DNA of 64,000 nt. Source: Kitasatospora setae KM-6054 (GTDB lineage Bacteria > Actinomycetota > Actinomycetes > Streptomycetales > Streptomycetaceae). Numbering within the stretch: position 1 is the stretch's first letter; each line of letters opens with the position of its first letter. Below are positions 1 through 64,000 of this stretch, one piece after another. The stretch spans positions 3,472,001-3,536,000 of the forward strand of contig NC_016109.1 in assembly GCF_000269985.1 (NCBI RefSeq). Reading direction: 5' to 3'. The notes under the pieces were generated by a model. The model was given only the letters and a program-made list of their open reading frames with translations, was not told the origin of the DNA and did no database searches. Position numbers and translations under genes: made by a program.

Positions 1-58
1 GGGGCGGCCCGGCCCGACGGTCCGCCGACTGTCAGTGCCGCCTCCTAGCGTCGTGGCC

Positions 59-1372
59 ATGGAGGAACGCTGGAGCACCGAACACGTCCTTTCGCTGGCG
101 CCCGATCCGGCTTCCCTGAAGGCTGCGGGCAAGCTCTCCGGCCCGGCCCCCTGGTCGGCGACCGGCACCGGGCGGGGCGCGCTGTGGGGCCTGTGCAAGG
201 GCAGCGGCTCCACCCCGTACCGGACGGCGGTGGAGCTCGGGACGCCCGCGTACAAGTGCAGTTGCCCGAGCCGGAAGTTCCCGTGCAAGCACGCCCTCGG
301 GCTGCTCCTGCTGTGGGCCTCCGGCCCGGAGGCGGTCGCCGCCGGCGCCACCCCGCCGGACTGGGTCGGCGAGTGGCTGGACGGCCGGAGCCGGAGCGCC
401 GCCGACCAGGCCGCCAAGCAGCGGGCGCGGGCCGCCGAGGCCGATCCGGAGGCGGCCCGGAAGCGGGCCGCGAAGCGCGCCGCCCGGGTCGCGGGCGGCG
501 CCCGCGAGCTGCGGCTGCGGCTGGCCGACGGCGTGCGCCGCGGCCTGGCCGACCCGGCGCCGGACGGCGCCTGGGAGGAGGTCGCCGCCCGCATGGTCGA
601 CGCCCAGGCCCCCGGCCTGGCCGCCCGGGTCCGGACGCTGGCCGAGGCCCCGCAGGACGAACTGCTGGAGGAGTACGCGATGCTGCACCTGCTGGCCGGC
701 GCCTACGGCCGGATCGACACCCTGCCCGAGGCCCTCGCGGCGACCGTCCGCACCCGGGTCGGCTTCACCACCGACACCGCCGAGCTGCTGGCCGGCCCGA
801 CCGTCCGGGACCGCTGGCACGTCCTGGGCAGCCGGGACACCGCGGACGACCGGCTGACCACCCGCCGGGTCTGGCTGCGCGGCGCGAAGACCGGACGGCA
901 CGCCCTGCTGCTCGCCTTCGGCCGCCCCGGCCAGGCCCCCGACCTCGCGCTGCCCACCGGCCGCCTGCTGGAGGCCGACCTGGCCTACCACCCGGGCGCC
1001 CGCCCGCTGCGGGCCGTCCTGGGCACCCGCTACGGCGCCCCGGAGCCCGCCCCGGCCGTCGCGCCGGCCGGCCTGACGCCCGCCGGGGCGCTGGCCGAGT
1101 ACGGCGCCGCCGTCGCCGAGGACCCGTGGCTGGACGGCTGGCCGACCGTGCTGGCCGACGTCGTCCCGGTCCGCACGCCGGACGGCTGGCAGCTCACCGA
1201 CGGCACCCACACCCTCCCGGTGCGCCGCGGCGCGCTGCCCGAGCCGGCCCTGTGGCGGCTCGCCGCGGTCTCGGCCGGCCACCCCGTCACCCTGTTCGGC
1301 GAGTGCGGCCACCGCGGCTTCGCCCCCGTCACCGCCTGGGACGCCGACCACCGGGCCGTCGCGCTCGGCTGA
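59..1372 (+). CDS. SWIM zinc-finger domain protein
   Basis: Encodes 437 residues. A SWIM-type zinc site (CxC-x6-CxH) is visible at C67, C69, C76 and H78, just after a beta-rich N-terminus. SWIM domains bind zinc and are thought to mediate DNA or protein contacts. The rest is an Ala/Arg-rich helical stretch (about 110-160) followed by a domain I do not recognise. The ATG at 59 was chosen; a GTG at 35 is also in frame and neither has a clear ribosome site. In related actinobacteria SWIM proteins lie beside a DUF5691 protein, a MoxR-type ATPase and a VWA protein. Here only the DUF5691 partner follows, so the MoxR/VWA half is missing or lies elsewhere. The family assignment is secure; the molecular role is unknown. 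Confidence 0.85.
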   Translation: MEERWSTEHVLSLAPDPASLKAAGKLSGPAPWSATGTGRGALWGLCKGSGSTPYRTAVELGTPAYKCSCPSRKFPCKHALGLLLLWASGPEAVAAGATPPDWVGEWLDGRSRSAADQAAKQRARAAEADPEAARKRAAKRAARVAGGARELRLRLADGVRRGLADPAPDGAWEEVAARMVDAQAPGLAARVRTLAEAPQDELLEEYAMLHLLAGAYGRIDTLPEALAATVRTRVGFTTDTAELLAGPTVRDRWHVLGSRDTADDRLTTRRVWLRGAKTGRHALLLAFGRPGQAPDLALPTGRLLEADLAYHPGARPLRAVLGTRYGAPEPAPAVAPAGLTPAGALAEYGAAVAEDPWLDGWPTVLADVVPVRTPDGWQLTDGTHTLPVRRGALPEPALWRLAAVSAGHPVTLFGECGHRGFAPVTAWDADHRAVALG

Positions 1373-1643
1373 CCCGCCGACCCGTCAGCCCGCCCACCAG
1401 CCCGTCAGCCCGCCTGACCACCAGCCCGCCTGACCAGCCGAATCCGCCGACCCACCGACCCACCGGCCCGCCGCGTCAACCCGGTGGCCGTCCCGCCCCG
1501 CGTCCGGCCGCACACCGCCCGCCGGGCCGTCCTCGTTGACGCCCCGGGGGCGCCGCCCGCTCCCTGCCCGCACCGCCCGCACCATCCGACGGTCCAGGAC
1601 GCTCCCCGGCGCCCCTGACACGCCGTCAACCGGAGGAAACACC
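1373..1643 (+). repeat. gene-free spacer with short C-rich direct repeats
   Basis: The first 70 bases repeat a core of CAGCCCGCC with small variations at about 9-22 base intervals. No convincing coding frame, RNA gene or promoter is visible. A ribosome site (GGAGGAAA) for the following small ORF ends the spacer at about 1632-1639. Confidence 0.5.
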
Positions 1644-1778
1644 ATGACCCGCATCCGGCCGCGCGCCGCCGTCCGCCGCATCACCCTGCACCACGCCGCC
1701 CGCCGGGCCGCCCTGGCCAGCGGCTGGGGCCGCCGCCACCGCACCGCCGCCCACCGGCCGAACGGAGACCGGGCATGA
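1644..1778 (+). CDS. small basic protein coupled to DUF5691 gene
   Basis: A 44-residue, very basic peptide (many Arg and several His). Its ATG is preceded by GGAGGAAACACC, one of the better ribosome sites in this part of the window. Its stop overlaps the start of the next gene in an ATGA arrangement (1775-1778), suggesting translational coupling. I do not recognise the family. It could be a real small protein or a leader ORF whose translation opens the downstream start. The good ribosome site and exact overlap favour translation; composition alone would not. Confidence 0.5.
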   Translation: MTRIRPRAAVRRITLHHAARRAALASGWGRRHRTAAHRPNGDRA

Positions 1779-3337
1779 CCGCGCCCGCGCTCGCCCCCGC
1801 CGACGGCTGGGCCGACCTGCAGGGCGCCGCCCTGCTCGGCACCGACCGCCGCCCGCTGCCCGAGCCGGACGGCCCGCTGGCGGCCGGCCTGGACCGCACC
1901 GATCCGGCCGCCGCGCTGCTCGACCTGGCCGCCGTCGCCACCGTCCGCCGCCGGGCGGGCGCGCTGCCCGCCCCGGCCGTCGAGGCGCCCGCGCCCGCCC
2001 CGGCCGACCCGCGCCCCGCGCTGCCCGAGAACGCGGCCCGCCGGCTGGCCGTCCTGCTCGGCACCCGCGGCGGCCAGGGCAGCACCGCGAACCTGGCCGA
2101 GCTGCTCCCGCAGTGGCTGGCCACCGCCCGCGGCCGGGGCTACCGGCTGCCGCCCGCCCTCGTCCCGGCGCTGCTGGACACCGCCCGGGCCCGCTCCGAG
2201 CTGCGGGCCGACGCGGTCGCGCTGGCCGGCCCGCTCGGCCGCTGGCTGGCCGCGCACAACCCGGACTGGAAGTACGTCACGCGCACCGCGGACGACCGCG
2301 AACTGCTCGACCAGCCCGGTGAACTCCTTTGGCAGGAGGGCCTGTTCGCGGAGCGCGTGACCCACCTGGGCCGGCTCCGGCGGACCGACCCGGCGGCCGG
2401 CCTGGCGCTGCTCGCCTCCACCTGGAGCACCGAGCGGGCCGAGGACCGGGTGCTGTTCCTCGACTCGCTGCAGGACGGGCTCTCCCCGGCGGACGAGGAC
2501 TTCCTGGAGGCGGCGCTCTCCGACCGCTCCAAGAACGTCCGGGCCACCGCCGCCGAACTCCTCTCCACCCTGCCCGGCTCCGCCCTCGCCGCCCGGATGG
2601 CGGCCCGCGCCCGCGCCGCCGTCCGCCCCGACGGCGACCGGCTGCGCGTCACCCCGCCGACCGCCTGCGACGCCGCCATGCAGCGCGACGGCATACCGCC
2701 CAAGTCGCCCACCGGGCGCGGCGAGCGGGCCTGGTGGTTCGGCGAGGTGGTGGCCGCGGCCCCGCTCGCGCTGTGGACCGCCGACACCGGCCTGACCCCC
2801 GAGCGGCTGCTCGCCCTGCCCACGGTCGACTCGCCGGACGGCGACGGCGCCGAGTGGGCCGAGGACCTGCGCGAGGGCTGGGCCCGCGCCGCCGTCCGCC
2901 AGCAGGACGCCGCCTGGGCCCGCGCCCTGCTCGGCGCCCCGCCCCGGCCGGGGCGCGAGACCCGCACCCCGGGCGCCCCGGCCAAGCTGCTGGCCGTCCT
3001 GCCGCCCGCCGAACGGGCCGCCTGGACGGCCGCGTTCGTCCAGACCCACGGCCTCGGCGACGCCTTCCAACTGCTCGGCGCCTGCGCCACGCCCTGGACG
3101 CCGCCGCTCTCCACCGCCGTCGTCGCCGCGCTCAAGCGCGCCGCCGAGCTCGGCTCCTACCCGTGGAGCCACAGCGGCGTCCTCGGCATGACCGAGCGCG
3201 CCCTCGCCCCCGAGACCGCCCCCGCCGTCGAGGCGCTGGCCGCCGACACCTCGCCGGACACCGCCTGGTCCGACACCTTCACCCGGCTCGCCGGAACGCT
3301 CCGCTTCCGCCAGGCGATGCTCGCCGAGCTGGCCTGA
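1775..3337 (+). CDS. DUF5691 family protein
   Basis: Encodes 520 residues, mostly alpha-helical with HEAT-like stretches around 200-300 (for example the segment with DRSKNVRATAAELL, typical of a HEAT helix pair). There is no signal peptide or membrane segment, so it is probably cytoplasmic. It matches the protein usually found next to bacterial SWIM zinc-finger genes, annotated as DUF5691, with no known biochemical activity. Its start overlaps the stop of the 44-residue ORF, and the SWIM gene lies on the same strand upstream, so the three probably form one transcription unit closed by the strong hairpin at 3347-3392. The family is named from recall. Confidence 0.75.
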   Translation: MTAPALAPADGWADLQGAALLGTDRRPLPEPDGPLAAGLDRTDPAAALLDLAAVATVRRRAGALPAPAVEAPAPAPADPRPALPENAARRLAVLLGTRGGQGSTANLAELLPQWLATARGRGYRLPPALVPALLDTARARSELRADAVALAGPLGRWLAAHNPDWKYVTRTADDRELLDQPGELLWQEGLFAERVTHLGRLRRTDPAAGLALLASTWSTERAEDRVLFLDSLQDGLSPADEDFLEAALSDRSKNVRATAAELLSTLPGSALAARMAARARAAVRPDGDRLRVTPPTACDAAMQRDGIPPKSPTGRGERAWWFGEVVAAAPLALWTADTGLTPERLLALPTVDSPDGDGAEWAEDLREGWARAAVRQQDAAWARALLGAPPRPGRETRTPGAPAKLLAVLPPAERAAWTAAFVQTHGLGDAFQLLGACATPWTPPLSTAVVAALKRAAELGSYPWSHSGVLGMTERALAPETAPAVEALAADTSPDTAWSDTFTRLAGTLRFRQAMLAELA

Positions 3338-3346
3338 GCGGACGCG

Positions 3347-3392
3347 CGGGGGCCCGGCGGGGGCGGACGGTTCCGCTCCCGCCGGGCCCCCG
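3347..3392. terminator. bidirectional terminator between convergent genes
   Basis: A perfect 15-bp inverted repeat (3347-3361 with 3378-3392) encloses a second inner 5-bp stem (3363-3367 with 3372-3376). It lies between the stops of the DUF5691 gene (+) and the B12-binding gene (-). There is no T tract, as is common for streptomycete terminators. Confidence 0.8.
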
Positions 3393-3402
3393 GCGGCGCG
3401 CC

Positions 3403-3810
3403 TCAGCTGGCGGTGCGCAGGTTGCTCTCGACCCAGCTCACCACGTCCTGGGTGGACGTCCCCGGCGTGAAGATGTCGGCGACGCCGAGGGCCTTCAGCT
3501 CGGTGATGTCCGCGTCCGGGATGATCCCGCCGCAGAAGACCTTGATGTCGGCGGCGTCGCGCTCCTTGAGGAGTTCGATGACCTTGGCGCAGAGGGTCAT
3601 GTGCGCGCCCGAGAGGATGGACAGGCCGATGCCGTCCGCGTCCTCCTGGATCGCCGTGTCGACGATCTGCTCGGGGGTCTGGTGGAGGCCGGTGTAGATG
3701 ACCTCCATGCCGGCGTCGCGCAGGGCCCGCGCGATGACCTTGGCGCCCCGGTCGTGCCCGTCGAGCCCGGGCTTGGCGACCACGACTCGGATCGGCCCCG
3801 ACACCACCAT
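3403..3810 (-). CDS. icmB: B12-binding mutase small subunit (IcmB-like)
   Basis: Encodes 135 residues, the size of a stand-alone cobalamin-binding domain. The base-off/His-on signature DxHxxG is present at D17, H19 and G22. The SxL (in GLSILSGAH) and GG (in FCGGIIP) motifs of the methylmalonyl-CoA mutase C-terminal domain are also present. Such a subunit pairs with a large catalytic subunit encoded elsewhere, for example isobutyryl-CoA mutase, which links branched-chain and butyryl-CoA pools. The ATG is preceded by AGGAGG at about 8 bases; longer upstream frames lack homology. The gene is alone, downstream of pcrA and separated from it by a hairpin. From memory, icmB in Streptomyces is likewise unlinked to icmA. 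The symbol rests on this resemblance; a methylmalonyl- or ethylmalonyl-CoA mutase partner is possible. Confidence 0.75.
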
Positions 3811-3867
3811 GACTGCCTCCTGGACCACGTTGTCCACCACCCGGCCGACCTGGTCGCGGGCTGCGGT

Positions 3868-3883
3868 GTTAACCACTTTTAAC
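3868..3883. promoter_or_regulatory. AT-rich imperfect palindrome upstream of icmB-like gene
   Basis: GTTAACCACTTTTAAC is an imperfect inverted repeat, strikingly AT-rich for this genome, 58 bases before the icmB-like start. It could be an operator for a regulator of acyl-CoA metabolism or part of the promoter. No named regulator is assigned. Confidence 0.4.
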
Positions 3884-3891
3884 AGATCTGA

Positions 3892-3929
3892 GGGGAGGGT
3901 AGCCGCCCGGCGGGGCCGCCACCCTCCCC
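3892..3929 (-). terminator. hairpin downstream of pcrA
   Basis: GGGGAGGGT (3892-3900) pairs perfectly with ACCCTCCCC (3921-3929) around a GC-rich loop that can also self-pair. It lies 42 bases beyond the pcrA stop and upstream of the next minus-strand gene, so it probably ends the pcrA transcript. Confidence 0.65.
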
Positions 3930-3970
3930 GACTGTCGAGAGAGGGCAAAATCACAACGCGCGGGCCGCCG

Positions 3971-6628
3971 TCAGAGCTTCTCGACGGGGGCGTAGCGCAG
4001 CAGCAGCTCCTTGCGCCCGGCGGAGCCGAAGTCGACGGTGGCGCGGGCCTTGTCGCCGACGCCCTGGGTGGCGACGACGGTGCCGAGGCCGAAGCTGTCG
4101 TGGCTGACCCGGTCGCCGACGGCAAGCGCGACGACCTCCCGGTCGGTGACCGTCCGCGCGGACTTGCCCCAGCCGGCCTTCGGCGAGGCCGCCGCCGAGT
4201 ACCCGGAGTTCCGCGCGGAGCCCGAGCCCGACCCGGCGGACGAGAACGAGGACGAGTAGCCGCGGGAGACCGGCACCGCCGCGGCGCCGGTCCGCTTCCA
4301 CTCGATCAGCTTCTCGGGGATCTCCTCCAGGAAGCGCGAGGCCGGGTTGTAGGAGGGCTGCCCCCAGGCGCTGCGCAGCACCGAGCGGGTCAGGTAGAGG
4401 CGCTGCCGGGCGCGGGTGAGGCCGACGTAGGCGAGCCGGCGCTCCTCCTCCAGCTCCTTGACCTTGTCGAGGGCCCGCATGTGCGGGAAGATCCCGTCCT
4501 CCATGCCGGTGAGGAAGACGACCGGGAACTCCAGGCCCTTGGCGGTGTGCAGGGTCATCATCGTGATGACACCGCTGCCGTCCTCGTCGTCCGGGATCTG
4601 GTCGGAGTCGGCGACCAGCGCGACCCGCTCCAGGAAGTCGGCGAGCGAGCCGACCGGCGGCCCCTCGTCGCCCTCGGGGCGCTCGCCGGGGTCCTTCTCG
4701 TACTCGAGGGCGACCGAGGCGAGCTCCTGGAGGTTCTCCACCCGGGTCTCGTCCTGCGGGTCGGTGGAGGACTGCAGTTCGGCGAGGTAGCCGGTCTCCT
4801 CCAGGACGGCCTCCAGCACGGCGGCCGGCCCGGCGCCGGACTCGACGACCTGGCGCAGCCCGGCCAGCAGCTCGTTGAACTTCTTCACGGCGTTGGCGGA
4901 GCGCGCGGCCATCCCGTACGCCTCGTCGACCCGGCGCAGCGCGGCGGCGAAGGAGATCCGCTCGCGGGAGGCGAGGGCGTCGATCATCGCCTCGGCGCGT
5001 TCGCCGATGCCGCGCTTGGGGACGTTCAGGATCCGGCGCAGCGGGACGGTGTCCTCCGGGTTGGAGAGCACCCGCAGGTAGGCCAGGACGTCCTTGACCT
5101 CCTTGCGCTCGTAGAAGCGGACGCCGCCGACGACCTTGTAGGGCAGGCCGACCCGGATGAACACCTCCTCGAAGACCCGGGACTGCGCGTTGGTGCGGTA
5201 GAAGATCGCGACGTCGCCGGGCCGGGCGTGGCCGCCGTCGGTGAGGCGGTCGATCTCCTCGGCGATGAACTGGGCCTCGCCGTGCTCGTCGTCGGCGACG
5301 TAGCCGACGACCTGCTCGCCCTGGTCGCCGGCGGTCCAGAGGTTCTTCTTGCGGCGGTTGGTGTTGCGTTCGATGACCGAGTTCGCGGCGGTGAGGATGG
5401 TCTGGGTGGAGCGGTAGTTCTGCTCCAGCAGGATCGTCGTCGCGTTCGGGTAGTCCTCCTCGAACTGGAGGATGTTGCGGATCGTCGCGCCGCGGAAGGC
5501 GTAGATCGACTGGTCGGCGTCGCCGACCACGCACAGCTCGGCGGGCGGCAGCTGGGCGAGCTGCGCCTCGGCGGGGTTGACGTACTCGCCGTCGGCGGTC
5601 ATCCGGGGGGCCTGCCCGGCGGAGCCGCCGGAGAGCTCGCGGACCAGCGTGTACTGGGCGTGGTTGGTGTCCTGGTACTCGTCGACCAGGATGTGCCGGA
5701 ACCGGCGCCGGTAGTGCTCGGCGACGGCCGGGAACGCCTGCAGCAGGTTGACGGTGGCCATGATGATGTCGTCGAAGTCGAGCGCGTTGGCCTCGCGCAG
5801 CCGCCGCTGGTAGAGGAAGTACGCCTCGGCGAGCTTCTTCTCGGTCGGGTTGCTCGCCTGGTCGGCGTAGGTCTCCTCGTCGATCAGCTCGTTCTTCAGG
5901 TTGCTGATCTTCGAGGTGAAGGACTTCGGCGGGAACTGCTTGGGGTCGAGGTCCAGGTCGCGGCAGACCAGGGCCATCAGGCGCTGCGAGTCGGCCGAGT
6001 CGTAGATCGAGAAGCTGGAGTTCATGCCCAGCTGCTTGGCCTCGCGGCGCAGGATCCGCACGCACGCGCTGTGGAAGGTGGAGACCCACATCGCCTTGGC
6101 GCGCGGGCCGACCAGCGCCTCGACGCGCTCGCGCATCTCGCCGGCGGCCTTGTTGGTGAAGGTGATCGCCAGGATCTCGCCGGGCTGCACGCCGCGCGCG
6201 GCCAGCAGGTGGGCGATCCGGTGGGTGAGCACCCGGGTCTTGCCGGAGCCGGCGCCGGCCACGATCAGCAGCGGCGAGCCGGCGTGCAGCACGGCCTCGC
6301 GCTGCGGGTCGTTCATGCCCTCCAGCAGCTGCGCCGGGTCGACGACGGTGCGGGCCGCGCCGTTGCGGTGCCAGGCGTCGCGCTCGGCCTCGGCGGCGTG
6401 GTCGGTGGCGAACAGCCCGTCGGGGATCTCCTCCTCGCCGTGCCCGCCGTCGTACGGGGCGCCGTCGTACGGGGCGTCGTACGGCTCGTCGTACGGCTCG
6501 TCGTACGGCTCGTCCGGCGGGGGCGGCGCCTCCTCCTCCGACCACTGCCGGTCTGCGGGGCGGGGGCTCGACCCGACGGCGGGGCGCTCGAAGCCGGGGA
6601 GCGGGAGGTCATCGAAGAGGCTACTCAT
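3971..6628 (-). CDS. pcrA: ATP-dependent DNA helicase PcrA/UvrD
   Basis: Encodes 885 residues of a superfamily 1A 3'-5' helicase that unwinds DNA in repair and replication-fork restart. Walker A is AGAGSGKT at 124-131. Walker B is the DEYQDTN motif. The QNYRST motif and the C-terminal [18 protein letters not shown] and LTRARQRL motifs are all intact. The last ~50 residues form the basic, beta-rich tail known in PcrA to contact RNA polymerase. Residues 1-100 are a disordered acidic extension containing tandem DEPY/DAPY-type repeats (about 39-61), not part of the helicase fold. ATG start at 6626-6628. The gene has its own hairpin downstream. Function is secure; the N-terminal repeat is lineage-specific. 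Confidence 0.97.
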
Positions 6629-6692
6629 GGCCCTTCGAGTCTATGGCCCGCCGCCGACATCGCGGGCCCGTCCGCGAACCCCGGGGCGGCCG

Positions 6693-7865
6693 CTACGGGG
6701 CGTCGGGGTAGACGAAGGCGACGTAGCCGCCGTACGCCGCCGAGACCAGCGCGGCCGCGCCGAGCAGCACGGCGGGCACCGCGGCGCCGCGGGCCCGGGC
6801 CAGGCCGGCGGCGACCGGCAGCAGCAGGCCGAAGGCGGGCAGCAGGAAGCGGGAGCGGGAGTTGAAGTAGGCGGCGTCGCCGAGGGCCAGCGCCAGCATC
6901 GCGGCGCTGTAGAGCAGCAGCACCGGCGGCTGGCGCTGGACCGCCGACAGCACCAGCAGCACCACCGCGGCGAGCAGGGTCGCGGCGGCGACCGCGTCGA
7001 CCAGCCAGACCGGCTGGGCGACGGTCAGCAGCCGGCGGAAGGACTCCAGCGTGGAACGGCCGAAGTCGAAGTGCGACTGCCAGGCGTCCTGGACCCGGAA
7101 GTAGCCGTCCCAGCGGCCCTTGCGCCGGCCGACCCAGGCGATGAAGCCGACCGAGCCGAGCGGGGCGAGCAGCGCCCCGGCCAGGGCCCGCGGGTTCCGG
7201 TGCCGGAGCAGGTCGAGCAGCGCGGCCGCGCAGACGGCCAGCGCGAGGGCCGGTCCGGTCGGCCGGGTCAGCCCGGCGCAGCCGGTCAGCACCCCGGCCC
7301 AGACCCAGCGGCGGCGCAGCGCGGCGTGCACCGCCCAGGCCGCGAAGGCGGTGAACAGCGCCTCCGAGTAGGCGGCGCTCTCCACCACGGCGTACGGCAG
7401 GACGCCCCACAGCACGGCCGCCAGCACCCCGACCCGGTCCCCGTACAGCCGGGCGGCGACCGCGAAGATCCCCCACGCCGCGGCCAGCGACGCCGCCCAG
7501 GCCACCGCGAGGGCCGCGGCGCCGACCGGCAGCAGCAGCGCGAGCAGGCGCACCGGCAGCGGGTAGCCGGGGAAGAACGCGTACGGCTCGTAGGCGCCGT
7601 ACGGGCCGGGGACGGGCGCGGTGCCCGCGTAGCCGTGCAGGGCGATCTGCCGGTACCAGTAGGCGTCCCACATGCCGCCGAGCCGGCGCAGCCCGCCGGG
7701 GTCGCGGTGCGCGCCCCACAGGACGACCACCAGCACGCCGAGCGCGCGGACGGCCGCGTAGCCGAGCAGCGCGGCGCGGGCGGCCCGGCGCGGCGGGCGG
7801 AGGGCGCGGCGGCGGCCGGGCGCGGCGGCGGGCTCGGGGCCCGGCCCGGTCAGGACGCGGGCCAC
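6693..7865 (-). CDS. membrane mannosyltransferase (PIG-V-like)
   Basis: Encodes 390 residues with about nine predicted membrane segments. The early extracytoplasmic loop carries WDAYWYRQIALHGY, the typical D/W/Y-rich motif of the PIG-V/Mannosyl_trans2 group of polyprenyl-phosphate-dependent mannosyltransferases. These GT-C enzymes transfer mannose on the outer face of the membrane, for example to lipoglycans or proteins. The start is GTG, two bases after the stop of the upstream glycosyltransferase, so the pair is co-translated. Acceptor unknown. Confidence 0.75.
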   Translation of the reverse strand: MARVLTGPGPEPAAAPGRRRALRPPRRAARAALLGYAAVRALGVLVVVLWGAHRDPGGLRRLGGMWDAYWYRQIALHGYAGTAPVPGPYGAYEPYAFFPGYPLPVRLLALLLPVGAAALAVAWAASLAAAWGIFAVAARLYGDRVGVLAAVLWGVLPYAVVESAAYSEALFTAFAAWAVHAALRRRWVWAGVLTGCAGLTRPTGPALALAVCAAALLDLLRHRNPRALAGALLAPLGSVGFIAWVGRRKGRWDGYFRVQDAWQSHFDFGRSTLESFRRLLTVAQPVWLVDAVAAATLLAAVVLLVLSAVQRQPPVLLLYSAAMLALALGDAAYFNSRSRFLLPAFGLLLPVAAGLARARGAAVPAVLLGAAALVSAAYGGYVAFVYPDAP

Positions 7866-7867
7866 GG

Positions 7868-9391
7868 TCAGCGCTCCAGCAGGGTGACGGTGACGCCCTT
7901 GAGCCGGGTGACGGCGGCCTTCGGGAAGGCCGCCCGGAGAGCGGCGGCCTCGGCCGGGTCGAAGCCCGCGTACGGGTCGCCGGTGCCGGGGGTGACCACC
8001 CAGACCCGCGGGACGCCGACGAGGGCGGCGGCCGGGTCGTCGGTCAGCAGCGGGTAGAGGTCGCCGCGGTCGGCGGCGGACTCGGTGACGAAGACGTCGT
8101 CGAGCCGGACCCGCTCGGGCAGGTAGACGTCGAGCGCGGTGGGGACGTCGGCGAAGACCGCCCGCCCGTACCGCAGCGGCGCGACGCCGTCACCCGGCCG
8201 GTAGCCGTCGGCGATCAGCGCGGCCGCGGCCGCGCCGTCCCACCGGGTGTGCGAGTAGCGCTGGCGGATGTCGCGCTGGTCCTGCACGCCGAGCAGCAGC
8301 ACCGCCGCCAGGCCCGCCGCCGCGAGCCACCGGGGCCGCAGCGCGGCCAGCCCGGCCCCGGCCAGCACCGCCCAGGCGGGCAGCGTGAAGAGCAGGTAGC
8401 GGTCCAGGAAGTACGAGGTGCCGCCCTGCGAGGCGCACCACAGCAGCGGCACCGGCAGGACCGCGACCAGCCCGATCTCGCCGGCCGGCCGCCGCCCGGC
8501 CGGCCAGGCCAGCGGCAGCGCGGCGAACGCCGCCACCAACAAGCTGACCCAGGCCGAGCCGTACAGGCCCCGCCACATCGTCTCGGCGACGTACGGCAGG
8601 TCGGGCCGGGCCAGCCAGCCGAGCTGCCGGGCCACCTGCCGCTGCCCGAGCACGATCAGCGGCACCAGCGGCAGCAGCGCGCCGGCCGCGGCCAGCGGGT
8701 AGCCGACCAGCACGCCGCGCGCCCGGCCGGTCCACCAGCGCCACCCGGCCACCGCCGCGTGCGGGGCCAGCAGCACCAGCGCCAGCACGTGGAACAGCCC
8801 GGTGGCGAACAGCGCCGCCCCGTACGCCGCCCAGCGCCCCCCGGTGGGCCGGTCCAGCGCGCGCAGCAGGAGCAGCGTCGCGAGCGCGGCGAACAGCACC
8901 GCGAACGCGTAGCCGCGGACCTCCTGCCCGTACCGGGAGACCGCCGGGACGAGCGCGAACAGCAGCCCGGCGACCAGACCCGCGACCGGGCCGAACAGCC
9001 GGCGGCCGATCAGCGCGACCAGGGCGGCGGCGCCGGCCATCGCCAGCGCGGAGGGCGTCCGCAGCACGCCCGGCGCGTGCCCGAACGCCTCGGACCAGTA
9101 GTGGATCAGCAGGTAGTAGGCGCCGGTGACGGCGTCCAGGTTCGCCAGCAGCTGGAAGATCCGCCCCGGCGCGCGGGCCGCCGCGTTCCAGCTCGCCAGC
9201 TCGTCGTCCCAGAGCAGCGGCCGCCCGATCCCGCGCAGGCAGTACAGCAGCGTCAGCAGCGCGGGCCACAGCCACACCACCCGGTACGCCAGCGCCCCCG
9301 CCGCCCGCAGCCGCCCCCGCCGCGCCCCGGCCCCCGGCTCCGGCCCGGCACCCTCACGGGAGGCCGGACCGCTCTCCGCACCGACGGTCAT
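7868..9391 (-). CDS. GT39-like membrane glycosyltransferase
   Basis: Encodes 507 residues from the ATG at 9389-9391; in-frame codons further upstream look non-coding. It has about eleven membrane segments. The first extracytoplasmic loop contains LLWDDELASW, the acidic D-E motif of GT-C enzymes of the PMT/ArnT type, followed by an HYW motif. These enzymes use polyprenyl-phosphate sugars as donors. The soluble C-terminal third (about 400-507) is probably extracytoplasmic. The stop is two bases from the next GTG, so it forms an operon with the PIG-V-like gene. Together they suggest an extracytoplasmic glycan-building step; the product is not identifiable from sequence. Confidence 0.75.
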   Translation of the reverse strand: MTVGAESGPASREGAGPEPGAGARRGRLRAAGALAYRVVWLWPALLTLLYCLRGIGRPLLWDDELASWNAAARAPGRIFQLLANLDAVTGAYYLLIHYWSEAFGHAPGVLRTPSALAMAGAAALVALIGRRLFGPVAGLVAGLLFALVPAVSRYGQEVRGYAFAVLFAALATLLLLRALDRPTGGRWAAYGAALFATGLFHVLALVLLAPHAAVAGWRWWTGRARGVLVGYPLAAAGALLPLVPLIVLGQRQVARQLGWLARPDLPYVAETMWRGLYGSAWVSLLVAAFAALPLAWPAGRRPAGEIGLVAVLPVPLLWCASQGGTSYFLDRYLLFTLPAWAVLAGAGLAALRPRWLAAAGLAAVLLLGVQDQRDIRQRYSHTRWDGAAAAALIADGYRPGDGVAPLRYGRAVFADVPTALDVYLPERVRLDDVFVTESAADRGDLYPLLTDDPAAALVGVPRVWVVTPGTGDPYAGFDPAEAAALRAAFPKAAVTRLKGVTVTLLER

Positions 9392-9552
9392 CCGGCGCGG
9401 CCGAGAAGCCGGGCCGGAAGACGGCGCGTTCGCGTAGGCAGCACGCCCCCATCGAAACCACCCATCACCCACCCGGACGGCACGCCACGCCGCCCATTCA
9501 CCCGACCGGACCAACCCCTCCCCCACGGCACAGCCGGGGAACGGCGAACCCC

Positions 9553-9644
9553 AGCCACTGCGAGGCCCCATCCAGGGGCCCGGCGAACGACGAGCTCAAG
9601 CCACTGCGAGGCCCCATTCAGGGGCCCGGGGAACGGCGGGCTCA
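9553..9644. repeat. two tandem 46-bp units with internal hairpin
   Basis: Units 9553-9598 and 9599-9644 differ at four positions, and a partial third unit precedes them at about 9536-9552. Each contains GGCCCC and GGGGCC arms around a 4-5-base loop, so the array folds into successive hairpins. The location downstream of the minus-strand response regulator suggests a terminator or 3'-stability element. Confidence 0.8.
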
Positions 9645-9776
9645 AGCTGCTGCACGCCGGAGCCCACCGGAAAGCCCGTGCTGCTTCGGGCCGAGAACCG
9701 CACCCCGAACCGACGGAACCCTCCCCGCCGACCCCCGCCGCCCCAACCCCCGGACCCGCCGCCCCCGGACCTACCG

Positions 9777-9889
9777 GCCCGCCGGCCCCGAGGCTCTCAG
9801 ACCAGCCGCCGCGCCGTCGCCCACCAGGTCAGCTCGTGCCGGTTGGAGAGCTGGAGCTTGCGCAGCACCGCCGAGACGCGGCTCTCGAC
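9777..9889 (-). pseudogene. duplicated 3' end of response regulator gene
   Basis: This 113-base segment repeats 9923-10035 at a distance of 146 bases with only two substitutions visible. It re-encodes the last ~31 codons of the LuxR-type regulator, including the stop (TCA at 9797-9799) and part of the DNA-recognition helix, but has no start. It is a partial tandem duplication and cannot make a functional protein on its own. Confidence 0.85.
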
Positions 9890-9922
9890 GCCCCCCACCC
9901 CCGGACCCACCGGACCCACCGG

Positions 9923-10035
9923 GCCCGCCGGCCCCGAGGCTCTCAGACCAGCCGCCGCGCCGTCGCCCACCGGGTCAGCTCGTGCCGGTTGGAGAGCTGG
10001 AGCTTGCGCAGCACCGCCGAGACGTGGCTCTCGAC
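9923..10035. repeat. parental copy of 113-base direct repeat
   Basis: Second member of the direct repeat 9777-9889. It spans the stop codon and final 31 codons of the functional response regulator gene plus 20 bases of downstream DNA. Confidence 0.85.
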
Positions 10036-10620
10036 CGTCTTGACCGAGATGAACAGTTGCTTGGCGATCTCCTTGTAGGCGTAGCCGCGGGCGATCAGCC
10101 GCAGCACCTCGCGCTCGCGCTGGGTGAGCCGGTCGAGGTCCTCGTCGACGGGCGGGGTGTCGGTGGCGGCGAAGGCGTCGAGGACGAAGCCGGCGAGTCG
10201 GGGGGAGAAGACCGCGTCGCCGTCGGCGATCCGGAAGATCGCCTTGACCAGGTCGGTGCCGGTGATGGTCTTGGTGACGTAGCCGCGGGCGCCGCCGCGG
10301 ATCACGCCGATGACGTCCTCGGCGGCGTCCGAGACGGAGAGCGCGAGGAAGCGCACGCCGTCGGCGCCGGCCGAGCGGCGCAGCACTTCGACGCCGCCGC
10401 CGCCGGGCAGGTGGACGTCGAGGAGCACCACGTCGGGCTTGGTCTCGGCGACCACCCGGACCGCGGATTCGACGTCGTCGGCCTCGCCGACCACGTCGAT
10501 GCCGGTCTCGTCGGTGCGCCCGATCTCGGCGCGCACGCCGGTGCGGAACATCCGGTGGTCGTCGACCAGCACGACCCGGGCCCGCCTGCCGGGTGCCGCC
10601 TCTGACGCTGCGTCAGTCAT
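9943..10620 (-). CDS. NarL/LuxR-type response regulator
   Basis: Encodes 225 residues. The receiver domain (about 14-135) has the acidic pocket D20/D21, phospho-acceptor D68 in LLDVHLPG and the conserved K in YVTKTI. The C-terminal LuxR-type HTH (about 158-220) includes LTQREREVLRLIARG and IAKQLFISVKTVESHVS. ATG at 10618-10620 lies inside the 3' end of the histidine kinase gene (8-base overlap), giving a cognate, translationally coupled pair. The partner is a PspC-domain kinase and the divergent gene is another PspC protein, so the pathway probably senses envelope or membrane stress. Its 3' end is duplicated just downstream. Confidence 0.92.
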   Translation of the reverse strand: MTDAASEAAPGRRARVVLVDDHRMFRTGVRAEIGRTDETGIDVVGEADDVESAVRVVAETKPDVVLLDVHLPGGGGVEVLRRSAGADGVRFLALSVSDAAEDVIGVIRGGARGYVTKTITGTDLVKAIFRIADGDAVFSPRLAGFVLDAFAATDTPPVDEDLDRLTQREREVLRLIARGYAYKEIAKQLFISVKTVESHVSAVLRKLQLSNRHELTRWATARRLV

Positions 10621-12004
10621 CTGCCGCCCTCTCCATCTCCAGCTCGACCTCGGTCCCGCCGTCCGGCGCGGGCCGCACCCGCGCGGTGCCGCCGTTGCGC
10701 CGCATCCGGCCGATGATCGATTCGCGTACGCCCATGCGGTCCTCGGGGAGGTCGTCGGGGTCGAAGCCGGGGCCGTGGTCGCGGACGAACACCGACACCG
10801 TCCTCCCCTCCACCTCCGCGTAGACCTGGACCGGTCCACCGCCACCGTACTTGGCGGCGTTCACCATGGCTTCCCTGGCCGCCTTCATCTGCGAGGCGAT
10901 CTTCTCGTCCATCGGGCAGTCGCCGACGCAGACCAGTTCGAGGTGGACGCCGTGCCGGTCCTCGACCTCGGCGACGATCGCCCGCAGGTGCTCGGCGAGG
11001 GTGTCGGGGGCGTCCTCGGCGGCGGCCTCGGGGCGGTAGAGCCACAGCCGCAGTTCGCGTTCCTGGGCGCGGGCGAGGCGGAGCACCTCCTTGGGGTCCT
11101 CGGCCCGGCGCTGGATCAGGGTGAGGGTGTGCAGCACCGAGTCGTGGACGTGCGCGGCGATCTCGGCGCGTTCCTGGGCGCGGATCCGGGCGGTGCGCTC
11201 GGCGCCGAGGTCCTGCCACATCCGCAGCATCGACGGGCCGCCGAGGACCAGCACGCCGGCCACCACGGCCAGCGAGGACTCGACGACCAGCGCGAGCGGC
11301 GAGCCGACGCCCTGGGTGACGAAGTAGCCGATGATGCCCGCCACGACCAGCAGCACGCCGGCCAGCACCCGCAGGTAGGCGCCCTTGCGGCTGCCCGGCT
11401 CCAGGCCGAACCAGCTCTGCCAGCGCGAGTCGTCGGCCTGCCGCCAGACCAGCGCGACGCCGATGCCGACCGCGAGCAGCGGCCACACGTACGGCTTGGC
11501 GGTCTGGATGCCGAGCGCGGACAGCAGCGCCATCACGCCGATGACCAGCGCGATCAGCGCGAACAGCTGGCCCATGCTGCCGGCCCGGCCGCGGCCCCCG
11601 ACACCGACACCACCCGGGACGGCGGCGGCGTCGGTGTCGGGGGCGCCGTCGTCGCCGTGGAAGGTGCGCTCCAGCAGTTCGCGCAGCCGGCCGAACCGGC
11701 CGGGGCCGGCCTCGGCGTGGCGGCGGGCCGGGCGGTCGGCACCGGGGGCGGCCTGGTTGATGCCGAGCGGCACCACGACCCAGAACGCGGCGTACAGCAG
11801 GCTGCCGATGCCCTGCGAGAAGAACAGCACGGTGAACGCCAGCCGCACCCAGGTGACGGGCACGCCGAGGTGGGTGGCCAGGCCCTGGCAGACGCCGCCG
11901 AGGATCCGGCCGTGCGGGCTGCGGTAGAGCCGCCGGTAGGGCGGCGCGCCGGCCGGCGCCTCGGTCGGGGCGGGTTCGGTGGTTCTGGTCTCGGGAGCGG
12001 CCAC
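10613..12004 (-). CDS. PspC-domain sensor histidine kinase
   Basis: Encodes 463 residues from a GTG at 12002-12004. A PspC domain with its membrane segment lies at about 24-80 (SPHGRILGGVCQGLATHLGV). Four to five further membrane helices follow to about 235. The HisKA_3-like region contains AHVHDSVLHTL, where the first His after V is the likely phosphorylation site. The HATPase domain has the G-boxes DHGPGFDP and GMG-like GVRES, at about 360-460. PspC domains in other bacteria sense membrane stress or bind phage-shock partners. It overlaps the response regulator gene by 8 bases and is divergent from another PspC protein at 12139; the 134-base gap should hold both promoters. Confidence 0.92.
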   Translation of the reverse strand: MAAPETRTTEPAPTEAPAGAPPYRRLYRSPHGRILGGVCQGLATHLGVPVTWVRLAFTVLFFSQGIGSLLYAAFWVVVPLGINQAAPGADRPARRHAEAGPGRFGRLRELLERTFHGDDGAPDTDAAAVPGGVGVGGRGRAGSMGQLFALIALVIGVMALLSALGIQTAKPYVWPLLAVGIGVALVWRQADDSRWQSWFGLEPGSRKGAYLRVLAGVLLVVAGIIGYFVTQGVGSPLALVVESSLAVVAGVLVLGGPSMLRMWQDLGAERTARIRAQERAEIAAHVHDSVLHTLTLIQRRAEDPKEVLRLARAQERELRLWLYRPEAAAEDAPDTLAEHLRAIVAEVEDRHGVHLELVCVGDCPMDEKIASQMKAAREAMVNAAKYGGGGPVQVYAEVEGRTVSVFVRDHGPGFDPDDLPEDRMGVRESIIGRMRRNGGTARVRPAPDGGTEVELEMERAADD

Positions 12005-12138
12005 GGCACCGATGGTGGCAGGTGCCGGCGCGGCGGCGCATCAGGGTCCCGCCCCTAGGAAGGCTCAGGGACAGTTCAGGGTCGCTCCCGGGCCCCGGAC
12101 GGTTGGGCGGGGCCGGGCGGCCCGGAAGGATGGTGGGC

Positions 12139-13755
12139 ATGACGGACGACCAGATCCCGGTGGAACCGCCGGCCGCCCCCGCCGAGGGCCGCCCGGCGCT
12201 CACCCGCTCCTCCCGGCACCGGGTGGTGGCGGGCGTGTGCGGCGGCCTGGGCCGCTACCTGGACATCGACCCGGTGGTGTTCCGGGTGGTGATCGCGGTG
12301 CTCGGCCTGACCGGCGGGCTCGGGCTGTTCCTGTACGGGCTGGCCTGGCTGGTGGTGCCGCGGGAGGCGGCGGACGGCGAGGGCGGCCGCACCGAGCTGC
12401 AGCGGGTGCTGACCGGCCGGGTGGACGGCCAGTCGATCGGCGCGGTGCTGCTGACCGTGATCGGCACCGGGGTGTTCTTCTCCTCGATGGGCGACGGCGG
12501 GCAGCTGTTCCCGCTGCTGCTGCTGGCCGCGCTGGTGTTCCTGGCGCTGCGCTACGACCCGGAGCGGCGGCGCCGCTTCGACGGCGGCGACCCGCCGCCG
12601 CCCCCGCCGCCCGGCCCGCGGGACCGGCTGGAGGAGGGCGGCCCGTTCGCGGACTGGAAGACCTGGAGCGAGACGGTCGGCCGCGACCTGCGCGGCAGTT
12701 GGAAGAGCCGCAGCGCGGAGCTGCACGAGCGGATGGCGGCCTGGCACGGCGAGCAGGCGGCGGGCGGTTCCGCCGCCCGTCCCGGTGCCGGTGCCGCCCG
12801 TCCCGACGGCACCGGTGTCGACGGTGCCGGGCAGCGGCCCGCGGACACCCCGCCGGTCGGCCCGTCCGGCTACCTGTGGGACCCGCGGCACCCGGAGCGC
12901 GACCCGTACGGCGGGGCCGGCCCGGTGCCGCCGGGGGCGCCCGCGCAGCCGTGGTGGCAGCGCGCCGACCTGCCGGAGGGCGACCCGCTGCGCAAGGAGC
13001 CGCGCGAGGAGACCTACCAGGACCGGATGGAGCGCCGGATGGCGGACTACCGGGCCAAGGCCGGGGAGCGCCAGCAGGCGCAGCGCGAGGCGATGGAGCG
13101 GCACCGGGCGAGCATGGAGCGGCACCGCGAGTGGAAGGCCCGCCGGAGGGCGGAGCGCGGCAGCTCGGTGCTGGGCGCGTCGGCGGTGCTGGTCGCGCTG
13201 GGCTCGGCCTGGGCGGTGGCGGCGGCCGGCCACGGGGAGCAGCGCTGGTCGACGGTGCTGGCGGTGGCGCTGCTGCCGCTGGGCCTGGCGATGCTGGTCA
13301 GCGCCCGCTGGGGGCGCACCCGCGGGCTGACCTTCCTGTCGCTGCTGGTGACGGCGGCCCTGGCGGTGTCGGCCGGCACCTCGGCGACGGTCGCGGACAG
13401 CACCGGCGACCGGACCTGGACGGTGGCCGCCGCGTCCGACCTGCGGGAGCGGTACACGCTCGGCTTCGGCGAGGCGAACCTCGACCTGTCGGCGGTGGAC
13501 CCGGGCGGCGGCACGGCCGGCACCTCGCTGCGGGTCGCCGCGGGCGACGCCCGGGTGACCGTGCCGTCCGGGGTGGAGCTGCGGCTGAAGCTGCGCGACG
13601 GCGCGGGCGAGGTCCGGCTGCCGGACGGCCAGCGGTTCAGCGGGCCGTTCGTGAACGAGGACGTGGTGATCGAGGTCCCGGACGGCCGGCCGTCCAAGGG
13701 GGCACTGGAACTGACGGTGACGGTGGGCGCCGGGAACATCGAGGTGGTGCGGTGA
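12139..13755 (+). CDS. PspC and LiaF-like domain membrane protein
   Basis: Encodes 538 residues; the ATG at 12139 was chosen because the PspC domain follows directly. PspC (about 20-80, SSRHRVVAGVCGGLGRYL) is followed by a second hydrophobic pair near 95-140. A long Arg/Glu/Gln-rich, probably cytoplasmic linker (about 150-340) comes next, then two to three membrane helices (345-420). The extracytoplasmic beta-rich C-terminus carries FGEANLDLSAVD and GVELRLKLRDGAGEV motifs, like the cell-wall-antibiotic response domain of LiaF/VraT. It is divergent from the PspC kinase pair, so it is probably its regulator, sensor or target. The assignment of the last domain is by motif resemblance. Confidence 0.8.
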   Translation: MTDDQIPVEPPAAPAEGRPALTRSSRHRVVAGVCGGLGRYLDIDPVVFRVVIAVLGLTGGLGLFLYGLAWLVVPREAADGEGGRTELQRVLTGRVDGQSIGAVLLTVIGTGVFFSSMGDGGQLFPLLLLAALVFLALRYDPERRRRFDGGDPPPPPPPGPRDRLEEGGPFADWKTWSETVGRDLRGSWKSRSAELHERMAAWHGEQAAGGSAARPGAGAARPDGTGVDGAGQRPADTPPVGPSGYLWDPRHPERDPYGGAGPVPPGAPAQPWWQRADLPEGDPLRKEPREETYQDRMERRMADYRAKAGERQQAQREAMERHRASMERHREWKARRRAERGSSVLGASAVLVALGSAWAVAAAGHGEQRWSTVLAVALLPLGLAMLVSARWGRTRGLTFLSLLVTAALAVSAGTSATVADSTGDRTWTVAAASDLRERYTLGFGEANLDLSAVDPGGGTAGTSLRVAAGDARVTVPSGVELRLKLRDGAGEVRLPDGQRFSGPFVNEDVVIEVPDGRPSKGALELTVTVGAGNIEVVR

Positions 13756-13985
13756 TGAGGAAGCATCGGTTCGACGTCTACGCGTTGGTCGCGGGCGGGC
13801 TGTTCAGCGCGCTGGCGGTGCTGTACCTGGTGGCCTCGCTGAACGACCGCGAGGTGAACAGCCGCTTCGTGCTGCCGCTGACCTTCATCGTGCTCGGCGC
13901 GGGCGGCCTGGCCGGCGCCCTGGTGGCGGCCTCCCGGCGCGGCCGGGGCGGCGCCCGGGACGACGGGCACCGCCTGGACGACTAG
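13755..13985 (+). CDS. small two-helix membrane protein
   Basis: A 76-residue protein with two membrane helices (about 8-28 and 38-60) and a basic, then acidic C-terminal tail. Its ATG overlaps the stop of the PspC/LiaF-like gene (TGATG at 13753-13757), so it is coupled to it. No family recognised; it may be an accessory subunit of the upstream sensor. Confidence 0.75.
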   Translation: MRKHRFDVYALVAGGLFSALAVLYLVASLNDREVNSRFVLPLTFIVLGAGGLAGALVAASRRGRGGARDDGHRLDD

Positions 13986-14001
13986 GAGTCCGCGCGGGGC
14001 G

Positions 14002-14029
14002 GGGGCGGGGCCGGTGGCCCCGCCCCTTT
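14002..14029 (+). terminator. terminator of PspC operon
   Basis: A 9-bp GC stem (14002-14010 with 14018-14026) with a 7-base loop is followed by TTTC, 17 bases after the stop of the small membrane protein. Confidence 0.8.
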
Positions 14030-14280
14030 CGCGTGTCCGGGCGGGCCCGCTGTCCGGTGTCGGACGGTCCGGTTCACGACAGCCGGATGCCCTTCCGGGC
14101 CGCCCCGGAACGGACGAAGCTGGTGACCGCCGCCAGGGAGACCGGGCGGCCCGCCGGAACCGGGCTCCCCCACGGGGCGCCCGGCAGGGGCCTGCTGGCC
14201 CCTCGTCAGGCCGCTCCCGTGCGAGCGGTGCGCCGCCGCTCCCGTCGTCCTTCCCGAACCCGCCGCAAGGGGATACCGCC

Positions 14281-15537
14281 ATGCCTTCTTCCCGCCGCAC
14301 CAGGCTCCTCGGAACGTTCGCCCTGACCGCCGGGCTCACCGCCTCGTCCTGCGTCCTGGCCACCGTGGACGCGTCGGCCGCCTCGGTGGCGAACTGGGAC
14401 CGGGTCGCCCAGTGCGAGAGCAGCGGGAACTGGAGCATCAACACCAACAACGGCCTGTACGGCGGGCTCCAGTTCGACCTGCCGACCTGGCGGGCGTACG
14501 GCGGCACCCAGTACGCCGCGTACCCGCACCAGGCCACCAAGCAGCAGCAGATCCTGATCGCCGAGAAGGTCCTGAACGGCCCGCAGGGCGCCGGCGCCTG
14601 GCCGCAGTGCGGCGGTCCGCTGGTCGGCGACCACACCAACCCGTACCCGTCGGCGCCGCCGACGCCGCCGGCCTCCTCGGGCACCGGCAGCGGCGGGGTG
14701 GCGGCCTCGGCCACCGACACCACCGTGCACCTGGAGATCATCGGCTCCGACGGCGCGATGTACACCAACGACGGCAACTACACCACCGGTGCCTGGTCGA
14801 CCTGGACCAAGCTGGACAACGCCAACCTCAAGTCCGTCAGCGCGGCCGCGATCGGGGGCGTCAGCCACGTCTTCGCGGTGGCCAACGACGGCCGCGTCTA
14901 CACCCGCGACGCCAACTACACCACCGGCACCTGGAGCGACTGGGCCGAGGTCCCCGGCGGCGCGGGCGGGGCGAAGGCCGTGATGGCGACCGCGACCGGG
15001 AACACCGTGCACCTGGAGATCATCGGCTCCGACGGCGCGATGTACACCAACGACGCCAACTACACCACCGGCACCTGGGGCGTCTGGACCAGGATGGACG
15101 GCGCGAACCTCAAGTCCCTGGCCGGCGTGGCGATCGGCAACGTCAGCCACGTCTTCGCGGTCAGCGAGGACGGCCGCGTCTACAGCCGCGACGCCGACTA
15201 CGGCGCCGGCACCTGGACCGGCTGGGCCGAGGTCCCCGGCGGCGCGAGCGGCGCCAAGGGCATCACCGCCACCGCGACCGGCACCACCGCGCACCTGGAG
15301 ATCATCGGCTCCGACGGCGCGATGTACAACAACGACGCCAACTACACCACCGGCACCTGGTCGACCTGGACCAAGATGGACAGCGCCAACCTCAAGTCCC
15401 TGGCCAGCGTGGCGATCGGCAACGTCAACCACGTCTTCGCGGTGGCCGCCGACGGCCACGTCTACACCCGCGACGCCAACTACACCACCGGCACCTGGAG
15501 CAACTGGGCCGAGGTCCCCGGCGGCGCGAGCGCCTGA
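14281..15537 (+). CDS. secreted Rpf-like transglycosylase with six-repeat domain
   Basis: Encodes 418 residues with a Sec signal peptide (cleavage near 31-35). The resuscitation-promoting-factor/transglycosylase fold spans about 36-115. It starts NWDRVAQCESSGNW, with the predicted catalytic E46 and a probable C45-C110 disulfide. Enzymes of this family cut peptidoglycan glycan strands during growth or spore germination. After a Pro-rich linker (121-136), residues 148-418 are six repeats of about 45 residues alternating two subtypes. Each carries a Y-x-x-G-x-W core, resembling blades of a tachylectin/PLL-type beta-propeller. The repeat domain is almost identical to that of the next gene. No cyclic-di-AMP riboswitch core is visible in the 255-base leader, unlike several Streptomyces rpf genes. 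Confidence 0.88.
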   Translation: MPSSRRTRLLGTFALTAGLTASSCVLATVDASAASVANWDRVAQCESSGNWSINTNNGLYGGLQFDLPTWRAYGGTQYAAYPHQATKQQQILIAEKVLNGPQGAGAWPQCGGPLVGDHTNPYPSAPPTPPASSGTGSGGVAASATDTTVHLEIIGSDGAMYTNDGNYTTGAWSTWTKLDNANLKSVSAAAIGGVSHVFAVANDGRVYTRDANYTTGTWSDWAEVPGGAGGAKAVMATATGNTVHLEIIGSDGAMYTNDANYTTGTWGVWTRMDGANLKSLAGVAIGNVSHVFAVSEDGRVYSRDADYGAGTWTGWAEVPGGASGAKGITATATGTTAHLEIIGSDGAMYNNDANYTTGTWSTWTKMDSANLKSLASVAIGNVNHVFAVAADGHVYTRDANYTTGTWSNWAEVPGGASA

Positions 15538-15760
15538 CCCGGCGCCCCGCCCGACCGCCCGGCCCCGCCCGACCGCCCGTCCACCTGCCTTCCTGTCACC
15601 ACCCACGCCTGCCACCGGCCCCGCCTGTCGCCGGCCGCACCCGGCGGCGCCGCGCCCCCGCCCCCGCGGGCGGCCGCAGCGCGCCGGGGCCGCCCGACAG
15701 CCGCGTCCCGGACCTCCGGCACGGCCCTTCGACTTCCCTTCTGCCACGAGGAGTTCCGCC

Positions 15761-17182
15761 ATGTCCGCCGTCCGTACCTCCAAGGCCCTGCGCACCGCCC
15801 TGGCCGCCGCCATCGCCCTCTCCGGCGCGATCGCCACCACCGCCGTCACGGTCGCCACCGCGACCACCGCGCAGGCCGCCTCCTCGGTCGACGGCCAGAT
15901 CACCCGCGGCGAGGTGATCCAGCGCGCCCAGTACTGGTACGGCAAGACCATCGCCTACAACCAGGGCGCCACCTACCCGGACTCCTCCGGCCGCGCCTAC
16001 CGCACCGACTGCTCCGGCTACGTCTCGATGGCCTGGCACCTCGGCGCCAGCCCCAGCACCCAGGGCCTGCCCGGCTACGCCACCGAGATCCCGCGCAGCC
16101 AGCTCAAGGCGGGCGACATCCTGAACAGCTTCTACGACCACGTGATCCTGTTCGAGAAGTGGGACGACGCCGCGCACACCACCTTCTCCTACTACTCGTT
16201 CGGCTCGACCCCGGTGAAGCACCGCACCGGCATCTCGATCAACGCCGCGACCTTCGACTCGCACCCCAACGGCGACTACAAGGCCTACCGCTACAACAAG
16301 ATCGTCGACGACACCCCGTCGACCACGGCGGCGGGCACCGCGCACGTGGAGATCATCGGCTCGGACGGCGCGATGTACAACAACGACGCCAACTACACCA
16401 CCGGCACCTGGAGCGTGTGGTCGCAGATGGACAGCGCGAGCCTGACGTACCTGGCCAGCGCCTCCACCGGGAACACCTCGCACTACTACGCGGTGGCCGC
16501 CGACGGCGGGCTCTACACCCGGGACGCCGACTACGCGGCCGGCACCTGGAGCGACTGGGCCCCCGTCCCGGGCGGTGCGAGCGGCGCCAAGGGCCTCACC
16601 GCCACCGCGACCGGCAACACCGTCCACCTGGAAATCATCGGCTCGGACGGCGCGATGTACAACAACGACGCCAACTACACCACCGGCACCTGGGGCAGCT
16701 GGACCAAGATGGACAGCGCCAACCTCACCCACCTGGCCAGTGCCACCACCGGGAACACCTCGCACTACTACGCGGTGGCCACCGACGGCCACGTCTACAC
16801 CCGCGACGCCAACTACACCACCGGCACCTGGAGCAACTGGGCCGAGGTCCCCGGCGGGGCCGGCGGTGCCAAGGGCCTCACCGCCACCGCGACCGGCAAC
16901 ACCGTCCACCTGGAAATCATCGGCTCGGACGGCGCGATGTACAACAACGACGCCAACTACACCACCGGCACCTGGTCGACCTGGACCAAGCTGGACAGCG
17001 CCAACCTCAAGTCCCTGGCCAGCACCACCACCGGCAGCACCGCCCACTACTACGCGGTCGCCAACGACGGCGCGGTCTACACCCGTGACGCCGACTACAC
17101 CACCGGCACCTGGACCGACTGGGTCGAGGTCCCCGGCGGCGCCGGCGGCGCCAAGGGCATCACCGCCACGGCCACCGGCTGA
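15761..17182 (+). CDS. secreted NlpC/P60-like protein with six-repeat domain
   Basis: Encodes 473 residues with a signal peptide ending near AQA-A (39/40). The NlpC/P60-like papain fold (about 48-185) has the nucleophile motif TDCSGYVSMAW (C84) and a distant His in YDHVILFEKW (H127). These are consistent with a peptidoglycan peptidase or amidase, although the third polar residue is not obvious. Residues 194-473 form six repeats with the Y-x-x-G-x-W core, about 85-95% alike to those of the upstream Rpf-like gene. The shared domain probably binds a wall glycan or forms a propeller scaffold. A GAGGAG ribosome site precedes the ATG. It ends 11 bases before a strong bidirectional terminator. Confidence 0.85.
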   Translation: MSAVRTSKALRTALAAAIALSGAIATTAVTVATATTAQAASSVDGQITRGEVIQRAQYWYGKTIAYNQGATYPDSSGRAYRTDCSGYVSMAWHLGASPSTQGLPGYATEIPRSQLKAGDILNSFYDHVILFEKWDDAAHTTFSYYSFGSTPVKHRTGISINAATFDSHPNGDYKAYRYNKIVDDTPSTTAAGTAHVEIIGSDGAMYNNDANYTTGTWSVWSQMDSASLTYLASASTGNTSHYYAVAADGGLYTRDADYAAGTWSDWAPVPGGASGAKGLTATATGNTVHLEIIGSDGAMYNNDANYTTGTWGSWTKMDSANLTHLASATTGNTSHYYAVATDGHVYTRDANYTTGTWSNWAEVPGGAGGAKGLTATATGNTVHLEIIGSDGAMYNNDANYTTGTWSTWTKLDSANLKSLASTTTGSTAHYYAVANDGAVYTRDADYTTGTWTDWVEVPGGAGGAKGITATATG

Positions 17183-17193
17183 CGGTCCGACCT

Positions 17194-17240
17194 CCGAGGG
17201 GCACCCGCCCGGCCGCACCGGCCCGGCGGGTGCCCCTCGG
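17194..17240. terminator. strong bidirectional terminator
   Basis: A perfect 16-bp inverted repeat (17194-17209 with 17225-17240) with a 15-base loop that can pair internally. It separates the convergent NlpC/P60-like and DoxX-Rieske genes. Confidence 0.9.
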
Positions 17241-17243
17241 GCG

Positions 17244-18287
17244 TCAGGCCTTCTGCTGCGGGCCGAGCTCCAGCTGGTCGCCGTTCCTGGTGACGCCGTA
17301 CTTCGGCAGCGGCTTCACCGCCGGGCCGGTGATCACGGCGCCGGTCGCGGCGTCGAACTCGGAGCCGTGGCAGGGGCAGTAGAGCTTGCCGTCCTTGGGC
17401 GGGTTGACCGCGCAGCCGGAGTGGGTGCAGACCGAGGAGAGGCCCGCGTACTGCCCGGCGGCGGGCTGGACGATGAAGACGGCGTCGCCGTTGGCCGGGT
17501 CCTTGACCGTGGCGGAGCCGCCGACCGGGACCTGCGCGGCGGGCACCGAGGGGCCGGGCTGCGGGACGGGGCTGGTGGCGCCGCCGCCGGTGGCGGTGGC
17601 GGGCGCGGTGTCGTCCCGGCCGAAGCTGGCGGTGAGCGAGCCGGAGAGCAGGCCGGCGCCGCCGAGCGCGACGGCCGCGATGCCGCCGTCGAGCAGCGCG
17701 CGGCGGCGGACCGCGTCCTCGGCGAGGCCGCGGGCCCGGTCGCGGGCGGCCCGGGCGGCGAGGTAGCCGTCGACCGACAGGTAGGGGGTGCCGGCCAGCA
17801 GCAGCGGCGTCCAGGCCATCAGGTAGGCCAGGTCGTTGCCCAGGTAGTACGGGGTGGTGTGGAAGCTCACGGTCAGCCAGAGCGAGGCGGAGAGCAGCGC
17901 GCCGCCGAGCGCGGCGACCCGGCCCCACAGGCCGAACAGGGTGCCGAGGCCGACGGCGAGCTCGCCGAAGGCGATCAGCAGGCCGAAGAAGGTCGGCGCG
18001 TCGAGGGCCGGGCCGAGCGCCCAGCCGAGCGGGCTGGTGGCCTTGGCGGCCCGGGTCTGGGAGTAGAACGAGGCGGCGTCGCCGGCGCCGGCCAGGTAGT
18101 GCGCGTCGGAGAGCTTGTCGAAGGCGGCGTAGACGAAGGTCACGCCGAGGAACAGCCGCAGCGGCAGCAGCGCGAAGCGCGAGCCCAGCGCCTTCCACGC
18201 GCCGATCCGGCGGCCCGTTCCGCCGCCCGTCCCCCCGCCCGTCCCGTCCGTCCCGCCGCCGGTCGTGCTGCCGGTCCCCGTCGCCAT
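17244..18287 (-). CDS. DoxX-Rieske fusion protein
   Basis: Encodes 347 residues from the ATG at 18285-18287; longer frames run into non-conserved sequence. The N-terminal Gly/Thr-rich tail is followed by a DoxX-type four-helix membrane domain (about 35-190). A second membrane or signal-like segment comes near 225, then a C-terminal Rieske domain with CTHSGC and CPCHGSEF, the four ligands (C, H, C, H) of a [2Fe-2S] cluster. DoxX proteins couple quinone or thiol redox chemistry to the membrane, and the Rieske domain probably passes electrons outside the membrane. The fusion implies one electron path in one polypeptide. Substrate unknown. It is transcribed in the same direction as guaA, 139 bases downstream. 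Confidence 0.85.
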   Translation of the reverse strand: MATGTGSTTGGGTDGTGGGTGGGTGRRIGAWKALGSRFALLPLRLFLGVTFVYAAFDKLSDAHYLAGAGDAASFYSQTRAAKATSPLGWALGPALDAPTFFGLLIAFGELAVGLGTLFGLWGRVAALGGALLSASLWLTVSFHTTPYYLGNDLAYLMAWTPLLLAGTPYLSVDGYLAARAARDRARGLAEDAVRRRALLDGGIAAVALGGAGLLSGSLTASFGRDDTAPATATGGGATSPVPQPGPSVPAAQVPVGGSATVKDPANGDAVFIVQPAAGQYAGLSSVCTHSGCAVNPPKDGKLYCPCHGSEFDAATGAVITGPAVKPLPKYGVTRNGDQLELGPQQKA

Positions 18288-18426
18288 CGCCGTCGCCCTC
18301 TCCCTCGCCGCCTGCCGTTCGCCGGCAGGATCGGGTCCGATTGTGCCCGGTGCCGCTCGCGCACGGCCGCGCCGCCACTCCCCTGGCGCGGGGAGCGGCG
18401 GCGCGGTCACACGGTTGCCGGTGGGA

Positions 18427-20013
18427 TCACTCCCACTCGATGGTGCCCGGCGGCTTGGAGGTGACGTCCAGGACGACCCGGTTCACGTCCTTGACCTCGT
18501 TGGTGATCCGGGTGGAGATCTTCGCCAGCACCTCGTAGGGCAGGCGCGACCAGTCGGCGGTCATCGCGTCCTCGGAGGAGACCGGGCGCAGCACGATCGG
18601 GTGGCCGTAGGTGCGGCCGTCGCCCTGCACGCCGACCGAGCGGACGTCGGCCAGCAGGACGACCGGGCACTGCCAGATCTCGGCGTCCAGGCCGGCCAGG
18701 GTGAGCTCCTCGCGGGCGATCGCGTCGGCGTCGCGGAGCAGGTCCAGCCGCTCCTTGGTGACCTCGCCGACGATCCGGATGCCCAGGCCGGGGCCGGGGA
18801 ACGGCTGGCGCTGGACGATCTCGGCGGGCAGGCCGAGCTCCTGGCCGACCATCCGGACCTCGTCCTTGAACAGCTTGCGCAGCGGCTCGACGAGCTGGAA
18901 CTCCAGGTCCTCGGGGAGGCCGCCGACGTTGTGGTGCGACTTGATGTTGGCGGTGCCGGTGCCGCCGCCGGACTCCACCACGTCCGGGTACAGGGTGCCC
19001 TGGACGAGGAACTCCACGGCCGGGCCCTCGTCGGCGATGATGTCGGCCTGGGCCTGCTCGAAGACCCGGATGAACTCGCGGCCGATGATCTTGCGCTTCT
19101 GCTCGGGGTCGGAGACGCCCTTCAGCGCGGTCAGGAACCGCTCCTCGGCGTCGACCACGACCAGCTTGACGCCGGTGGCCGCGACGAAGTCCTTCTCGAC
19201 CTGCTCGGTCTCGCCCTTGCGCATCAGGCCGTGGTCGACGTACACGCAGGTCAGCCGGTCGCCGATGGCGCGCTGCACCAGGGCGGCGGCGACCGCGGAG
19301 TCCACGCCGCCGGACAGGCCGCAGATGGCGCGCTTGTCGCCGACCTGCTCGCGGATCAGCGCGACCTGCTCCTCGACCACGTTGCTGGTGGTCCAGTCGG
19401 GCGCGATGCCGGCGCCGCGGTACAGGAAGTGCTCCAGCACCTGCTGGCCGTGCTCGGAGTGCATCACCTCGGGGTGGTACTGCACGCCGTACAGCTTGAG
19501 GTCGTCGTTCTCGAAGGCGGCGACCGGCACCACGTCGGTGGAGGCGGTGACGGTGAAGCCCTCGGGCGCGGCCGAGCAGGCGTCGCCGTGCGACATCCAC
19601 ACCGAGTGCTTGTCCGGGGTGCCCTCGAACAGGGTGGAGCCGGAGCGGGTCACGGTCAGCGGGGTCCGGCCGTACTCGCGGGCGCCGCTGTTGTCGACCG
19701 TGCCGCCGAGGGTCTTGGCCATCAGCTGGAAGCCGTAGCACATGCCGAAGACCGGCACGCCCGCCTCGAAGAGGGCGCGGTCGAGCTGCGGGGCGCCCTC
19801 CTCGTAGACCGACGACGGACCGCCGGAGAGGATGATCGCCTTGGGGTTCTTGGCGAGCATCTCGGCGACCGGCATGGAGCTGGGCACGATCTCGCTGTAG
19901 ACCCGCGCCTCACGCACCCGGCGGGCGATGAGCTGGGCGTACTGGGCACCGAAGTCGACGACCAGGACGGTGTCGTTCTCGGGTACGGACTGAGCGGGTG
20001 TATCAGCGGACAC
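18427..20013 (-). CDS. guaA: GMP synthase (glutamine-hydrolysing)
   Basis: Encodes 528 residues that convert XMP, glutamine and ATP to GMP, the last step of guanine nucleotide synthesis. The N-terminal class I glutaminase (about 15-205) has the nucleophile in [10 protein letters not shown] and a His-x-Glu pair in YHPEVMHSE. The ATP-pyrophosphatase P-loop is [10 protein letters not shown] (about 228-237). The C-terminal dimerisation domain ends with [12 protein letters not shown] start at 20011-20013. It lies about 11 kb from guaB and guaB3 on the same strand. Confidence 0.98.
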
Positions 20014-20313
20014 AGACGGCCTTCCGGCGGCGGTACGAGGGGGGTGTCACCCCCGAGTCTACCGGGAGCGTTTCACCCGACTGCCCGCGCCGCCGCCCGT
20101 GACCGCGCGGCCCGGCGAATCGTTGCACCGGGAGACCGCACGGGACACCGGCGCCCTCCAGGCGCTGGCGGCACCGCGCGGCGGAACCACGCGTGGATCA
20201 TCTCCGGTCCACCGGTGCGCGTGGCGGGCACGGGCCCGCCGTGGGACCGCGCCCCGGTGTGGCGGTCGGGTCAGCAGGGGACAGCGAACCCGTCCGCGAC
20301 CGGGCGGACCCGG

Positions 20314-20349
20314 GGTGTGGCGGCCGGTACCGGTGCCGGCCGCCACACC
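20314..20349. terminator. perfect 14-bp hairpin upstream of guaA
   Basis: GGTGTGGCGGCCGG (20314-20327) pairs exactly with 20336-20349 around an 8-base loop. It lies 300 bases upstream of guaA and on neither side of a recognised stop. It could terminate an unannotated transcript or be a protein or RNA element. Confidence 0.55.
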
Positions 20350-20757
20350 TCAGTCAGCCGCCGCTCCGGCGTACGCCCCGGTACGCCCCCCGAGCACGCT
20401 CCCGGCCCGCGGCCGGGCGCGCCTCAGCACGTCCCGCAAGCGATTATCACGGAAAGTCACCGTTCAGGGCGGCCCCGCCCGGTGCCCCCGGGCGCCGTGG
20501 CCGGTTCCAGCCTTCCCCTCATTTACGTCGAATCGGTTGCACGGCAAGGCCCTCGTCCAGGACGATGCTGGGAAGGCAGGGGTTCACCGTACAGCTCCGG
20601 CCGAGGGCCGACCGTTGACGCGAACGGCCCGCCTCTCACGCTCCGTGAGGCCCATCCGGCCCCGGCGCGTGCCGTCGAACCACTCCTCCGCGACGGCGCT
20701 CCTCCCCCGGCGCCGTCACACCAGCACCGGCGCGGCCCTGACGCCGTGTGCTGCGAC

Positions 20758-20787
20758 AAAGGGCCCCGTTCCCCCGCGGGGCCCTTT
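20758..20787. terminator. terminator of zinc-ribbon membrane protein gene
   Basis: AAAGGGCCCC (20758-20767) and GGGGCCCTTT (20778-20787) form a perfect 10-bp stem with T-rich 3' ends in both directions. It lies 51 bases past the stop of the minus-strand gene at 20839, and would also stop plus-strand transcripts. Confidence 0.85.
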
Positions 20788-20838
20788 GCCCTGTCCGGGC
20801 CCGGGGCAGGGCCGGGACAGGGCCCGGCCAGGGCCCGT

Positions 20839-22425
20839 TCAGCCCTCGACGGGGCGCCGGTACGCGGCGTGCGGGTCGCCGTCCTTGTCGAGCGCGACGG
20901 CGGGGGCCGGCGGCTCCTCCGGCACCAGCTCGACCGACCCGTGCGCGAGGGTGTCGGTCACCGTCTGTCCCGGCAGGACAGGCAGCGCCGGCGCGGCGGC
21001 GGGCAGCGGCGGCGGCGCGGCGGGCAGCGGCGGGACGGCGGGCGGGGCGGCCGGGGCGGGCAGCGGTGCCGGGGCGTGCGGCGGGACGGGGGTGCCGCGC
21101 ACCGCGTCCAGCACGGCGGGCACCACCAGCGCGCCGAACAGCGCCCAGACGGCGGCGGCGACCAGCACCGAGACCACCGACCAGCCGAGGGTGTCCCGGC
21201 TCTGCAGCGAGAGGCCGCCGGCCCCGGCGCCGCTCCGGCTCTGGGTGGCCCACATCGAGGTGCCGAGCAGCAGCACGGCGGTGAGCGCCGCGTACAGGCC
21301 GGCCAGCACGGCCCGGTCGCGCGGGGCCAGCCGGCCCCGGTGCGCGGACCAGCCGAGCGCCAGCGCGGCGGCCAGCGGGAGCAGCGCCGCGCACCACCAG
21401 CCGTCGCCGTGGCCGCCCAGGTCGAACAGCGACATCGACTCGTGGCCGAAGCCGAAGACGCCGGCCGTCAGCAGGGACGCGCCGCTGCCGACGCCGTGGA
21501 TCAGCAGGCCGTTGTTGACGGCCAGGCCCAGCGTGTCGCTGTGCGGGAAGGTCCGGTCGCCGGAGAGCTGCACCACCAGCGCGACGGCGGTGAGCAGCGC
21601 CAGCAGGCCGAGCAGCACCCGGGAGGCGTGCTGCCAGGCGAGCAGCAGGCTGCCCAGCCAGCCGCGCCGGGCGGCCTCGGCGCGCAGCGCGGCGGCGCCG
21701 TCCACGGCCAGCACCACGGCGGCCGCGGCCAGGCCGGCGGTGAGCGTCAGCGGCAGCAGTTCGGGGCCGATCTCGACCTTCAGCGCGCTGCTCTTCGAGC
21801 CGAGGTCGGTGTCGTGGCCGGCCAGCCAGCCCAGCAGCAGCGCGACGGCGGCGGACAGCGCGCCGGTGCGCAGCGCCTGGAGGCCGGCGGCGGCCGGGGC
21901 CGGTTCGGCGAGCGCGGCGCGGCGGCGGCCGCGGGCGACCAGGTGCAGGCCGGTCCAGAGGGTCAGCAGCCAGCCCAGCGAGACCGCGTACATGATCAGG
22001 TGGCTGTCGCCGGAGATGGTCGCCGCCTTGCCGCCGGGCGAGGTGATGACCATCCGCAGCGGGGCGCCGAGCCCGGTGAGGACGAGGGCCAGCCAGGTCT
22101 GGAAGCCCTCGGTCGACCAGGCGGTGGCGAACGGCCCGGTGCTGTCGCCGCCGTCGCTCGTGCCCGAGCCGATCGCGGCGGCCAGCACCAGCAGCGCGGT
22201 CGGCGCGATCAGCACCCGGCCGGCGGTGAGCCAGCCGCGGGAGAGCAGCGGCGTCTCCCGGGTGTGGTGGATCCGGCCCGCGCCCCACGGGGAGGGGCCG
22301 GCCGCGGCCGATCCGGCGTCCTCGATCACGTCGCCGATGGCGGGCGCGGCGACCGGCCGGCCGCAGTTGGCGCAGGTCGCCGCGGGGTCGGGCGAGGCCG
22401 CCCCGCAGGACGGGCAGATGGGCAT
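20839..22425 (-). CDS. zinc-ribbon polytopic membrane protein
   Basis: Encodes 528 residues. A short zinc ribbon sits at the N-terminus (C4, C7, C18, C21). About ten membrane helices span residues 65-460, and a Pro/Ala-rich linker then leads to a cytoplasmic tail. The ATG is preceded by GGGGGGAA. Such proteins are common and poorly studied in streptomycetes. The zinc ribbon may bind a partner while the membrane part acts as a sensor or scaffold. No transporter or enzyme motif is evident. The gene is alone, with its own terminator. Confidence 0.7.
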   Translation of the reverse strand: MPICPSCGAASPDPAATCANCGRPVAAPAIGDVIEDAGSAAAGPSPWGAGRIHHTRETPLLSRGWLTAGRVLIAPTALLVLAAAIGSGTSDGGDSTGPFATAWSTEGFQTWLALVLTGLGAPLRMVITSPGGKAATISGDSHLIMYAVSLGWLLTLWTGLHLVARGRRRAALAEPAPAAAGLQALRTGALSAAVALLLGWLAGHDTDLGSKSSALKVEIGPELLPLTLTAGLAAAAVVLAVDGAAALRAEAARRGWLGSLLLAWQHASRVLLGLLALLTAVALVVQLSGDRTFPHSDTLGLAVNNGLLIHGVGSGASLLTAGVFGFGHESMSLFDLGGHGDGWWCAALLPLAAALALGWSAHRGRLAPRDRAVLAGLYAALTAVLLLGTSMWATQSRSGAGAGGLSLQSRDTLGWSVVSVLVAAAVWALFGALVVPAVLDAVRGTPVPPHAPAPLPAPAAPPAVPPLPAAPPPLPAAAPALPVLPGQTVTDTLAHGSVELVPEEPPAPAVALDKDGDPHAAYRRPVEG

Positions 22426-22489
22426 GGTCGGTTCCCCCCGGGTGGTTCGTGTTCGAGGGCCCGTTTATCCCACCGGGGGTAAAGGAATG

Positions 22490-24250
22490 TCAATCGCCTT
22501 CGGGGGCCCGTCCCGGCACCTTGGGGACGGGCAGCAGCGGCAGTCGCAGCGCGCCGAACGCCCCTGCGGGGACGGCGGGTTGGCGCGGTGCGACGGGCGG
22601 CACCGGGCGGTAGCCGGCGCCCGGTTCGGGGCGCGGGTCGGCCTCGCCGCGGTTGGGCCACATGGACATGGCGCGCTCGGCCTGGGCGGTGATCGTCAGC
22701 GAGGGGTTGACGCCCAGGTTGGCGGAGACCGCGGAGCCGTCGACGACGCTGATCCCCGGGTGCCCGTACAGCCGGTGGTAGGGGTCGACGACGCCGGTCT
22801 CGGCGCTGTCGCCGATCGGGCAGCCGCCGAGGAAGTGCGCGGTGAGCGGGATGTCGAAGATCTCGCCGGCGGTGGAGCCGGGGAAGCCGTTGATGGAGGC
22901 GGCGAGCGCCCGGGCGCCCTCCTCGGCGGCCGGGATCCAGCTGGGGTTGGGCGCGCCGTGGCCCTGCCGGGAGGTGAGCTTGCCGTTCTTCAGCGAGACG
23001 GTCAGCGAGTTGTCGAGGGACTGCATGACCAGGCCGATGATGGTCTTCTCGGACCAGCGGTGCTGGTTCATCGACTGGACGAAGGTCCACGGGTGCCGGG
23101 CGGCGGTGCCGAGGTAGCGCAGCCAGCGCGGTCCGCGCCCGGCGCCGGGCACCTGCTGGATGGAGAGCGCGCCCATCGCGTTGGAGCCCCGCCCGTAGCG
23201 GACCGGCTCGATGTGGGTGTTCGCGTCGGGGTGCACGGAGGAGGTGATGGCGACGCCGCGGGTGAAGTCGGGGCGTTCGCCGTAGCGCCGGGTGGAGGTC
23301 TGCGCGCCGACCAGCGCCTCCGAGTTGGTGCGGGTGAGGTGGCCGAGCCGGGCGGAGATCCGGGGCAGCTGGCCGCCCGCGCGCATCCGGTGCAGCAGCG
23401 TCTGGGTGCCGTAGGTGCCGGCCGCGACGACCACCCGTTCGGCGGTGATCGTGCGCGCCCCGGCCTTCCGGGCCCGCCGGGTGCGGGCGTCGGTGGGCAG
23501 CGTGTCGACGGCGTAGCCGTCGCCGTGCGGGCGCAGCCGGGCGACGGTGGTCATCGGCCGGATCTCGGCGCCGGCCCGCTCGGCCAGGTACAGGTAGTTC
23601 TCGGTGAGGGTGTTCTTGGCGCCGTGCCGGCAGCCGGTCATGCACTCGCCGCACTCGGTGCAGGCCCGGCGCTTCGGCCCGGCGCCGCCGAAGTACGGGT
23701 CGTCGACCTCGCCGCCGGGCGCGGCCTTGGCCTCGCCGGTGCCGTCCCGCCCGTCGCCGAAGAACACCCCGACCGGCGCCAGGTGGAAGGTGTCGCCGCA
23801 GCCCATCGCCTCGGCGGCGGCCTTCAGGTGCACGTCGGAGGGCGTCATCGTGGGGTTGAGCCGGACGCCGAGCATCCGCCGGGCCTGGTCGTAGAACGGG
23901 TCGAGCTCGGCCTGCCAGTCGGTGATGTGCCGCCACTGCCGGTCCTCGAAGAACGCCTTCGGCGGGACGTACAGGGTGTTGGCGTAGTTCAGCGAGCCGC
24001 CGCCGACGCCCGCCCCGGCCAGGATCAGCACGTTGCGCAGCAGGTGGATGCGCTGGATGCCGTAGCGGCCGAGGGCGGGTGCCCACAGGTAGTCGCGCAG
24101 GTTCCAGGAGGTGCTGGGCAGTTCCTCGCGGCGGAACCTGCGCCCGGCCTCCAGGACGGCGACCCGGTAGCCCTTCTCGGTGAGCCGCAGGGCCGCGACC
24201 GAGCCGCCGAAGCCCGAACCGACCACCACGACGTCGTAGTCGTACGACAC
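22490..24250 (-). CDS. GMC oxidoreductase (cholesterol-oxidase-like)
   Basis: Encodes 586 residues starting at GTG 24248-24250 (ribosome site GAGGGGGCAGCA). The FAD Rossmann motif GSGFGGS is at 11-17. The C-terminal GMC region holds HFLGGCPIGDS and the VVDGSAVSANLGVNPSLTI-type FAD-proximal segment. Unusually, a four-Cys patch CTECGECMTGC lies near residues 200-212, like the ferredoxin-type signature seen in the cholesterol-oxidase/long-chain alcohol oxidase subgroup. No signal peptide is present, so it is probably cytoplasmic. It follows the aldehyde dehydrogenase gene by 20 bases: an oxidase making an aldehyde or ketone beside an enzyme oxidising an aldehyde. Substrate not determinable. Confidence 0.85.
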   Translation of the reverse strand: MSYDYDVVVVGSGFGGSVAALRLTEKGYRVAVLEAGRRFRREELPSTSWNLRDYLWAPALGRYGIQRIHLLRNVLILAGAGVGGGSLNYANTLYVPPKAFFEDRQWRHITDWQAELDPFYDQARRMLGVRLNPTMTPSDVHLKAAAEAMGCGDTFHLAPVGVFFGDGRDGTGEAKAAPGGEVDDPYFGGAGPKRRACTECGECMTGCRHGAKNTLTENYLYLAERAGAEIRPMTTVARLRPHGDGYAVDTLPTDARTRRARKAGARTITAERVVVAAGTYGTQTLLHRMRAGGQLPRISARLGHLTRTNSEALVGAQTSTRRYGERPDFTRGVAITSSVHPDANTHIEPVRYGRGSNAMGALSIQQVPGAGRGPRWLRYLGTAARHPWTFVQSMNQHRWSEKTIIGLVMQSLDNSLTVSLKNGKLTSRQGHGAPNPSWIPAAEEGARALAASINGFPGSTAGEIFDIPLTAHFLGGCPIGDSAETGVVDPYHRLYGHPGISVVDGSAVSANLGVNPSLTITAQAERAMSMWPNRGEADPRPEPGAGYRPVPPVAPRQPAVPAGAFGALRLPLLPVPKVPGRAPEGD

Positions 24251-24270
24251 TGCTGCCCCCTCTGGGTTGG

Positions 24271-25878
24271 CTACTTCAGCCGGAACGCCTTCATCGCCTT
24301 CAGGCCGGTGGTGAAGAGCTCGGCGAACTTCCGGTCGTCCAGGCCCATCGACGGGCCGATCGGCAGCAGCCGCTGGACGGCGATGGTCTGCGCCTCGGTG
24401 TAGCGCAGGATGCCCTCGGCGCCGTGCCGCCGGCCGAGGCCGGAGTCGCCCATGCCGCCCATCGGCGAGGCGACCGAGCCGTAGGCGGCGGCGTACGCCT
24501 CGTTGACGTTGACGGTGCCGGTGCGCAGCCGGGCGGCGACCTTGCGGCCGCGGGCGGTGTCCTTCGTCCAGACCGAGGAGTTCAGGCCGTACGGGGTGTC
24601 GTTGGCGGCGGCGACGGCCTCGTCCTCGGTGTCGAAGCGGTAGACGGAGACGACCGGGCCGAAGGTCTCCTCGGCGCAGACCGCCATCTCGGGGGTGACG
24701 CCGTCCAGGATGGTGGGCTCGTGGAAGAGCGGGCCCAGGTCGGGGCGGGCCCGGCCGCCGGCCAGCACGGTGGCGCCGGCCTTGACGGCCTGCTCGACGT
24801 GCCGGGTGACGGTCTCCAGCTGGCGGGCGGAGACCAGCGAGCCCATGTCGGCGCCGTAGGCGAGGCCGCCGCCGAGGCGCAGCGCGGCGGTCTTCTCGGC
24901 GAACCGGGCGAGGAAGTCGTCGGCGACCGAGCGGTGCACGTAGAGCCGCTCGACGGAGATGCAGAGCTGGCCGGCCGAGGAGAAGCAGGCCCGGACGGCG
25001 CCGGCGGCGGCCCGGTCGAGGTCGGCGTCGGCGAGGACCAGCATGGCGTTCTTGCCGCCGAGTTCGAGCGAGGCGCCGACCAGCCGTTCGGCGGCCCGGC
25101 GGGCGACGTCCCGGCCGGTGCGGGTGGAGCCGGTGAAGGCGACGTAGTCGGCGCGCTCGACGATCTGCGGGCCGACCACCGGGCCGTCGCCGAGGACGAT
25201 CTGCCAGGCCTGCGGGGGCAGTCCGGCCTCGACGAACAGCTCCCGGGCCCACAGCGCGGTGAGCGCGGTCTGGGTGTCCGGCTTGTTGACGACGGCGTTG
25301 CCGGCCACCAGGGCGGGCAGCGCGTCGCCGACGGAGAGCTCCAGCGGGTAGTTCCAGGGCGAGATCTGGCCGACCACGCCCTTGGGCCGGCGGGCCTCGA
25401 CGGCGCTGGTCAGGCCGGGCACGGCGCCGCCGCGGCGGCGGTCGCGCAGGTAGGAGCGGGCGGCGCGGCCGTAGTGCCGGGCCGCCGAGGCGACGGCCAT
25501 CACCTCCTCGAAGGCGTGCAGCCGGGCCTTGCCGGTCTCGGCCTGGATCAGGTCGAGCACCTCGTCCTGCCGCTTGAGCAGCAGGTCGTGGAAGCGCAGC
25601 AGGACGCCCGCCCGGTGCCGCACCGGGAGCGCGGCCCAGGCCGGCTGGGCGCGGCGGGCCTGGTCGAAGGCCCGCTGGACGTCCTCCTCCGAGGACAGCG
25701 GGAGGGTGGCCAGCGGCTCGCCGGTCAGCGGCGCGATCGTCTCGGCGGTCGCGCCGCCGGACGCGGTGACGCCCTTGGCCAGCCGGGCGACCAGCGCCGC
25801 CGGTACCGCCGAGGCGACGCCGCGCGCCGCCCCCTTCGCCGCGGGGTTGCTCCGGACCTGGCTCGTGCTCTCCGTCAT
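24271..25878 (-). CDS. succinate-semialdehyde dehydrogenase family protein
   Basis: Encodes 535 residues of the NAD(P)+-dependent aldehyde dehydrogenase superfamily. The NAD-binding motif FTGSTRTG, the general-base Glu in LELGGKNAM and the nucleophile Cys in AGQLCISVER (preceded by FSS) are all present. The subgroup resembles GabD2-type succinate-semialdehyde dehydrogenases, which feed GABA-derived carbon into the TCA cycle. ATG at 25876-25878. It lies 20 bases upstream of the GMC oxidoreductase gene in the same unit, so the physiological aldehyde may instead be the product of that oxidase. Confidence 0.85.
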   Translation of the reverse strand: MTESTSQVRSNPAAKGAARGVASAVPAALVARLAKGVTASGGATAETIAPLTGEPLATLPLSSEEDVQRAFDQARRAQPAWAALPVRHRAGVLLRFHDLLLKRQDEVLDLIQAETGKARLHAFEEVMAVASAARHYGRAARSYLRDRRRGGAVPGLTSAVEARRPKGVVGQISPWNYPLELSVGDALPALVAGNAVVNKPDTQTALTALWARELFVEAGLPPQAWQIVLGDGPVVGPQIVERADYVAFTGSTRTGRDVARRAAERLVGASLELGGKNAMLVLADADLDRAAAGAVRACFSSAGQLCISVERLYVHRSVADDFLARFAEKTAALRLGGGLAYGADMGSLVSARQLETVTRHVEQAVKAGATVLAGGRARPDLGPLFHEPTILDGVTPEMAVCAEETFGPVVSVYRFDTEDEAVAAANDTPYGLNSSVWTKDTARGRKVAARLRTGTVNVNEAYAAAYGSVASPMGGMGDSGLGRRHGAEGILRYTEAQTIAVQRLLPIGPSMGLDDRKFAELFTTGLKAMKAFRLK

Positions 25879-25953
25879 GCGGGCAGCCTAGGCCCTGAAC
25901 CCCGACTTGTGTACCCGTCGGTAACACAAAAGGCGGCGCGCGCCGCGCCGTGG

Positions 25954-27606
25954 TCAGATGGCGGGTTGGAAGTTGTTCAGCACGACGGTGAACTGCCGCA
26001 GGCTCTCCAGCCAGTCCTTCTCCGGCCCGGACACGTACACCATGAACGCGGTGCCGTCCGGGCGCCGGAACTCGACCTCCTTGGCGTGCCGGCGGGCGTC
26101 CTTCGCGCCGAAGCTGAACTCCCAGACCGCGCCCTCCTGCCCGCGGATCTTGGCGGCGGACAGGCTGGTGGTCTGGAAGTCCTTGAGGCTCCGGCTGAGC
26201 GAGGCCTCCATCTGCAGCAGGTGCTCCTGCGGCGCGAGCGGCTGGCCGACGGTGACCGCGAACTGCAGGAAGTGCTCCAGGCCGTCGGGCGAGTAGTAGA
26301 TCTGGCCGCTCTTCTCGGTGCGGGTCCAGGTGCCGGCGGTCGGCAGCAGGAAGCGGAACCCGGCCGGGTCGTCCTGCCAGGCGTACCCGGCGGGCGCGGG
26401 CGCGCCGCTGGGCAGCGGGCTGTCCGAGGGCAGCGGGTTGTCGGTACCGGCGGTCGGCGACGGGCCGCGGGTGACCGTCACGTTCACGTGCCGGTCGTTC
26501 AGGTAGTACGCGGCGCCGCCGCCCGCCGCGGCGAGCAGCAGCACGCCGACCACCGCCCACAGCACCGGCCGGCCGCGCCGCCGCCCGGAGCCCGCCGGGG
26601 CCGGCGGCCCGGCCGGGGGCGCGACCGGGGGTGCGGCGGCGACGGGCGCGGCGGTCGCGGTCTCGGCGGCCGGCTCGGCGGGGGCCGCCGGCTCGGTGGT
26701 CCGGTCGACCACCGGGACGAGCTGGGTGGGCAGCCGGGACGCGCCCGCCTGCTCGGGGACGCGGATGCTGACGGTGTGCCCGTCGGCGACCTCGCGCAGC
26801 ATCCGGCCCGCCTCGTCGGCGCCGGGCCGCTCGGCCGGGTCCTTGGCCATCAGCGCGGCCAGCACCGGCCCGAGCCCGGCGGCCCGGGCGGGGGTCGGCA
26901 GCGGCTCGTCGACGACCGCGGTGAGCGTGCTGAGCGGGTTGTCGCGGCGGAACGGCGACTCGCCCTCGACCGCGTGGAACAGCGTCGCGCCCAGCGCCCA
27001 CAGGTCGGAGGCCGGCCCGGGCCGCTGGCCCTGGGCCCGCTCCGGGGCCAGGTAGTCGGGCGAGCCGACCAGGTCGCCCGGGCGGGTGATGTCCATCGCG
27101 CCCTCGAACTTGGCGATGCCGAAGTCGAGCAGCACGACCCGCCCGGTGCCGTGCTCCAGCAGCACGTTGGCGGGCTTGACGTCGCGGTGCAGCACCCCCA
27201 GCTGGTGGCCGCGGTGCAGGGCGGCGAGCACCTGGAGGCCGACGTCGGCCGCCTCCCGGGGCGTCAGGGTGCCGTCCTGGCTGATGACGTCGGACAGCGC
27301 GCGGCCGTCCACCAGCTCCATCACGATCCACGGCCGGCCGTCCTGCTCCAGCACGTCGTGGATGGTGATCACGCCCGGGTGCTTGATCCGGGCGGCGGCC
27401 CGGGCCTCGCGCTTCATCCGGGACTGCAGGATCTCCAGGTCCTCCTCCGAGAGGTGGCTGACCGTCAGTTCCTTGACGGCGACCTCCCGGTCCAGCATCT
27501 CGTCCCTGGCGCGCCAGACGGTCCCCATCCCGCCGCGCCCCAGGCGCTCGCCGAGCGCGTACCGCCCGGCCAGCAGACGGCCGGTCGACTGGTCCTGTGC
27601 GCCCAT
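25954..27606 (-). CDS. receptor-type Ser/Thr protein kinase
   Basis: Encodes 550 residues. The N-terminal Hanks-type kinase domain (about 16-275) is complete: glycine loop GRGGMGTV, VAVKEL lysine, catalytic HRDVKPANVL and DFG. A Pro/Ala-rich juxtamembrane linker follows, then one membrane helix near 345-365. The extracellular domain of about 165 residues begins AGYAWQDDPAGF and ends NFQPAI. ATG start at 27604-27606. The extracellular part resembles that of the kinase at 29037 (both have DPxGFxxxLP and a terminal FQPA), so they are paralogues that may read related signals. It is the first of a kinase, pseudokinase, kinase group. Confidence 0.92.
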   Translation of the reverse strand: MGAQDQSTGRLLAGRYALGERLGRGGMGTVWRARDEMLDREVAVKELTVSHLSEEDLEILQSRMKREARAAARIKHPGVITIHDVLEQDGRPWIVMELVDGRALSDVISQDGTLTPREAADVGLQVLAALHRGHQLGVLHRDVKPANVLLEHGTGRVVLLDFGIAKFEGAMDITRPGDLVGSPDYLAPERAQGQRPGPASDLWALGATLFHAVEGESPFRRDNPLSTLTAVVDEPLPTPARAAGLGPVLAALMAKDPAERPGADEAGRMLREVADGHTVSIRVPEQAGASRLPTQLVPVVDRTTEPAAPAEPAAETATAAPVAAAPPVAPPAGPPAPAGSGRRRGRPVLWAVVGVLLLAAAGGGAAYYLNDRHVNVTVTRGPSPTAGTDNPLPSDSPLPSGAPAPAGYAWQDDPAGFRFLLPTAGTWTRTEKSGQIYYSPDGLEHFLQFAVTVGQPLAPQEHLLQMEASLSRSLKDFQTTSLSAAKIRGQEGAVWEFSFGAKDARRHAKEVEFRRPDGTAFMVYVSGPEKDWLESLRQFTVVLNNFQPAI

Positions 27607-27815
27607 GACCGTCCCCCCTCACTTCCCCCACCGCCGGTCGGACGGGGTCCTGGCAGACCGTGTGCCTGCTCGCACCGACGGTTCAGGAGGCAAGCCTAGG
27701 CTGCCCGGCGCCCACCGGGAATCACGCCCCGGAGAACGAATCGCGCGGTGACCGTCCGCGCCCGGCCCGCGACTCTCCGCCCGCCTTCCGCGCCCCGCGC
27801 CCCGGCCCGCGCCCC

Positions 27816-28925
27816 TCAGCCCGCGACCGCGACGATCCCGGCGAGCCCGGCGACCAACAGCAGCAGCACGCCGCCGAGCAGCAGCGGCCCGAGCAGGCGC
27901 GGCGGTATCCGCGGCGGGCGCTGCGCGCCCTGACGGTCCGGCCCCTGACGGTCCGCCACCGCACCCGCCGCCGCCCGGGCGGCCCGGCGGCCGCGCTGCC
28001 GGGGCACCAGCGGGCCGGCCGCGGGCCGGGCCACCGGCAGCGGCGGCTCGGCCGGACCGGCCAGCCCCGGCTCGGGGGCGGAGGCCAGCAGCACGCGCAA
28101 CTCCCGCTGCACGGCGGCCGCGTCGGGCCGGGCCGCGGCGCCCGGCCGCAGCAGCCGTTCGACCAGCGGCCGCAGCGGCCCGCAGCCGTCCGCCGGGTGG
28201 TGGTGCCCGTCCCGGACGGCCGCCAGCAGCGTCGGCAGGTCGGTCTCCGGGTAGGGGCCGTGGCCGGTCAGCAGCCGGTACAGCAGCACCCCCAGCGCCC
28301 AGGTGTCCGCGGGGGCGCCCGCGTCGATCGCCCAGCGCTCGGCGAGCGGACCGAGCATCAGCGCCCGGGTCTCGTACACCCGGCGCGGCACCTCGCCGCC
28401 CAGCGCCGCGCACAGCTCCTCCTCGGCGGCGCCCAGCAGCAGCCCGCCGAGCATCGCGGCGCCGTCCTCGCACACCAGCACCGTGCGCAGGGTCAGGTTC
28501 CCGTGCGTCAGGCCGTCCTCGTGCACCGAGCGCAGCGCGGCCGCCAGGTCCGCGCCGATCTCCGCGACCCGGTACGGCGGGAGCGGGCCCGCGGCCGCCA
28601 GCAGTTCCAGCGGCACGCCGGGCACCGCCTCCTCGGCGACCCACAGCACCTCGCCCTCCGGCCCGGCCGCCAGCCCGCGCAGCAGCCGCGGGTGCGTCCC
28701 GGCGGCCGCCGCGACCTGCGCGACCCGCGCGGTCAGCCGCGGCGCGTACGAGGGCGCGGGCTCGCCCGACGGGTGGCCCGGCACCAGCAGTTCGGGCAGT
28801 TCGAGCCCGAACAGCCGCACCCGCGCCCCGCCGTGGACGTCCACCGCCGGAACACCGGCCTCATCGTCCGGACGGTCCGTCACCCGGTACCGCCCGGCCA
28901 CCACCTGCCCCGGGGCCGCTCGCAT
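27816..28925 (-). CDS. membrane-anchored pseudokinase
   Basis: Encodes 369 residues with the outline of a Hanks-type kinase (GRYRV start, ADTWALGVLLYRLLTGHGPYP, the usual subdomain IX region) but none of the catalytic motifs. There is no glycine loop. The VAIK lysine position reads VRLFGLEL. The HRD loop is HGN (141-143) without an Asp. DFG is replaced by LGG. The C-terminus ends in a single membrane helix (about 345-367) with almost nothing beyond, so it is tail-anchored. ATG with GAGGAA ribosome site. Between two active receptor kinases on the same strand, it is probably a scaffold or allosteric partner. Activity by an unusual mechanism cannot be excluded. Confidence 0.85.
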   Translation of the reverse strand: MRAAPGQVVAGRYRVTDRPDDEAGVPAVDVHGGARVRLFGLELPELLVPGHPSGEPAPSYAPRLTARVAQVAAAAGTHPRLLRGLAAGPEGEVLWVAEEAVPGVPLELLAAAGPLPPYRVAEIGADLAAALRSVHEDGLTHGNLTLRTVLVCEDGAAMLGGLLLGAAEEELCAALGGEVPRRVYETRALMLGPLAERWAIDAGAPADTWALGVLLYRLLTGHGPYPETDLPTLLAAVRDGHHHPADGCGPLRPLVERLLRPGAAARPDAAAVQRELRVLLASAPEPGLAGPAEPPLPVARPAAGPLVPRQRGRRAARAAAGAVADRQGPDRQGAQRPPRIPPRLLGPLLLGGVLLLLVAGLAGIVAVAG

Positions 28926-29036
28926 GCCTGTTCCTCACGCCGTAGTCCCGCCAGCGTACGGCCCCCGGCCGCCCCCGCCACCGCCCGGTACGCGCTTTCC
29001 CGCCCCGGCGTGGGGCGTTGCGGCCCGCCCGCCCGG

Positions 29037-30674
29037 CTACGGCGCGGGCTGGAAGCTCTCGAAGGAGATCCGCCGGGCCAGCGAGCCGTCCGCCGCCGAC
29101 CAGGACTCCTCGGGCATGGTCCAGTAGATCGCGTACCCGTACGTGCCGCCGCCGGTGACGAACCCGCGGTTGAGCGAGTGCAGCAGGGTGCCGGTCTTGC
29201 CGGTGTAGGTCCACTCCCAGTCGGCGGCGTTGGCCCAGTCCCGGTAGGCGACGGACTCGACCCTGACCTTGCGGTAGTTGGTCATCTTGGCGTTGCGGTC
29301 GGACTCCTGCCAGTCCTTCAGCGCGCTGTCGCCGGCGGGCGACTGCCAGTCGATGACCAGGCGCAGGCCGCGGCCCTCGAAGCGGCGGCTGGTGGCGCGG
29401 TAGTCCTGTCCCTGGTTGGCCAGCCAGTCGGGCAGCGTGATGCTGAACCCGGACGGGTCCTTGTAGACGGTGTAGCCGGGCGGGGTCTGCCCGGGTGAGA
29501 GCGCCGGCGACGGCGCGGCCGACTCGCCAGGGGTCGCGGACGCCGACGCCGGGGCCGAGGCCGGGGCGGAGAGCGGTGCGCCGGTGGGGTCGGCCGGCCC
29601 GGAGAGCGCCGCGTCGGCCGAGCCGCCGCCGTCCGGCTCCTTCCCCTCCGGCCAGAACACCACCAGCGCGGCGACCAGCGCCAGCACGGCGAGCACCGCC
29701 CCGCCGACCAGCGCTCCGCGCCGCCGGTCCCGCCCGGCGGGCCGCTCGGCGGGCGGCGTCTCGACGGTCGCCGCCGCGGCCGGCCCCGGGGCGGGCACCG
29801 GCGGCGGCGCCGGCACGGTGAGCGTCTCGTCCTCGGGCAGCGGCTTCCCGGCGGCGATCAGTTCGAGCAGCGGGCGGGCCGTGTCGGCGTCCATCCGCCG
29901 GTCGGGGTCCTTCTCCAGCAGGCCCTCGATGACGGGGCGCAGCGGTCCGGCGTTGCGCGGCACCGGCAGCGGTTCGGTCATCACGGCGGTGAGGGTGGCC
30001 AGCGCGTCGCCGCGGTCGTACGGCGGGACGCCCTCGACCATCGCGTACAGCGTGCCGCCCAGCGACCACAGGTCGGACGGCGGCCCGGGGAGCCTGCCGC
30101 GGGCGCGTTCGGGGGCGATGTAGGAGGGGGCGCCGACCAGCATGCCGGTGGAGGTGATGGCGGTGTCGCCCTCGACGCTGGCGATGCCGAAGTCGGTGAG
30201 CACGGTCCGCCCGTCCTCGCCGATCAGCACGTTGGACGGTTTGACGTCCCGGTGCAGCACGCCCTGGCGGTGCGCGGCGCCGAGCACGCCGAGCAGGTCG
30301 AGCGCGACGGCGGCGGCCCGCCGGGGGGTGAGCGGGCCGTCCTCGCCGACCACGTCGGACAGCGAGCGGCCGGCCACCAGCTCCATCACGATCCACGGCC
30401 GGTCGTCCTCCTCGACGACGTCGTAGACGGTGACGGCCGCGGTGTGCCGGATCCGGGCGGCGGCCTTGGCCTCGCGCCGGGTGCGGGCGACCAGCCGGTG
30501 CCGCTCGATCTCGTCGACGGTGCCGGTCATCCGGAGTTCCTTGACCGCGACGATCCGGCCCAGCAGTTCGTCCTCGGCCCGCCAGACGGTGCCCATGCCG
30601 CCGCGCCCGAGCACCTCGCCGAGCCGGTAGCGGTCCGCCAGCAGGCGTCCGGAGGGTTCCTGCGGCTGCGTCAT
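29037..30674 (-). CDS. receptor-type Ser/Thr protein kinase
   Basis: Encodes 545 residues from the ATG at 30672-30674 (ribosome site GGGGAGA). The kinase domain (about 12-270) is intact: GRGGMGTV, VAVKEL, HRDVKPSNVL, DFG, and APE-type IAPERARG. A Pro-rich linker leads to one membrane helix near 325-345, a Ser/Ala-rich stalk, then an extracellular domain of about 150 residues starting GYTVYKDPSGF and ending FESFQPAP. This is a paralogue of the kinase at 25954, in a locus that in S. coelicolor (from memory) also holds several kinases in a row. Ligand unknown. Confidence 0.92.
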   Translation of the reverse strand: MTQPQEPSGRLLADRYRLGEVLGRGGMGTVWRAEDELLGRIVAVKELRMTGTVDEIERHRLVARTRREAKAAARIRHTAAVTVYDVVEEDDRPWIVMELVAGRSLSDVVGEDGPLTPRRAAAVALDLLGVLGAAHRQGVLHRDVKPSNVLIGEDGRTVLTDFGIASVEGDTAITSTGMLVGAPSYIAPERARGRLPGPPSDLWSLGGTLYAMVEGVPPYDRGDALATLTAVMTEPLPVPRNAGPLRPVIEGLLEKDPDRRMDADTARPLLELIAAGKPLPEDETLTVPAPPPVPAPGPAAAATVETPPAERPAGRDRRRGALVGGAVLAVLALVAALVVFWPEGKEPDGGGSADAALSGPADPTGAPLSAPASAPASASATPGESAAPSPALSPGQTPPGYTVYKDPSGFSITLPDWLANQGQDYRATSRRFEGRGLRLVIDWQSPAGDSALKDWQESDRNAKMTNYRKVRVESVAYRDWANAADWEWTYTGKTGTLLHSLNRGFVTGGGTYGYAIYWTMPEESWSAADGSLARRISFESFQPAP

Positions 30675-30859
30675 CGGTGCGCTCTCCCCATGTGTCGCGG
30701 GCCTCGGCGGGCGCTCCCGGCCGTGACCTGACGGCGTGTCGGACCGCCGGGGGCGGCGGTCGCGCGCCGGAGCGCCCATCATCTCATCCCCGCCCGGGCC
30801 CGCTCCGGCCGCCCGTCCCCCGGCCGACCGGGCGGTGACGCCCGGGTGGACGGACGGCG

Positions 30860-30891
30860 CAGGGCCCCCGCCGGTCGCGGCGGGGGCCCTG
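30860..30891 (-). terminator. terminator of guaB3
   Basis: Perfect 14-bp stem (30860-30873 with 30878-30891) and 4-base loop, 29 bases beyond the guaB3 stop. Confidence 0.85.
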
Positions 30892-30920
30892 TGGGGCGCT
30901 GACGGGGGTTCAGCGGGGCG

Positions 30921-32039
30921 TCACCGGCCGGGGTTGACCGTGACCTCGACCCGCTGGAACTCCTTGAGCTCGGTGTAGCCGGTGGTGGCCATCGCCCGGC
31001 GCAGCGCGCCGAACAGGTTCATCGTGCCGTCGGGGGTGTGCGACGGGCCGGCCAGGATCTGCTCGGTGGTGCCGACGGTGCCCAGGTGGACCCGCTTGCC
31101 GCGCGGCAGCTCCTCGTGGACGGCCTCCATGCCCCAGTGGTAGCCCTGGCCGGGCGCGTCGGTGGCGCGGGCCAGCGCGGCGCCGATCATCACCGCGTCC
31201 GCGCCGCAGGCGACGGCCTTCGGGATGTCGCCGCTGTAGCCGACGCCGCCGTCCGCGATGACGTGCACGTACCGGCCGCCGGACTCGTCCATGTAGTCGC
31301 GGCGGGCGGCCGCGACGTCCGCGACGGCGGTCGCCATCGGGACCTGGATGCCCAGCACGCCCCGGGTGGTGTGCGCGGCGCCGCCGCCGAAGCCGACCAG
31401 CACGCCGGCCGCGCCGGTCCGCATCAGGTGCAGCGCGGCGGTGTAGGTCGCGCAGCCGCCGACGATCACCGGGACGTCGAGCTCGTAGATGAACTGCTTG
31501 AGGTTGAGCGGCTCGGCCGCGCCGGAGACGTGCTCCGCCGAGACGGTGGTGCCGCGGATGACGAACACGTCGACGCCGGCGTCCACCACGGCCTTGGAGA
31601 ACTCGGCGGTGCGCTGCGGCGAGAGCGCCGCGGCGGTCACGACGCCGGAGTCACGGACCTCCTTGATCCGCTCCTTGATCAGCTCGGCCTTGATCGGCTC
31701 CGCGTAGACCTCCTGCAGGCGCCGGGTGGCGGCCGCCTCGTCGGGGATCGCGGCGATCTCCTCCAGCAGCGGGCGCGGGTCCTCGTACCGCGTCCACAGG
31801 CCCTCCAGGTTCAGCACGCCCAGGCCGCCCAGCTGCCCGATCGCGATCGCCTGCTGCGGCGACACCACGCTGTCCATCGGCGCCGCCAGGAACGGCAGTT
31901 CGAACCGGTAGGCGTCGATCTGCCACGCGATCGAGACCTCCTTCGGGTCACGCGTACGGCGGCTGGGGACGACGGCGATGTCGTCGAAGGAGTACGCCCG
32001 GCGGCCGCGCTTGCCTCGCCCGATCTCGATCTCAGTCAC
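30921..32039 (-). CDS. guaB3: GuaB3 family IMP dehydrogenase-related protein
   Basis: Encodes 372 residues from a GTG at 32037-32039; extra upstream codons look non-conserved. It is a TIM-barrel protein of the IMPDH/GMP reductase superfamily without CBS domains. Phosphate-binding motifs such as IADGGVGYSGD are retained. The catalytic loop, which in IMPDH reads like GPGSICTTR, is here GFGGGAAHTTRG, so the nucleophilic Cys is missing. The activity is therefore not the standard IMPDH reaction by the usual mechanism, unless another residue substitutes. It lies directly downstream of guaB, on the same strand; purine nucleotide balance is the likely context. Confidence 0.88.
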   Translation of the reverse strand: MTEIEIGRGKRGRRAYSFDDIAVVPSRRTRDPKEVSIAWQIDAYRFELPFLAAPMDSVVSPQQAIAIGQLGGLGVLNLEGLWTRYEDPRPLLEEIAAIPDEAAATRRLQEVYAEPIKAELIKERIKEVRDSGVVTAAALSPQRTAEFSKAVVDAGVDVFVIRGTTVSAEHVSGAAEPLNLKQFIYELDVPVIVGGCATYTAALHLMRTGAAGVLVGFGGGAAHTTRGVLGIQVPMATAVADVAAARRDYMDESGGRYVHVIADGGVGYSGDIPKAVACGADAVMIGAALARATDAPGQGYHWGMEAVHEELPRGKRVHLGTVGTTEQILAGPSHTPDGTMNLFGALRRAMATTGYTELKEFQRVEVTVNPGR

Positions 32040-32160
32040 TTCGAGCCCTTCTGCTGCTTTCCATCTCCCGACCGGGTCCCCCCGGCCGCGCCCCCAAGTA
32101 TCCCGCACTCGCCCCACCAGCCCCGACAGGGGCGCGGACGACCGGCTCGGGACAGCGGAA

Positions 32161-32198
32161 ATCCGCCCGGACGGCGATCGCTCGCGGTCCGGACGGAT
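32161..32198 (-). terminator. hairpin downstream of guaB
   Basis: ATCCG-CCGGAC (32161-32172) pairs with GTCCGG-CGGAT (32187-32198) with one mismatch, 26 bases past the guaB stop. Probable terminator. Confidence 0.6.
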
Positions 32199-32223
32199 CC
32201 GGGTGGAACGGGGCGGGACGGGG

Positions 32224-34020
<1,797 letters not shown>

Positions 34021-34743
34021 TCAGCCGGTCTCCTCCGCGAGCGCCCGCAGCCGCGACAGCGCCCGGTGCTGGGCGACCCGGACCGCGCCCGGCGACATCC
34101 CGAGCACCTCGCCGGTCTCCTCCGCCGACAGCCCGTCGGCGACCCGCAGCAGCACCAGCTCGCGCTGCCGGGCCGGCAGGTAGGACAGCAGTTCCTTGAT
34201 CCACTCGGCGTCGCTGGAGAGCAGCGCCCGCTCCTCGGGGCCCAGCGAGTCGTCCGGCGTCTCCGGCAGGTCGTCCGGCGGGATCACCGTCGAACCGGGC
34301 CCGCGCATCGCGGCCCGCTGCAGGTCGGCGATCTTGTGCGCGGCGATGCCGTACACGAAGGCCTCGAACGGGCGGCCGGTGTCCCGGTAGCGGGGCAGCG
34401 CGCAGAGCACCGCGACGCAGACCTCCTGCGCCACGTCGTCCACGTGGTGCCGGGCCCCGCCGGGCAGCCGCACCAGCCGGCCGCGGCAGTACCGCAGCGC
34501 CAGCGGCAGCACGTAGCCGAGCAGCGCCTCGATCGCCGGACCGTCGCCGCGGACCGCCGCCGCGACCAGCTCGGCCACCTCAGGCGACGTGCCGGTGCCG
34601 AGCACGGGCGGGCGGACCGGCGCCCCCGGCGGGCCGTCCGGGCCGGTCGCCCGGGCGTCCGGTGCCGACGACGGATCGGCAGCCGCACCCTCGGGGGCGG
34701 GCTGCACCGGGTCGGGCCCGGCGGCCTCCTCGTCGTCACGCAT
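34021..34743 (-). CDS. shbA: ECF RNA polymerase sigma factor (ShbA-like)
   Basis: Encodes 240 residues from the ATG at 34741-34743. An acidic/Pro-rich N-terminal tail is followed by sigma region 2 (about 60-130, with [13 protein letters not shown] and [16 protein letters not shown]) and region 4 (about 175-238, with [28 protein letters not shown]). The length, position between bldM and guaB and the C-terminus match the sigma factor ShbA, which in S. griseus drives the principal sigma gene hrdB. The symbol is given from this synteny and resemblance, recalled rather than searched. No anti-sigma gene is adjacent. Other in-frame starts further upstream are possible. Confidence 0.8.
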
Positions 34744-34938
34744 CGGTCCATGGTGCCTGGTCGGGCCGGAAAACGCGGCACCGCGTCCGGACTTGTGCAT
34801 CGGAACGTTATCCGTCGCCGCGTGCACCGTGCCGCCTCCCCTGCCTGTCCGCTGGTCCCCGAGGTGCTCCACTACTCCATGGTGCAGCCTCGGGACCACA
34901 ACGTCACACGTCCGAGCGAGCGCAGTTCTCGCGTCCGC

Positions 34939-35550
34939 TCAGCGGACCAGGCCCCAACGGAAGCCCAGCGCCACCGCGTGCGCGCGGTCCGAGGCGCCCA
35001 ACTTCTTGAACAGGCGCCTGGCGTGCGTCTTCACCGTGTCCTCGGACAGGAACAGCTCGCGGCCGATCTCGGCGTTGGAACGGCCGTGGCTCATCCCCTC
35101 CAGCACCTGGATCTCACGGGCCGTCAGGGTCGGCGCGGCGCCCATGTCCGGGCTGCGGAGCCGGCGCGGCGCCAGGCGCCAGGTCGGGTCGGCCAGCGCC
35201 TGGGTGACGGTGGCCCGCAGCTCGGCGCGCGAGGCGTCCTTGTGCAGGTAGCCGCGGGCCCCGGCGGCGACCGCGAGGGCCACGCCGTCCAGGTCCTCGG
35301 CGACGGTGAGCATGATGATCCGGGCGCCCGGGTCGGCCGACAGCAGCCGGCGAACCGTCTCCACCCCGCCGAGGCCGGGCATCCGGACGTCCATCAGAAC
35401 GAGATCGGAACGGTCGGCCACCCAGCGGCGGAGGACCTCCTCACCGTTCGTCGCAGTGGTCACCCGGTCCACGCCGGGCACGGTCGCCACCGCGCGCCGA
35501 AGCGCCTCCCGGGCGAGCGGGGAATCGTCGCAGACGAGTACGGATGTCAT
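34939..35550 (-). CDS. bldM: developmental response regulator BldM
   Basis: Encodes 203 residues. It starts TSVLVCDDSPLAREALRRA, identical or nearly so to Streptomyces BldM (WhiK), which activates aerial-growth and sporulation genes, alone or as a heterodimer with WhiI. The receiver (about 1-120) keeps D54, although family members act without phosphorylation. The LuxR-type HTH (about 135-200) contains LTAREIQVLEGMSHGRSN. ATG with GGAGGA ribosome site. A match to the sigma-BldN promoter lies about 150 bases upstream. It is divergent from whiD, the arrangement known in Streptomyces. Confidence 0.96.
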   Translation of the reverse strand: MTSVLVCDDSPLAREALRRAVATVPGVDRVTTATNGEEVLRRWVADRSDLVLMDVRMPGLGGVETVRRLLSADPGARIIMLTVAEDLDGVALAVAAGARGYLHKDASRAELRATVTQALADPTWRLAPRRLRSPDMGAAPTLTAREIQVLEGMSHGRSNAEIGRELFLSEDTVKTHARRLFKKLGASDRAHAVALGFRWGLVR

Positions 35551-35696
35551 GGCCGTCGTCCTCCGCAGCTGATCCGCGTCACGTTGAGCCTCCTGGCTGG
35601 TACGAACCTCTCCGACACGGCCCGGCGCGGACCCGTCCCGATCGCCTCGCTGCGCGACCGTTCCCGAAGCCCTGCCCGCTGACCGCCTCCGTACAT

Positions 35697-35724
35697 CCAA
35701 CGACCGTCACTCGAATGAGTTACG
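35697..35724 (-). promoter_or_regulatory. sigma-BldN-type promoter of bldM
   Basis: On the minus strand CGTAAC, a 16-base spacer and CGTTGG match the recalled sigma-BldN consensus (CGTAAC-N16-CGTTGA) at 11 of 12 positions. bldM is a known sigma-BldN target in Streptomyces. The implied start leaves a leader of about 140 bases. Confidence 0.75.
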
Positions 35725-35968
35725 GCTTCACGTCCATCTCCACCACTGTACGTGGCCGACCCATCACCACCGGGCCACCTCGCGGTGCACGCGCCGCACT
35801 TTTGTGCAGCTCGCGCGCGGTGCCCGCGCCGTGCGCGCCCTCCGGGGACGCTCCGCGCCCGGCCGGACACCCGATCGATGGAGCCTTCTGATTCAAACCT
35901 CTTGCCCCTTTTGTCCGTTTTTATAGCTTCTGTCAGGTCATTGACTGATTCGTCGCTATGTGGGTGAC

Positions 35969-35997
35969 TTGTCCGTGTAGTCGGCGTAAGTCATATT
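35969..35997 (+). promoter_or_regulatory. candidate whiD promoter
   Basis: TTGTCC, a 17-base spacer and CATATT resemble a -35/-10 pair for the principal sigma factor. The implied transcript start is about 80 bases before the whiD ATG. Matches are moderate, and developmental sigma factors may use other sites here. Confidence 0.4.
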
Positions 35998-36083
35998 TCC
36001 AGGTGTCCGTACCGGCTCCGTGCAGCCTCGCCGCAGTGACCGCGGCGGGCCCGCCGGGCCACGAGCCATGAAGGGAATGAGCC

Positions 36084-36410
36084 ATGGCAGATTTCTCCCG
36101 CCTCCCCGGCCCCAACGCAGACCTCTGGGACTGGCAGCTCTCCGCCGCCTGCCGCGGTGTCGACAGCTCGCTGTTCTTCCACCCCGAGGGCGAGCGCGGC
36201 GCGGCCCGGACCTCCCGCGAGACGAGCGCCAAAGAGGTCTGCATGCGCTGCCCGGTCCGCGCCCAGTGCGCGACCCACGCCCTGGCCGTCCGCGAGCCCT
36301 ACGGGGTCTGGGGCGGCATGACCGAGGACGAACGCGAGGAGCTGCTCGGCCGCTCCCGCAACCGGCTGGCCGAGGTCCCGCTGGCGATGCCGCAGACCAT
36401 CCGGCGCTGA
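36084..36410 (+). CDS. whiD: WhiB-family iron-sulfur protein WhiD
   Basis: Encodes 108 residues. The four Fe-S ligands are C23, C53, C56 and C62 (CxxC pair in KEVCMRCP), followed by the G-V-W-G-G turn at 74-78 and a basic C-terminus. The N-terminus MADFSRLPGPNADLWDWQL and the position divergent from bldM match Streptomyces WhiD, which is needed for late sporulation (spore wall and septum). WhiB-like proteins carry an O2/NO-sensitive [4Fe-4S] cluster and bind region 4 of the principal sigma factor. ATG with GAAGGGA ribosome site. Confidence 0.95.
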   Translation: MADFSRLPGPNADLWDWQLSAACRGVDSSLFFHPEGERGAARTSRETSAKEVCMRCPVRAQCATHALAVREPYGVWGGMTEDEREELLGRSRNRLAEVPLAMPQTIRR

Positions 36411-36561
36411 CTCCCCCGTCCGCCCGGTCCGTCCCGTCCGTCCCGTCCGTTCACCCGCTCACCCGTTCGCCCCCGCCGCGGCCGTCCCGCCGCAGCGGCC
36501 CGCGCCTCCGGCCTCCCGGCCGCGTCGCCCGCCCGTCCCCGGCCGGCGCCGCGCCCCGCGG

Positions 36562-37563
36562 TCAGCGGGTGGCGGCCGACGCCGCGAGCTGGTCCAGCAT
36601 CAGCGCCACCGCCGGAACCTCCGCGAGGTCCGGCAGGGTCAGCGCCACCACCTCGCGCCGGGCCGGCTCCCCCGAGGCCACCCGCACCGGCACCGCCGCC
36701 GCACCCGGGTGCCGCACCGACTCCAGCGCCAGCCCCGGCAGCACCGCGACCCCCAGGCCCGCGCCGACCAGGCCGACCACCGCCGGGTAGTCGTCGGTCG
36801 CGAACTCGATCGCCGGCGCGAAGCCCGCGTCGGCGCACAGCTCCACCAGGTGGCCCCGGCACTGCGGGCAGCCGGCGATCCACTGCTCCCCCGCCAGCTC
36901 CGCGAGGTCCACCGGGGCGTCCTCGCCGCGGCCCGCGAGCGGGTGCCCGGCCGGGACCAGGCCCACCAGCGGGTCGTCCAGCAGCGGGCGCACCACCAGT
37001 TCCGACCAGTCGTTCGCGGCCGCCGTCGCCGCCGCCTCCAGCGCGGCCTCGGCCCGCGCCTCGCGCAGCGTCGCGTGCGGGGAGGGCAGGCTCAGCCCGC
37101 CCTGCGAGTCCGGGTAGCGGAACGCCAGCGCGACCTCGCACTCGCCGCCGCGCAGCATCGCCAGCGCCTGGGTCGGCTCCGCCTCCACCAGCGAGATCCG
37201 CACCCCCGGGTGCGCCGCCCGCACCTGCGCCACCGAGCGCGGCACCAGCGTCGAGCTGGCCGTCGGGAACGAGACCAGCCGCACCCGCCCGGCCCGCAGC
37301 CCGGCGATCGCCGCGACCTCCTCCTCGGCGGCCGACAGCCCGGCGAGGATCCCGTCCGCGTGCCGCAGCAGGACCCGCCCGGCCTCGCTGAGCCGCGTCT
37401 CCCGCCCGGAGCGGACCACCAGCGGGGTGTCGACCGCCTTCTCCAGCGCCTTCATCTGCTGGCTCACCGCGGGCTGGGTGCACCCCAGTTCGCGCGCCGC
37501 GGCGGAGAACGACCCGGTCCGGGCGACGGCGTGCAGGACGCGGAGGTGGCGGGCTTCGATCAC
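36562..37563 (-). CDS. LysR-family transcriptional regulator
   Basis: Encodes 333 residues from a GTG at 37561-37563, placing the HTH at residues 1-60 as usual (ARTGSFSAAARELGCTQPAVSQQMKALE). The substrate-binding domain spans about 88-300 and includes a CPQC pair near 232-235 that may be a redox or metal feature. An in-frame codon 39 bases upstream could be an alternative start. No divergent target gene: it follows the groEL1 terminator and precedes a repetitive spacer. Target and effector unknown. Confidence 0.88.
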   Translation of the reverse strand: MIEARHLRVLHAVARTGSFSAAARELGCTQPAVSQQMKALEKAVDTPLVVRSGRETRLSEAGRVLLRHADGILAGLSAAEEEVAAIAGLRAGRVRLVSFPTASSTLVPRSVAQVRAAHPGVRISLVEAEPTQALAMLRGGECEVALAFRYPDSQGGLSLPSPHATLREARAEAALEAAATAAANDWSELVVRPLLDDPLVGLVPAGHPLAGRGEDAPVDLAELAGEQWIAGCPQCRGHLVELCADAGFAPAIEFATDDYPAVVGLVGAGLGVAVLPGLALESVRHPGAAAVPVRVASGEPARREVVALTLPDLAEVPAVALMLDQLAASAATR

Positions 37564-37628
37564 GCCGTCAACTGTACGGAACCCGCCGGACGCCCCGCGC
37601 ACGCGAAAGGGCGCGAGGTCCCGGCGGT

Positions 37629-37659
37629 CCGGCCCCGCACCACGGAGGTGCGGGGCCGG
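37629..37659 (-). terminator. terminator of groES-groEL1
   Basis: Perfect 13-bp stem (37629-37641 with 37647-37659) and 5-base loop, 63 bases beyond the groEL1 stop and upstream of the LysR gene. Confidence 0.85.
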
Positions 37660-37721
37660 CCGCGCGGGTTCCCCGCGCCCCTGCTCTCGCCTTCGCCGGC
37701 TAGCGGCTAGCGGCTAGCGCT

Positions 37722-39368
<1,647 letters not shown>

Positions 39369-39470
39369 TCAGGGTTGGGTCTGCGTACGTGGAGCAACAA
39401 CCGCGCCCCGGGCCCCTGTCGGTGCGACACGGATCCGGGGCGGGCTGGGACGTCTTACTGCGCGGACGTC

Positions 39471-39776
39471 TTACTTCTCGATGATCGCGAGGACGTCGCG
39501 GGCCGAGAGGACGAGGTACTCCTCGCCCTGGTACTTCACCTCGGTGCCGCCGTACTTCGAGTACAGGACGATGTCACCGACGGCGACGTCGAGCGGCAGA
39601 CGCTGGCCGTCCTCGAAGCGGCCCGGTCCGACGGCCAGGACGACGCCCTCCTGAGGCTTCTCCTTGGCGGTGTCCGGGATCACCAGGCCGGAGGCGGTGG
39701 TGGTCTCGGCGTCGAGCGGCTGGACCACGATGCGGTCCTCGAGCGGCTTGATGGCAACCTTGCTGCTGGTGGTCAC
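39471..39776 (-). CDS. groES: co-chaperonin GroES
   Basis: Encodes 101 residues, the usual size. It begins [16 protein letters not shown] and includes the mobile loop [16 protein letters not shown] and [19 protein letters not shown] start at 39774-39776 with AGGGGAG ribosome site. First gene of the groES-groEL1 operon, under a promoter flanked by two CIRCE elements. Confidence 0.98.
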
Positions 39777-39871
39777 GTCCGAGCTCCCCTTCGGAGATTA
39801 CGGGGTTGTCTATCAGGTAGGTGGCGATTTCCCGGGCCCGCCGTCGCGGGGGTCGGACACGTTTCATCGCG

Positions 39872-39899
39872 TTAGCACTCTCCCTGGGGGGAGTGCCAG
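39872..39899. promoter_or_regulatory. CIRCE operator 2 (HrcA site)
   Basis: TTAGCACTC (39872-39880) and GAGTGCCAG (39891-39899) face each other across a 10-base spacer, one base longer than the standard CIRCE. It lies just downstream of the predicted groES transcription start. Confidence 0.85.
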
Positions 39900-39904
39900 A
39901 AACG

Positions 39905-39933
39905 ACCTTAGAACGCCGTTAGCACTCAGTCAA
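39905..39933 (-). promoter_or_regulatory. groES promoter
   Basis: On the minus strand TTGACT, a 17-base spacer and TAAGGT form a good principal-sigma promoter. CIRCE 1 covers its -35 region and CIRCE 2 lies downstream of the start, so bound HrcA should block it. Confidence 0.75.
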
Positions 39934-39945
39934 CCAGAGTGCCAA
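39919..39945. promoter_or_regulatory. CIRCE operator 1 (HrcA site)
   Basis: TTAGCACTC (39919-39927), a 9-base spacer and GAGTGCCAA (39937-39945): one mismatch from the perfect CIRCE inverted repeat. HrcA represses groES-groEL1 from such sites and releases on heat shock. Confidence 0.95.
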
Positions 39946-40066
39946 CGCCGCCGTGTCGGATTCGCGCCCGACAGCCGCCGCACGCCCCCGGACGAGCCGC
40001 CGGACGGCCCGGGGATGAGCCCCCGTACTCAGGCGGCGCGCGCCCGGACCGGCCAGGATTCCGGGC

Positions 40067-40390
40067 ATGACGAAGAACCCGCCCCCGGCCCCCCGCCAAC
40101 TGGCGCACCTCGCGTGGATGCTGGCGCTGCTGCTGCCGCCCGCCTGGTTCGCGCCGCGCCTGGTGCTGGTGTCCTTCTTCGGGATGCTGGTCGATGCCGA
40201 CCACCCGGTCGAGCACCTGGACCGGACGCTCTGGCTGACCGGCGCGGTGCTGCTGGGCTGCGTGCTGGTGCTGAGCGTCGGCACCGGGGTGGCCGCCGTC
40301 CGGCGGATGTGGATCACGCTGGCCGCGCTGTGGCCGGCCGCCGCCCTGGCGGCGGCCGGGTCGCTGGCCCCGCTCTTCCTCGGCCGCTGA
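40067..40390 (+). CDS. small integral membrane protein
   Basis: Encodes 107 residues with three predicted membrane helices (about 14-38, 55-80 and 84-104). No known family motif. Its N-terminus and upstream sequence resemble those of the next gene (MTKNPPP... and MTRNRRPA..., both with an H/W-x-M-L-A-L-x-L-P helix start), so the two look like tandem paralogues. Divergent from groES. Confidence 0.65.
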   Translation: MTKNPPPAPRQLAHLAWMLALLLPPAWFAPRLVLVSFFGMLVDADHPVEHLDRTLWLTGAVLLGCVLVLSVGTGVAAVRRMWITLAALWPAAALAAAGSLAPLFLGR

Positions 40391-40458
40391 GCACGGCCCC
40401 GCGCGGGTTGAGTACCAAGGCTCAGGCGGCGCGCCAACTCCCCTGCCAGCCTGGGGAC

Positions 40459-40800
40459 ATGACGAGGAACCGACGCCCGGCCGGCCGGGACGCGCTGCAC
40501 GCGCTGTGGATGCTGGCGCTGGAGCTGCCGCTGCTGATCGCCTTCCCGTACCTGTTCATGGCCGTGATGATGGGCTTCGCGGTGGCGGACGACCCGACGA
40601 TCGGCGGCCCGGACGGCCGGGCGGGCGCCGGGGTGGGGATGCTGGTGGTGGGCCTGCTGCTGCTGGCGCTGTGGGCGGGGGCGATCGTGCTGGGGGTGCG
40701 GGCGGCGGTCCGCCGGGGGTTCCGGATCGCGCCGGCGGTGCTGTCGGCCGGGCCCGGCCTGCTGGTGCTGGTGGCGCTGCTGACGCTGGTGCGGCACTGA
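40459..40800 (+). CDS. small integral membrane protein, paralogue of neighbour
   Basis: Encodes 113 residues with three membrane helices (about 14-40, 53-80 and 90-111). The start region parallels that of the preceding gene, and both are preceded by a CTCAGGCGGCGCG element within 50 bases of the ATG. Function unknown; its stop is 29 bases before the methyltransferase start. Confidence 0.65.
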   Translation: MTRNRRPAGRDALHALWMLALELPLLIAFPYLFMAVMMGFAVADDPTIGGPDGRAGAGVGMLVVGLLLLALWAGAIVLGVRAAVRRGFRIAPAVLSAGPGLLVLVALLTLVRH

Positions 40801-40829
40801 CCCCGGCCCCGAGCGGGGACAATGGCCGG

Positions 40830-42011
40830 GTGGAGATCGAGTCGTTCCGGGCGCTGCTGACCGAGCAGGGGCAGGCGCTGCTGGCCGAGTTGCGGGGGTT
40901 CACGGCGGCCGGGGAGCTGGCGCTGGCGACCAGGCTGCGGCGGGAGCACCCGGCGGAGCTGGTCCGGGCGGCGTTCGAGCAGGCCCGGCTGCGGCAGCGG
41001 GCGGAGGCGAAGTTCGGGGCGGACGCCGCCTCGATGTACTTCACCCGGGACGGGGTGGAGCAGGCGACCCGGCGCTCGGTGGCCGAGTGGCGGGCGGGCC
41101 GGTTCGCGGCGCTGGGGGTGCGGCGGCTGGCCGACCTGTGCTGCGGGATCGGCGGCGACGCGATCGCGCTGGCCCGGGCCGGGATCGCGGTGCTGGCGGT
41201 CGACCGGGACGAGCTGACCTGCGAGGTGGCCCGGGCGAACGCGGCGGCGCTGGGCGTGGCGAAGCTGGTGGAGGTCCGCCGGGCGGACGTCGCGGACGTC
41301 GACACCGCCGGTTTCGACGCGGTGTTCACCGACCCGGCCCGGCGCACCTCGCAGGGCCGGGTGTTCGACCCGGAGGCGTACTCGCCGCCGCTGTCCTGGG
41401 CGGTGGAGGCGGCCCGCGGCGCCCGGTTCGGCGCGCTGAAGGTGGCGCCCGGCATCCCGCACGAGCTGGTGCCGGAGGGCGCCGAGGCGGAGTGGGTGTC
41501 GGACCGGGGCGAGGTGAAGGAGGCGGTGCTGTGGTTCGGCACGGCCGCCGCCGAGCCGTACCGGGCGACGCTGCTGCCGGGCCCGCACTCGCTCTCCGGC
41601 GGCGCGCTGCCCGCCCCGCCGGTGGGCCCGGTGGGGCGCTACCTGTACGAGCCGGACGGCGCGGTGATCCGGGGCCGGATGGTGGCCGAGGTGGTGACGG
41701 CGGTGGACGGGCGGCTGATCGACCCGATGATCGCGTACGTCACCTCGGACGTGCTGCGGCCGACGCCGTACGCGCAGGCGTACGAGCTGACCGACGTGCT
41801 GCCGTTCCAGGTGAAGCGGTTGAAGGCGCTGGTGAAGGAGCGCCGGATCGGCACCGTGGTGATCAAGAAGCGCGGGGTGTCCTCGGTCGTCCCGGAGGAG
41901 CTGCGGCGGCAGCTGAAGCCGGCCGGGCCGAACGCGGTGACGGTGATCGTGGCCCGCACCGCGGCCGGCCCGCTGATGATGCTGGGTCAGCCGGCCGGCC
42001 TGGCGATGTAG
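40830..42011 (+). CDS. SAM-dependent methyltransferase with THUMP-like domain
   Basis: Encodes 393 residues from a GTG at 40830. The SAM-binding Rossmann fold begins LADLCCGIGGDAIALA (about 98-113). It is followed by an acidic strand end VLAVDRDE and a catalytic-type motif FTDPARRT (DPAR where DPP(Y/F) is usual). The C-terminal part (about 290-390) resembles the THUMP-like domain. This architecture suggests RNA or small-molecule methylation; the substrate is unknown. Its 3' end overlaps the convergent deacetylase gene by 25 bases. Confidence 0.8.
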   Translation: MEIESFRALLTEQGQALLAELRGFTAAGELALATRLRREHPAELVRAAFEQARLRQRAEAKFGADAASMYFTRDGVEQATRRSVAEWRAGRFAALGVRRLADLCCGIGGDAIALARAGIAVLAVDRDELTCEVARANAAALGVAKLVEVRRADVADVDTAGFDAVFTDPARRTSQGRVFDPEAYSPPLSWAVEAARGARFGALKVAPGIPHELVPEGAEAEWVSDRGEVKEAVLWFGTAAAEPYRATLLPGPHSLSGGALPAPPVGPVGRYLYEPDGAVIRGRMVAEVVTAVDGRLIDPMIAYVTSDVLRPTPYAQAYELTDVLPFQVKRLKALVKERRIGTVVIKKRGVSSVVPEELRRQLKPAGPNAVTVIVARTAAGPLMMLGQPAGLAM

Positions 42012-42886
42012 TCGTCGAGGCGGGCGACCGCGAAGCCCTGCTCCTGGATCCGGTTGAGCAGTTCGCCGAACATCTCGGTCATCTTCTCGCCCTTGAGCTC
42101 GGACGGGCCGCGGAAGTGGGCGAGGATGATGTCGCCGTTGCGGAGCTTCTTGTCGGCGGCCTGGTACTGCATGTCGTGGATCTGCATGGACTCCCGCCAC
42201 AGCACCACGGCGCGCGGCCCGCACTCCTGGACGGCGGTGTTCAGCGCCGGGGTGTTGGCGCCGTCGCCGAAGGGCGGGCGGAACAGGTACGGCGCGGTGC
42301 CGTACTGCTCGGTGAGGGCGGCCTGGTCGTCGCAGACCTGCGCCTTCTGCTGGGCGGCGGGGATCCTGCTCATCTGCGGGTGGCTGACGGTGTGGTTCTG
42401 GATGCTGTTGCCGAGCGCCTGCAGCGGCTTGAAGTAGCCGTAGTCGGCCTTGATCACGTCCTTGGTCAGGAACATCGTGATCGGCACCTTGAGGTCGGTG
42501 AGCATCCGGACGAACTCGGGGTCCTTCTCGGCGCCGTCGTCGATGGTGATGAACACGACCTTGTCGGCGGTCGGGACCTCGCTGAACACCGGCACCGTCC
42601 CGGTCTTCGCCAGCTTGATCGGCCGGTCGGCGGGCGGCGCGGGCGCCTTGGGCAGCGGCTTGAGGCCCCACTTCGCCCAGGCGGCCGCGGGCACGGTGTC
42701 CTGGGCGGGCGCGCTCGCGCTCGCGCTGCTGCCGCCGCCGGACGGGGCGGCGGCCGGCGCGGAGCCGGTGAGCGGCGCGGCGGACACCGGCGGCCGGTCC
42801 GCCGGCCCCCCGGAGCCGCAGCCGCTCGCCGCCAGCAGCACCGCGAGCGCGCCCGCCCCGTACCCGATCCGTCCCCGCACGCCCAC
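41987..42886 (-). CDS. lipoprotein polysaccharide deacetylase
   Basis: Encodes 299 residues from a GTG at 42884-42886. A lipoprotein signal with lipobox LLAASGC (Cys near 23) is followed by a low-complexity Ser/Ala stalk and the NodB-type deacetylase domain (about 100-295). The metal/catalytic motifs are FITIDDG (DD) and QNHTVSHPQMS (HxxxH), and FRPPFGD supplies the third motif. These enzymes remove acetyl groups from cell-wall or extracellular polysaccharides. Anchored at the outer membrane face, it probably modifies peptidoglycan or a capsule-like glycan. Confidence 0.9.
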   Translation of the reverse strand: MGVRGRIGYGAGALAVLLAASGCGSGGPADRPPVSAAPLTGSAPAAAPSGGGSSASASAPAQDTVPAAAWAKWGLKPLPKAPAPPADRPIKLAKTGTVPVFSEVPTADKVVFITIDDGAEKDPEFVRMLTDLKVPITMFLTKDVIKADYGYFKPLQALGNSIQNHTVSHPQMSRIPAAQQKAQVCDDQAALTEQYGTAPYLFRPPFGDGANTPALNTAVQECGPRAVVLWRESMQIHDMQYQAADKKLRNGDIILAHFRGPSELKGEKMTEMFGELLNRIQEQGFAVARLDDYIARPAG

Positions 42887-42954
42887 CGGTGCCCCCGATT
42901 GCCTCTACATGTGTGTCGATGTTCCAGGACGCACGCTACCTGCCGGCCGGTTGC

Positions 42955-43215
42955 CTACCCGACATCGGTGCGGGTGAAGGTCCAGCGGTGCACCGGGCGG
43001 GCCAGCAGGCCCGCGGGCGGGTCCGGGACCGGCCCGGGCTCGCCGGCCCAGAGCGCGATCAGCAGCACCCGCTCGCCGGGCGCGGTGAACAGCTCGACGC
43101 GTTCCAGGCCGGCCGCGCCGCGCACCGCGGGCAGCGCGGACTCCCGCGCCCAGGCGTGCAGTTCGGCGCCCCGGCCGTCGGCCGCCCGGGCCTCCCACAT
43201 CGCCGCCAGGGTCAC
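42955..43215 (-). CDS. small monooxygenase-like (dimeric alpha-beta) protein
   Basis: Encodes 86 residues from a GTG (43213-43215) that overlaps the tsaD stop by the classic four bases GTGA, so it is coupled to tsaD. The pattern ([20 protein letters not shown]..., ending VHRWTFTRT) is that of a small dimeric alpha+beta barrel, like antibiotic-biosynthesis monooxygenase or EthD-type domains. The match is weak, and no catalytic residue is assigned. Confidence 0.65.
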
Positions 43216-44300
43216 TTCAGCGCCTCGTGCGCGTGCGCGTGGACGTGCCCGTGCCCGTCGCCCGGGACGTGGGTCTCGGTGACCGGCAGCGAGGAGTCCG
43301 CGGACAGGTCGAGGGAGGACGGGGCGCGGTCGCGCCAGACCATCTCGGCGCCGAGCGCCGCGACCATCGCGCCGTTGTCGGTGCACAGGCCCGGCCGCGG
43401 CACCCGCAGCACGATGCCCGCCCGGTCGCAGCGCTGCTGGGCCATCTCGCGCAGCCGCGAGTTGGCCGCCACGCCGCCGCCGATCATCAGGTGGTCGACG
43501 CCGTTGTCCTTGCAGGCCCGCACCGCCTTGCGGGTCAGCACGTCGGTGACCGCCTCCTGGAAGGACGCCGCGACGTCCGCCACCGGCACCGGCTCGCCGG
43601 CCCGCCGCCTGGCCTCCACCCAGCGCGCCACGGCGGTCTTCAGGCCGGAGAACGAGAAGTCGTACGCCGGGTCCCCGGCGTTGTTCAGGCCGCGCGGGAA
43701 GGCGATCGCCTTCCCGTCGCCCTCCCGGGCCATCCGGTCCACCACCGGGCCGCCGGGGAAGCCCAGGCCGAGCACCCGCGCCACCTTGTCGAACGCCTCG
43801 CCCGCCGCGTCGTCGATGGTCGCGCCCAGCGGCCGCACGTCGGCGGTGATGTCGCTGCTGAGCAGCAGCGAGGAGTGCCCGCCGGAGACCAGCAGCGCCA
43901 TCGTCGGCTCCGGCAGCCGGCCGTGCTCCAGCTGGTCGACGCAGATGTGCGAGGCCAGGTGGTTCACCCCGTACAGCGGCTTGTCCAGCGCCCACGCGTA
44001 CGCCTTGGCGGCGCTCACGCCGACCAGCAGCGCGCCCGCCAGGCCGGGGCCCGCGGTGACCGCGATGCCGTCCAGGTCGGCCGCCTTGATCCCGGCGGTG
44101 TCCAGCGCCCGCTGGATGGTCGGGACCATCGCCTCCAGGTGCGCCCGGCTGGCGATCTCCGGGACGACGCCGCCGTACCGGGCGTGGTCGTTGACGCTGG
44201 ACGCGACCGCGTCGGCCAGCAGCGTGGTGCCGCGGACGATGCCGACGCCGGTCTCGTCGCAGGAGGTCTCGATGCCGAGGACGAGGGGTTCGTCAGCCAT
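43212..44300 (-). CDS. tsaD: tRNA t6A synthesis protein TsaD
   Basis: Encodes 362 residues of the ASKHA-fold enzyme that transfers the threonylcarbamoyl group to A37 of ANN-decoding tRNAs, with TsaB and TsaE. The metal site is H114 and H118 (GVNHLASHI), and the ATP motifs ([31 protein letters not shown]) are intact. ATG at 44298-44300 overlaps the end of rimI by 8 bases. The C-terminus carries an unusual His-rich tail of about 18 residues ([14 protein letters not shown]) beyond the normal end. Confidence 0.97.
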
Positions 44301-44823
44301 GGTGATGATCCTTCAGATCGCTTGCGTCACTTGCGTCAGTTGCGGCGGTCTCGTCGGCCGCCAGGTGGTCCAGCCGCATCACCAGCGCGTCCACGTTGGC
44401 GGGCTGGTAGTAGCCCCGCCGGACCCCGACCGGCTCGAACCCGAACCGCTCGTACAGCCGCTGCGCGCGCAGGTTGTCCACCCGCACCTCCAGCAGCAGT
44501 TCGGCGCAGCCCCGGCGGACCGACTCCGCCGTCAGCTCCGCCAGCAGCAGCGCGCCGAGGCCCGCGCCCTGGTGGTCGGCGTCGACCGCGATGGTCTGCA
44601 CGTCGCCGTCCGGGCCGACCGCCATCAGGCCCGCGTAGCCGACGACCGTCCCGTCCGGGTCGACCGCCACCACGTAGTGCCGGCTGCCGCCCGGGAACGC
44701 CTCGGCCAGCTCCGACCAGTACATCCCGCGCGACCAGGCGTCCTCGGGGAACAGCCGGTGCTCCAGCACCATCACCGGCTCGATGTCCCACCAGCGCATC
44801 GGGCGCAGCGCGTACCTAGCCAC
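44293..44823 (-). CDS. rimI: ribosomal-protein-alanine N-acetyltransferase RimI
   Basis: Encodes 176 residues of the GNAT fold. The acetyl-CoA loop is [13 protein letters not shown]. RimI acetylates the N-terminus of ribosomal protein S18 and can act on other proteins. GTG start at 44821-44823; its 3' end overlaps tsaD by 8 bases and it follows tsaB by 30 bases, the widespread tsaB-rimI-tsaD order. Confidence 0.9.
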
Positions 44824-44853
44824 GCCGGCCGGCCGTTCCGGCCCCCGCGGGCG

Positions 44854-45501
44854 TCATGCCGGGAGCACCGGCTTGTAGCCGGCCGGGACCTGGGCGTCCG
44901 GCCGCCGCAGGTACAGCGGGGCGTTCGGCAGCAGGGCGCGGCCGGCGGCCAGCTCGCGGACCGCGAAGTCGGCCAGCGCGCCCGCCGAGACGTGCTCGGG
45001 GCCGCTGGCGGCCGGCAGGCCGTACAGCAGGGCGCCCGCGCCGACCGTCCGGTCGCCGGGCTCGATCTCGGCCGGGCGGTCCACGGCGGGGCCGCTCACC
45101 CGGGCGCCGGCGGCGTCGTACGAGGCCCAGTAGACCTCCTTGCGGCGGGCGTCGGTGGCCGCGGTGAAGGCCCCGGTCAGTCCCTCGGCGCGGGCCTGGT
45201 GGGCGATCGCGTCGAGGGTGCAGACGCCGTGCACGGGCAGGCCGAGGGCGTCGCCGAGCGCGGCGGCGGTGACCAGGCCGACCCGCAGGCCGGTGTACGG
45301 GCCGGGGCCGACGCCGACCGCGAGGCCGGTCAGGTCGCGCTTGTCCGCCCCGGCGGCGCGCAGCACGGCCGCGATGGTGGGCAGCAGCAGTTCGCCGTGC
45401 CGCCGGGCGTCGACCTCGTAGGACTCGGCGAGCACCGACGTGCCGTCGTGGACGGCGGCGGTGACGGCGGGGGTGGCGGTGTCGAAGGCGAGGAGGAGCA
45501 C
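44854..45501 (-). CDS. tsaB: tRNA t6A synthesis protein TsaB
   Basis: Encodes 215 residues, a TsaD paralogue lacking the metal site, which dimerises with TsaD. It begins LLLAFDTATPAVTAAV, followed by GVGPGPYTGLRVGL. GTG at 45499-45501, with a weak ribosome site. It is the first gene of the tsaB-rimI-tsaD unit and is divergent from the gene at 45680; 178 bases separate them. Confidence 0.95.
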   Translation of the reverse strand: MLLLAFDTATPAVTAAVHDGTSVLAESYEVDARRHGELLLPTIAAVLRAAGADKRDLTGLAVGVGPGPYTGLRVGLVTAAALGDALGLPVHGVCTLDAIAHQARAEGLTGAFTAATDARRKEVYWASYDAAGARVSGPAVDRPAEIEPGDRTVGAGALLYGLPAASGPEHVSAGALADFAVRELAAGRALLPNAPLYLRRPDAQVPAGYKPVLPA

Positions 45502-45679
45502 GGGTTCAAGGTTAGAGGGTCCGCCCCCGGGCCCCGCACCGCGCCCGCGGCGGCCGGGCCCGGGCCGGGCTCCGGCCGGGAACACACGATCGGAAGAGGC
45601 CGGAACGGCGGGCCGCACCTGGCACGATGGGCTTCGCTGAGGTTGAGGCGGTGCCGGCGCGGAGCGTTGAGGAGCGGAC

Positions 45680-46249
45680 GTGGCGAAGCTTGGTCCTGGT
45701 GTGGTGGTCGGCGGGCTGACCCTGGGCGCCATGGCGGTGATCGGGCTGCTGGCCTTCCAGGCGAACGGCGCGTCCTCGCGCGCGGTCGCGGCCGTGCCGT
45801 CCGCGTCGAGCGCGGCCCCGTCGGCGTCCGCCTCGGAGAGCGGCAGGCCGCCCGCGCCGCCGCTGCCCGCCGAGTCCGGCGCGGGCCTGCGGGTGGTGTA
45901 CTCGCTCCAGCAGCAGCAGGTCTGGCTGGTCGACCCGAAGAAGCCGAACCCGGTGGTGGCCTCGTTCAAGGTGGTGCCGGGCAACACGCTGCCGCCGGTC
46001 GGCACCTACAGCGTGGCCAGCCGGACGGCCGCGGGCAACGGCACCGACGGGCGGCAGATCGAGCACGTGGTGCGGTTCGCCCAGCAGTCCGGCACGGTCT
46101 TCGGGTTCAGCGCGCTGGTCGACGAGAAGGCGCCGGCCCCGTCGGTGGACCCGAAGACGAAGACCGGCGGCATCCGGGCCTCCCGGGCGGACGGCCAGTC
46201 GCTGTGGGACTTCGCGCCGAACGGCACCCGGGTGGTCGTGGTCGCCTGA
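45680..46249 (+). CDS. L,D-transpeptidase-like protein without catalytic Cys
   Basis: Encodes 189 residues with an N-terminal membrane/signal helix (7-27), a Ser/Ala stalk (30-65) and a YkuD-like beta domain (70-189: VVYSLQQQQVWLVD, PVGTYSVASR). L,D-transpeptidases keep an HGxIR-type motif with a nucleophile Cys (HGCIR). Here the same place reads TGGIR (162-166), so both the His and the Cys are gone. It therefore should not crosslink peptidoglycan by the normal mechanism and may bind wall peptides or regulate an active enzyme. GTG start with GAGGAGCGG ribosome site. Between the tsaB and tsaE genes, it is the only plus-strand gene in this stretch. Confidence 0.8.
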   Translation: MAKLGPGVVVGGLTLGAMAVIGLLAFQANGASSRAVAAVPSASSAAPSASASESGRPPAPPLPAESGAGLRVVYSLQQQQVWLVDPKKPNPVVASFKVVPGNTLPPVGTYSVASRTAAGNGTDGRQIEHVVRFAQQSGTVFGFSALVDEKAPAPSVDPKTKTGGIRASRADGQSLWDFAPNGTRVVVVA

Positions 46250-46294
46250 CCCGGGCCAGGCCGGGCCGGGCGCGCCCGGCCCGGCGGCGCGGCG

Positions 46295-46504
46295 CTACGC
46301 GGCGCGACGCTCCGGCGGGGTGGAGACGGCCTCGGCGGCCCGGCAGGACGCCAGCAGGGCGCGCATCGGCACGGGCGCGGGGGCCGCGACGGGCTCGGCG
46401 GCTGCGGCGGGCTCGGCGGCTGCGGCGGGCCGCTCCGGGGCGGGGACGGGCGCGGGCGTCGGTTCCGGACGGCCCGGGGTGTCCGCGGGGGGTGTGCTCG
46501 GCAT
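46295..46504 (-). CDS. small Ala/Pro-rich protein under iron box
   Basis: Encodes 69 residues, mainly Ala, Pro and Glu (EPAAAAEP repeats), with a single Cys near residue 54 (ALLASCRAAEAV) and a basic C-terminus. No membrane helix and no known family. The ATG at 46502-46504 has a good GGGAGG ribosome site, and a palindrome resembling the DmdR/IdeR iron box lies 16 bases upstream. Expression under iron limitation is inferred. Composition is like low-complexity spurious ORFs, but the ribosome site and operator support a real gene. Confidence 0.6.
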   Translation of the reverse strand: MPSTPPADTPGRPEPTPAPVPAPERPAAAAEPAAAAEPVAAPAPVPMRALLASCRAAEAVSTPPERRAA

Positions 46505-46519
46505 CGGGCGCCTCCCTAG

Positions 46520-46538
46520 TTAGGCATACCTAACCTGC
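46520..46538. promoter_or_regulatory. DmdR/IdeR-type iron box
   Basis: TTAGGCATACCTAACCTGC matches the recalled 19-bp iron box (TTAGGTTAGCCTAACCTAA) at 13 positions and contains the perfect inverted repeat TTAGG-CATA-CCTAA. It sits at the promoter position of the small gene ending at 46295. A DmdR1-type repressor would hold it off when iron is ample. Confidence 0.65.
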
Positions 46539-46606
46539 TGGCGCCATCCCATCACGCCCGCGCGGTGCGCCGCAACCGTTTCCCGACACGGTGTCGGAAA
46601 CCCGGG

Positions 46607-47119
46607 TCAGTTCTCACCCAAACCGGTGAGGTCCGCGCCGTCCCAGCGGCCGCCCAGCCCGGTGAGGACGACCCGCCGCCCGTCGGCCGCCTCGTCCAGC
46701 GCGTCGACCGCCTCGCCGCCGAGGGTCCGCTCGATCCGGATCTCCAGCCGGTTCTCGGAGAGCTCCTCGACCTTGCCCTCGCCCCACTCGACGACGACCA
46801 CCGACTCGGGCAGCGACACGTCCAGGTCGAGGTCCTCCATCTCGTCCAGGCCGCCGCCCAGCCGGTACGCGTCGACGTGCACCAGCGCGGGGCCGCCGGT
46901 CAGCGAGGGGTGCACCCGGGCGATCACGAAGGTCGGCGAGGTGACCGCGCCGCGCACGCCCAGGCCCTCGCCGAGGCCGCGGGTCAGCGTGGTCTTGCCC
47001 GCGCCCAGCTCCCCCGACAGCAGCACCAGGTCGCCGGGGCGGAGCAGGGCGGCGAGCCGCCGGCCCAGGCCGGTCATCCGCTCCGCGGTCTCGACGGTCA
47101 GCGTGGTCTGCGTACCCAT
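46607..47119 (-). CDS. tsaE: tRNA t6A synthesis ATPase TsaE
   Basis: Encodes 170 residues. Walker A is GELGAGKTT (36-44), and the family motifs TSPTFVIAR and HVDAYRLGG follow. TsaE hydrolyses ATP to drive turnover of the TsaB-TsaD complex in t6A formation. ATG at 47117-47119 with GAAGGAC ribosome site. It is separated from tsaB-rimI-tsaD by the LDT-like gene and the iron-box gene, and follows the hydrolase and alr genes by 50 bases. Confidence 0.95.
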   Translation of the reverse strand: MGTQTTLTVETAERMTGLGRRLAALLRPGDLVLLSGELGAGKTTLTRGLGEGLGVRGAVTSPTFVIARVHPSLTGGPALVHVDAYRLGGGLDEMEDLDLDVSLPESVVVVEWGEGKVEELSENRLEIRIERTLGGEAVDALDEAADGRRVVLTGLGGRWDGADLTGLGEN

Positions 47120-47169
47120 GGCGTCCTTCTCCGATCGTTGCGGCCACCCCTAAGGTGCCACACCCCGGT

Positions 47170-48315
47170 TCAGCCCTCCGCCAGCGCCCGGACCGCCTCG
47201 GGCAGCGGGCCCGTCCCGGCGTGCCCGGCGGCGCGCTCCAGCAGCGCGGCGAGCTCGCGGTCGACGGTGCCGGGGCGCTCCAGCATGACCAGGTGGCCGG
47301 CGCCCTCGACCAGCACCAGCCGGGCGCCGGGGAGCGCGGCGGCGATCGCCTCGGAGTACTCGGGCGGGGTCAGCAGGTCCTTGGTGCCGGCCAGCACGAG
47401 CACCGGCAGGCCGTCCAGGGCGGGCAGCGCGGCCAGCTTGTCGTGCGCGGAGAAGGCCGGGTAGAACTCGGCGACCACGTCGATCGGGGTGGCGTCGAGC
47501 AGCTGCTCGGCGAACCGGGCGACCGACGGGTCGACGTCCGCGCTGCCGAACGAGAACCGCCGGTAGAACACGGCGGCCAGGTCGGAGCCCCAGCGCCGGG
47601 TCGCCTCGACCAGGTCGACCTGGCGGCCGAGCGCCCTCATCACCCCGGGCGCGACCCGCTTGACCACCTTGGCGCCGACCGCGGGCAGGCCCAGCGGCAC
47701 CGCGTCCCAGCCGCCCGCCAGGGTGCCGACCAGGGCGACGCCCGCCACCCGGCCGTCCGGGCCGAACAGGTCGGGGCGCCGGTCGGCGAGCGCCATCACG
47801 GTCATCCCGCCCATCGAGTGCCCGACCAGCACGACCGGGCCGTCCGGGACGACCGCGTCCAGCACCGCTTCGAGGTCGGCGCCGAGCAGGTCGATCGAGG
47901 CGCCCTCGCCGGCCAGGTACGCGCGGGAGCGCTCGGAGCGGCCGTGGCTGCGCTGGTCCCAGAAGACGGTGCGCAGCGCGCCGCGCAGCGCGGCCCGCTG
48001 GAAGTGCCAGCTGTCCTGGTTGAGGCAGTAGCCGTGGCAGAACACCACGGTGGGGCCGGGCGCGTCCCCGTCCGGCTCGTCGACCTCGACGTACAGCTCG
48101 GTGCCGTCGGCGGCGGGCACCGTCCGCGCGGTGCCGCGCAGCGAGCCGAAGCCGGCCGCGGCGTCCAGTTCGGCGCGGGCCCGCTTGCGCATCGCCCGGC
48201 CGACGGTCAGCCGCTCGATCGCGACGCCGGCCGCGGCCCCGGCGGCCAGCACGCCCAGCGAGATGCCGATCAGCCCGGCCCGGGACACCCCGCCGGAGGA
48301 GGACTCGTCAGCCAC
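47170..48315 (-). CDS. membrane-anchored alpha/beta hydrolase
   Basis: Encodes 381 residues with one N-terminal membrane helix (about 12-32). The alpha/beta-hydrolase fold has the oxyanion motif VVFCHGYCLNQ, nucleophile Ser in GHSMGGMTVM, and the late Asp/His in AGTKDLL and EGAGHLVMLE. The substrate is unknown; lipase, esterase and wall-lipid hydrolysis are all possible. GTG start at 48313-48315, three bases after the alr stop, so alr-hydrolase-tsaE form a unit. Confidence 0.9.
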   Translation of the reverse strand: MADESSSGGVSRAGLIGISLGVLAAGAAAGVAIERLTVGRAMRKRARAELDAAAGFGSLRGTARTVPAADGTELYVEVDEPDGDAPGPTVVFCHGYCLNQDSWHFQRAALRGALRTVFWDQRSHGRSERSRAYLAGEGASIDLLGADLEAVLDAVVPDGPVVLVGHSMGGMTVMALADRRPDLFGPDGRVAGVALVGTLAGGWDAVPLGLPAVGAKVVKRVAPGVMRALGRQVDLVEATRRWGSDLAAVFYRRFSFGSADVDPSVARFAEQLLDATPIDVVAEFYPAFSAHDKLAALPALDGLPVLVLAGTKDLLTPPEYSEAIAAALPGARLVLVEGAGHLVMLERPGTVDRELAALLERAAGHAGTGPLPEAVRALAEG

Positions 48316-48318
48316 CGG

Positions 48319-49503
48319 TCACCCCCGGGATCCGCCGACGTAGCGCCGCGGGACCCGTCCCCCGATCCGGGTGATGATCTCGTAGGCGATGGTGCCGCAG
48401 GCCCGCGCCCAGTCCTCGGCGGTGGGCTCGCCGCGCTCGCCGGAGCCGAACAGCAGCACCTCCTCGCCGACGTCCGGCAGGTCGCCGCCGAGGTCGACGA
48501 CGAACTGGTCCATCGCGACCCGGCCGGCCACCCGGTACCAGCTCGACCCGATCTGCACCGGGCCGGTGTTGCTGGCGTGCCGCGGCACGCCGTCCGCGTA
48601 GCCGAGCGGCACCAGGCCGAGCGTGGTCGGCCCGGAGGTCGTGTAGTGGTGCCCGTACGAGATGCCGTGGCCGCCGGGGACCCGCTTGACCAGCGCCAGC
48701 CGGGCCGCCAGCGACATCACCGGCCGGAGCCCGAAGTCGGCGGGCGCGCCGACGTCCGGGACGGGCGACAGGCCGTACATCGCCAGGCCGGGCCGGACCA
48801 GGTCGTAGTGCGACTGCGGCAGCAGCAGCGTCGCCGGGGAGTTCGCCAGGTGCCGCACCTCGGGGTCGACACCGGTCCGCTCGGCGAACGCCAGCGCCTG
48901 CGCGAACGAGTCGAGCTGGGCCTGGATCGAGGGGTGGCCGGGCTCGTCGGCGGCCGCGAAGTGCGACCAGACGCCGACCACCCGCAGCAGGCCGGCCGCC
49001 TGCGCCTTGACGGCGTTCTCCACCAGGTCCGGCCAGTCGTGCGGCTGGCAGCCGTTGCGGCCCAGGCCGGTGTCGGCCTTCAGGTGCACCCGGGCCGGGA
49101 CGCCGGTCTCGCGGACCGCGGCGAGCAGCTCGTCCAGCGCCCACTGGCCGCTGATCGAGATGTCCACCGACTCGCGCAGCGCCCGCGCCCACGGGCCGCC
49201 CGGCGTCCACAGCCAGCACAGGATCCGGGCCTGCTCCGGGCCGATGCCCGCCGCGCGCAGCGCCAGCGCCTCCTCCGGGGTCGCCGTGCCGAGCCAGCCG
49301 GCCCCGGCGGCGACCGCCTCGCGGGCGCAGCGCAGCGCGCCGTGCCCGTAGGCGTCGGCCTTGACCACGGCCATCAACTCGGCCCCGCTGGTACGGGCAC
49401 GCAGCGCCGCCAGGTTGTCGCGCAGCGCGGCCAGGTCGACGGTGGCCTCGGCGCGGGCCCCCTGGGCCAGGGCGGGCGTCCCGGTGGTGTTCGCAGTCGT
49501 CAT
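48319..49503 (-). CDS. alr: alanine racemase
   Basis: Encodes 394 residues of the PLP enzyme that makes D-alanine for peptidoglycan. The PLP lysine is K48 in MAVVKADAYGHG. The catalytic tyrosine region is GISYGHHYTTSG and the C-terminal VAMDQFVVDL segment is present. Standard length. ATG at 49501-49503. It is first in the alr-hydrolase-tsaE series and lies downstream of nnr and acpS, the typical actinobacterial acpS-nnr-alr order. Confidence 0.97.
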   Translation of the reverse strand: MTTANTTGTPALAQGARAEATVDLAALRDNLAALRARTSGAELMAVVKADAYGHGALRCAREAVAAGAGWLGTATPEEALALRAAGIGPEQARILCWLWTPGGPWARALRESVDISISGQWALDELLAAVRETGVPARVHLKADTGLGRNGCQPHDWPDLVENAVKAQAAGLLRVVGVWSHFAAADEPGHPSIQAQLDSFAQALAFAERTGVDPEVRHLANSPATLLLPQSHYDLVRPGLAMYGLSPVPDVGAPADFGLRPVMSLAARLALVKRVPGGHGISYGHHYTTSGPTTLGLVPLGYADGVPRHASNTGPVQIGSSWYRVAGRVAMDQFVVDLGGDLPDVGEEVLLFGSGERGEPTAEDWARACGTIAYEIITRIGGRVPRRYVGGSRG

Positions 49504-49643
49504 CGCGTATCAGTCTCCCAGACAGCGGCCGGTCCCCCCATCAGGGGCACGGCCGACCGCGCGCGAGATCACCCGGCCGACCGCCTCCGGCACCTTCCAC
49601 GCGGCGGGCGCCGTTCCGGTTCCCCGCCCCGGCCCCGGCGGTC

Positions 49644-51098
49644 TCAGCGGTCCCCGTCCGGGGCCCGGAGCCCCGCCCAGGCCCCGTGCAGCCCGGCGGC
49701 GACGTCCAGCGCCGTGATCGGGCCGCCGCGGCCGGCGGCCTCGCGGCCGGCCAGGCCGTGCAGGTGGGCGGCGGCGGAGCCGGCGTCCAGCGGGGTGCGG
49801 CCGGTGGCGAGCAGGGAGCCGGCCAGGCCGGCCAGGACGTCGCCGCTGCCGGCGGTGCCGAGCCAGCCGGTGCCGGTGGTGTTGACCCGGGCCCGGCCGT
49901 CCGGGTCGGCGACGACCGTCGTGGAGCCCTTGAGCAGCACGGTCGCGCCGTAGCCCGCGGCGAGCCGCCGGGCCGCCCACAGCCGCCGGGCGGCGACCTG
50001 CTCGGCGTCGGCGTCCTCGCCGAGGCCGGCGAGCAGCCGGGCGGCCTCCCCGGCGTGCGGGGTGAGCAGGACGGGCGCCGGGCGGCCGGCCGTCGCGGCC
50101 GGGCCGAGGCGGGCGAGTTCGGTGAGGGCGTCGGCGTCGGCCAGCACGGGCACGCCGGTGTCCAGCGCCTCGCGCAGGGCGCGTTCGGCGTCCGCGCCGC
50201 CGCCGGGGCCGACCACCCAGGCCTGGACGCGTCCGGCGCGGGCCGGGCCGTCCTCGGTGACCAGCGCCTCGGGGTGCCGCCGGACCACCTCGGCCGCGGC
50301 GTGCCCGGTGTAGCGCACCGCCCCGGCGCCGCCGTACAGCGCCCCGGCGACGGCCAGCACGGCCGCGCCCGGGTAGCGGGCGGACCCGGCGGCGACGCCG
50401 ACCACCCCGCGCCGGTACTTGTCGCTCTCCGCGCCGGGGACGGGCAGCAGCGCGGCCGCGTCGGCCCGCTGGAGCGCCTCGACCGGGGCGGGCGGCAGGT
50501 CGAGGCCGATGCCGACCAGGTGGAGGGTGCCCGCGTACCGGGCGCCGGGGTCGATCAGCAGGCCGGGCTTGTGGGTGCCGAAGCAGACCGTGGCGTCGGC
50601 GCGCAGCGCGGGCCCGGCGACCTCGCCGGTGTCGGGGTCCACGCCGGACGGGACGTCCACCGCGACCACCGGGCCGCGGCGCGGCAGGGTGGCGAACGGG
50701 GCGGCGGCGGGGCGCAGCGGGCCGCGGCCGCCGAGGCCGACGATGCCGTCCAGCACCAGGTCGGCGCGGGTGAAGGCGTCCGGGTCGGCGGTGGTCCGGC
50801 CGCCGGCCGCGAGCAGCGCGGCCAGGCCGGCGGCGTGCGCCCGGGCCGGGTCGAGCAGCAGCGCCTCGGCGCGGGCGCCGCGGCGGGCGAGCCGGGCGGC
50901 GGCGAGGAGCGCGTCCCCGCCGTTGTCCCCGGAGCCGGCCAGCACCAGCACCCGGCTGCCGTACACCCGGGGCAGCAGCCCCGCGCAGACCGCCGCCAGG
51001 CCGGCGGCGGCCCGCCCCATCAGCGTCCCCTCCGGCAGCCGGGCGATCAGCGCGGCCTCGGCGGCCCGGACCTGCTCGGCGGTGTGGGCGTGGCGCAT
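49644..51098 (-). CDS. nnr: bifunctional NAD(P)H-hydrate epimerase/dehydratase
   Basis: Encodes 484 residues that repair hydrated NAD(P)H. The N-terminal YjeF_N epimerase domain (about 1-210) has AGSGDNGGDALL and DIPSG-like VDVPSGVD. The C-terminal ADP-dependent dehydratase domain (about 220-480) has LTPHAGEAARLL and the phosphate loop GTAGSGDVLAG. ATG at 51096-51098 with GAGGAG ribosome site. It lies between acpS and alr on the same strand. Confidence 0.95.
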   Translation of the reverse strand: MRHAHTAEQVRAAEAALIARLPEGTLMGRAAAGLAAVCAGLLPRVYGSRVLVLAGSGDNGGDALLAAARLARRGARAEALLLDPARAHAAGLAALLAAGGRTTADPDAFTRADLVLDGIVGLGGRGPLRPAAAPFATLPRRGPVVAVDVPSGVDPDTGEVAGPALRADATVCFGTHKPGLLIDPGARYAGTLHLVGIGLDLPPAPVEALQRADAAALLPVPGAESDKYRRGVVGVAAGSARYPGAAVLAVAGALYGGAGAVRYTGHAAAEVVRRHPEALVTEDGPARAGRVQAWVVGPGGGADAERALREALDTGVPVLADADALTELARLGPAATAGRPAPVLLTPHAGEAARLLAGLGEDADAEQVAARRLWAARRLAAGYGATVLLKGSTTVVADPDGRARVNTTGTGWLGTAGSGDVLAGLAGSLLATGRTPLDAGSAAAHLHGLAGREAAGRGGPITALDVAAGLHGAWAGLRAPDGDR

Positions 51099-51199
51099 GG
51101 CGGGTTCTCCTCTGCGGCGGGGGGGAACTGCGGGCGGGCCGGCGGTCGCGGTCGGAACCCCGGCGGGACGACCGTACCGGCGGGCTCCGGCGGGGGCGG

Positions 51200-51568
51200 C
51201 TACCCCTCGGCGATGACCACGGCCGAGGCGACGCCCGCGTCGTGGCTGAGGGAGACGTGCCAGGAGGTGACGCCGAGCGCGGCGGCGCGGGCCTCGACGG
51301 TGCCGGTGACGTGCAGGACGGGGCGGCCGGAGTCCTCGACGCGGACCTCGGCGTCCTCCCAGCGCAGGCCGGGCGGGGCGCCGAGGGCCTTGGCGACGGC
51401 CTCCTTGGCGGCGAACCGGGCGGCGAGCGAGGCGGTGCCGCGGCGCTGGCCGGAGGGGAGGGTGAGCTCGGTGGGGGTGAAGAGCCGTTCGGCGAGCCCG
51501 GGGGTGCGTTCCAGGGACCGCCCGAACCGTCCGATGTCCGCCACGTCGATGCCGACCCCGATGATCAC
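51200..51568 (-). CDS. acpS: holo-[acyl-carrier-protein] synthase
   Basis: Encodes 122 residues that attach the 4'-phosphopantetheine arm to acyl carrier proteins. Metal/CoA motifs are [17 protein letters not shown] and [13 protein letters not shown], and the C-terminal [14 protein letters not shown] is present. GTG at 51566-51568 with AAGGAG ribosome site; a longer frame upstream lacks family similarity. It precedes nnr by 101 bases. Confidence 0.96.
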
Positions 51569-51631
51569 GTCCCGCTCCTTCGTCCGCGCCCGGGGGTGGC
51601 CGTCCACCCCCGGGCAGGGAGGATACGCGGG

Positions 51632-53488
51632 CTACTCGACCGTGACGGACTTGGCCAGGTTGCGCGGCTGGTCGACCTCGTGGCCCTTGGCGGTGGCCAG
51701 CTCGCAGGCGAAGACCTGGAGCGGGACGGTGGAGACCAGGGGCTGGAGCAGGGTCGGGGTGACCGGGATCCGGATCAGGTGGTCGGCGTAGGGGACGACG
51801 GCCTCGTCGCCCTCCTCGGCGATCACGATGGTCCGGGCGCCGCGGGCCCGGATCTCCTGGATGTTGGAGACGATCTTGTCGTGCAGGATCGAGCGGCCGC
51901 GCGGCGAGGGCACCACCACGACGACCGGCAGGCCCTCCTCGATCAGGGCGATCGGGCCGTGCTTGAGCTCGCCGGCGGCGAAGCCCTCGGCGTGCATGTA
52001 GGCGAGCTCCTTGAGCTTGAGCGCGCCCTCCATGGCGACCGGGAAGCCGACGTGCCGGCCGAGGAAGAGCACCGAGCGGGCGTCGGCCAGCGAGCGGGCC
52101 AGCGCGCGGACCGGCTCCATGGTGCCGAGCACCTGCTCGACCTGGCGGGGGGCGTCGCCGAGCTCGCGGATGACCGAGGAGATCTCGTCGCCCCACTTGG
52201 TGCCGCGGACCTGGCCGAGGTAGAGGGCGACCAGGTAGCAGGCGACCAGCTGGGTGAGGAACGCCTTGGTGGAGGCGACCGCGACCTCCGGTCCGGCGTG
52301 CGTGTAGAGGACGGCGTCGGACTCGCGCGGGATGGTCGAGCCGTTGGTGTTGCAGATCGCCAGCACCTTGGCGCCCTGCTCGCGGGCGTGCCGCAGCGCC
52401 ATCAGGGTGTCCATGGTCTCGCCGGACTGCGAGATGGCGATGACCAGGGTGCGGTCGTCCATGATCGGGTCGCGGTAGCGGAACTCGCTGGCGACCTCGA
52501 CCTCGCAGGGGATCCGGGTCCAGTGCTCGATCGCGTACTTGGCGATCATGCCGGCGTGGAACGCGGTGCCGCAGGCGACGATCACCACCTTGTCGACCTC
52601 GCGCAGCACCTGGTCGGGGATGCGCAGCTCGTCGAGGGTGAGCCGGCCGTCGGTGCCGATCCGGCCGAGGAGGGTGTCGGCGACGGCCTTCGGCTGCTCG
52701 GCGATCTCCTTGAGCATGAAGTAGTCGTAGCCGCCCTTCTCGGCGGCGGAGGCGTCCCAGTCGACGTGGTACTCGCGGACCTCGGCGGGAGTGCCGTCGA
52801 AGTTGGTCACCGTGACGCCCTCGGGGCGCAGCTCGACGACCTGGTCCTGGCCGAGCTCGATGGCCTCGCGGGTGTGCGCGATGAACGCGGCGACGTCCGA
52901 GGCGAGGAAGTTCTCGCCGTCGCCGACGCCGACCACCAGCGGCGAGTTGCGGCGGGCGCCGACCACCGTGCCCGGGGCGTCGGCGTGCACCGCGACGAGG
53001 GTGAAGGCGCCGTCGAGCTGGCGGCAGACCGCGCGCATGGCCTCGGCCAGGTCGCCGTCGTACGCCTCGGCGAGCAGGTGGGCGACGACCTCGGTGTCGG
53101 TCTCGGAGCGGAGGGTGTGGCCCCGGTCGGCGAGGTCGGCGCGCAGCCGCGCGAAGTTCTCGATGATGCCGTTGTGGACGACCGCGACCTTGCGGTGGTC
53201 GTCGAGGTGGGGGTGGGCGTTGGCGTCGGTGGGACCGCCGTGGGTGGCCCACCGGGTGTGTCCGATGCCCGTGGTGCCGGCCGGGAGAGGGGTTTCGGCC
53301 AGCGACTTCTCGAGGTTGACGAGCTTTCCGGCCCGCTTGTCGGTGGAGAGCAGCCACTGCCCGGCCGCCCCCTCGGTCTGCACCGCGACGCCGGCCGAGT
53401 CGTACCCTCGGTACTCCAGCCTCCGCAGACCCGCGATCACTACGTCGAGGGCCTCCTGAGGGCCCGTATATCCAACAATTCCGCACAT
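51632..53488 (-). CDS. glmS: glucosamine-6-phosphate synthase (isomerising)
   Basis: Encodes 618 residues that make glucosamine-6-phosphate from fructose-6-phosphate and glutamine, the first step toward UDP-GlcNAc for peptidoglycan. The nucleophile is Cys2 (MCGIVGYTG). The glutaminase covers about 1-230 and two SIS domains cover about 285-610 (ACGTAFHAGM, SQSGETMDT). ATG at 53486-53488. It ends near the acpS start. No glmS ribozyme is expected or seen in this phylum. It is divergent from coaA across 99 bases. Confidence 0.98.
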   Translation of the reverse strand: MCGIVGYTGPQEALDVVIAGLRRLEYRGYDSAGVAVQTEGAAGQWLLSTDKRAGKLVNLEKSLAETPLPAGTTGIGHTRWATHGGPTDANAHPHLDDHRKVAVVHNGIIENFARLRADLADRGHTLRSETDTEVVAHLLAEAYDGDLAEAMRAVCRQLDGAFTLVAVHADAPGTVVGARRNSPLVVGVGDGENFLASDVAAFIAHTREAIELGQDQVVELRPEGVTVTNFDGTPAEVREYHVDWDASAAEKGGYDYFMLKEIAEQPKAVADTLLGRIGTDGRLTLDELRIPDQVLREVDKVVIVACGTAFHAGMIAKYAIEHWTRIPCEVEVASEFRYRDPIMDDRTLVIAISQSGETMDTLMALRHAREQGAKVLAICNTNGSTIPRESDAVLYTHAGPEVAVASTKAFLTQLVACYLVALYLGQVRGTKWGDEISSVIRELGDAPRQVEQVLGTMEPVRALARSLADARSVLFLGRHVGFPVAMEGALKLKELAYMHAEGFAAGELKHGPIALIEEGLPVVVVVPSPRGRSILHDKIVSNIQEIRARGARTIVIAEEGDEAVVPYADHLIRIPVTPTLLQPLVSTVPLQVFACELATAKGHEVDQPRNLAKSVTVE

Positions 53489-53587
53489 GTGCGCCAGCAT
53501 AAGTGCGGTTGTTCGGCCCTCGGTACGTCGGGTGAGCACACCGGGTGACCGACACCACAACACCCGGCGGCCCGGGGACGGCCCACA

Positions 53588-54580
53588 ATGGACACCGTGC
53601 TGACCGAACTCTGTACGAAGGGTGCGCCGCCCGCGCCCACTCCCTCCCCGTACGTGGATCTGGACCGCGCCGAGTGGAGCGCGCTGCGCGAGCGCACCCC
53701 GCTGCCGCTCACCGCCGACGAGGTCGAGCGCCTGCGCGGACTCGGCACGGCGCTGGACCTCGACGAGGTCCGGGACGTCTACCTGCCGCTGTCCCGGCTG
53801 CTCAACCTGTACGTCCACGCCACCCACGAGCTGCGCGGCGCGGTCGGCTCGTTCCTCGACACGCCGGACACCGAGCGGGTGCGCACCCCGTTCATCATCG
53901 GCGTGGCCGGCTCGGTCGCGGTCGGCAAGTCGACCACCGCCCGGCTGCTGCAGGCGCTGCTGGCCCGCTGGCCCGAGCACCCGCGGGTGGAGCTGGTCAC
54001 CACCGACGGCTTCCTGCTGCCCAACGCGGAGCTGCGCCGGCGCGGCCTGATGGCCCGCAAGGGGTTCCCGGAGTCGTACGACCGGCGGGCGCTGATGCGC
54101 TTCGTCGCCGACGTGAAGGCGGGCAAGGAGCGGGTCACCGCGCCGGTCTACTCGCACCTGGTCTACGACATCGTGCCGGGCGAGCGGCTGGTGGTGGAGC
54201 GCCCGGACATCCTGATCGTCGAGGGCCTGAACGTGCTCCAGCCCGCCCTGCCGGGGACGGACGGGCGGACCCGGATGGCGGTCGCCGACTACTTCGACTT
54301 CTCGATCTACGTGGACGCCCGCACCGACGACATCGAGGCGTGGTACCTGGACCGCTTCCGCAAGCTGCGGCAGACGGCGTTCCAGGACCCGAACTCGTAC
54401 TTCCGGCGCTTCACCGAGGTGCCGGAGGAGGAGGCGATGGACTACGGCCGCCAGGTCTGGCGGACCATCAACAGGCCGAACCTGCTGGAGAACGTGCTGC
54501 CCACCCGGGGCCGGGCCACCCTGGTCCTGCAGAAGGGGGCGGACCACAAGGTCCGCCGGGCGCTGCTGCGCAAGCTCTGA
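53588..54580 (+). CDS. coaA: type I pantothenate kinase
   Basis: Encodes 330 residues that phosphorylate pantothenate, the regulated first step of CoA synthesis. The P-loop [12 protein letters not shown] is at 105-116. Conserved [14 protein letters not shown] and [17 protein letters not shown] follow, as in the bacterial type I family that CoA feedback-inhibits. ATG at 53588. It shares its promoter gap with glmS and converges on glmM, closed by a strong hairpin. Confidence 0.96.
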
Positions 54581-54586
54581 CCGCGC

Positions 54587-54616
54587 GGGCCGGGGGCGGC
54601 GCGCCGCCCCCGGCCC
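54587..54616. terminator. bidirectional terminator between coaA and glmM
   Basis: GGGCCGGGGGCGGC (54587-54600) and its exact complement (54603-54616) form a 14-bp inverted repeat between the two stop codons. Confidence 0.85.
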
Positions 54617-54626
54617 GGAGCCGGGC

Positions 54627-55991
54627 TCAGCCCAGGTGCAGCCGGACGGCGTCGGCGAGCCGCTGGCAGACGTCCTGCGCCTGCGCGTGGCCGACCGCCT
54701 CGACCATCACCCGCACCAGCGGCTCGGTGCCGGACTTGCGCAGCAGGACCCGGCCGGTGCCGCCGAGCTCGGCCTCGGCCTCGGTGACGGCGAGCTGCAG
54801 CTCGACGCAGGACTCGACCCGGTTCTTGTCCACGCCCTTGACGTTGATCATGACCTGCGGGAGCCGGGTCATCACGGCGGCCAGGTCGGCCAGCGGCTGC
54901 TTGGTGGCGGCCAGCCGGGCGCCCAGCATCAGGCCGGTCAGGGTGCCGTCGCCGGTGGTGGCGTGGTCCAGCAGGATCACGTGGCCGGACTGCTCGCCGC
55001 CGAGCGCGTAGCCGTGGTGCTTCATCTCCTCCAGCACGTACCGGTCGCCGACCGCGGTCTGCACCAGGCCGACGCCCTCGCGCTCCATCGCCAGCTTGAA
55101 GCCCAGGTTGGACATCACGGTGGCGACCGCGGTGTTGCGGCGCAGCGTGCCGGCCTCCTTCATGGCGACCGCGAGGATCGCGATGATCTGGTCGCCGTCG
55201 ACCTCGTTGCCGTCCGCGTCGGCGGCCAGGCAGCGGTCGGCGTCGCCGTCCAGGGCGATGCCGAGGTCGGCCTTGTGCTCCTTCATCGCGGCGCACAGCT
55301 TGTCCAGGTGGGTGGAGCCGACGCCGTCGTTGATGTTCAGGCCGGTCGGCTCGGTGCCCAGGGTGTAGACCACCTCGGCGCCGGCCCGGGCGAAGGCCTC
55401 GGGGGCGACCCGGGCGGCCGCGCCGTGGGCGCCGTCGATGACGACCTTGACGCCGTCGAGCCGGTTCGGCAGCACCGCGACCAGGTGGGCCACGTACCGG
55501 TCGAAGCCCTCGTTGTACTGGCGGACCCGGCCGACCGCCGCGCCGGTGGGGCGGTTCCAGCTCTCGTCGCCGGCGCCGTAGCGGCGGTAGTGCGCCTCGA
55601 TGGCGTCCTCCAGCGCGTCGTCCAGCTTGTGGCCGCCGCGGGCGAGGAACTTGATGCCGTTGTCGGGCATCGCGTTGTGGCTGGCGGAGAGCATCACGCC
55701 GAAGTCCGCGCCGAGCGCGCCGGTCAGGTAGGCGACGGCGGGGGTCGGCAGCACGCCGACCCGGAGCACGTCCACGCCGGCCGAGGCCAGGCCGGCGATC
55801 ACGGCGGCCTCCAGGAACTCTCCGGACGCCCGCGGGTCCCGGCCGACCACGGCCACCGGGCGGTGGCCCTCGAAGGCGCCGGCGTCGCCCAGCACGTGGG
55901 CGGCGGCCACCGACAGGCCCAGGGCCAGCTCCGCGGTCAGGCTCTCGTTGGCCACCCCGCGTACGCCGTCCGTACCGAAGAGTCGTGTCAT
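54627..55991 (-). CDS. glmM: phosphoglucosamine mutase
   Basis: Encodes 454 residues that convert glucosamine-6-phosphate to glucosamine-1-phosphate for UDP-GlcNAc. The phosphoserine loop is LSASHN (S104). The Mg site is DGDADRC. The sugar-binding GGEQSGH and the C-terminal phosphate-binding [12 protein letters not shown] are all present. ATG at 55989-55991. It follows the rplM-rpsI terminator, and works directly after GlmS encoded 2 kb away. Confidence 0.98.
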
Positions 55992-56079
55992 GTTCGCGTT
56001 CGTCCCGTCCTGTCGCGCCGCTGGTGCGGGGCTGGTGTGGTAGCGCCGCCCGGACTCCGCACCGGCCCGGGAGGCACAA

Positions 56080-56109
56080 CGCCCCGGAGCACAGGAGTGC
56101 TCCGGGGCG
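56080..56109 (-). terminator. terminator of rplM-rpsI
   Basis: Perfect 13-bp stem (56080-56092 with 56097-56109) and 4-base loop, 22 bases past the rpsI stop. Confidence 0.9.
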
Positions 56110-56130
56110 AGGATCGCATGAAGGGTGCGA

Positions 56131-56637
56131 TTAGCGCTTGCTGTACTGCGGGGCCTTGCGGGCCTTCTTGAGACCGGCCTTCTTGCGCTCGACGGCGCGC
56201 GAGTCGCGGGTCAGGAAGCCGGCCTTCTTGAGCGCGGCGCGGTTGTTGTCCACGTCCGCCTCGTTCAGCGCACGGGCCACGCCGAGGCGCAGCGCGTAGG
56301 CCTGACCGGAGACGCCGCCGCCGGCGATGCGGGCGATGACGTCGTAACGGCCGTCCAGCTCCAGGAGCTTGAAGGGCTCGTTCACGGTCTGCTGGTGCAC
56401 CTTGTTGGGGAAGTAGTTCTCCAGGGTGCGACCGTTGATCTTCCACTGGCCGGTGCCGGGGACGATGCGCACGCGGGCGATCGCCTCCTTGCGGCGGCCG
56501 AGGCCGGCGCCGGGGACGGCCTCGCCGAAGCGGCCGGCCAGCGACTCGGTGGTGTACTCGGTCTCGGTGGTGTACTCGTCGACGTTCTCGTCGTCGAATT
56601 CGACCTCGAGGGTGCTCTCGATGGCAGTCTCGGCCAC
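56131..56637 (-). CDS. rpsI: ribosomal protein S9
   Basis: Encodes 168 residues. The S9 core runs from about 42 ([14 protein letters not shown]) to the C-terminal tail [11 protein letters not shown], which reaches the P-site tRNA. Residues 1-40 are an acidic Glu/Thr/Tyr-rich extension typical of actinobacterial S9. GTG start at 56635-56637; 47 bases after the rplM stop. Confidence 0.98.
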
Positions 56638-56684
56638 GGTGTTCCTCAGCTCTTCTACGTCAGTTGGGGTGTGGGTGGCCGGAA

Positions 56685-57128
56685 TTACTGCGCGACCTGG
56701 GTGATCTCGAACGGCACCGGCTGCTGCGCAGCGTGCGGGTGCTGGTCGCCCGAGTAGACCTTCAGCTTCGAGAGCATCTGACGGCCCAGGCTGTTCTTCG
56801 GAACCATGCCCTTGATGGCCTTCTCGACGGCCTTCTCCGGGTTGTTCGCGAGCAGGTCGTCGTAGCGGACCGAGCGGAGACCGCCCGGGAAGCCGCTGTG
56901 GCGGTAGGCCAGCTTCTGGGTCTTCTTGTTGCCCGAGAGGTGCACCTTGTCGGCGTTGATGATGATGACGAAGTCACCAGTGTCAACGTGCGGCGCGTAG
57001 ATCGCCTTGTGCTTGCCCCGCAGGAGGTTGGCGGCCTGGGAGGCCAGGCGGCCGAGCACGACGTCGGTCGCGTCGATGACGTGCCACTGACGCTGGACGT
57101 CGCCGGGCTTGGGGCTGTACGTACGCAC
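56685..57128 (-). CDS. rplM: ribosomal protein L13
   Basis: Encodes 147 residues of normal length. The family motifs [19 protein letters not shown] and [10 protein letters not shown] are present. GTG at 57126-57128. First gene of the rplM-rpsI operon. A 229-base leader and spacer upstream (to the ABC-F stop) holds the promoter; a T/A-rich segment on the minus strand near 57270-57300 is the likely place. Confidence 0.98.
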
Positions 57129-57357
57129 GGTCGTAGCCTTCGCTTTTCAGTGAGTGGGTCCTGACAGGAGCACCAAGGCCCGGGGCCTCCAGCCGATCCG
57201 CCCGGACGCAATTCGGGCAGCCGCTGGAGTTCGGCCTGTCGTCTCCGGCGTACCGACCTCTCACGTGAGATAGAGCGAGCCAATACGCACAACAGCGGCC
57301 AACCTTACCGGGCCGGTGGGGTGGAATCCAAACCGGCCCGGCGCGACGGGTTTCGGA

Positions 57358-59016
57358 TCAGCGGTCGCGGACGACCCGGGTCTCGTCCCAGACCGGCTCC
57401 GGGGCCTCGTACACCCGGCCGTCCGAGCCGAACACCAGGAAGCGGTCGAAGCTGCGGGCGAACCAGCGGTCGTGGGTGACGCACAGCACGGTGCCGTCGA
57501 ACGCCTCCAGGCCCTGCTGGAGCGCCTCGGCGCTCTCCAGGTCCAGGTTGTCGGTGGGCTCGTCGAGCAGCAGCGCGGTGGAGCCGGACAGCTCCAGCTT
57601 GAGGATCATCAGCCGGGCCTGCTGGCCGCCGGAGAGCGACTCGAACTTCTGCTCCTCCTGCCGGTCCAGCTCGTAGCGGCGCAGCGCGGACATCGCCGCG
57701 CCGCGGGAGAGCGCGTGCTCCTCCTCGACGATCGAGCGGACGGTGCGGCCGAGCAGCTCGGGGTGGGCGTGGGTCTGCCGGAAGTGGCCGGGGACCACCC
57801 GGGCGCCGAGCTTCCACTCGCCGCCGTGCCGCACCGCCGCGTCGCCGGCCAGCAGCCGCAGGAAGTGCGACTTGCCGGAGCCGTTGGAGCCCAGCACGGC
57901 GACCCGCTCGCCGTAGAAGACCTCCAGGTCGAAGGGCTTCATCAGGCCGGAGAGCTCCAGGCCCTTCATGGTGAAGGCCCGCACGCCGGTGCGGCCGCCC
58001 TTCAGCCGCATGGTGATGGACTGCTCGCGCGGCGGCGCCTCGGGCGGGCCGGCGTCCTCGAACTTCTTCAGCCTGGTCTGCGCGGCGGCGTACCGGGAGG
58101 CCATCTCGTGGCTGACCGCGGCGGCCTGGCGGAGCGTCACCACCAGCTTCTTCAGCTTGGCGTGCTCCTCGTCCCAGCGCCGGCGCAGCTCCTCGAAGCG
58201 CTCGAAGCGGGCCTTGCGGGCCTCGTGGAAGGTGTCGAAGCCGCCGCCGTGCACCCAGACGCTGGAGCCGGTCGCGCCGGACTCCACGGCGATGATCTTC
58301 TCGGCGGTGCGGGAGAGCAGCTCGCGGTCGTGCGAGATGTACAGCACGGTCTTGTTGGTGGCCCGGATCGCCTCCTCCAGCCAGCGCTTGCCCGGGACGT
58401 CCAGGTAGTTGTCCGGCTCGTCGAGCAGCAGCACCTCGTCGGGGCCGCGCAGCAGCGCCTCCAGCACCAGCCGCTTCTGCTCGCCGCCGGAGAGCGTGTT
58501 CAGGCCGCGCCACTGGGCCCGCTCGAACGGGACGCCGAGGGCCGCCACCGTGCAGACGTCCCAGTCGGCCTCGTACTCGTAGCCGCCGGCGTCCGACCAG
58601 TCGGAGAGCGCCTGGGCGTAGGCCATCTGCGACTTCTCGTCGTCCTGGGCGATCATCGCGAGCTCCGCGGCGTCCACCGCGCGGGCCGCGTCGGCGATCC
58701 GCCGGGGGGCGACCGAGACCAGCAGGTCGCGCACCGAGGCGTCGGCGGGCAGCGCGCCCGGGGCCTCCTCGGTGCTCTCCCGGCCGGTGGTGCCGACGAA
58801 CTGGCGCATCACCCCGAGGCCGCCGCTGACGGTCACCGAGCCGCCGTGCGGCTGGGTGTCGCCCGCGATCATCCGCAGCAGCGTGGTCTTGCCGGCGCCG
58901 TTCGCGCCGACCAGGGCCACCGCGGCGCCCTCGCCGACCCGGAAGGACGCGTCGTCGAACAACACCCGCCCGTCCGGCAGGTAGTACTCAAGGTGCGAGA
59001 TCTCGACATGTCCCAT
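57358..59016 (-). CDS. ABC-F family ATPase
   Basis: Encodes 552 residues with two ABC ATPase cassettes and no membrane domain. The first Walker A is VGANGAGKTTLL (about 35-46), with signature LSGGEQKR and Walker B LLLDEP. The second is LGSNGSGKSHFL, with LSGGQQAR and LLLDEPTDNLD. The long linker (about 250-330) is Arg/Lys-rich, as in ABC-F translation factors. These bind the ribosomal E site to help stalled or specialised ribosomes, and some confer antibiotic resistance. ATG at 59014-59016 was chosen. Without the linker tip features I cannot tell housekeeping (EttA/Uup-like) from resistance types. Confidence 0.9.
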   Translation of the reverse strand: MGHVEISHLEYYLPDGRVLFDDASFRVGEGAAVALVGANGAGKTTLLRMIAGDTQPHGGSVTVSGGLGVMRQFVGTTGRESTEEAPGALPADASVRDLLVSVAPRRIADAARAVDAAELAMIAQDDEKSQMAYAQALSDWSDAGGYEYEADWDVCTVAALGVPFERAQWRGLNTLSGGEQKRLVLEALLRGPDEVLLLDEPDNYLDVPGKRWLEEAIRATNKTVLYISHDRELLSRTAEKIIAVESGATGSSVWVHGGGFDTFHEARKARFERFEELRRRWDEEHAKLKKLVVTLRQAAAVSHEMASRYAAAQTRLKKFEDAGPPEAPPREQSITMRLKGGRTGVRAFTMKGLELSGLMKPFDLEVFYGERVAVLGSNGSGKSHFLRLLAGDAAVRHGGEWKLGARVVPGHFRQTHAHPELLGRTVRSIVEEEHALSRGAAMSALRRYELDRQEEQKFESLSGGQQARLMILKLELSGSTALLLDEPTDNLDLESAEALQQGLEAFDGTVLCVTHDRWFARSFDRFLVFGSDGRVYEAPEPVWDETRVVRDR

Positions 59017-59122
59017 GCCCAGGGATTGTGCCAAGCGATCCGCCCGGCTCCCAACCCGATTACCCGGCCATCCCGCCCATCCCCTCCGGCCGGACCACCC
59101 CGATGCCCTATTATTCGCGCCT

Positions 59123-60232
59123 ATGAGCGATGGGTCGGCGAACCTCCCCGAGTCCGGCGAACAGCCGCCGCAGCAGCCCGCTGCGCCGCAGTTCCCGCAG
59201 TCCCCGCAGCCCCCGCAGCAGGGCGCTGTGCCGTACCAGCAGCAGCCCTACGCCGCCGGGCAGCCGCAGCCGGCGCCGTACGCGTACCCGCAGCAGCAGT
59301 ACCAGCAGCAGGGGCCGGCCGGCTACGGCTACCCGCCGCAGGACGGCTACGGCTACCCCGGGCCGCTCCAGGCGCCGCCCGCGCAGGGCGGTCCGAACGG
59401 GCCGAGCGGGCCGGACTGGCAGGCGCTCGCCGAGGACAACGAGAGCGCCCGGCGCCGCCGCAAGCGGCTCTGGTCGATCGGCGCCGGCGTCCTCGCGCTG
59501 CTGGTGGTCGGCGGCATCGTCACCACCACCGTGCTGCTCTCCGGCAAGGGCGACAAGCCGGTCGCCGACCCGACCCCGACCGCCGCGCCCTCGCCGTCCG
59601 AGACGCTGCCGAGCACCGCCGTCGACGTGCTCAGCGACACCAAGTACGACACCGCGCCGATCAACGCCGCCGCGCTGTTCCCGCAGGACCAGATCACCGT
59701 CAACGGCCGGACCTACACCAGGTCGGTGACCAGCAACACCAAGCTCAACCACTGCGAGGAAGCGGTCACCCCGGACATCGGGCAGATCCTGGTGACCAAC
59801 AAGTGCCTGCACATCCACCGGGCCACCTACACCGACGGCACCCTCGGCATCACCGTCGCCATCGCCGACCTGCCGGACAAGGCCGCCGCCGGCCGGGCCC
59901 GGGACGCCGGGGCGGGCAGCGTGCTCTCGCTGACCGCCACCAAGCAGCCGTTCTGCCAGAACGTGACCTGCGTCACCAACCAGGCGGTGTACGGGCGCTA
60001 CCTCTACCTGACGGTGGCCGGGCCGCTCGGCAACGCCCCGGTCCCGAGCGGCGACACCAGCGCCTCGCAGGCCGCCCGCGACATCTCCGACTACGCCCAG
60101 GCCATCCTGCTCGCCCGCGGCCAGCAGGCGCTGTCCACGCTGCAGCAGGGCGGGGCCTCGGCGAGCCCCGGCGCGTCGGCGAGCGCCGGCGCCTCGGCGA
60201 GCGCCCGCGCGTCGGCCTCCCCGAGCCGGTGA
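59123..60232 (+). CDS. Gln/Pro-rich single-pass membrane protein
   Basis: Encodes 369 residues. Residues 1-110 are disordered, rich in Pro, Gln, Tyr and Ala (GYGYPPQDGYGYP). A basic stop-transfer motif RRRRKRL precedes one membrane helix (116-139). An extracytoplasmic domain with four Cys (in NHCEEAV, NKCLHIH, FCQNVTC) covers about 155-330 and may hold two disulfides. The tail is a Ser/Ala low-complexity repeat. No enzyme motif. A proline-rich cytoplasmic tail with an outside sensor-like domain is common among uncharacterised streptomycete membrane proteins. Confidence 0.8.
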   Translation: MSDGSANLPESGEQPPQQPAAPQFPQSPQPPQQGAVPYQQQPYAAGQPQPAPYAYPQQQYQQQGPAGYGYPPQDGYGYPGPLQAPPAQGGPNGPSGPDWQALAEDNESARRRRKRLWSIGAGVLALLVVGGIVTTTVLLSGKGDKPVADPTPTAAPSPSETLPSTAVDVLSDTKYDTAPINAAALFPQDQITVNGRTYTRSVTSNTKLNHCEEAVTPDIGQILVTNKCLHIHRATYTDGTLGITVAIADLPDKAAAGRARDAGAGSVLSLTATKQPFCQNVTCVTNQAVYGRYLYLTVAGPLGNAPVPSGDTSASQAARDISDYAQAILLARGQQALSTLQQGGASASPGASASAGASASARASASPSR

Positions 60233-60238
60233 GCCCGG

Positions 60239-60267
60239 CGGGCCGGCCGGGCTCACCGGCCGGCCCG
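60239..60267. terminator. bidirectional terminator
   Basis: 12-bp inverted repeat (60239-60250 with 60256-60267) with a 5-base loop between the convergent membrane protein gene and truA. Confidence 0.8.
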
Positions 60268-60274
60268 GGCCCGG

Positions 60275-61183
60275 TCAGCCGGCGGGCGTCGGCGCCGGCA
60301 GCGTCCGCAGCCGGCGGGAGATCCGGTTGCGCTCGGCGAGCTGCTCGTCGGCCGGGTAGCCGACCTCCTCCAGGGTCAGCCCGTGCGGCCGGATCACGTT
60401 GACCGCGGAGTCGCGCACCCCGCCCGCCAGCACCTTCCCCGGGAACTCCACCGGCCGGTGCCCGTCGCCGACCAGCAGCATCGCCCCGACCAGCGCGCGC
60501 ACCATGTTGTGGCAGAACGCGTCCGCCCGCACGGTGGCCACCGCGAGCGAACCCTCCTGGGCCGCGTACGGGTCGATCGGCACCCGCTCCCAGTGCAGCT
60601 CCAGCAGGGTGCGGATGGTGGTCGCGCCCTCCCGCTTCTTGCAGTACGCGGCGAAGTCGTGCTCGCCGACCAGCAGCCGGGCCGCCTCGTTCATCTTCTC
60701 CAGGTCCAGCGGCCGGTCGTGCCAGAGCACGTGGCCGCGCAGCAGCGGGTCGACCCCGCCCGGGTGGTCGGCGACCCGGTACGCGTAGCGCCGCCAGATC
60801 GCCGCGAACCGGGCGTCGAAGCCGTGCGGCGCCTCGGCCACCCGGTACACCCGGACGTCGGCGGGCAGCCGCCCGGCGAGCCGGCGCAGCAGCTTCTCCC
60901 CGTGCTGGGCCCAGAGCGCGTCCGGCAGGTCGACGTGCGCGACCTGACCGCGGGCGTGCACCCCGGCGTCGGTGCGGCCCGCCACGGTCAGCGGGAAGTT
61001 CTCCTCGCTGCGCAGCACGATCCGCAGCGCGTCCTCCAACTCGCCCTGCACGGTGCGCCGTTCGCGCTGCCGGGCCCAACCGGAGAACTCCGCGCCGTGG
61101 TAGGCGAGGTCCAGCCTGATCCGGGTGTGCCCGTCCGCCGGGCCGTCCTTCACCGGCGGCAGCTCCGCGCAGTCGTTCACCAC
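60275..61183 (-). CDS. truA: tRNA pseudouridine(38-40) synthase TruA
   Basis: Encodes 302 residues. The catalytic Asp is D72 in [24 protein letters not shown] and [19 protein letters not shown] complete the family signature. It modifies U38-40 in the anticodon arm of tRNAs. GTG start at 61181-61183, with a second GTG directly downstream of it in the same frame. It follows rplQ by 91 bases in the conserved rpsM-rpsK-rpoA-rplQ-truA order. Confidence 0.96.
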
Positions 61184-61216
61184 TCCAACTCCCCTGTCTC
61201 ACTGCTGGGATGCGAA

Positions 61217-61252
61217 CGGGCCCGCTCCCCCGGTGGACGGGAGAACGGGCCC
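61217..61252 (-). terminator. hairpin downstream of rplQ
   Basis: CGGGCCCG-CTCCC pairs with GGGAG-AA-CGGGCCCG around a 9-base loop, 23 bases past the rplQ stop. It separates rplQ from truA. Confidence 0.65.
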
Positions 61253-61274
61253 GGTCGGAGACCTACCTGAGTAC

Positions 61275-61799
61275 TCAGGCCTCGGTGGTCTCGGCGGCCT
61301 CGTCGGCCTTGGTCTCCTCGGCCTCGGCGGCCTTGGTCTCGGCGGCCTCGGCGGCCTTGGTCTCGGCGGCCTTGGTCTCGGCCTCCTTGACGGAGCGCTT
61401 GGTGGCGGCCTCGGCCTCGGCGACGGTCGCCTTGGTGGCGATCTCGCCCTCGACCAGCTCGATCACGGCCATGGGCGCGTTGTCGCCGCGACGGCCGCCG
61501 ATCTTGGTGATGCGGGTGTAGCCGCCGGGGCGGTTCTCGAACCGCGGGGCGATCTCGGTGAAGAGGGTGTGCAGGACCGACACGTCGGTGATGGTCTTGC
61601 GCACCAGGCGACGGTTGTGGATGTCGCCCTTCTTCGCCTTGGTGATCAGCTTCTCCGCCAGCGGGCGCAGGCGACGGGCCTTGGCCTCGGTGGTGGTGAT
61701 GCGGCCGTACTGGAACAGCTCGCGGGCCAGGCCGGCCAGCAGCAGCGGCTCGTGGGACGGGCCGCCGCCGAGACGGGCACCCTTGGTGGGACGGGGCAT
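61275..61799 (-). CDS. rplQ: ribosomal protein L17
   Basis: Encodes 174 residues. The L17 core (about 1-120: [37 protein letters not shown]) is followed by a 50-residue Ala/Glu/Lys/Thr repeat tail (ETKAAE motifs) common in actinobacterial L17. ATG at 61797-61799. It is the last gene of the rpsM-rpsK-rpoA-rplQ series, after a strong hairpin that follows rpoA. Confidence 0.97.
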
Positions 61800-61883
61800 G
61801 TTCAGCTCCTCGAATCTCCGCCTACGGCCGTACCAGGTACCGCGGCGGGCGTGCGGACACCGCGTCCGCACGACTTCTCACGC

Positions 61884-61918
61884 CACCCGGGGCGGTCCGG
61901 CGAGGACCGCCCCGGGTG
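61884..61918 (-). promoter_or_regulatory. strong hairpin between rpoA and rplQ
   Basis: Perfect 15-bp stem (61884-61898 with 61904-61918) and 5-base loop, 8 bases after the rpoA stop and 85 before the rplQ start. It could attenuate transcription, mark an RNA-processing site or protect the rpoA mRNA 3' end. Confidence 0.75.
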
Positions 61919-61925
61919 TCGAAAC

Positions 61926-62948
61926 TCAGTACTGCTCGGTCTCCGCGTAGCCCTGGTCGTCCAGGTCGTCGGCGCCGAAGGCGTCGGCGGCGGCGGTCGG
62001 GTCGAACCCGGGCGGGCTGTCCTTGAGGGCCAGGCCCATGCCGGCCAGCTTCGCCTTGACCTCGTCGATCGACTTCGCACCGAAGTTGCGGATGTCGAGC
62101 AGGTCGGCCTCCGAGCGGGCGACGAGCTCACCCACGGTGTGGATGCCCTCGCGCTTGAGGCAGTTGTAGGAGCGGACGGTGAGTTCCAGCTCCTCGATCG
62201 GCAGCGCCAGGTCCGCGGCCAGGGCGGCGTCCGTCGGGGACGGGCCCATGTCGATGCCCTCGGCGTCGACGTTCAGCTCGCGGGCCAGGCCGAACAGCTC
62301 GACCAGGGTCTTGCCCGCCGACGCCATCGCGTCGCGCGGACGCATGGCCGGCTTGGTCTCGACGTCGACGATCAGCTTGTCGAAGTCGGTGCGCTGCTCG
62401 ACACGGGTCGCCTCGACCTTGTAGGTGACCTTGAGCACCGGGCTGTAGATGGAGTCGACCGGGATCCGGCCGATCTCCTGGCCCGAGGCCTTGTTCTGCA
62501 CGGCGGAGACGTAGCCGCGACCGCGCTCGACGGTCAGCTCCATCTCCAGCTTGCCCTTGCCGTTCAGCGTGGCCAGGACCAGCTCGGGGTTGTGCACCTC
62601 GACACCGGCCGGGGGCGCGATGTCGGCGGCGGTGACCACACCCGGACCCTGCTTGCGCAGGTACATCACGACCGGCTCGTCGTGCTCCGAGGAGACGACC
62701 AGCTGCTTGATGTTCAGGATGAGGTCGGTGACGTCCTCCTTGACGCCCGGCACGGTGGTGAACTCGTGCAGGACGCCGTCGACCCGGATGCTGGTGACAG
62801 CGGCGCCCGGGATCGAGGAGAGGAGCGTGCGGCGGAGCGAGTTGCCGAGGGTGTAGCCGAAGCCCGGCTCCAGCGGCTCGATCACGAACCGCGAGCGGAA
62901 CTCGTCGACGACCTCTTCGGTCAGCGAAGGACGCTGAGCGATCAGCAT
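61926..62948 (-). CDS. rpoA: RNA polymerase alpha subunit
   Basis: Encodes 340 residues. The N-terminal assembly domain (about 1-230) has [19 protein letters not shown] flexible linker leads to the C-terminal domain (about 255-325; [21 protein letters not shown] and [14 protein letters not shown]), which contacts UP elements and activators. ATG at 62946-62948 with GGAGGA ribosome site. rpsD is absent between rpsK and rpoA, as expected for streptomycetes. Confidence 0.99.
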
Positions 62949-63005
62949 GTTCTGGATCCTCCAGTTGTCTCCGGCACCCACTATTTGATGCCGATAGAAC
63001 TCAAG

Positions 63006-63040
63006 CGTACGGGGTCCTGCACGAAACAGGACCCCGTACG
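63006..63040 (-). promoter_or_regulatory. hairpin between rpsK and rpoA
   Basis: Perfect 14-bp stem (63006-63019 with 63027-63040) with a 7-base loop in the 133-base rpsK-rpoA spacer. AT-rich DNA on either side may include an internal rpoA promoter. Together they look like partial termination plus a restart for rpoA. Confidence 0.75.
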
Positions 63041-63081
63041 AGGTTTAAAACACCACCCGCCTGGTGACCCCAGGCGTCGCG

Positions 63082-63489
63082 TCAGACGCGGCGGCGCTTC
63101 GGCGGACGGCAGCCGTTGTGCGGGGTGGGGGTGACGTCCTGGATCGAGCCGACCTCCAGGCCGGTGGCCTGGAGCGAGCGGATCGCGGTCTCACGGCCGG
63201 AGCCCGGACCCTTGACGAAGACGTCGACCTTGCGCATGCCGTGCTCCTGCGCGCGACGGGCAGCGGCCTCGGCGGCCATCTGCGCGGCGAACGGGGTGGA
63301 CTTGCGCGAGCCCTTGAAACCGACGTGGCCGGCCGAGGCCCAGGAGATCACGTTGCCCGAGGGGTCGGTGATCGAAACGATGGTGTTGTTGAACGTGCTC
63401 TTGATGTGGGCGTGCCCGTGAGCGACGTTCTTCTTCTCCTTGCGGCGGATCTTCTTCGCGCCGGCAGCCTGACGACCCTTGGGGGGCAT
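63082..63489 (-). CDS. rpsK: ribosomal protein S11
   Basis: Encodes 135 residues of normal length with the conserved [15 protein letters not shown]-like segment (here [11 protein letters not shown]), [10 protein letters not shown] and the C-terminal [21 protein letters not shown] at 63487-63489, 72 bases after the rpsM stop. Confidence 0.99.
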
Positions 63490-63561
63490 AAGTCTGTTCT
63501 CCTACTGAGGTGGTCGGTCCGCTGACCCGCGGGCCGGAGGGATGTCCGGTGACGGGACGGA

Positions 63562-63942
63562 CTACTTCTTGCCCGGCTTCTTCTTGCCGGCGATCGCGCG
63601 ACGCGGGCCCTTGCGGGTACGCGCGTTGGTGTGGGTGCGCTGGCCGCGGACGGGCAGACCGCGACGGTGGCGCAGGCCCTCGTAGCAGCCGATCTCGACC
63701 TTGCGGCGGATGTCGGCGGCGACCTGGCGGCGGAGGTCACCCTCGACCTCGAAGTTCGCGTCGACGAACTTCTGCAGCTTGACGAGGTCGTCCTCGCTGA
63801 TGTCGCGGACGCGGATGTCACCGCTCACGCCGGTCTCGGCGAGCGCCAGCTGCGCGCGGGTCTTGCCGATGCCGTAGACGTAGGTGAGGGCGATCTCGAT
63901 CCGCTTCTCGCGGGGGAGATCAACGCCGGAAAGGCGTGCCAT
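63562..63942 (-). CDS. rpsM: ribosomal protein S13
   Basis: Encodes 126 residues. It begins [18 protein letters not shown] and has the helix-two-turn-helix region and [27 protein letters not shown] at 63940-63942 with AGGAGCC ribosome site. It is first of the rpsM-rpsK-rpoA-rplQ series within the window; infA and rpmJ would be expected just beyond the right edge and are not seen. Confidence 0.99.
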
Positions 63943-64000
63943 TCAAGGCTCCTGTGGTTCTTCTCAGAGGTCTGACGTGCCGCCTACTCGCTGTCTCTCG

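Follow-up and report, generated by a model that had tools for sequence, protein, structure and literature searches.

Why do two neighbouring genes that encode different cell-wall enzymes carry the same kind of C-terminal domain? The question is raised by a gene pair in a stretch of 64,000 nucleotides from Kitasatospora setae KM-6054 (contig NC_016109.1, positions 3,472,001 to 3,536,000), which we refer to as the window. Gene A (14281..15537, + strand; 418 aa) encodes a secreted Rpf-type protein and gene B (15761..17182, + strand; 473 aa) a secreted NlpC/P60-like protein, both with a predicted six-bladed lectin-like propeller; the two signal peptides were read from the sequence by eye. A gap of 223 nt separates the genes. 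A sequence scan found no promoter-like site, and the five terminator-like sites, located within gene A and gene B, all lie on the opposite strand. The pair exemplifies an arrangement common in actinobacteria, where wall cutters occur in sets with a shared, exchangeable tail, frequently downstream of a conserved leader and a gene for a small secreted peptide.

The preliminary description of this locus had taken the pair for an Rpf-like and an NlpC/P60-like enzyme in tandem, and the first half of this assignment is firm. The Rpf (Transglycosylas) domain of gene A (14380..14610, + strand; residues 34-110) matched PF06737 in Pfam with an E-value of 9.6e-32 (109.9 bits against a cut-off of 27) and contains the motif CESSGNW, whose Glu we take to be catalytic. 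The second half is weaker. The corresponding domain of gene B (15881..16306, + strand; residues 41-182) has a candidate triad, C84, H127 and H139, which was unchanged in all eight rows of alignment A3 and whose spacing presumably resembles that of Spr. The gene B protein (P0002) gave no convincing family in Pfam and no PF00877 match at E<=1; of the 23 rows in alignment A4, 14 had a PF00877 match at E<=1, the lowest E-value being 4.8e-4, and P0002 is not one of these 14. Against the PDB, NlpC/P60 chains (CwlO, Spr and others) appeared weakly (E 0.26-0.6), ranking below two matches to designed 'pizza' propellers that seem to be due to chance. Fold searches with the whole model matched the propeller alone, so that the catalytic domain of gene B was swamped. 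Because P0002 has no above-cut-off match to PF00877, we label gene B only 'NlpC/P60-like'; that it is a divergent protein of this kind is weakly supported by these sequence comparisons. A and B probably cut different cell-wall bonds.

The modules that follow the catalytic domains (gene A, 14701..15534; gene B, 16328..17179; both + strand) each comprise three two-blade units. A 65-nt core occurs in 12 copies over the two genes, six repeats in each, with a spacing of 138 or 144 nt within a gene, and the repeats pair into two-blade units of 282 nt. The two alternating repeat subtypes noticed beforehand are therefore real. The module of gene A matched the CV39L lectin both in the PDB (6gxs, E 1.6e-5) and in NCBIfam (E 2.3e-14; 53.2 bits, under the cut-off of 350). 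In the AlphaFold model of gene A (m3e1237f3a75b), the propeller blocks had pLDDT values of 88-96, with 74 for the last block. The model of gene B (m9945a4aa7a60; mean pLDDT 86.1, pTM 0.64) had Photorhabdus PHL/PLL lectins as its top Foldseek matches (E 1.5e-12), and its comparison with a six-bladed kelch fold gave a Z of 28.9 (rmsd 2.6, 272 residues). The module is thus predicted to close into a propeller of six blades, and its nearest relatives by sequence are the CV39L/PLL lectins, which bears out the PLL-type propeller that had been proposed. CV39L, PLL and PHL lectins have seven blades. Since the window's modules have six repeats and a six-bladed model, we filed them as lectin-like and not as CV39L/PLL members, despite the match in sequence and fold. 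The modules may bind sugar.

How alike are the two modules, and how recently were they copied? Six repeats were indeed found in both, but 'near-identical' is too strong a term for modules that share 72% protein identity over 268 aa and 81.7% DNA identity over 810 nt. The suggested pairwise comparison of the repeats upheld their likeness at the DNA level, since two-blade units agree to 83-89% when taken from the same gene and to 76-87% when one is from A and the other from B. Recent conversion of the two modules is not clearly supported, as two lines of sequence evidence disagree: in the protein tree of the modules, B groups with the pair of genome G015 (support 96/95) and A falls outside, whereas at synonymous sites A and B are closer to each other (dS 0.265 against 0.41-0.55). 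Synteny with genome G015 was rejected, as no DNA matched outside the genes and the second gene there is CHAP. Compared with the far paralogue, either gene gave a dN/dS close to 1, from which nothing was concluded because NG86 dS was judged unreliable at such GC content. On the module tree, enzyme type changed 14 times and locus 15 times, counts that are not comparable because they come from different row sets and without shuffles. Recent copying is instead apparent in the other half of gene B. The stretch 15787..16312 (+ strand) has 1 mismatch in 526 nt to a distant paralogue (G000:C1:4322129-4323556), which lies about 833 kb away in the same genome and carries a different propeller. Judging from this near-identity, the stretch is a recent ectopic copy of the signal peptide and catalytic half of gene B. 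The recent duplication or gene conversion proposed for the repeats is thus unclear for this pair's modules, and the recent copy in gene B is of its catalytic half.

When a 190-aa piece of the B module was searched against its own genome (tblastn, E<=10), ten stretches matched. Seven of them fall in three proteins, all wall-hydrolase-like: A, B and the paralogue at about 833 kb. The other three, with E-values of 9e-4 to 0.024, were viewed as ORFs only. In this search the module was not common on unrelated proteins of the genome; together with the closed predicted fold, this means that neither of the two findings named beforehand as speaking against the preliminary description was encountered. 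A scan of named genomes with the module alignment gave no match.

We then asked of the wider group whether neighbours share modules. For this sample, the NlpC domain was the only criterion of choice, adjacency playing no part, and the best 80 of 198 relatives gave 80 loci; a module was defined as at least 150 aa, and a shared module as at least 30% identity over at least 100 aa. A module was present at 55 of the 80 loci, and a neighbour shared it in 32 of these 55 (29 of 51 once the four seed loci are set aside); the other 23 module-bearing NlpC genes had no sharing neighbour within the DNA examined. For 13 of the 32 sharing loci, the best module match sits in another organism, and there are neighbours whose modules are dissimilar (L096, 35%; L100, 38%; L101, 41%; L109, 33%). 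The partner enzymes vary as well (Rpf, SGNH, DUF1906-like, CHAP, GH25, GH73, M23 and others). Among multi-enzyme loci selected by the leader described below, 10 of 11 share modules, at 33-99%; one of these ten, L284, is the locus chosen earlier by adjacency as L109. The remaining locus (L297) was not long enough for a judgement, and one more (L298) had been dropped because it duplicates L113. DNA identity was measured for 19 pairs, taken from those with the highest identity: in 15 the homologous DNA stops at most 6 nt from the last sense codon, and three of the 19 have 100% identical tracts of 718, 861 and 670 nt. Read by eye, locus L112 has the module on a GH27-like enzyme and locus L102 has it on trypsin-like proteins, so that it is not confined to wall hydrolases; three plasmid matches to it are annotated as trypsin-like serine protease.

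These comparisons show that A and B are not a unique pair and belong, at the level of sequence, to a class of cassettes that is widespread. The idea that two complementary wall cutters carry modules of one family stands, and the arrangement recurs with other enzymes and other modules. The claim of a previously undescribed matched pair was too narrow, although we found no description of the class itself in the open-access literature searched. Could the matching be a mere by-product, in which gene conversion homogenises the homologous modules of neighbours with no selection for co-targeting? The very recent identical tracts would fit, as would the copying of gene B's catalytic half over about 833 kb without adjacency and the neighbours that are unmatched. 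We nevertheless consider this improbable, for it leaves unexplained why homologous modules sit on non-homologous, complementary enzymes and why cassettes of NlpC or CHAP, Rpf and SGNH recur behind one leader.

This conserved 5' leader (model R1; 14048..14194, + strand) is a candidate cis-regulatory RNA, with 86 nt between its end and gene A's ATG. It scored 97.2 bits (E 4e-17) against the R1 covariance model, whose training set includes it, and over 90 nt it shares 79% identity with the leader found upstream of the distant paralogue. R1 matched at 35 of 42 loci, and at 16 of 23 among loci with a leader outside the training set. It is present in 44 of the 61 genus genomes, where hydrolases lie downstream (5.5 kb read) at 64 of the 90 distinct sites; in another genus, NlpC, CHAP or Rpf was found at 7 of 10 sites (3.1 kb examined). 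A small secreted peptide, usually the first gene, directly follows the leader at 64 of the 90 sites, and peptide and wall hydrolases occur together at 45. The peptide ends in W-G, W-G-G, W-E, W-D or W-Q and matches no name in the family libraries; no such gene was found after the window's leader. R1 also occurs at one RamC-like lanthipeptide locus. The leader had no match in Rfam 15, and a match of its region to mir-675 (E 0.14) was dismissed as chance. It does not match the c-di-AMP riboswitch model RF00379, which had no hit at E<=1 in 13700-17400 of the window and is found at six other sites of the genome. The Rfam motif NLPC-P60 was absent from the Rfam matches at E<=5 and from the literature examined.

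For 23 leaders, RNAalifold gave 18 pairs with a small covariation term. In a model-fitted alignment of 91 leaders, 14 of the 18 pairs had two-sided changes (123 cells, where shuffles averaged 51). On a structure-blind alignment, where the 18 pairs counted were those from the 23-row alignment, the figures were 11 of 18 and 112 cells (mean 51, maximum 66 in 200 shuffles; slide controls, 16-67 cells); both counts are inflated by the kinship of the leaders. RNAalifold itself returned no structure on the structure-blind alignment of the 91 leaders, a result that would suit an operator built of inverted repeats in the DNA, or a promoter, in place of an RNA; a protein could also recognise some of the helices, which form short palindromes. 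We regard such a DNA element as unlikely in view of the two-sided changes, kinship-inflated as they are, and of the position of the leader, since at most peptide sites about 25-48 nt separate its end from the start codon, as would be expected of an mRNA leader.

On balance we favour, with somewhat better than even confidence, the reading that the window holds a wall-lytic cassette of a widespread type, a leader-controlled Rpf and NlpC-like pair whose propellers sit on one surface glycan. Gene A would cut glycan strands and gene B stem peptides. Both proteins would be secreted, and their propellers, of one PLL-type subfamily, would bind the same surface glycan, so that both bonds would be cut at one wall site. 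The structured leader would be transcribed and would control the cassette. Across actinobacteria the module is exchangeable: it is drawn from several families, in many cases of propeller or FG-GAP repeat type, and is often common within a cassette and unlike between cassettes. The matching would in part be maintained by module DNA that is copied again and again from one neighbour to the other. We infer that the usual substrate is the cell's own wall, during growth, branching and germination. Against this reading stand the module-bearing NlpC genes that have no sharing neighbour, the sharing loci with their best module match elsewhere, the neighbours with unlike modules, the separation of A from B in the protein tree, the presence of the module beyond wall hydrolases and the sparse RNAalifold results; the RipA-RpfB synergy of mycobacteria and the guiding lectins of umbrella toxins serve as precedents.

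The cassette could instead be a weapon, with bacteriolytic enzymes whose exchangeable lectins are aimed at the surface glycans of competing actinomycetes, in the manner of umbrella-toxin lectins. The modules are highly diverse between loci, and the same module family occurs on the trypsin-like proteins of L102 (by eye) and of the three annotated plasmid matches. The genome also has ALF repeats, which umbrella toxins carry (PMC11062931), and umbrella lectins bind hypervariable teichuronic-acid-like polymers (PMC13274773). On the other hand, no immunity gene was noticed in passing, the leader is common to the small secreted peptide family and the RamC-like lanthipeptide locus and therefore looks like signalling or development, and Rpf proteins are known for remodelling their own wall (PMC4255298). 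A weapon seems to us rather unlikely. It has the co-targeting step in common with the favoured cassette, and the probabilities of the two are not exclusive.

A bolder extension of the favoured cassette, which we hold to be doubtful, is that in Kitasatospora and some relatives an unlisted leader RNA regulon couples a small secreted signal peptide with a wall-lytic cassette of matched lectins for a strain-specific glycan, self-recognition deciding where, and whose, wall opens. If these proposals are true, there would be a simple rule for aiming several wall-cutting enzymes together, and the hypervariable surface glycans of streptomycetes would be linked not only to toxins but also to the autolysins that these bacteria make themselves. 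Streptomyces development would gain a candidate RNA regulator with defined targets, the small secreted peptide foremost. The role of Rpf and RipA-like enzymes in branching, a question raised in PMC4255298, would become testable.

How does such a cassette compare with known systems? The CV39L/PLL/PHL lectins of Chromobacterium and Photorhabdus are its modules' closest relatives, both by sequence (the 6gxs match) and among the top Foldseek matches, but the window's modules are six-bladed by prediction and fused to wall hydrolases. In umbrella toxins, lectins of many propeller families guide the toxin to Streptomyces surface glycans (PMC13274773). The UmbA lectins (PMC11062931, PMC13274773) resemble the window's modules in being C-terminal, exchangeable and of many propeller families, and they bind surface glycans, as the modules may; the PLL-type module on the trypsin-like proteins of L102, read by eye, is a further UmbA-like trait. 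The N-terminal part of UmbA, however, is described there as an inactive trypsin fold that docks UmbB, whereas that of the cassette is a putative wall-cutting enzyme, of Rpf type in A and NlpC/P60-like in B, and the matching of modules within a cassette sets the window's type apart from UmbA. A c-di-AMP riboswitch controls an rpf gene of Streptomyces coelicolor (PMC5133688); RF00379 and the R1 leader both precede a wall-lytic gene, R1 doing so without an RF00379 match. Finally, mycobacterial RipA and RpfB act synergistically (PMC2262848), and there, as would be the case with A and B, an Rpf lytic transglycosylase is combined with a peptidoglycan endopeptidase (PMC2262848, PMC4255298). RpfB and RipA are joined by direct protein-protein interaction, while A and B have a common C-terminal module and adjacent genes.

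As the preliminary description had it, genes A and B are arranged in tandem; both lie on the + strand. Gene A (window 14281-15537) encodes an Rpf domain (PF06737, E 9.6e-32, Pfam), and gene B (window 15761-17182) encodes a divergent NlpC/P60-like catalytic part; the N-termini of both products look signal-peptide-like by eye. The catalytic part of gene B had no match of its own in a Pfam search. Alignment A4 of NlpC-like relatives has 23 rows, of which 14 matched PF00877 at E<=1 (best 4.8e-4), and C84, H127 and H139 of gene B showed no variation in 8/8 aligned relatives. Each gene ends in six repeats arranged as 282-nt two-blade units. A 65-nt core occurs in 12 copies across the two genes with a within-gene spacing of 138/144 nt, which agrees with the two alternating repeat subtypes noted from the sequence. 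The two modules share 72% protein identity and 81.7% DNA identity over 810 nt.

Structure prediction gave a closed fold for the repeat block. The AlphaFold models of genes B and A had mean pLDDT values of 86.1 and 78.9, with 87-96 in the propeller blocks of both except the last block. The gene B model is a closed six-bladed propeller: its Foldseek matches include propellers with six blades, both kelch and designed ones (Z up to 28.9 over 272 residues), and the top matches were the Photorhabdus PHL/PLL lectins (E 1.5e-12). By sequence, the closest solved protein, and the sole one at E<=1, was the CV39L lectin 6gxs (E 1.6e-5). On these models, the module is predicted to be a PLL-type propeller with six blades, whereas PLL lectins have seven.

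Within the own genome (8.78 Mb, one contig), the propeller was found on A, on B and on one more protein, a far paralogue (4322129-4323556). Gene B and the far paralogue differ by 1 mismatch in 526 nt (window 15787-16312), a stretch that spans the catalytic domain and most of the signal peptide; the modules of the two share 50% protein identity. At 7883621 lies a third NlpC-like gene, whose catalytic half is nearly the same (16 mismatches in 558 nt) and whose short tail is DUF346-like by eye. Copying between loci has thus affected the catalytic halves, and the tails differ. Besides gene B, two NlpC-like genes of the own genome (L011 4618-6057 and L205 3122-3997) have catalytic halves whose DNA nearly matches that of gene B, on unlike tails.

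The modules themselves were placed on a tree of 30 PLL-type modules, labelled by locus and tested with 200 label shuffles. The locus label changed 19 times (minimum possible 15; shuffle mean 24.8, 0/200 as low), a low count that reflects the presence of near-copies. Modules clustered by locus in G030, G053, G005, G015 and, weakly, G056, and did not in the window genome, G004, G030b, G059, G007, G039 and G018. The four window and G015 modules formed one clade (96/98), in which B adjoined the G015 pair (96/95). Synonymous distances pointed the opposite way, with 0.265 between A and B and 0.41-0.55 from either to G015. Since tree and distances disagree, we do not claim the recent duplication or conversion of the window modules that was proposed earlier.

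From 61 genus genomes, 40 loci were chosen among the matches listed for hydrolase or propeller matches, mostly because two such matches lay together. At many of them, dissimilar neighbouring enzymes carried almost the same C-terminal module: 100% identity over 261 aa (L091), 99.7% over 341 aa (L080), 98.6% over 280 aa (L077) and 99.2% over 257 aa (L085). Identity was low elsewhere (L096 35%, L100 38%, L101 41%, L109 33%). To obtain an adjacency-free sample, the NlpC domain by itself was used to scan named genomes. Among the best 80 of 198 relatives, 55 carried a module 150 aa or longer, and in 32 of these 55 (29/51 without the four seed loci) a neighbour shared it; pairs like that of the window recur in other genomes. 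Partner enzymes were Rpf (12 loci), SGNH, DUF1906-like, GH25, GH73, M23, GH43/32-like, Exo_endo_phos and some unnamed; the sharing loci lie in Streptomyces, Kitasatospora, Lentzea, Amycolatopsis, Nonomuraea, Kutzneria, Planomonospora, Sphaerisporangium and Umezawaea. With same-organism loci excluded, the best module match among the 80 loci was the neighbour's in 19 of the 32 sharing loci and not in 13. Homologous DNA was mapped for 20 pairs, chosen mostly among the most alike; in 15 of the 19 high-identity pairs measured (window pair left out), it stopped no more than 6 nt from the final sense codon. Tracts of 100% identical DNA reached 718 nt (L151), 861 nt (L103) and 670 nt (L104). The module family varied from locus to locus (PLL propellers, FG-GAP repeats, DUF346, LGFP, some without a convincing name), and this diversity speaks for a possible role against competitor walls, in which the cassette would be a conflict system. 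At L102 (247-7379), a PLL-type propeller lies on tandem trypsin-like proteins that by eye resemble UmbA of the umbrella toxins. The searched literature, largely without subscription papers, yielded no description of matched-module hydrolase cassettes.

A conserved leader (window 14048-14194) lies 86 nt before gene A. R1, a covariance model built from 23 leaders, matched 35/42 loci at E<=0.01, including 16/23 whose leaders were outside the training set. It also matched 20/80 named loci, six of these with leaders from the training set, and 44/61 genus genomes (91 sites at E<=1e-6). In the order sample it matched 8/118 other genomes, all of one other genus of the same family, where NlpC, CHAP or Rpf lay within 3.1 kb at 7/10 sites. 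Among 11 newly fetched, leader-selected multi-enzyme loci (L298, a duplicate of L113, excluded), modules were shared in 10 at 32.8-98.9% identity, one of the ten (L284) being the earlier L109; the eleventh was too short to judge. Rfam 15 gave no family match to the leader at gathering score in 13 loci and no convincing one at relaxed thresholds; the c-di-AMP riboswitch occurs at 6 other places in the own genome. No description of an R1-type leader was found in the same literature.

RNAalifold on the 23 leaders found 18 pairs, 5 changed on both sides (covariation term -0.24). With 91 leaders aligned to the model, 14/18 pairs had two-sided changes (123 cells; shuffle mean 51), figures that kinship inflates. 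The same pairs in a structure-blind alignment were 86.8% paired, with two-sided changes in 11/18 pairs and in 112 cells (200 shuffles: mean 51, maximum 66; slides 16-67), again inflated by kinship; RNAalifold alone found no structure on that alignment. The leader with its covarying pairs precedes both wall-hydrolase cassettes and small secreted peptides.

Downstream genes were read at 90 distinct R1 sites, the 91st being a terminal duplicate of L104. A hydrolase lay within 5.5 kb at 64 sites: 62 NlpC, CHAP or Rpf (58 within 1.6 kb) and two judged by eye, an SLT-like enzyme and a broken NlpC relative. At L274, the leader (51-199) is followed 112 nt on by an NlpC-like gene missing most of its catalytic part. 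A small secreted peptide gene directly followed the leader at 64/90 sites, mostly 25-48 nt on; apparent remnants occurred at 6, and 20, including the window and the far paralogue, had no peptide. Peptide and hydrolase occurred together at 45 sites, peptide alone at 19, hydrolase without intact peptide at 19 and neither at 7. At one of these last seven, in the own genome, the leader precedes a lanthipeptide synthetase that is RamC-like (PF25816). This leader, synthetase and a possible precursor peptide span L204 2853-6135 (own genome 1185852). Peptides were called by a pattern (49 matches, one judged a remnant) and 16 more by eye. Their length is about 33-85 aa, the N-terminus is hydrophobic and A-K-A-A-A-V is frequent; most terminate in W plus G, GG, E, D or Q; examples are L203 7663-7812 (own genome 3918162-3918311), L080 8669 and L103 2145. 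A ~105-aa protein follows the peptide at several sites. No family name emerged: NCBIfam gave a sub-cut-off WGxxGxxG match (E 0.023) for one of three peptides searched, and Pfam none for two. Unlike the module diversity, these peptide and lanthipeptide targets speak for a possible own-wall role, in which the leader regulon would serve signalling or development.

Complementary cutters bearing one kind of lectin-like module are most simply explained by co-targeting to one surface glycan, to which both the putative glycan cutter A and the putative peptide cutter B would be guided. In PMC13274773 and PMC11062931, umbrella-toxin lectins from many propeller families, carried on streptomycete proteins, confer binding to hypervariable surface polymers. 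ALF repeats, as in umbrella toxins, are present in the own genome (G000:C1:7481078-7483039, L206). RipA-RpfB, an enzyme pair of this kind, acts in synergy (PMC2262848).
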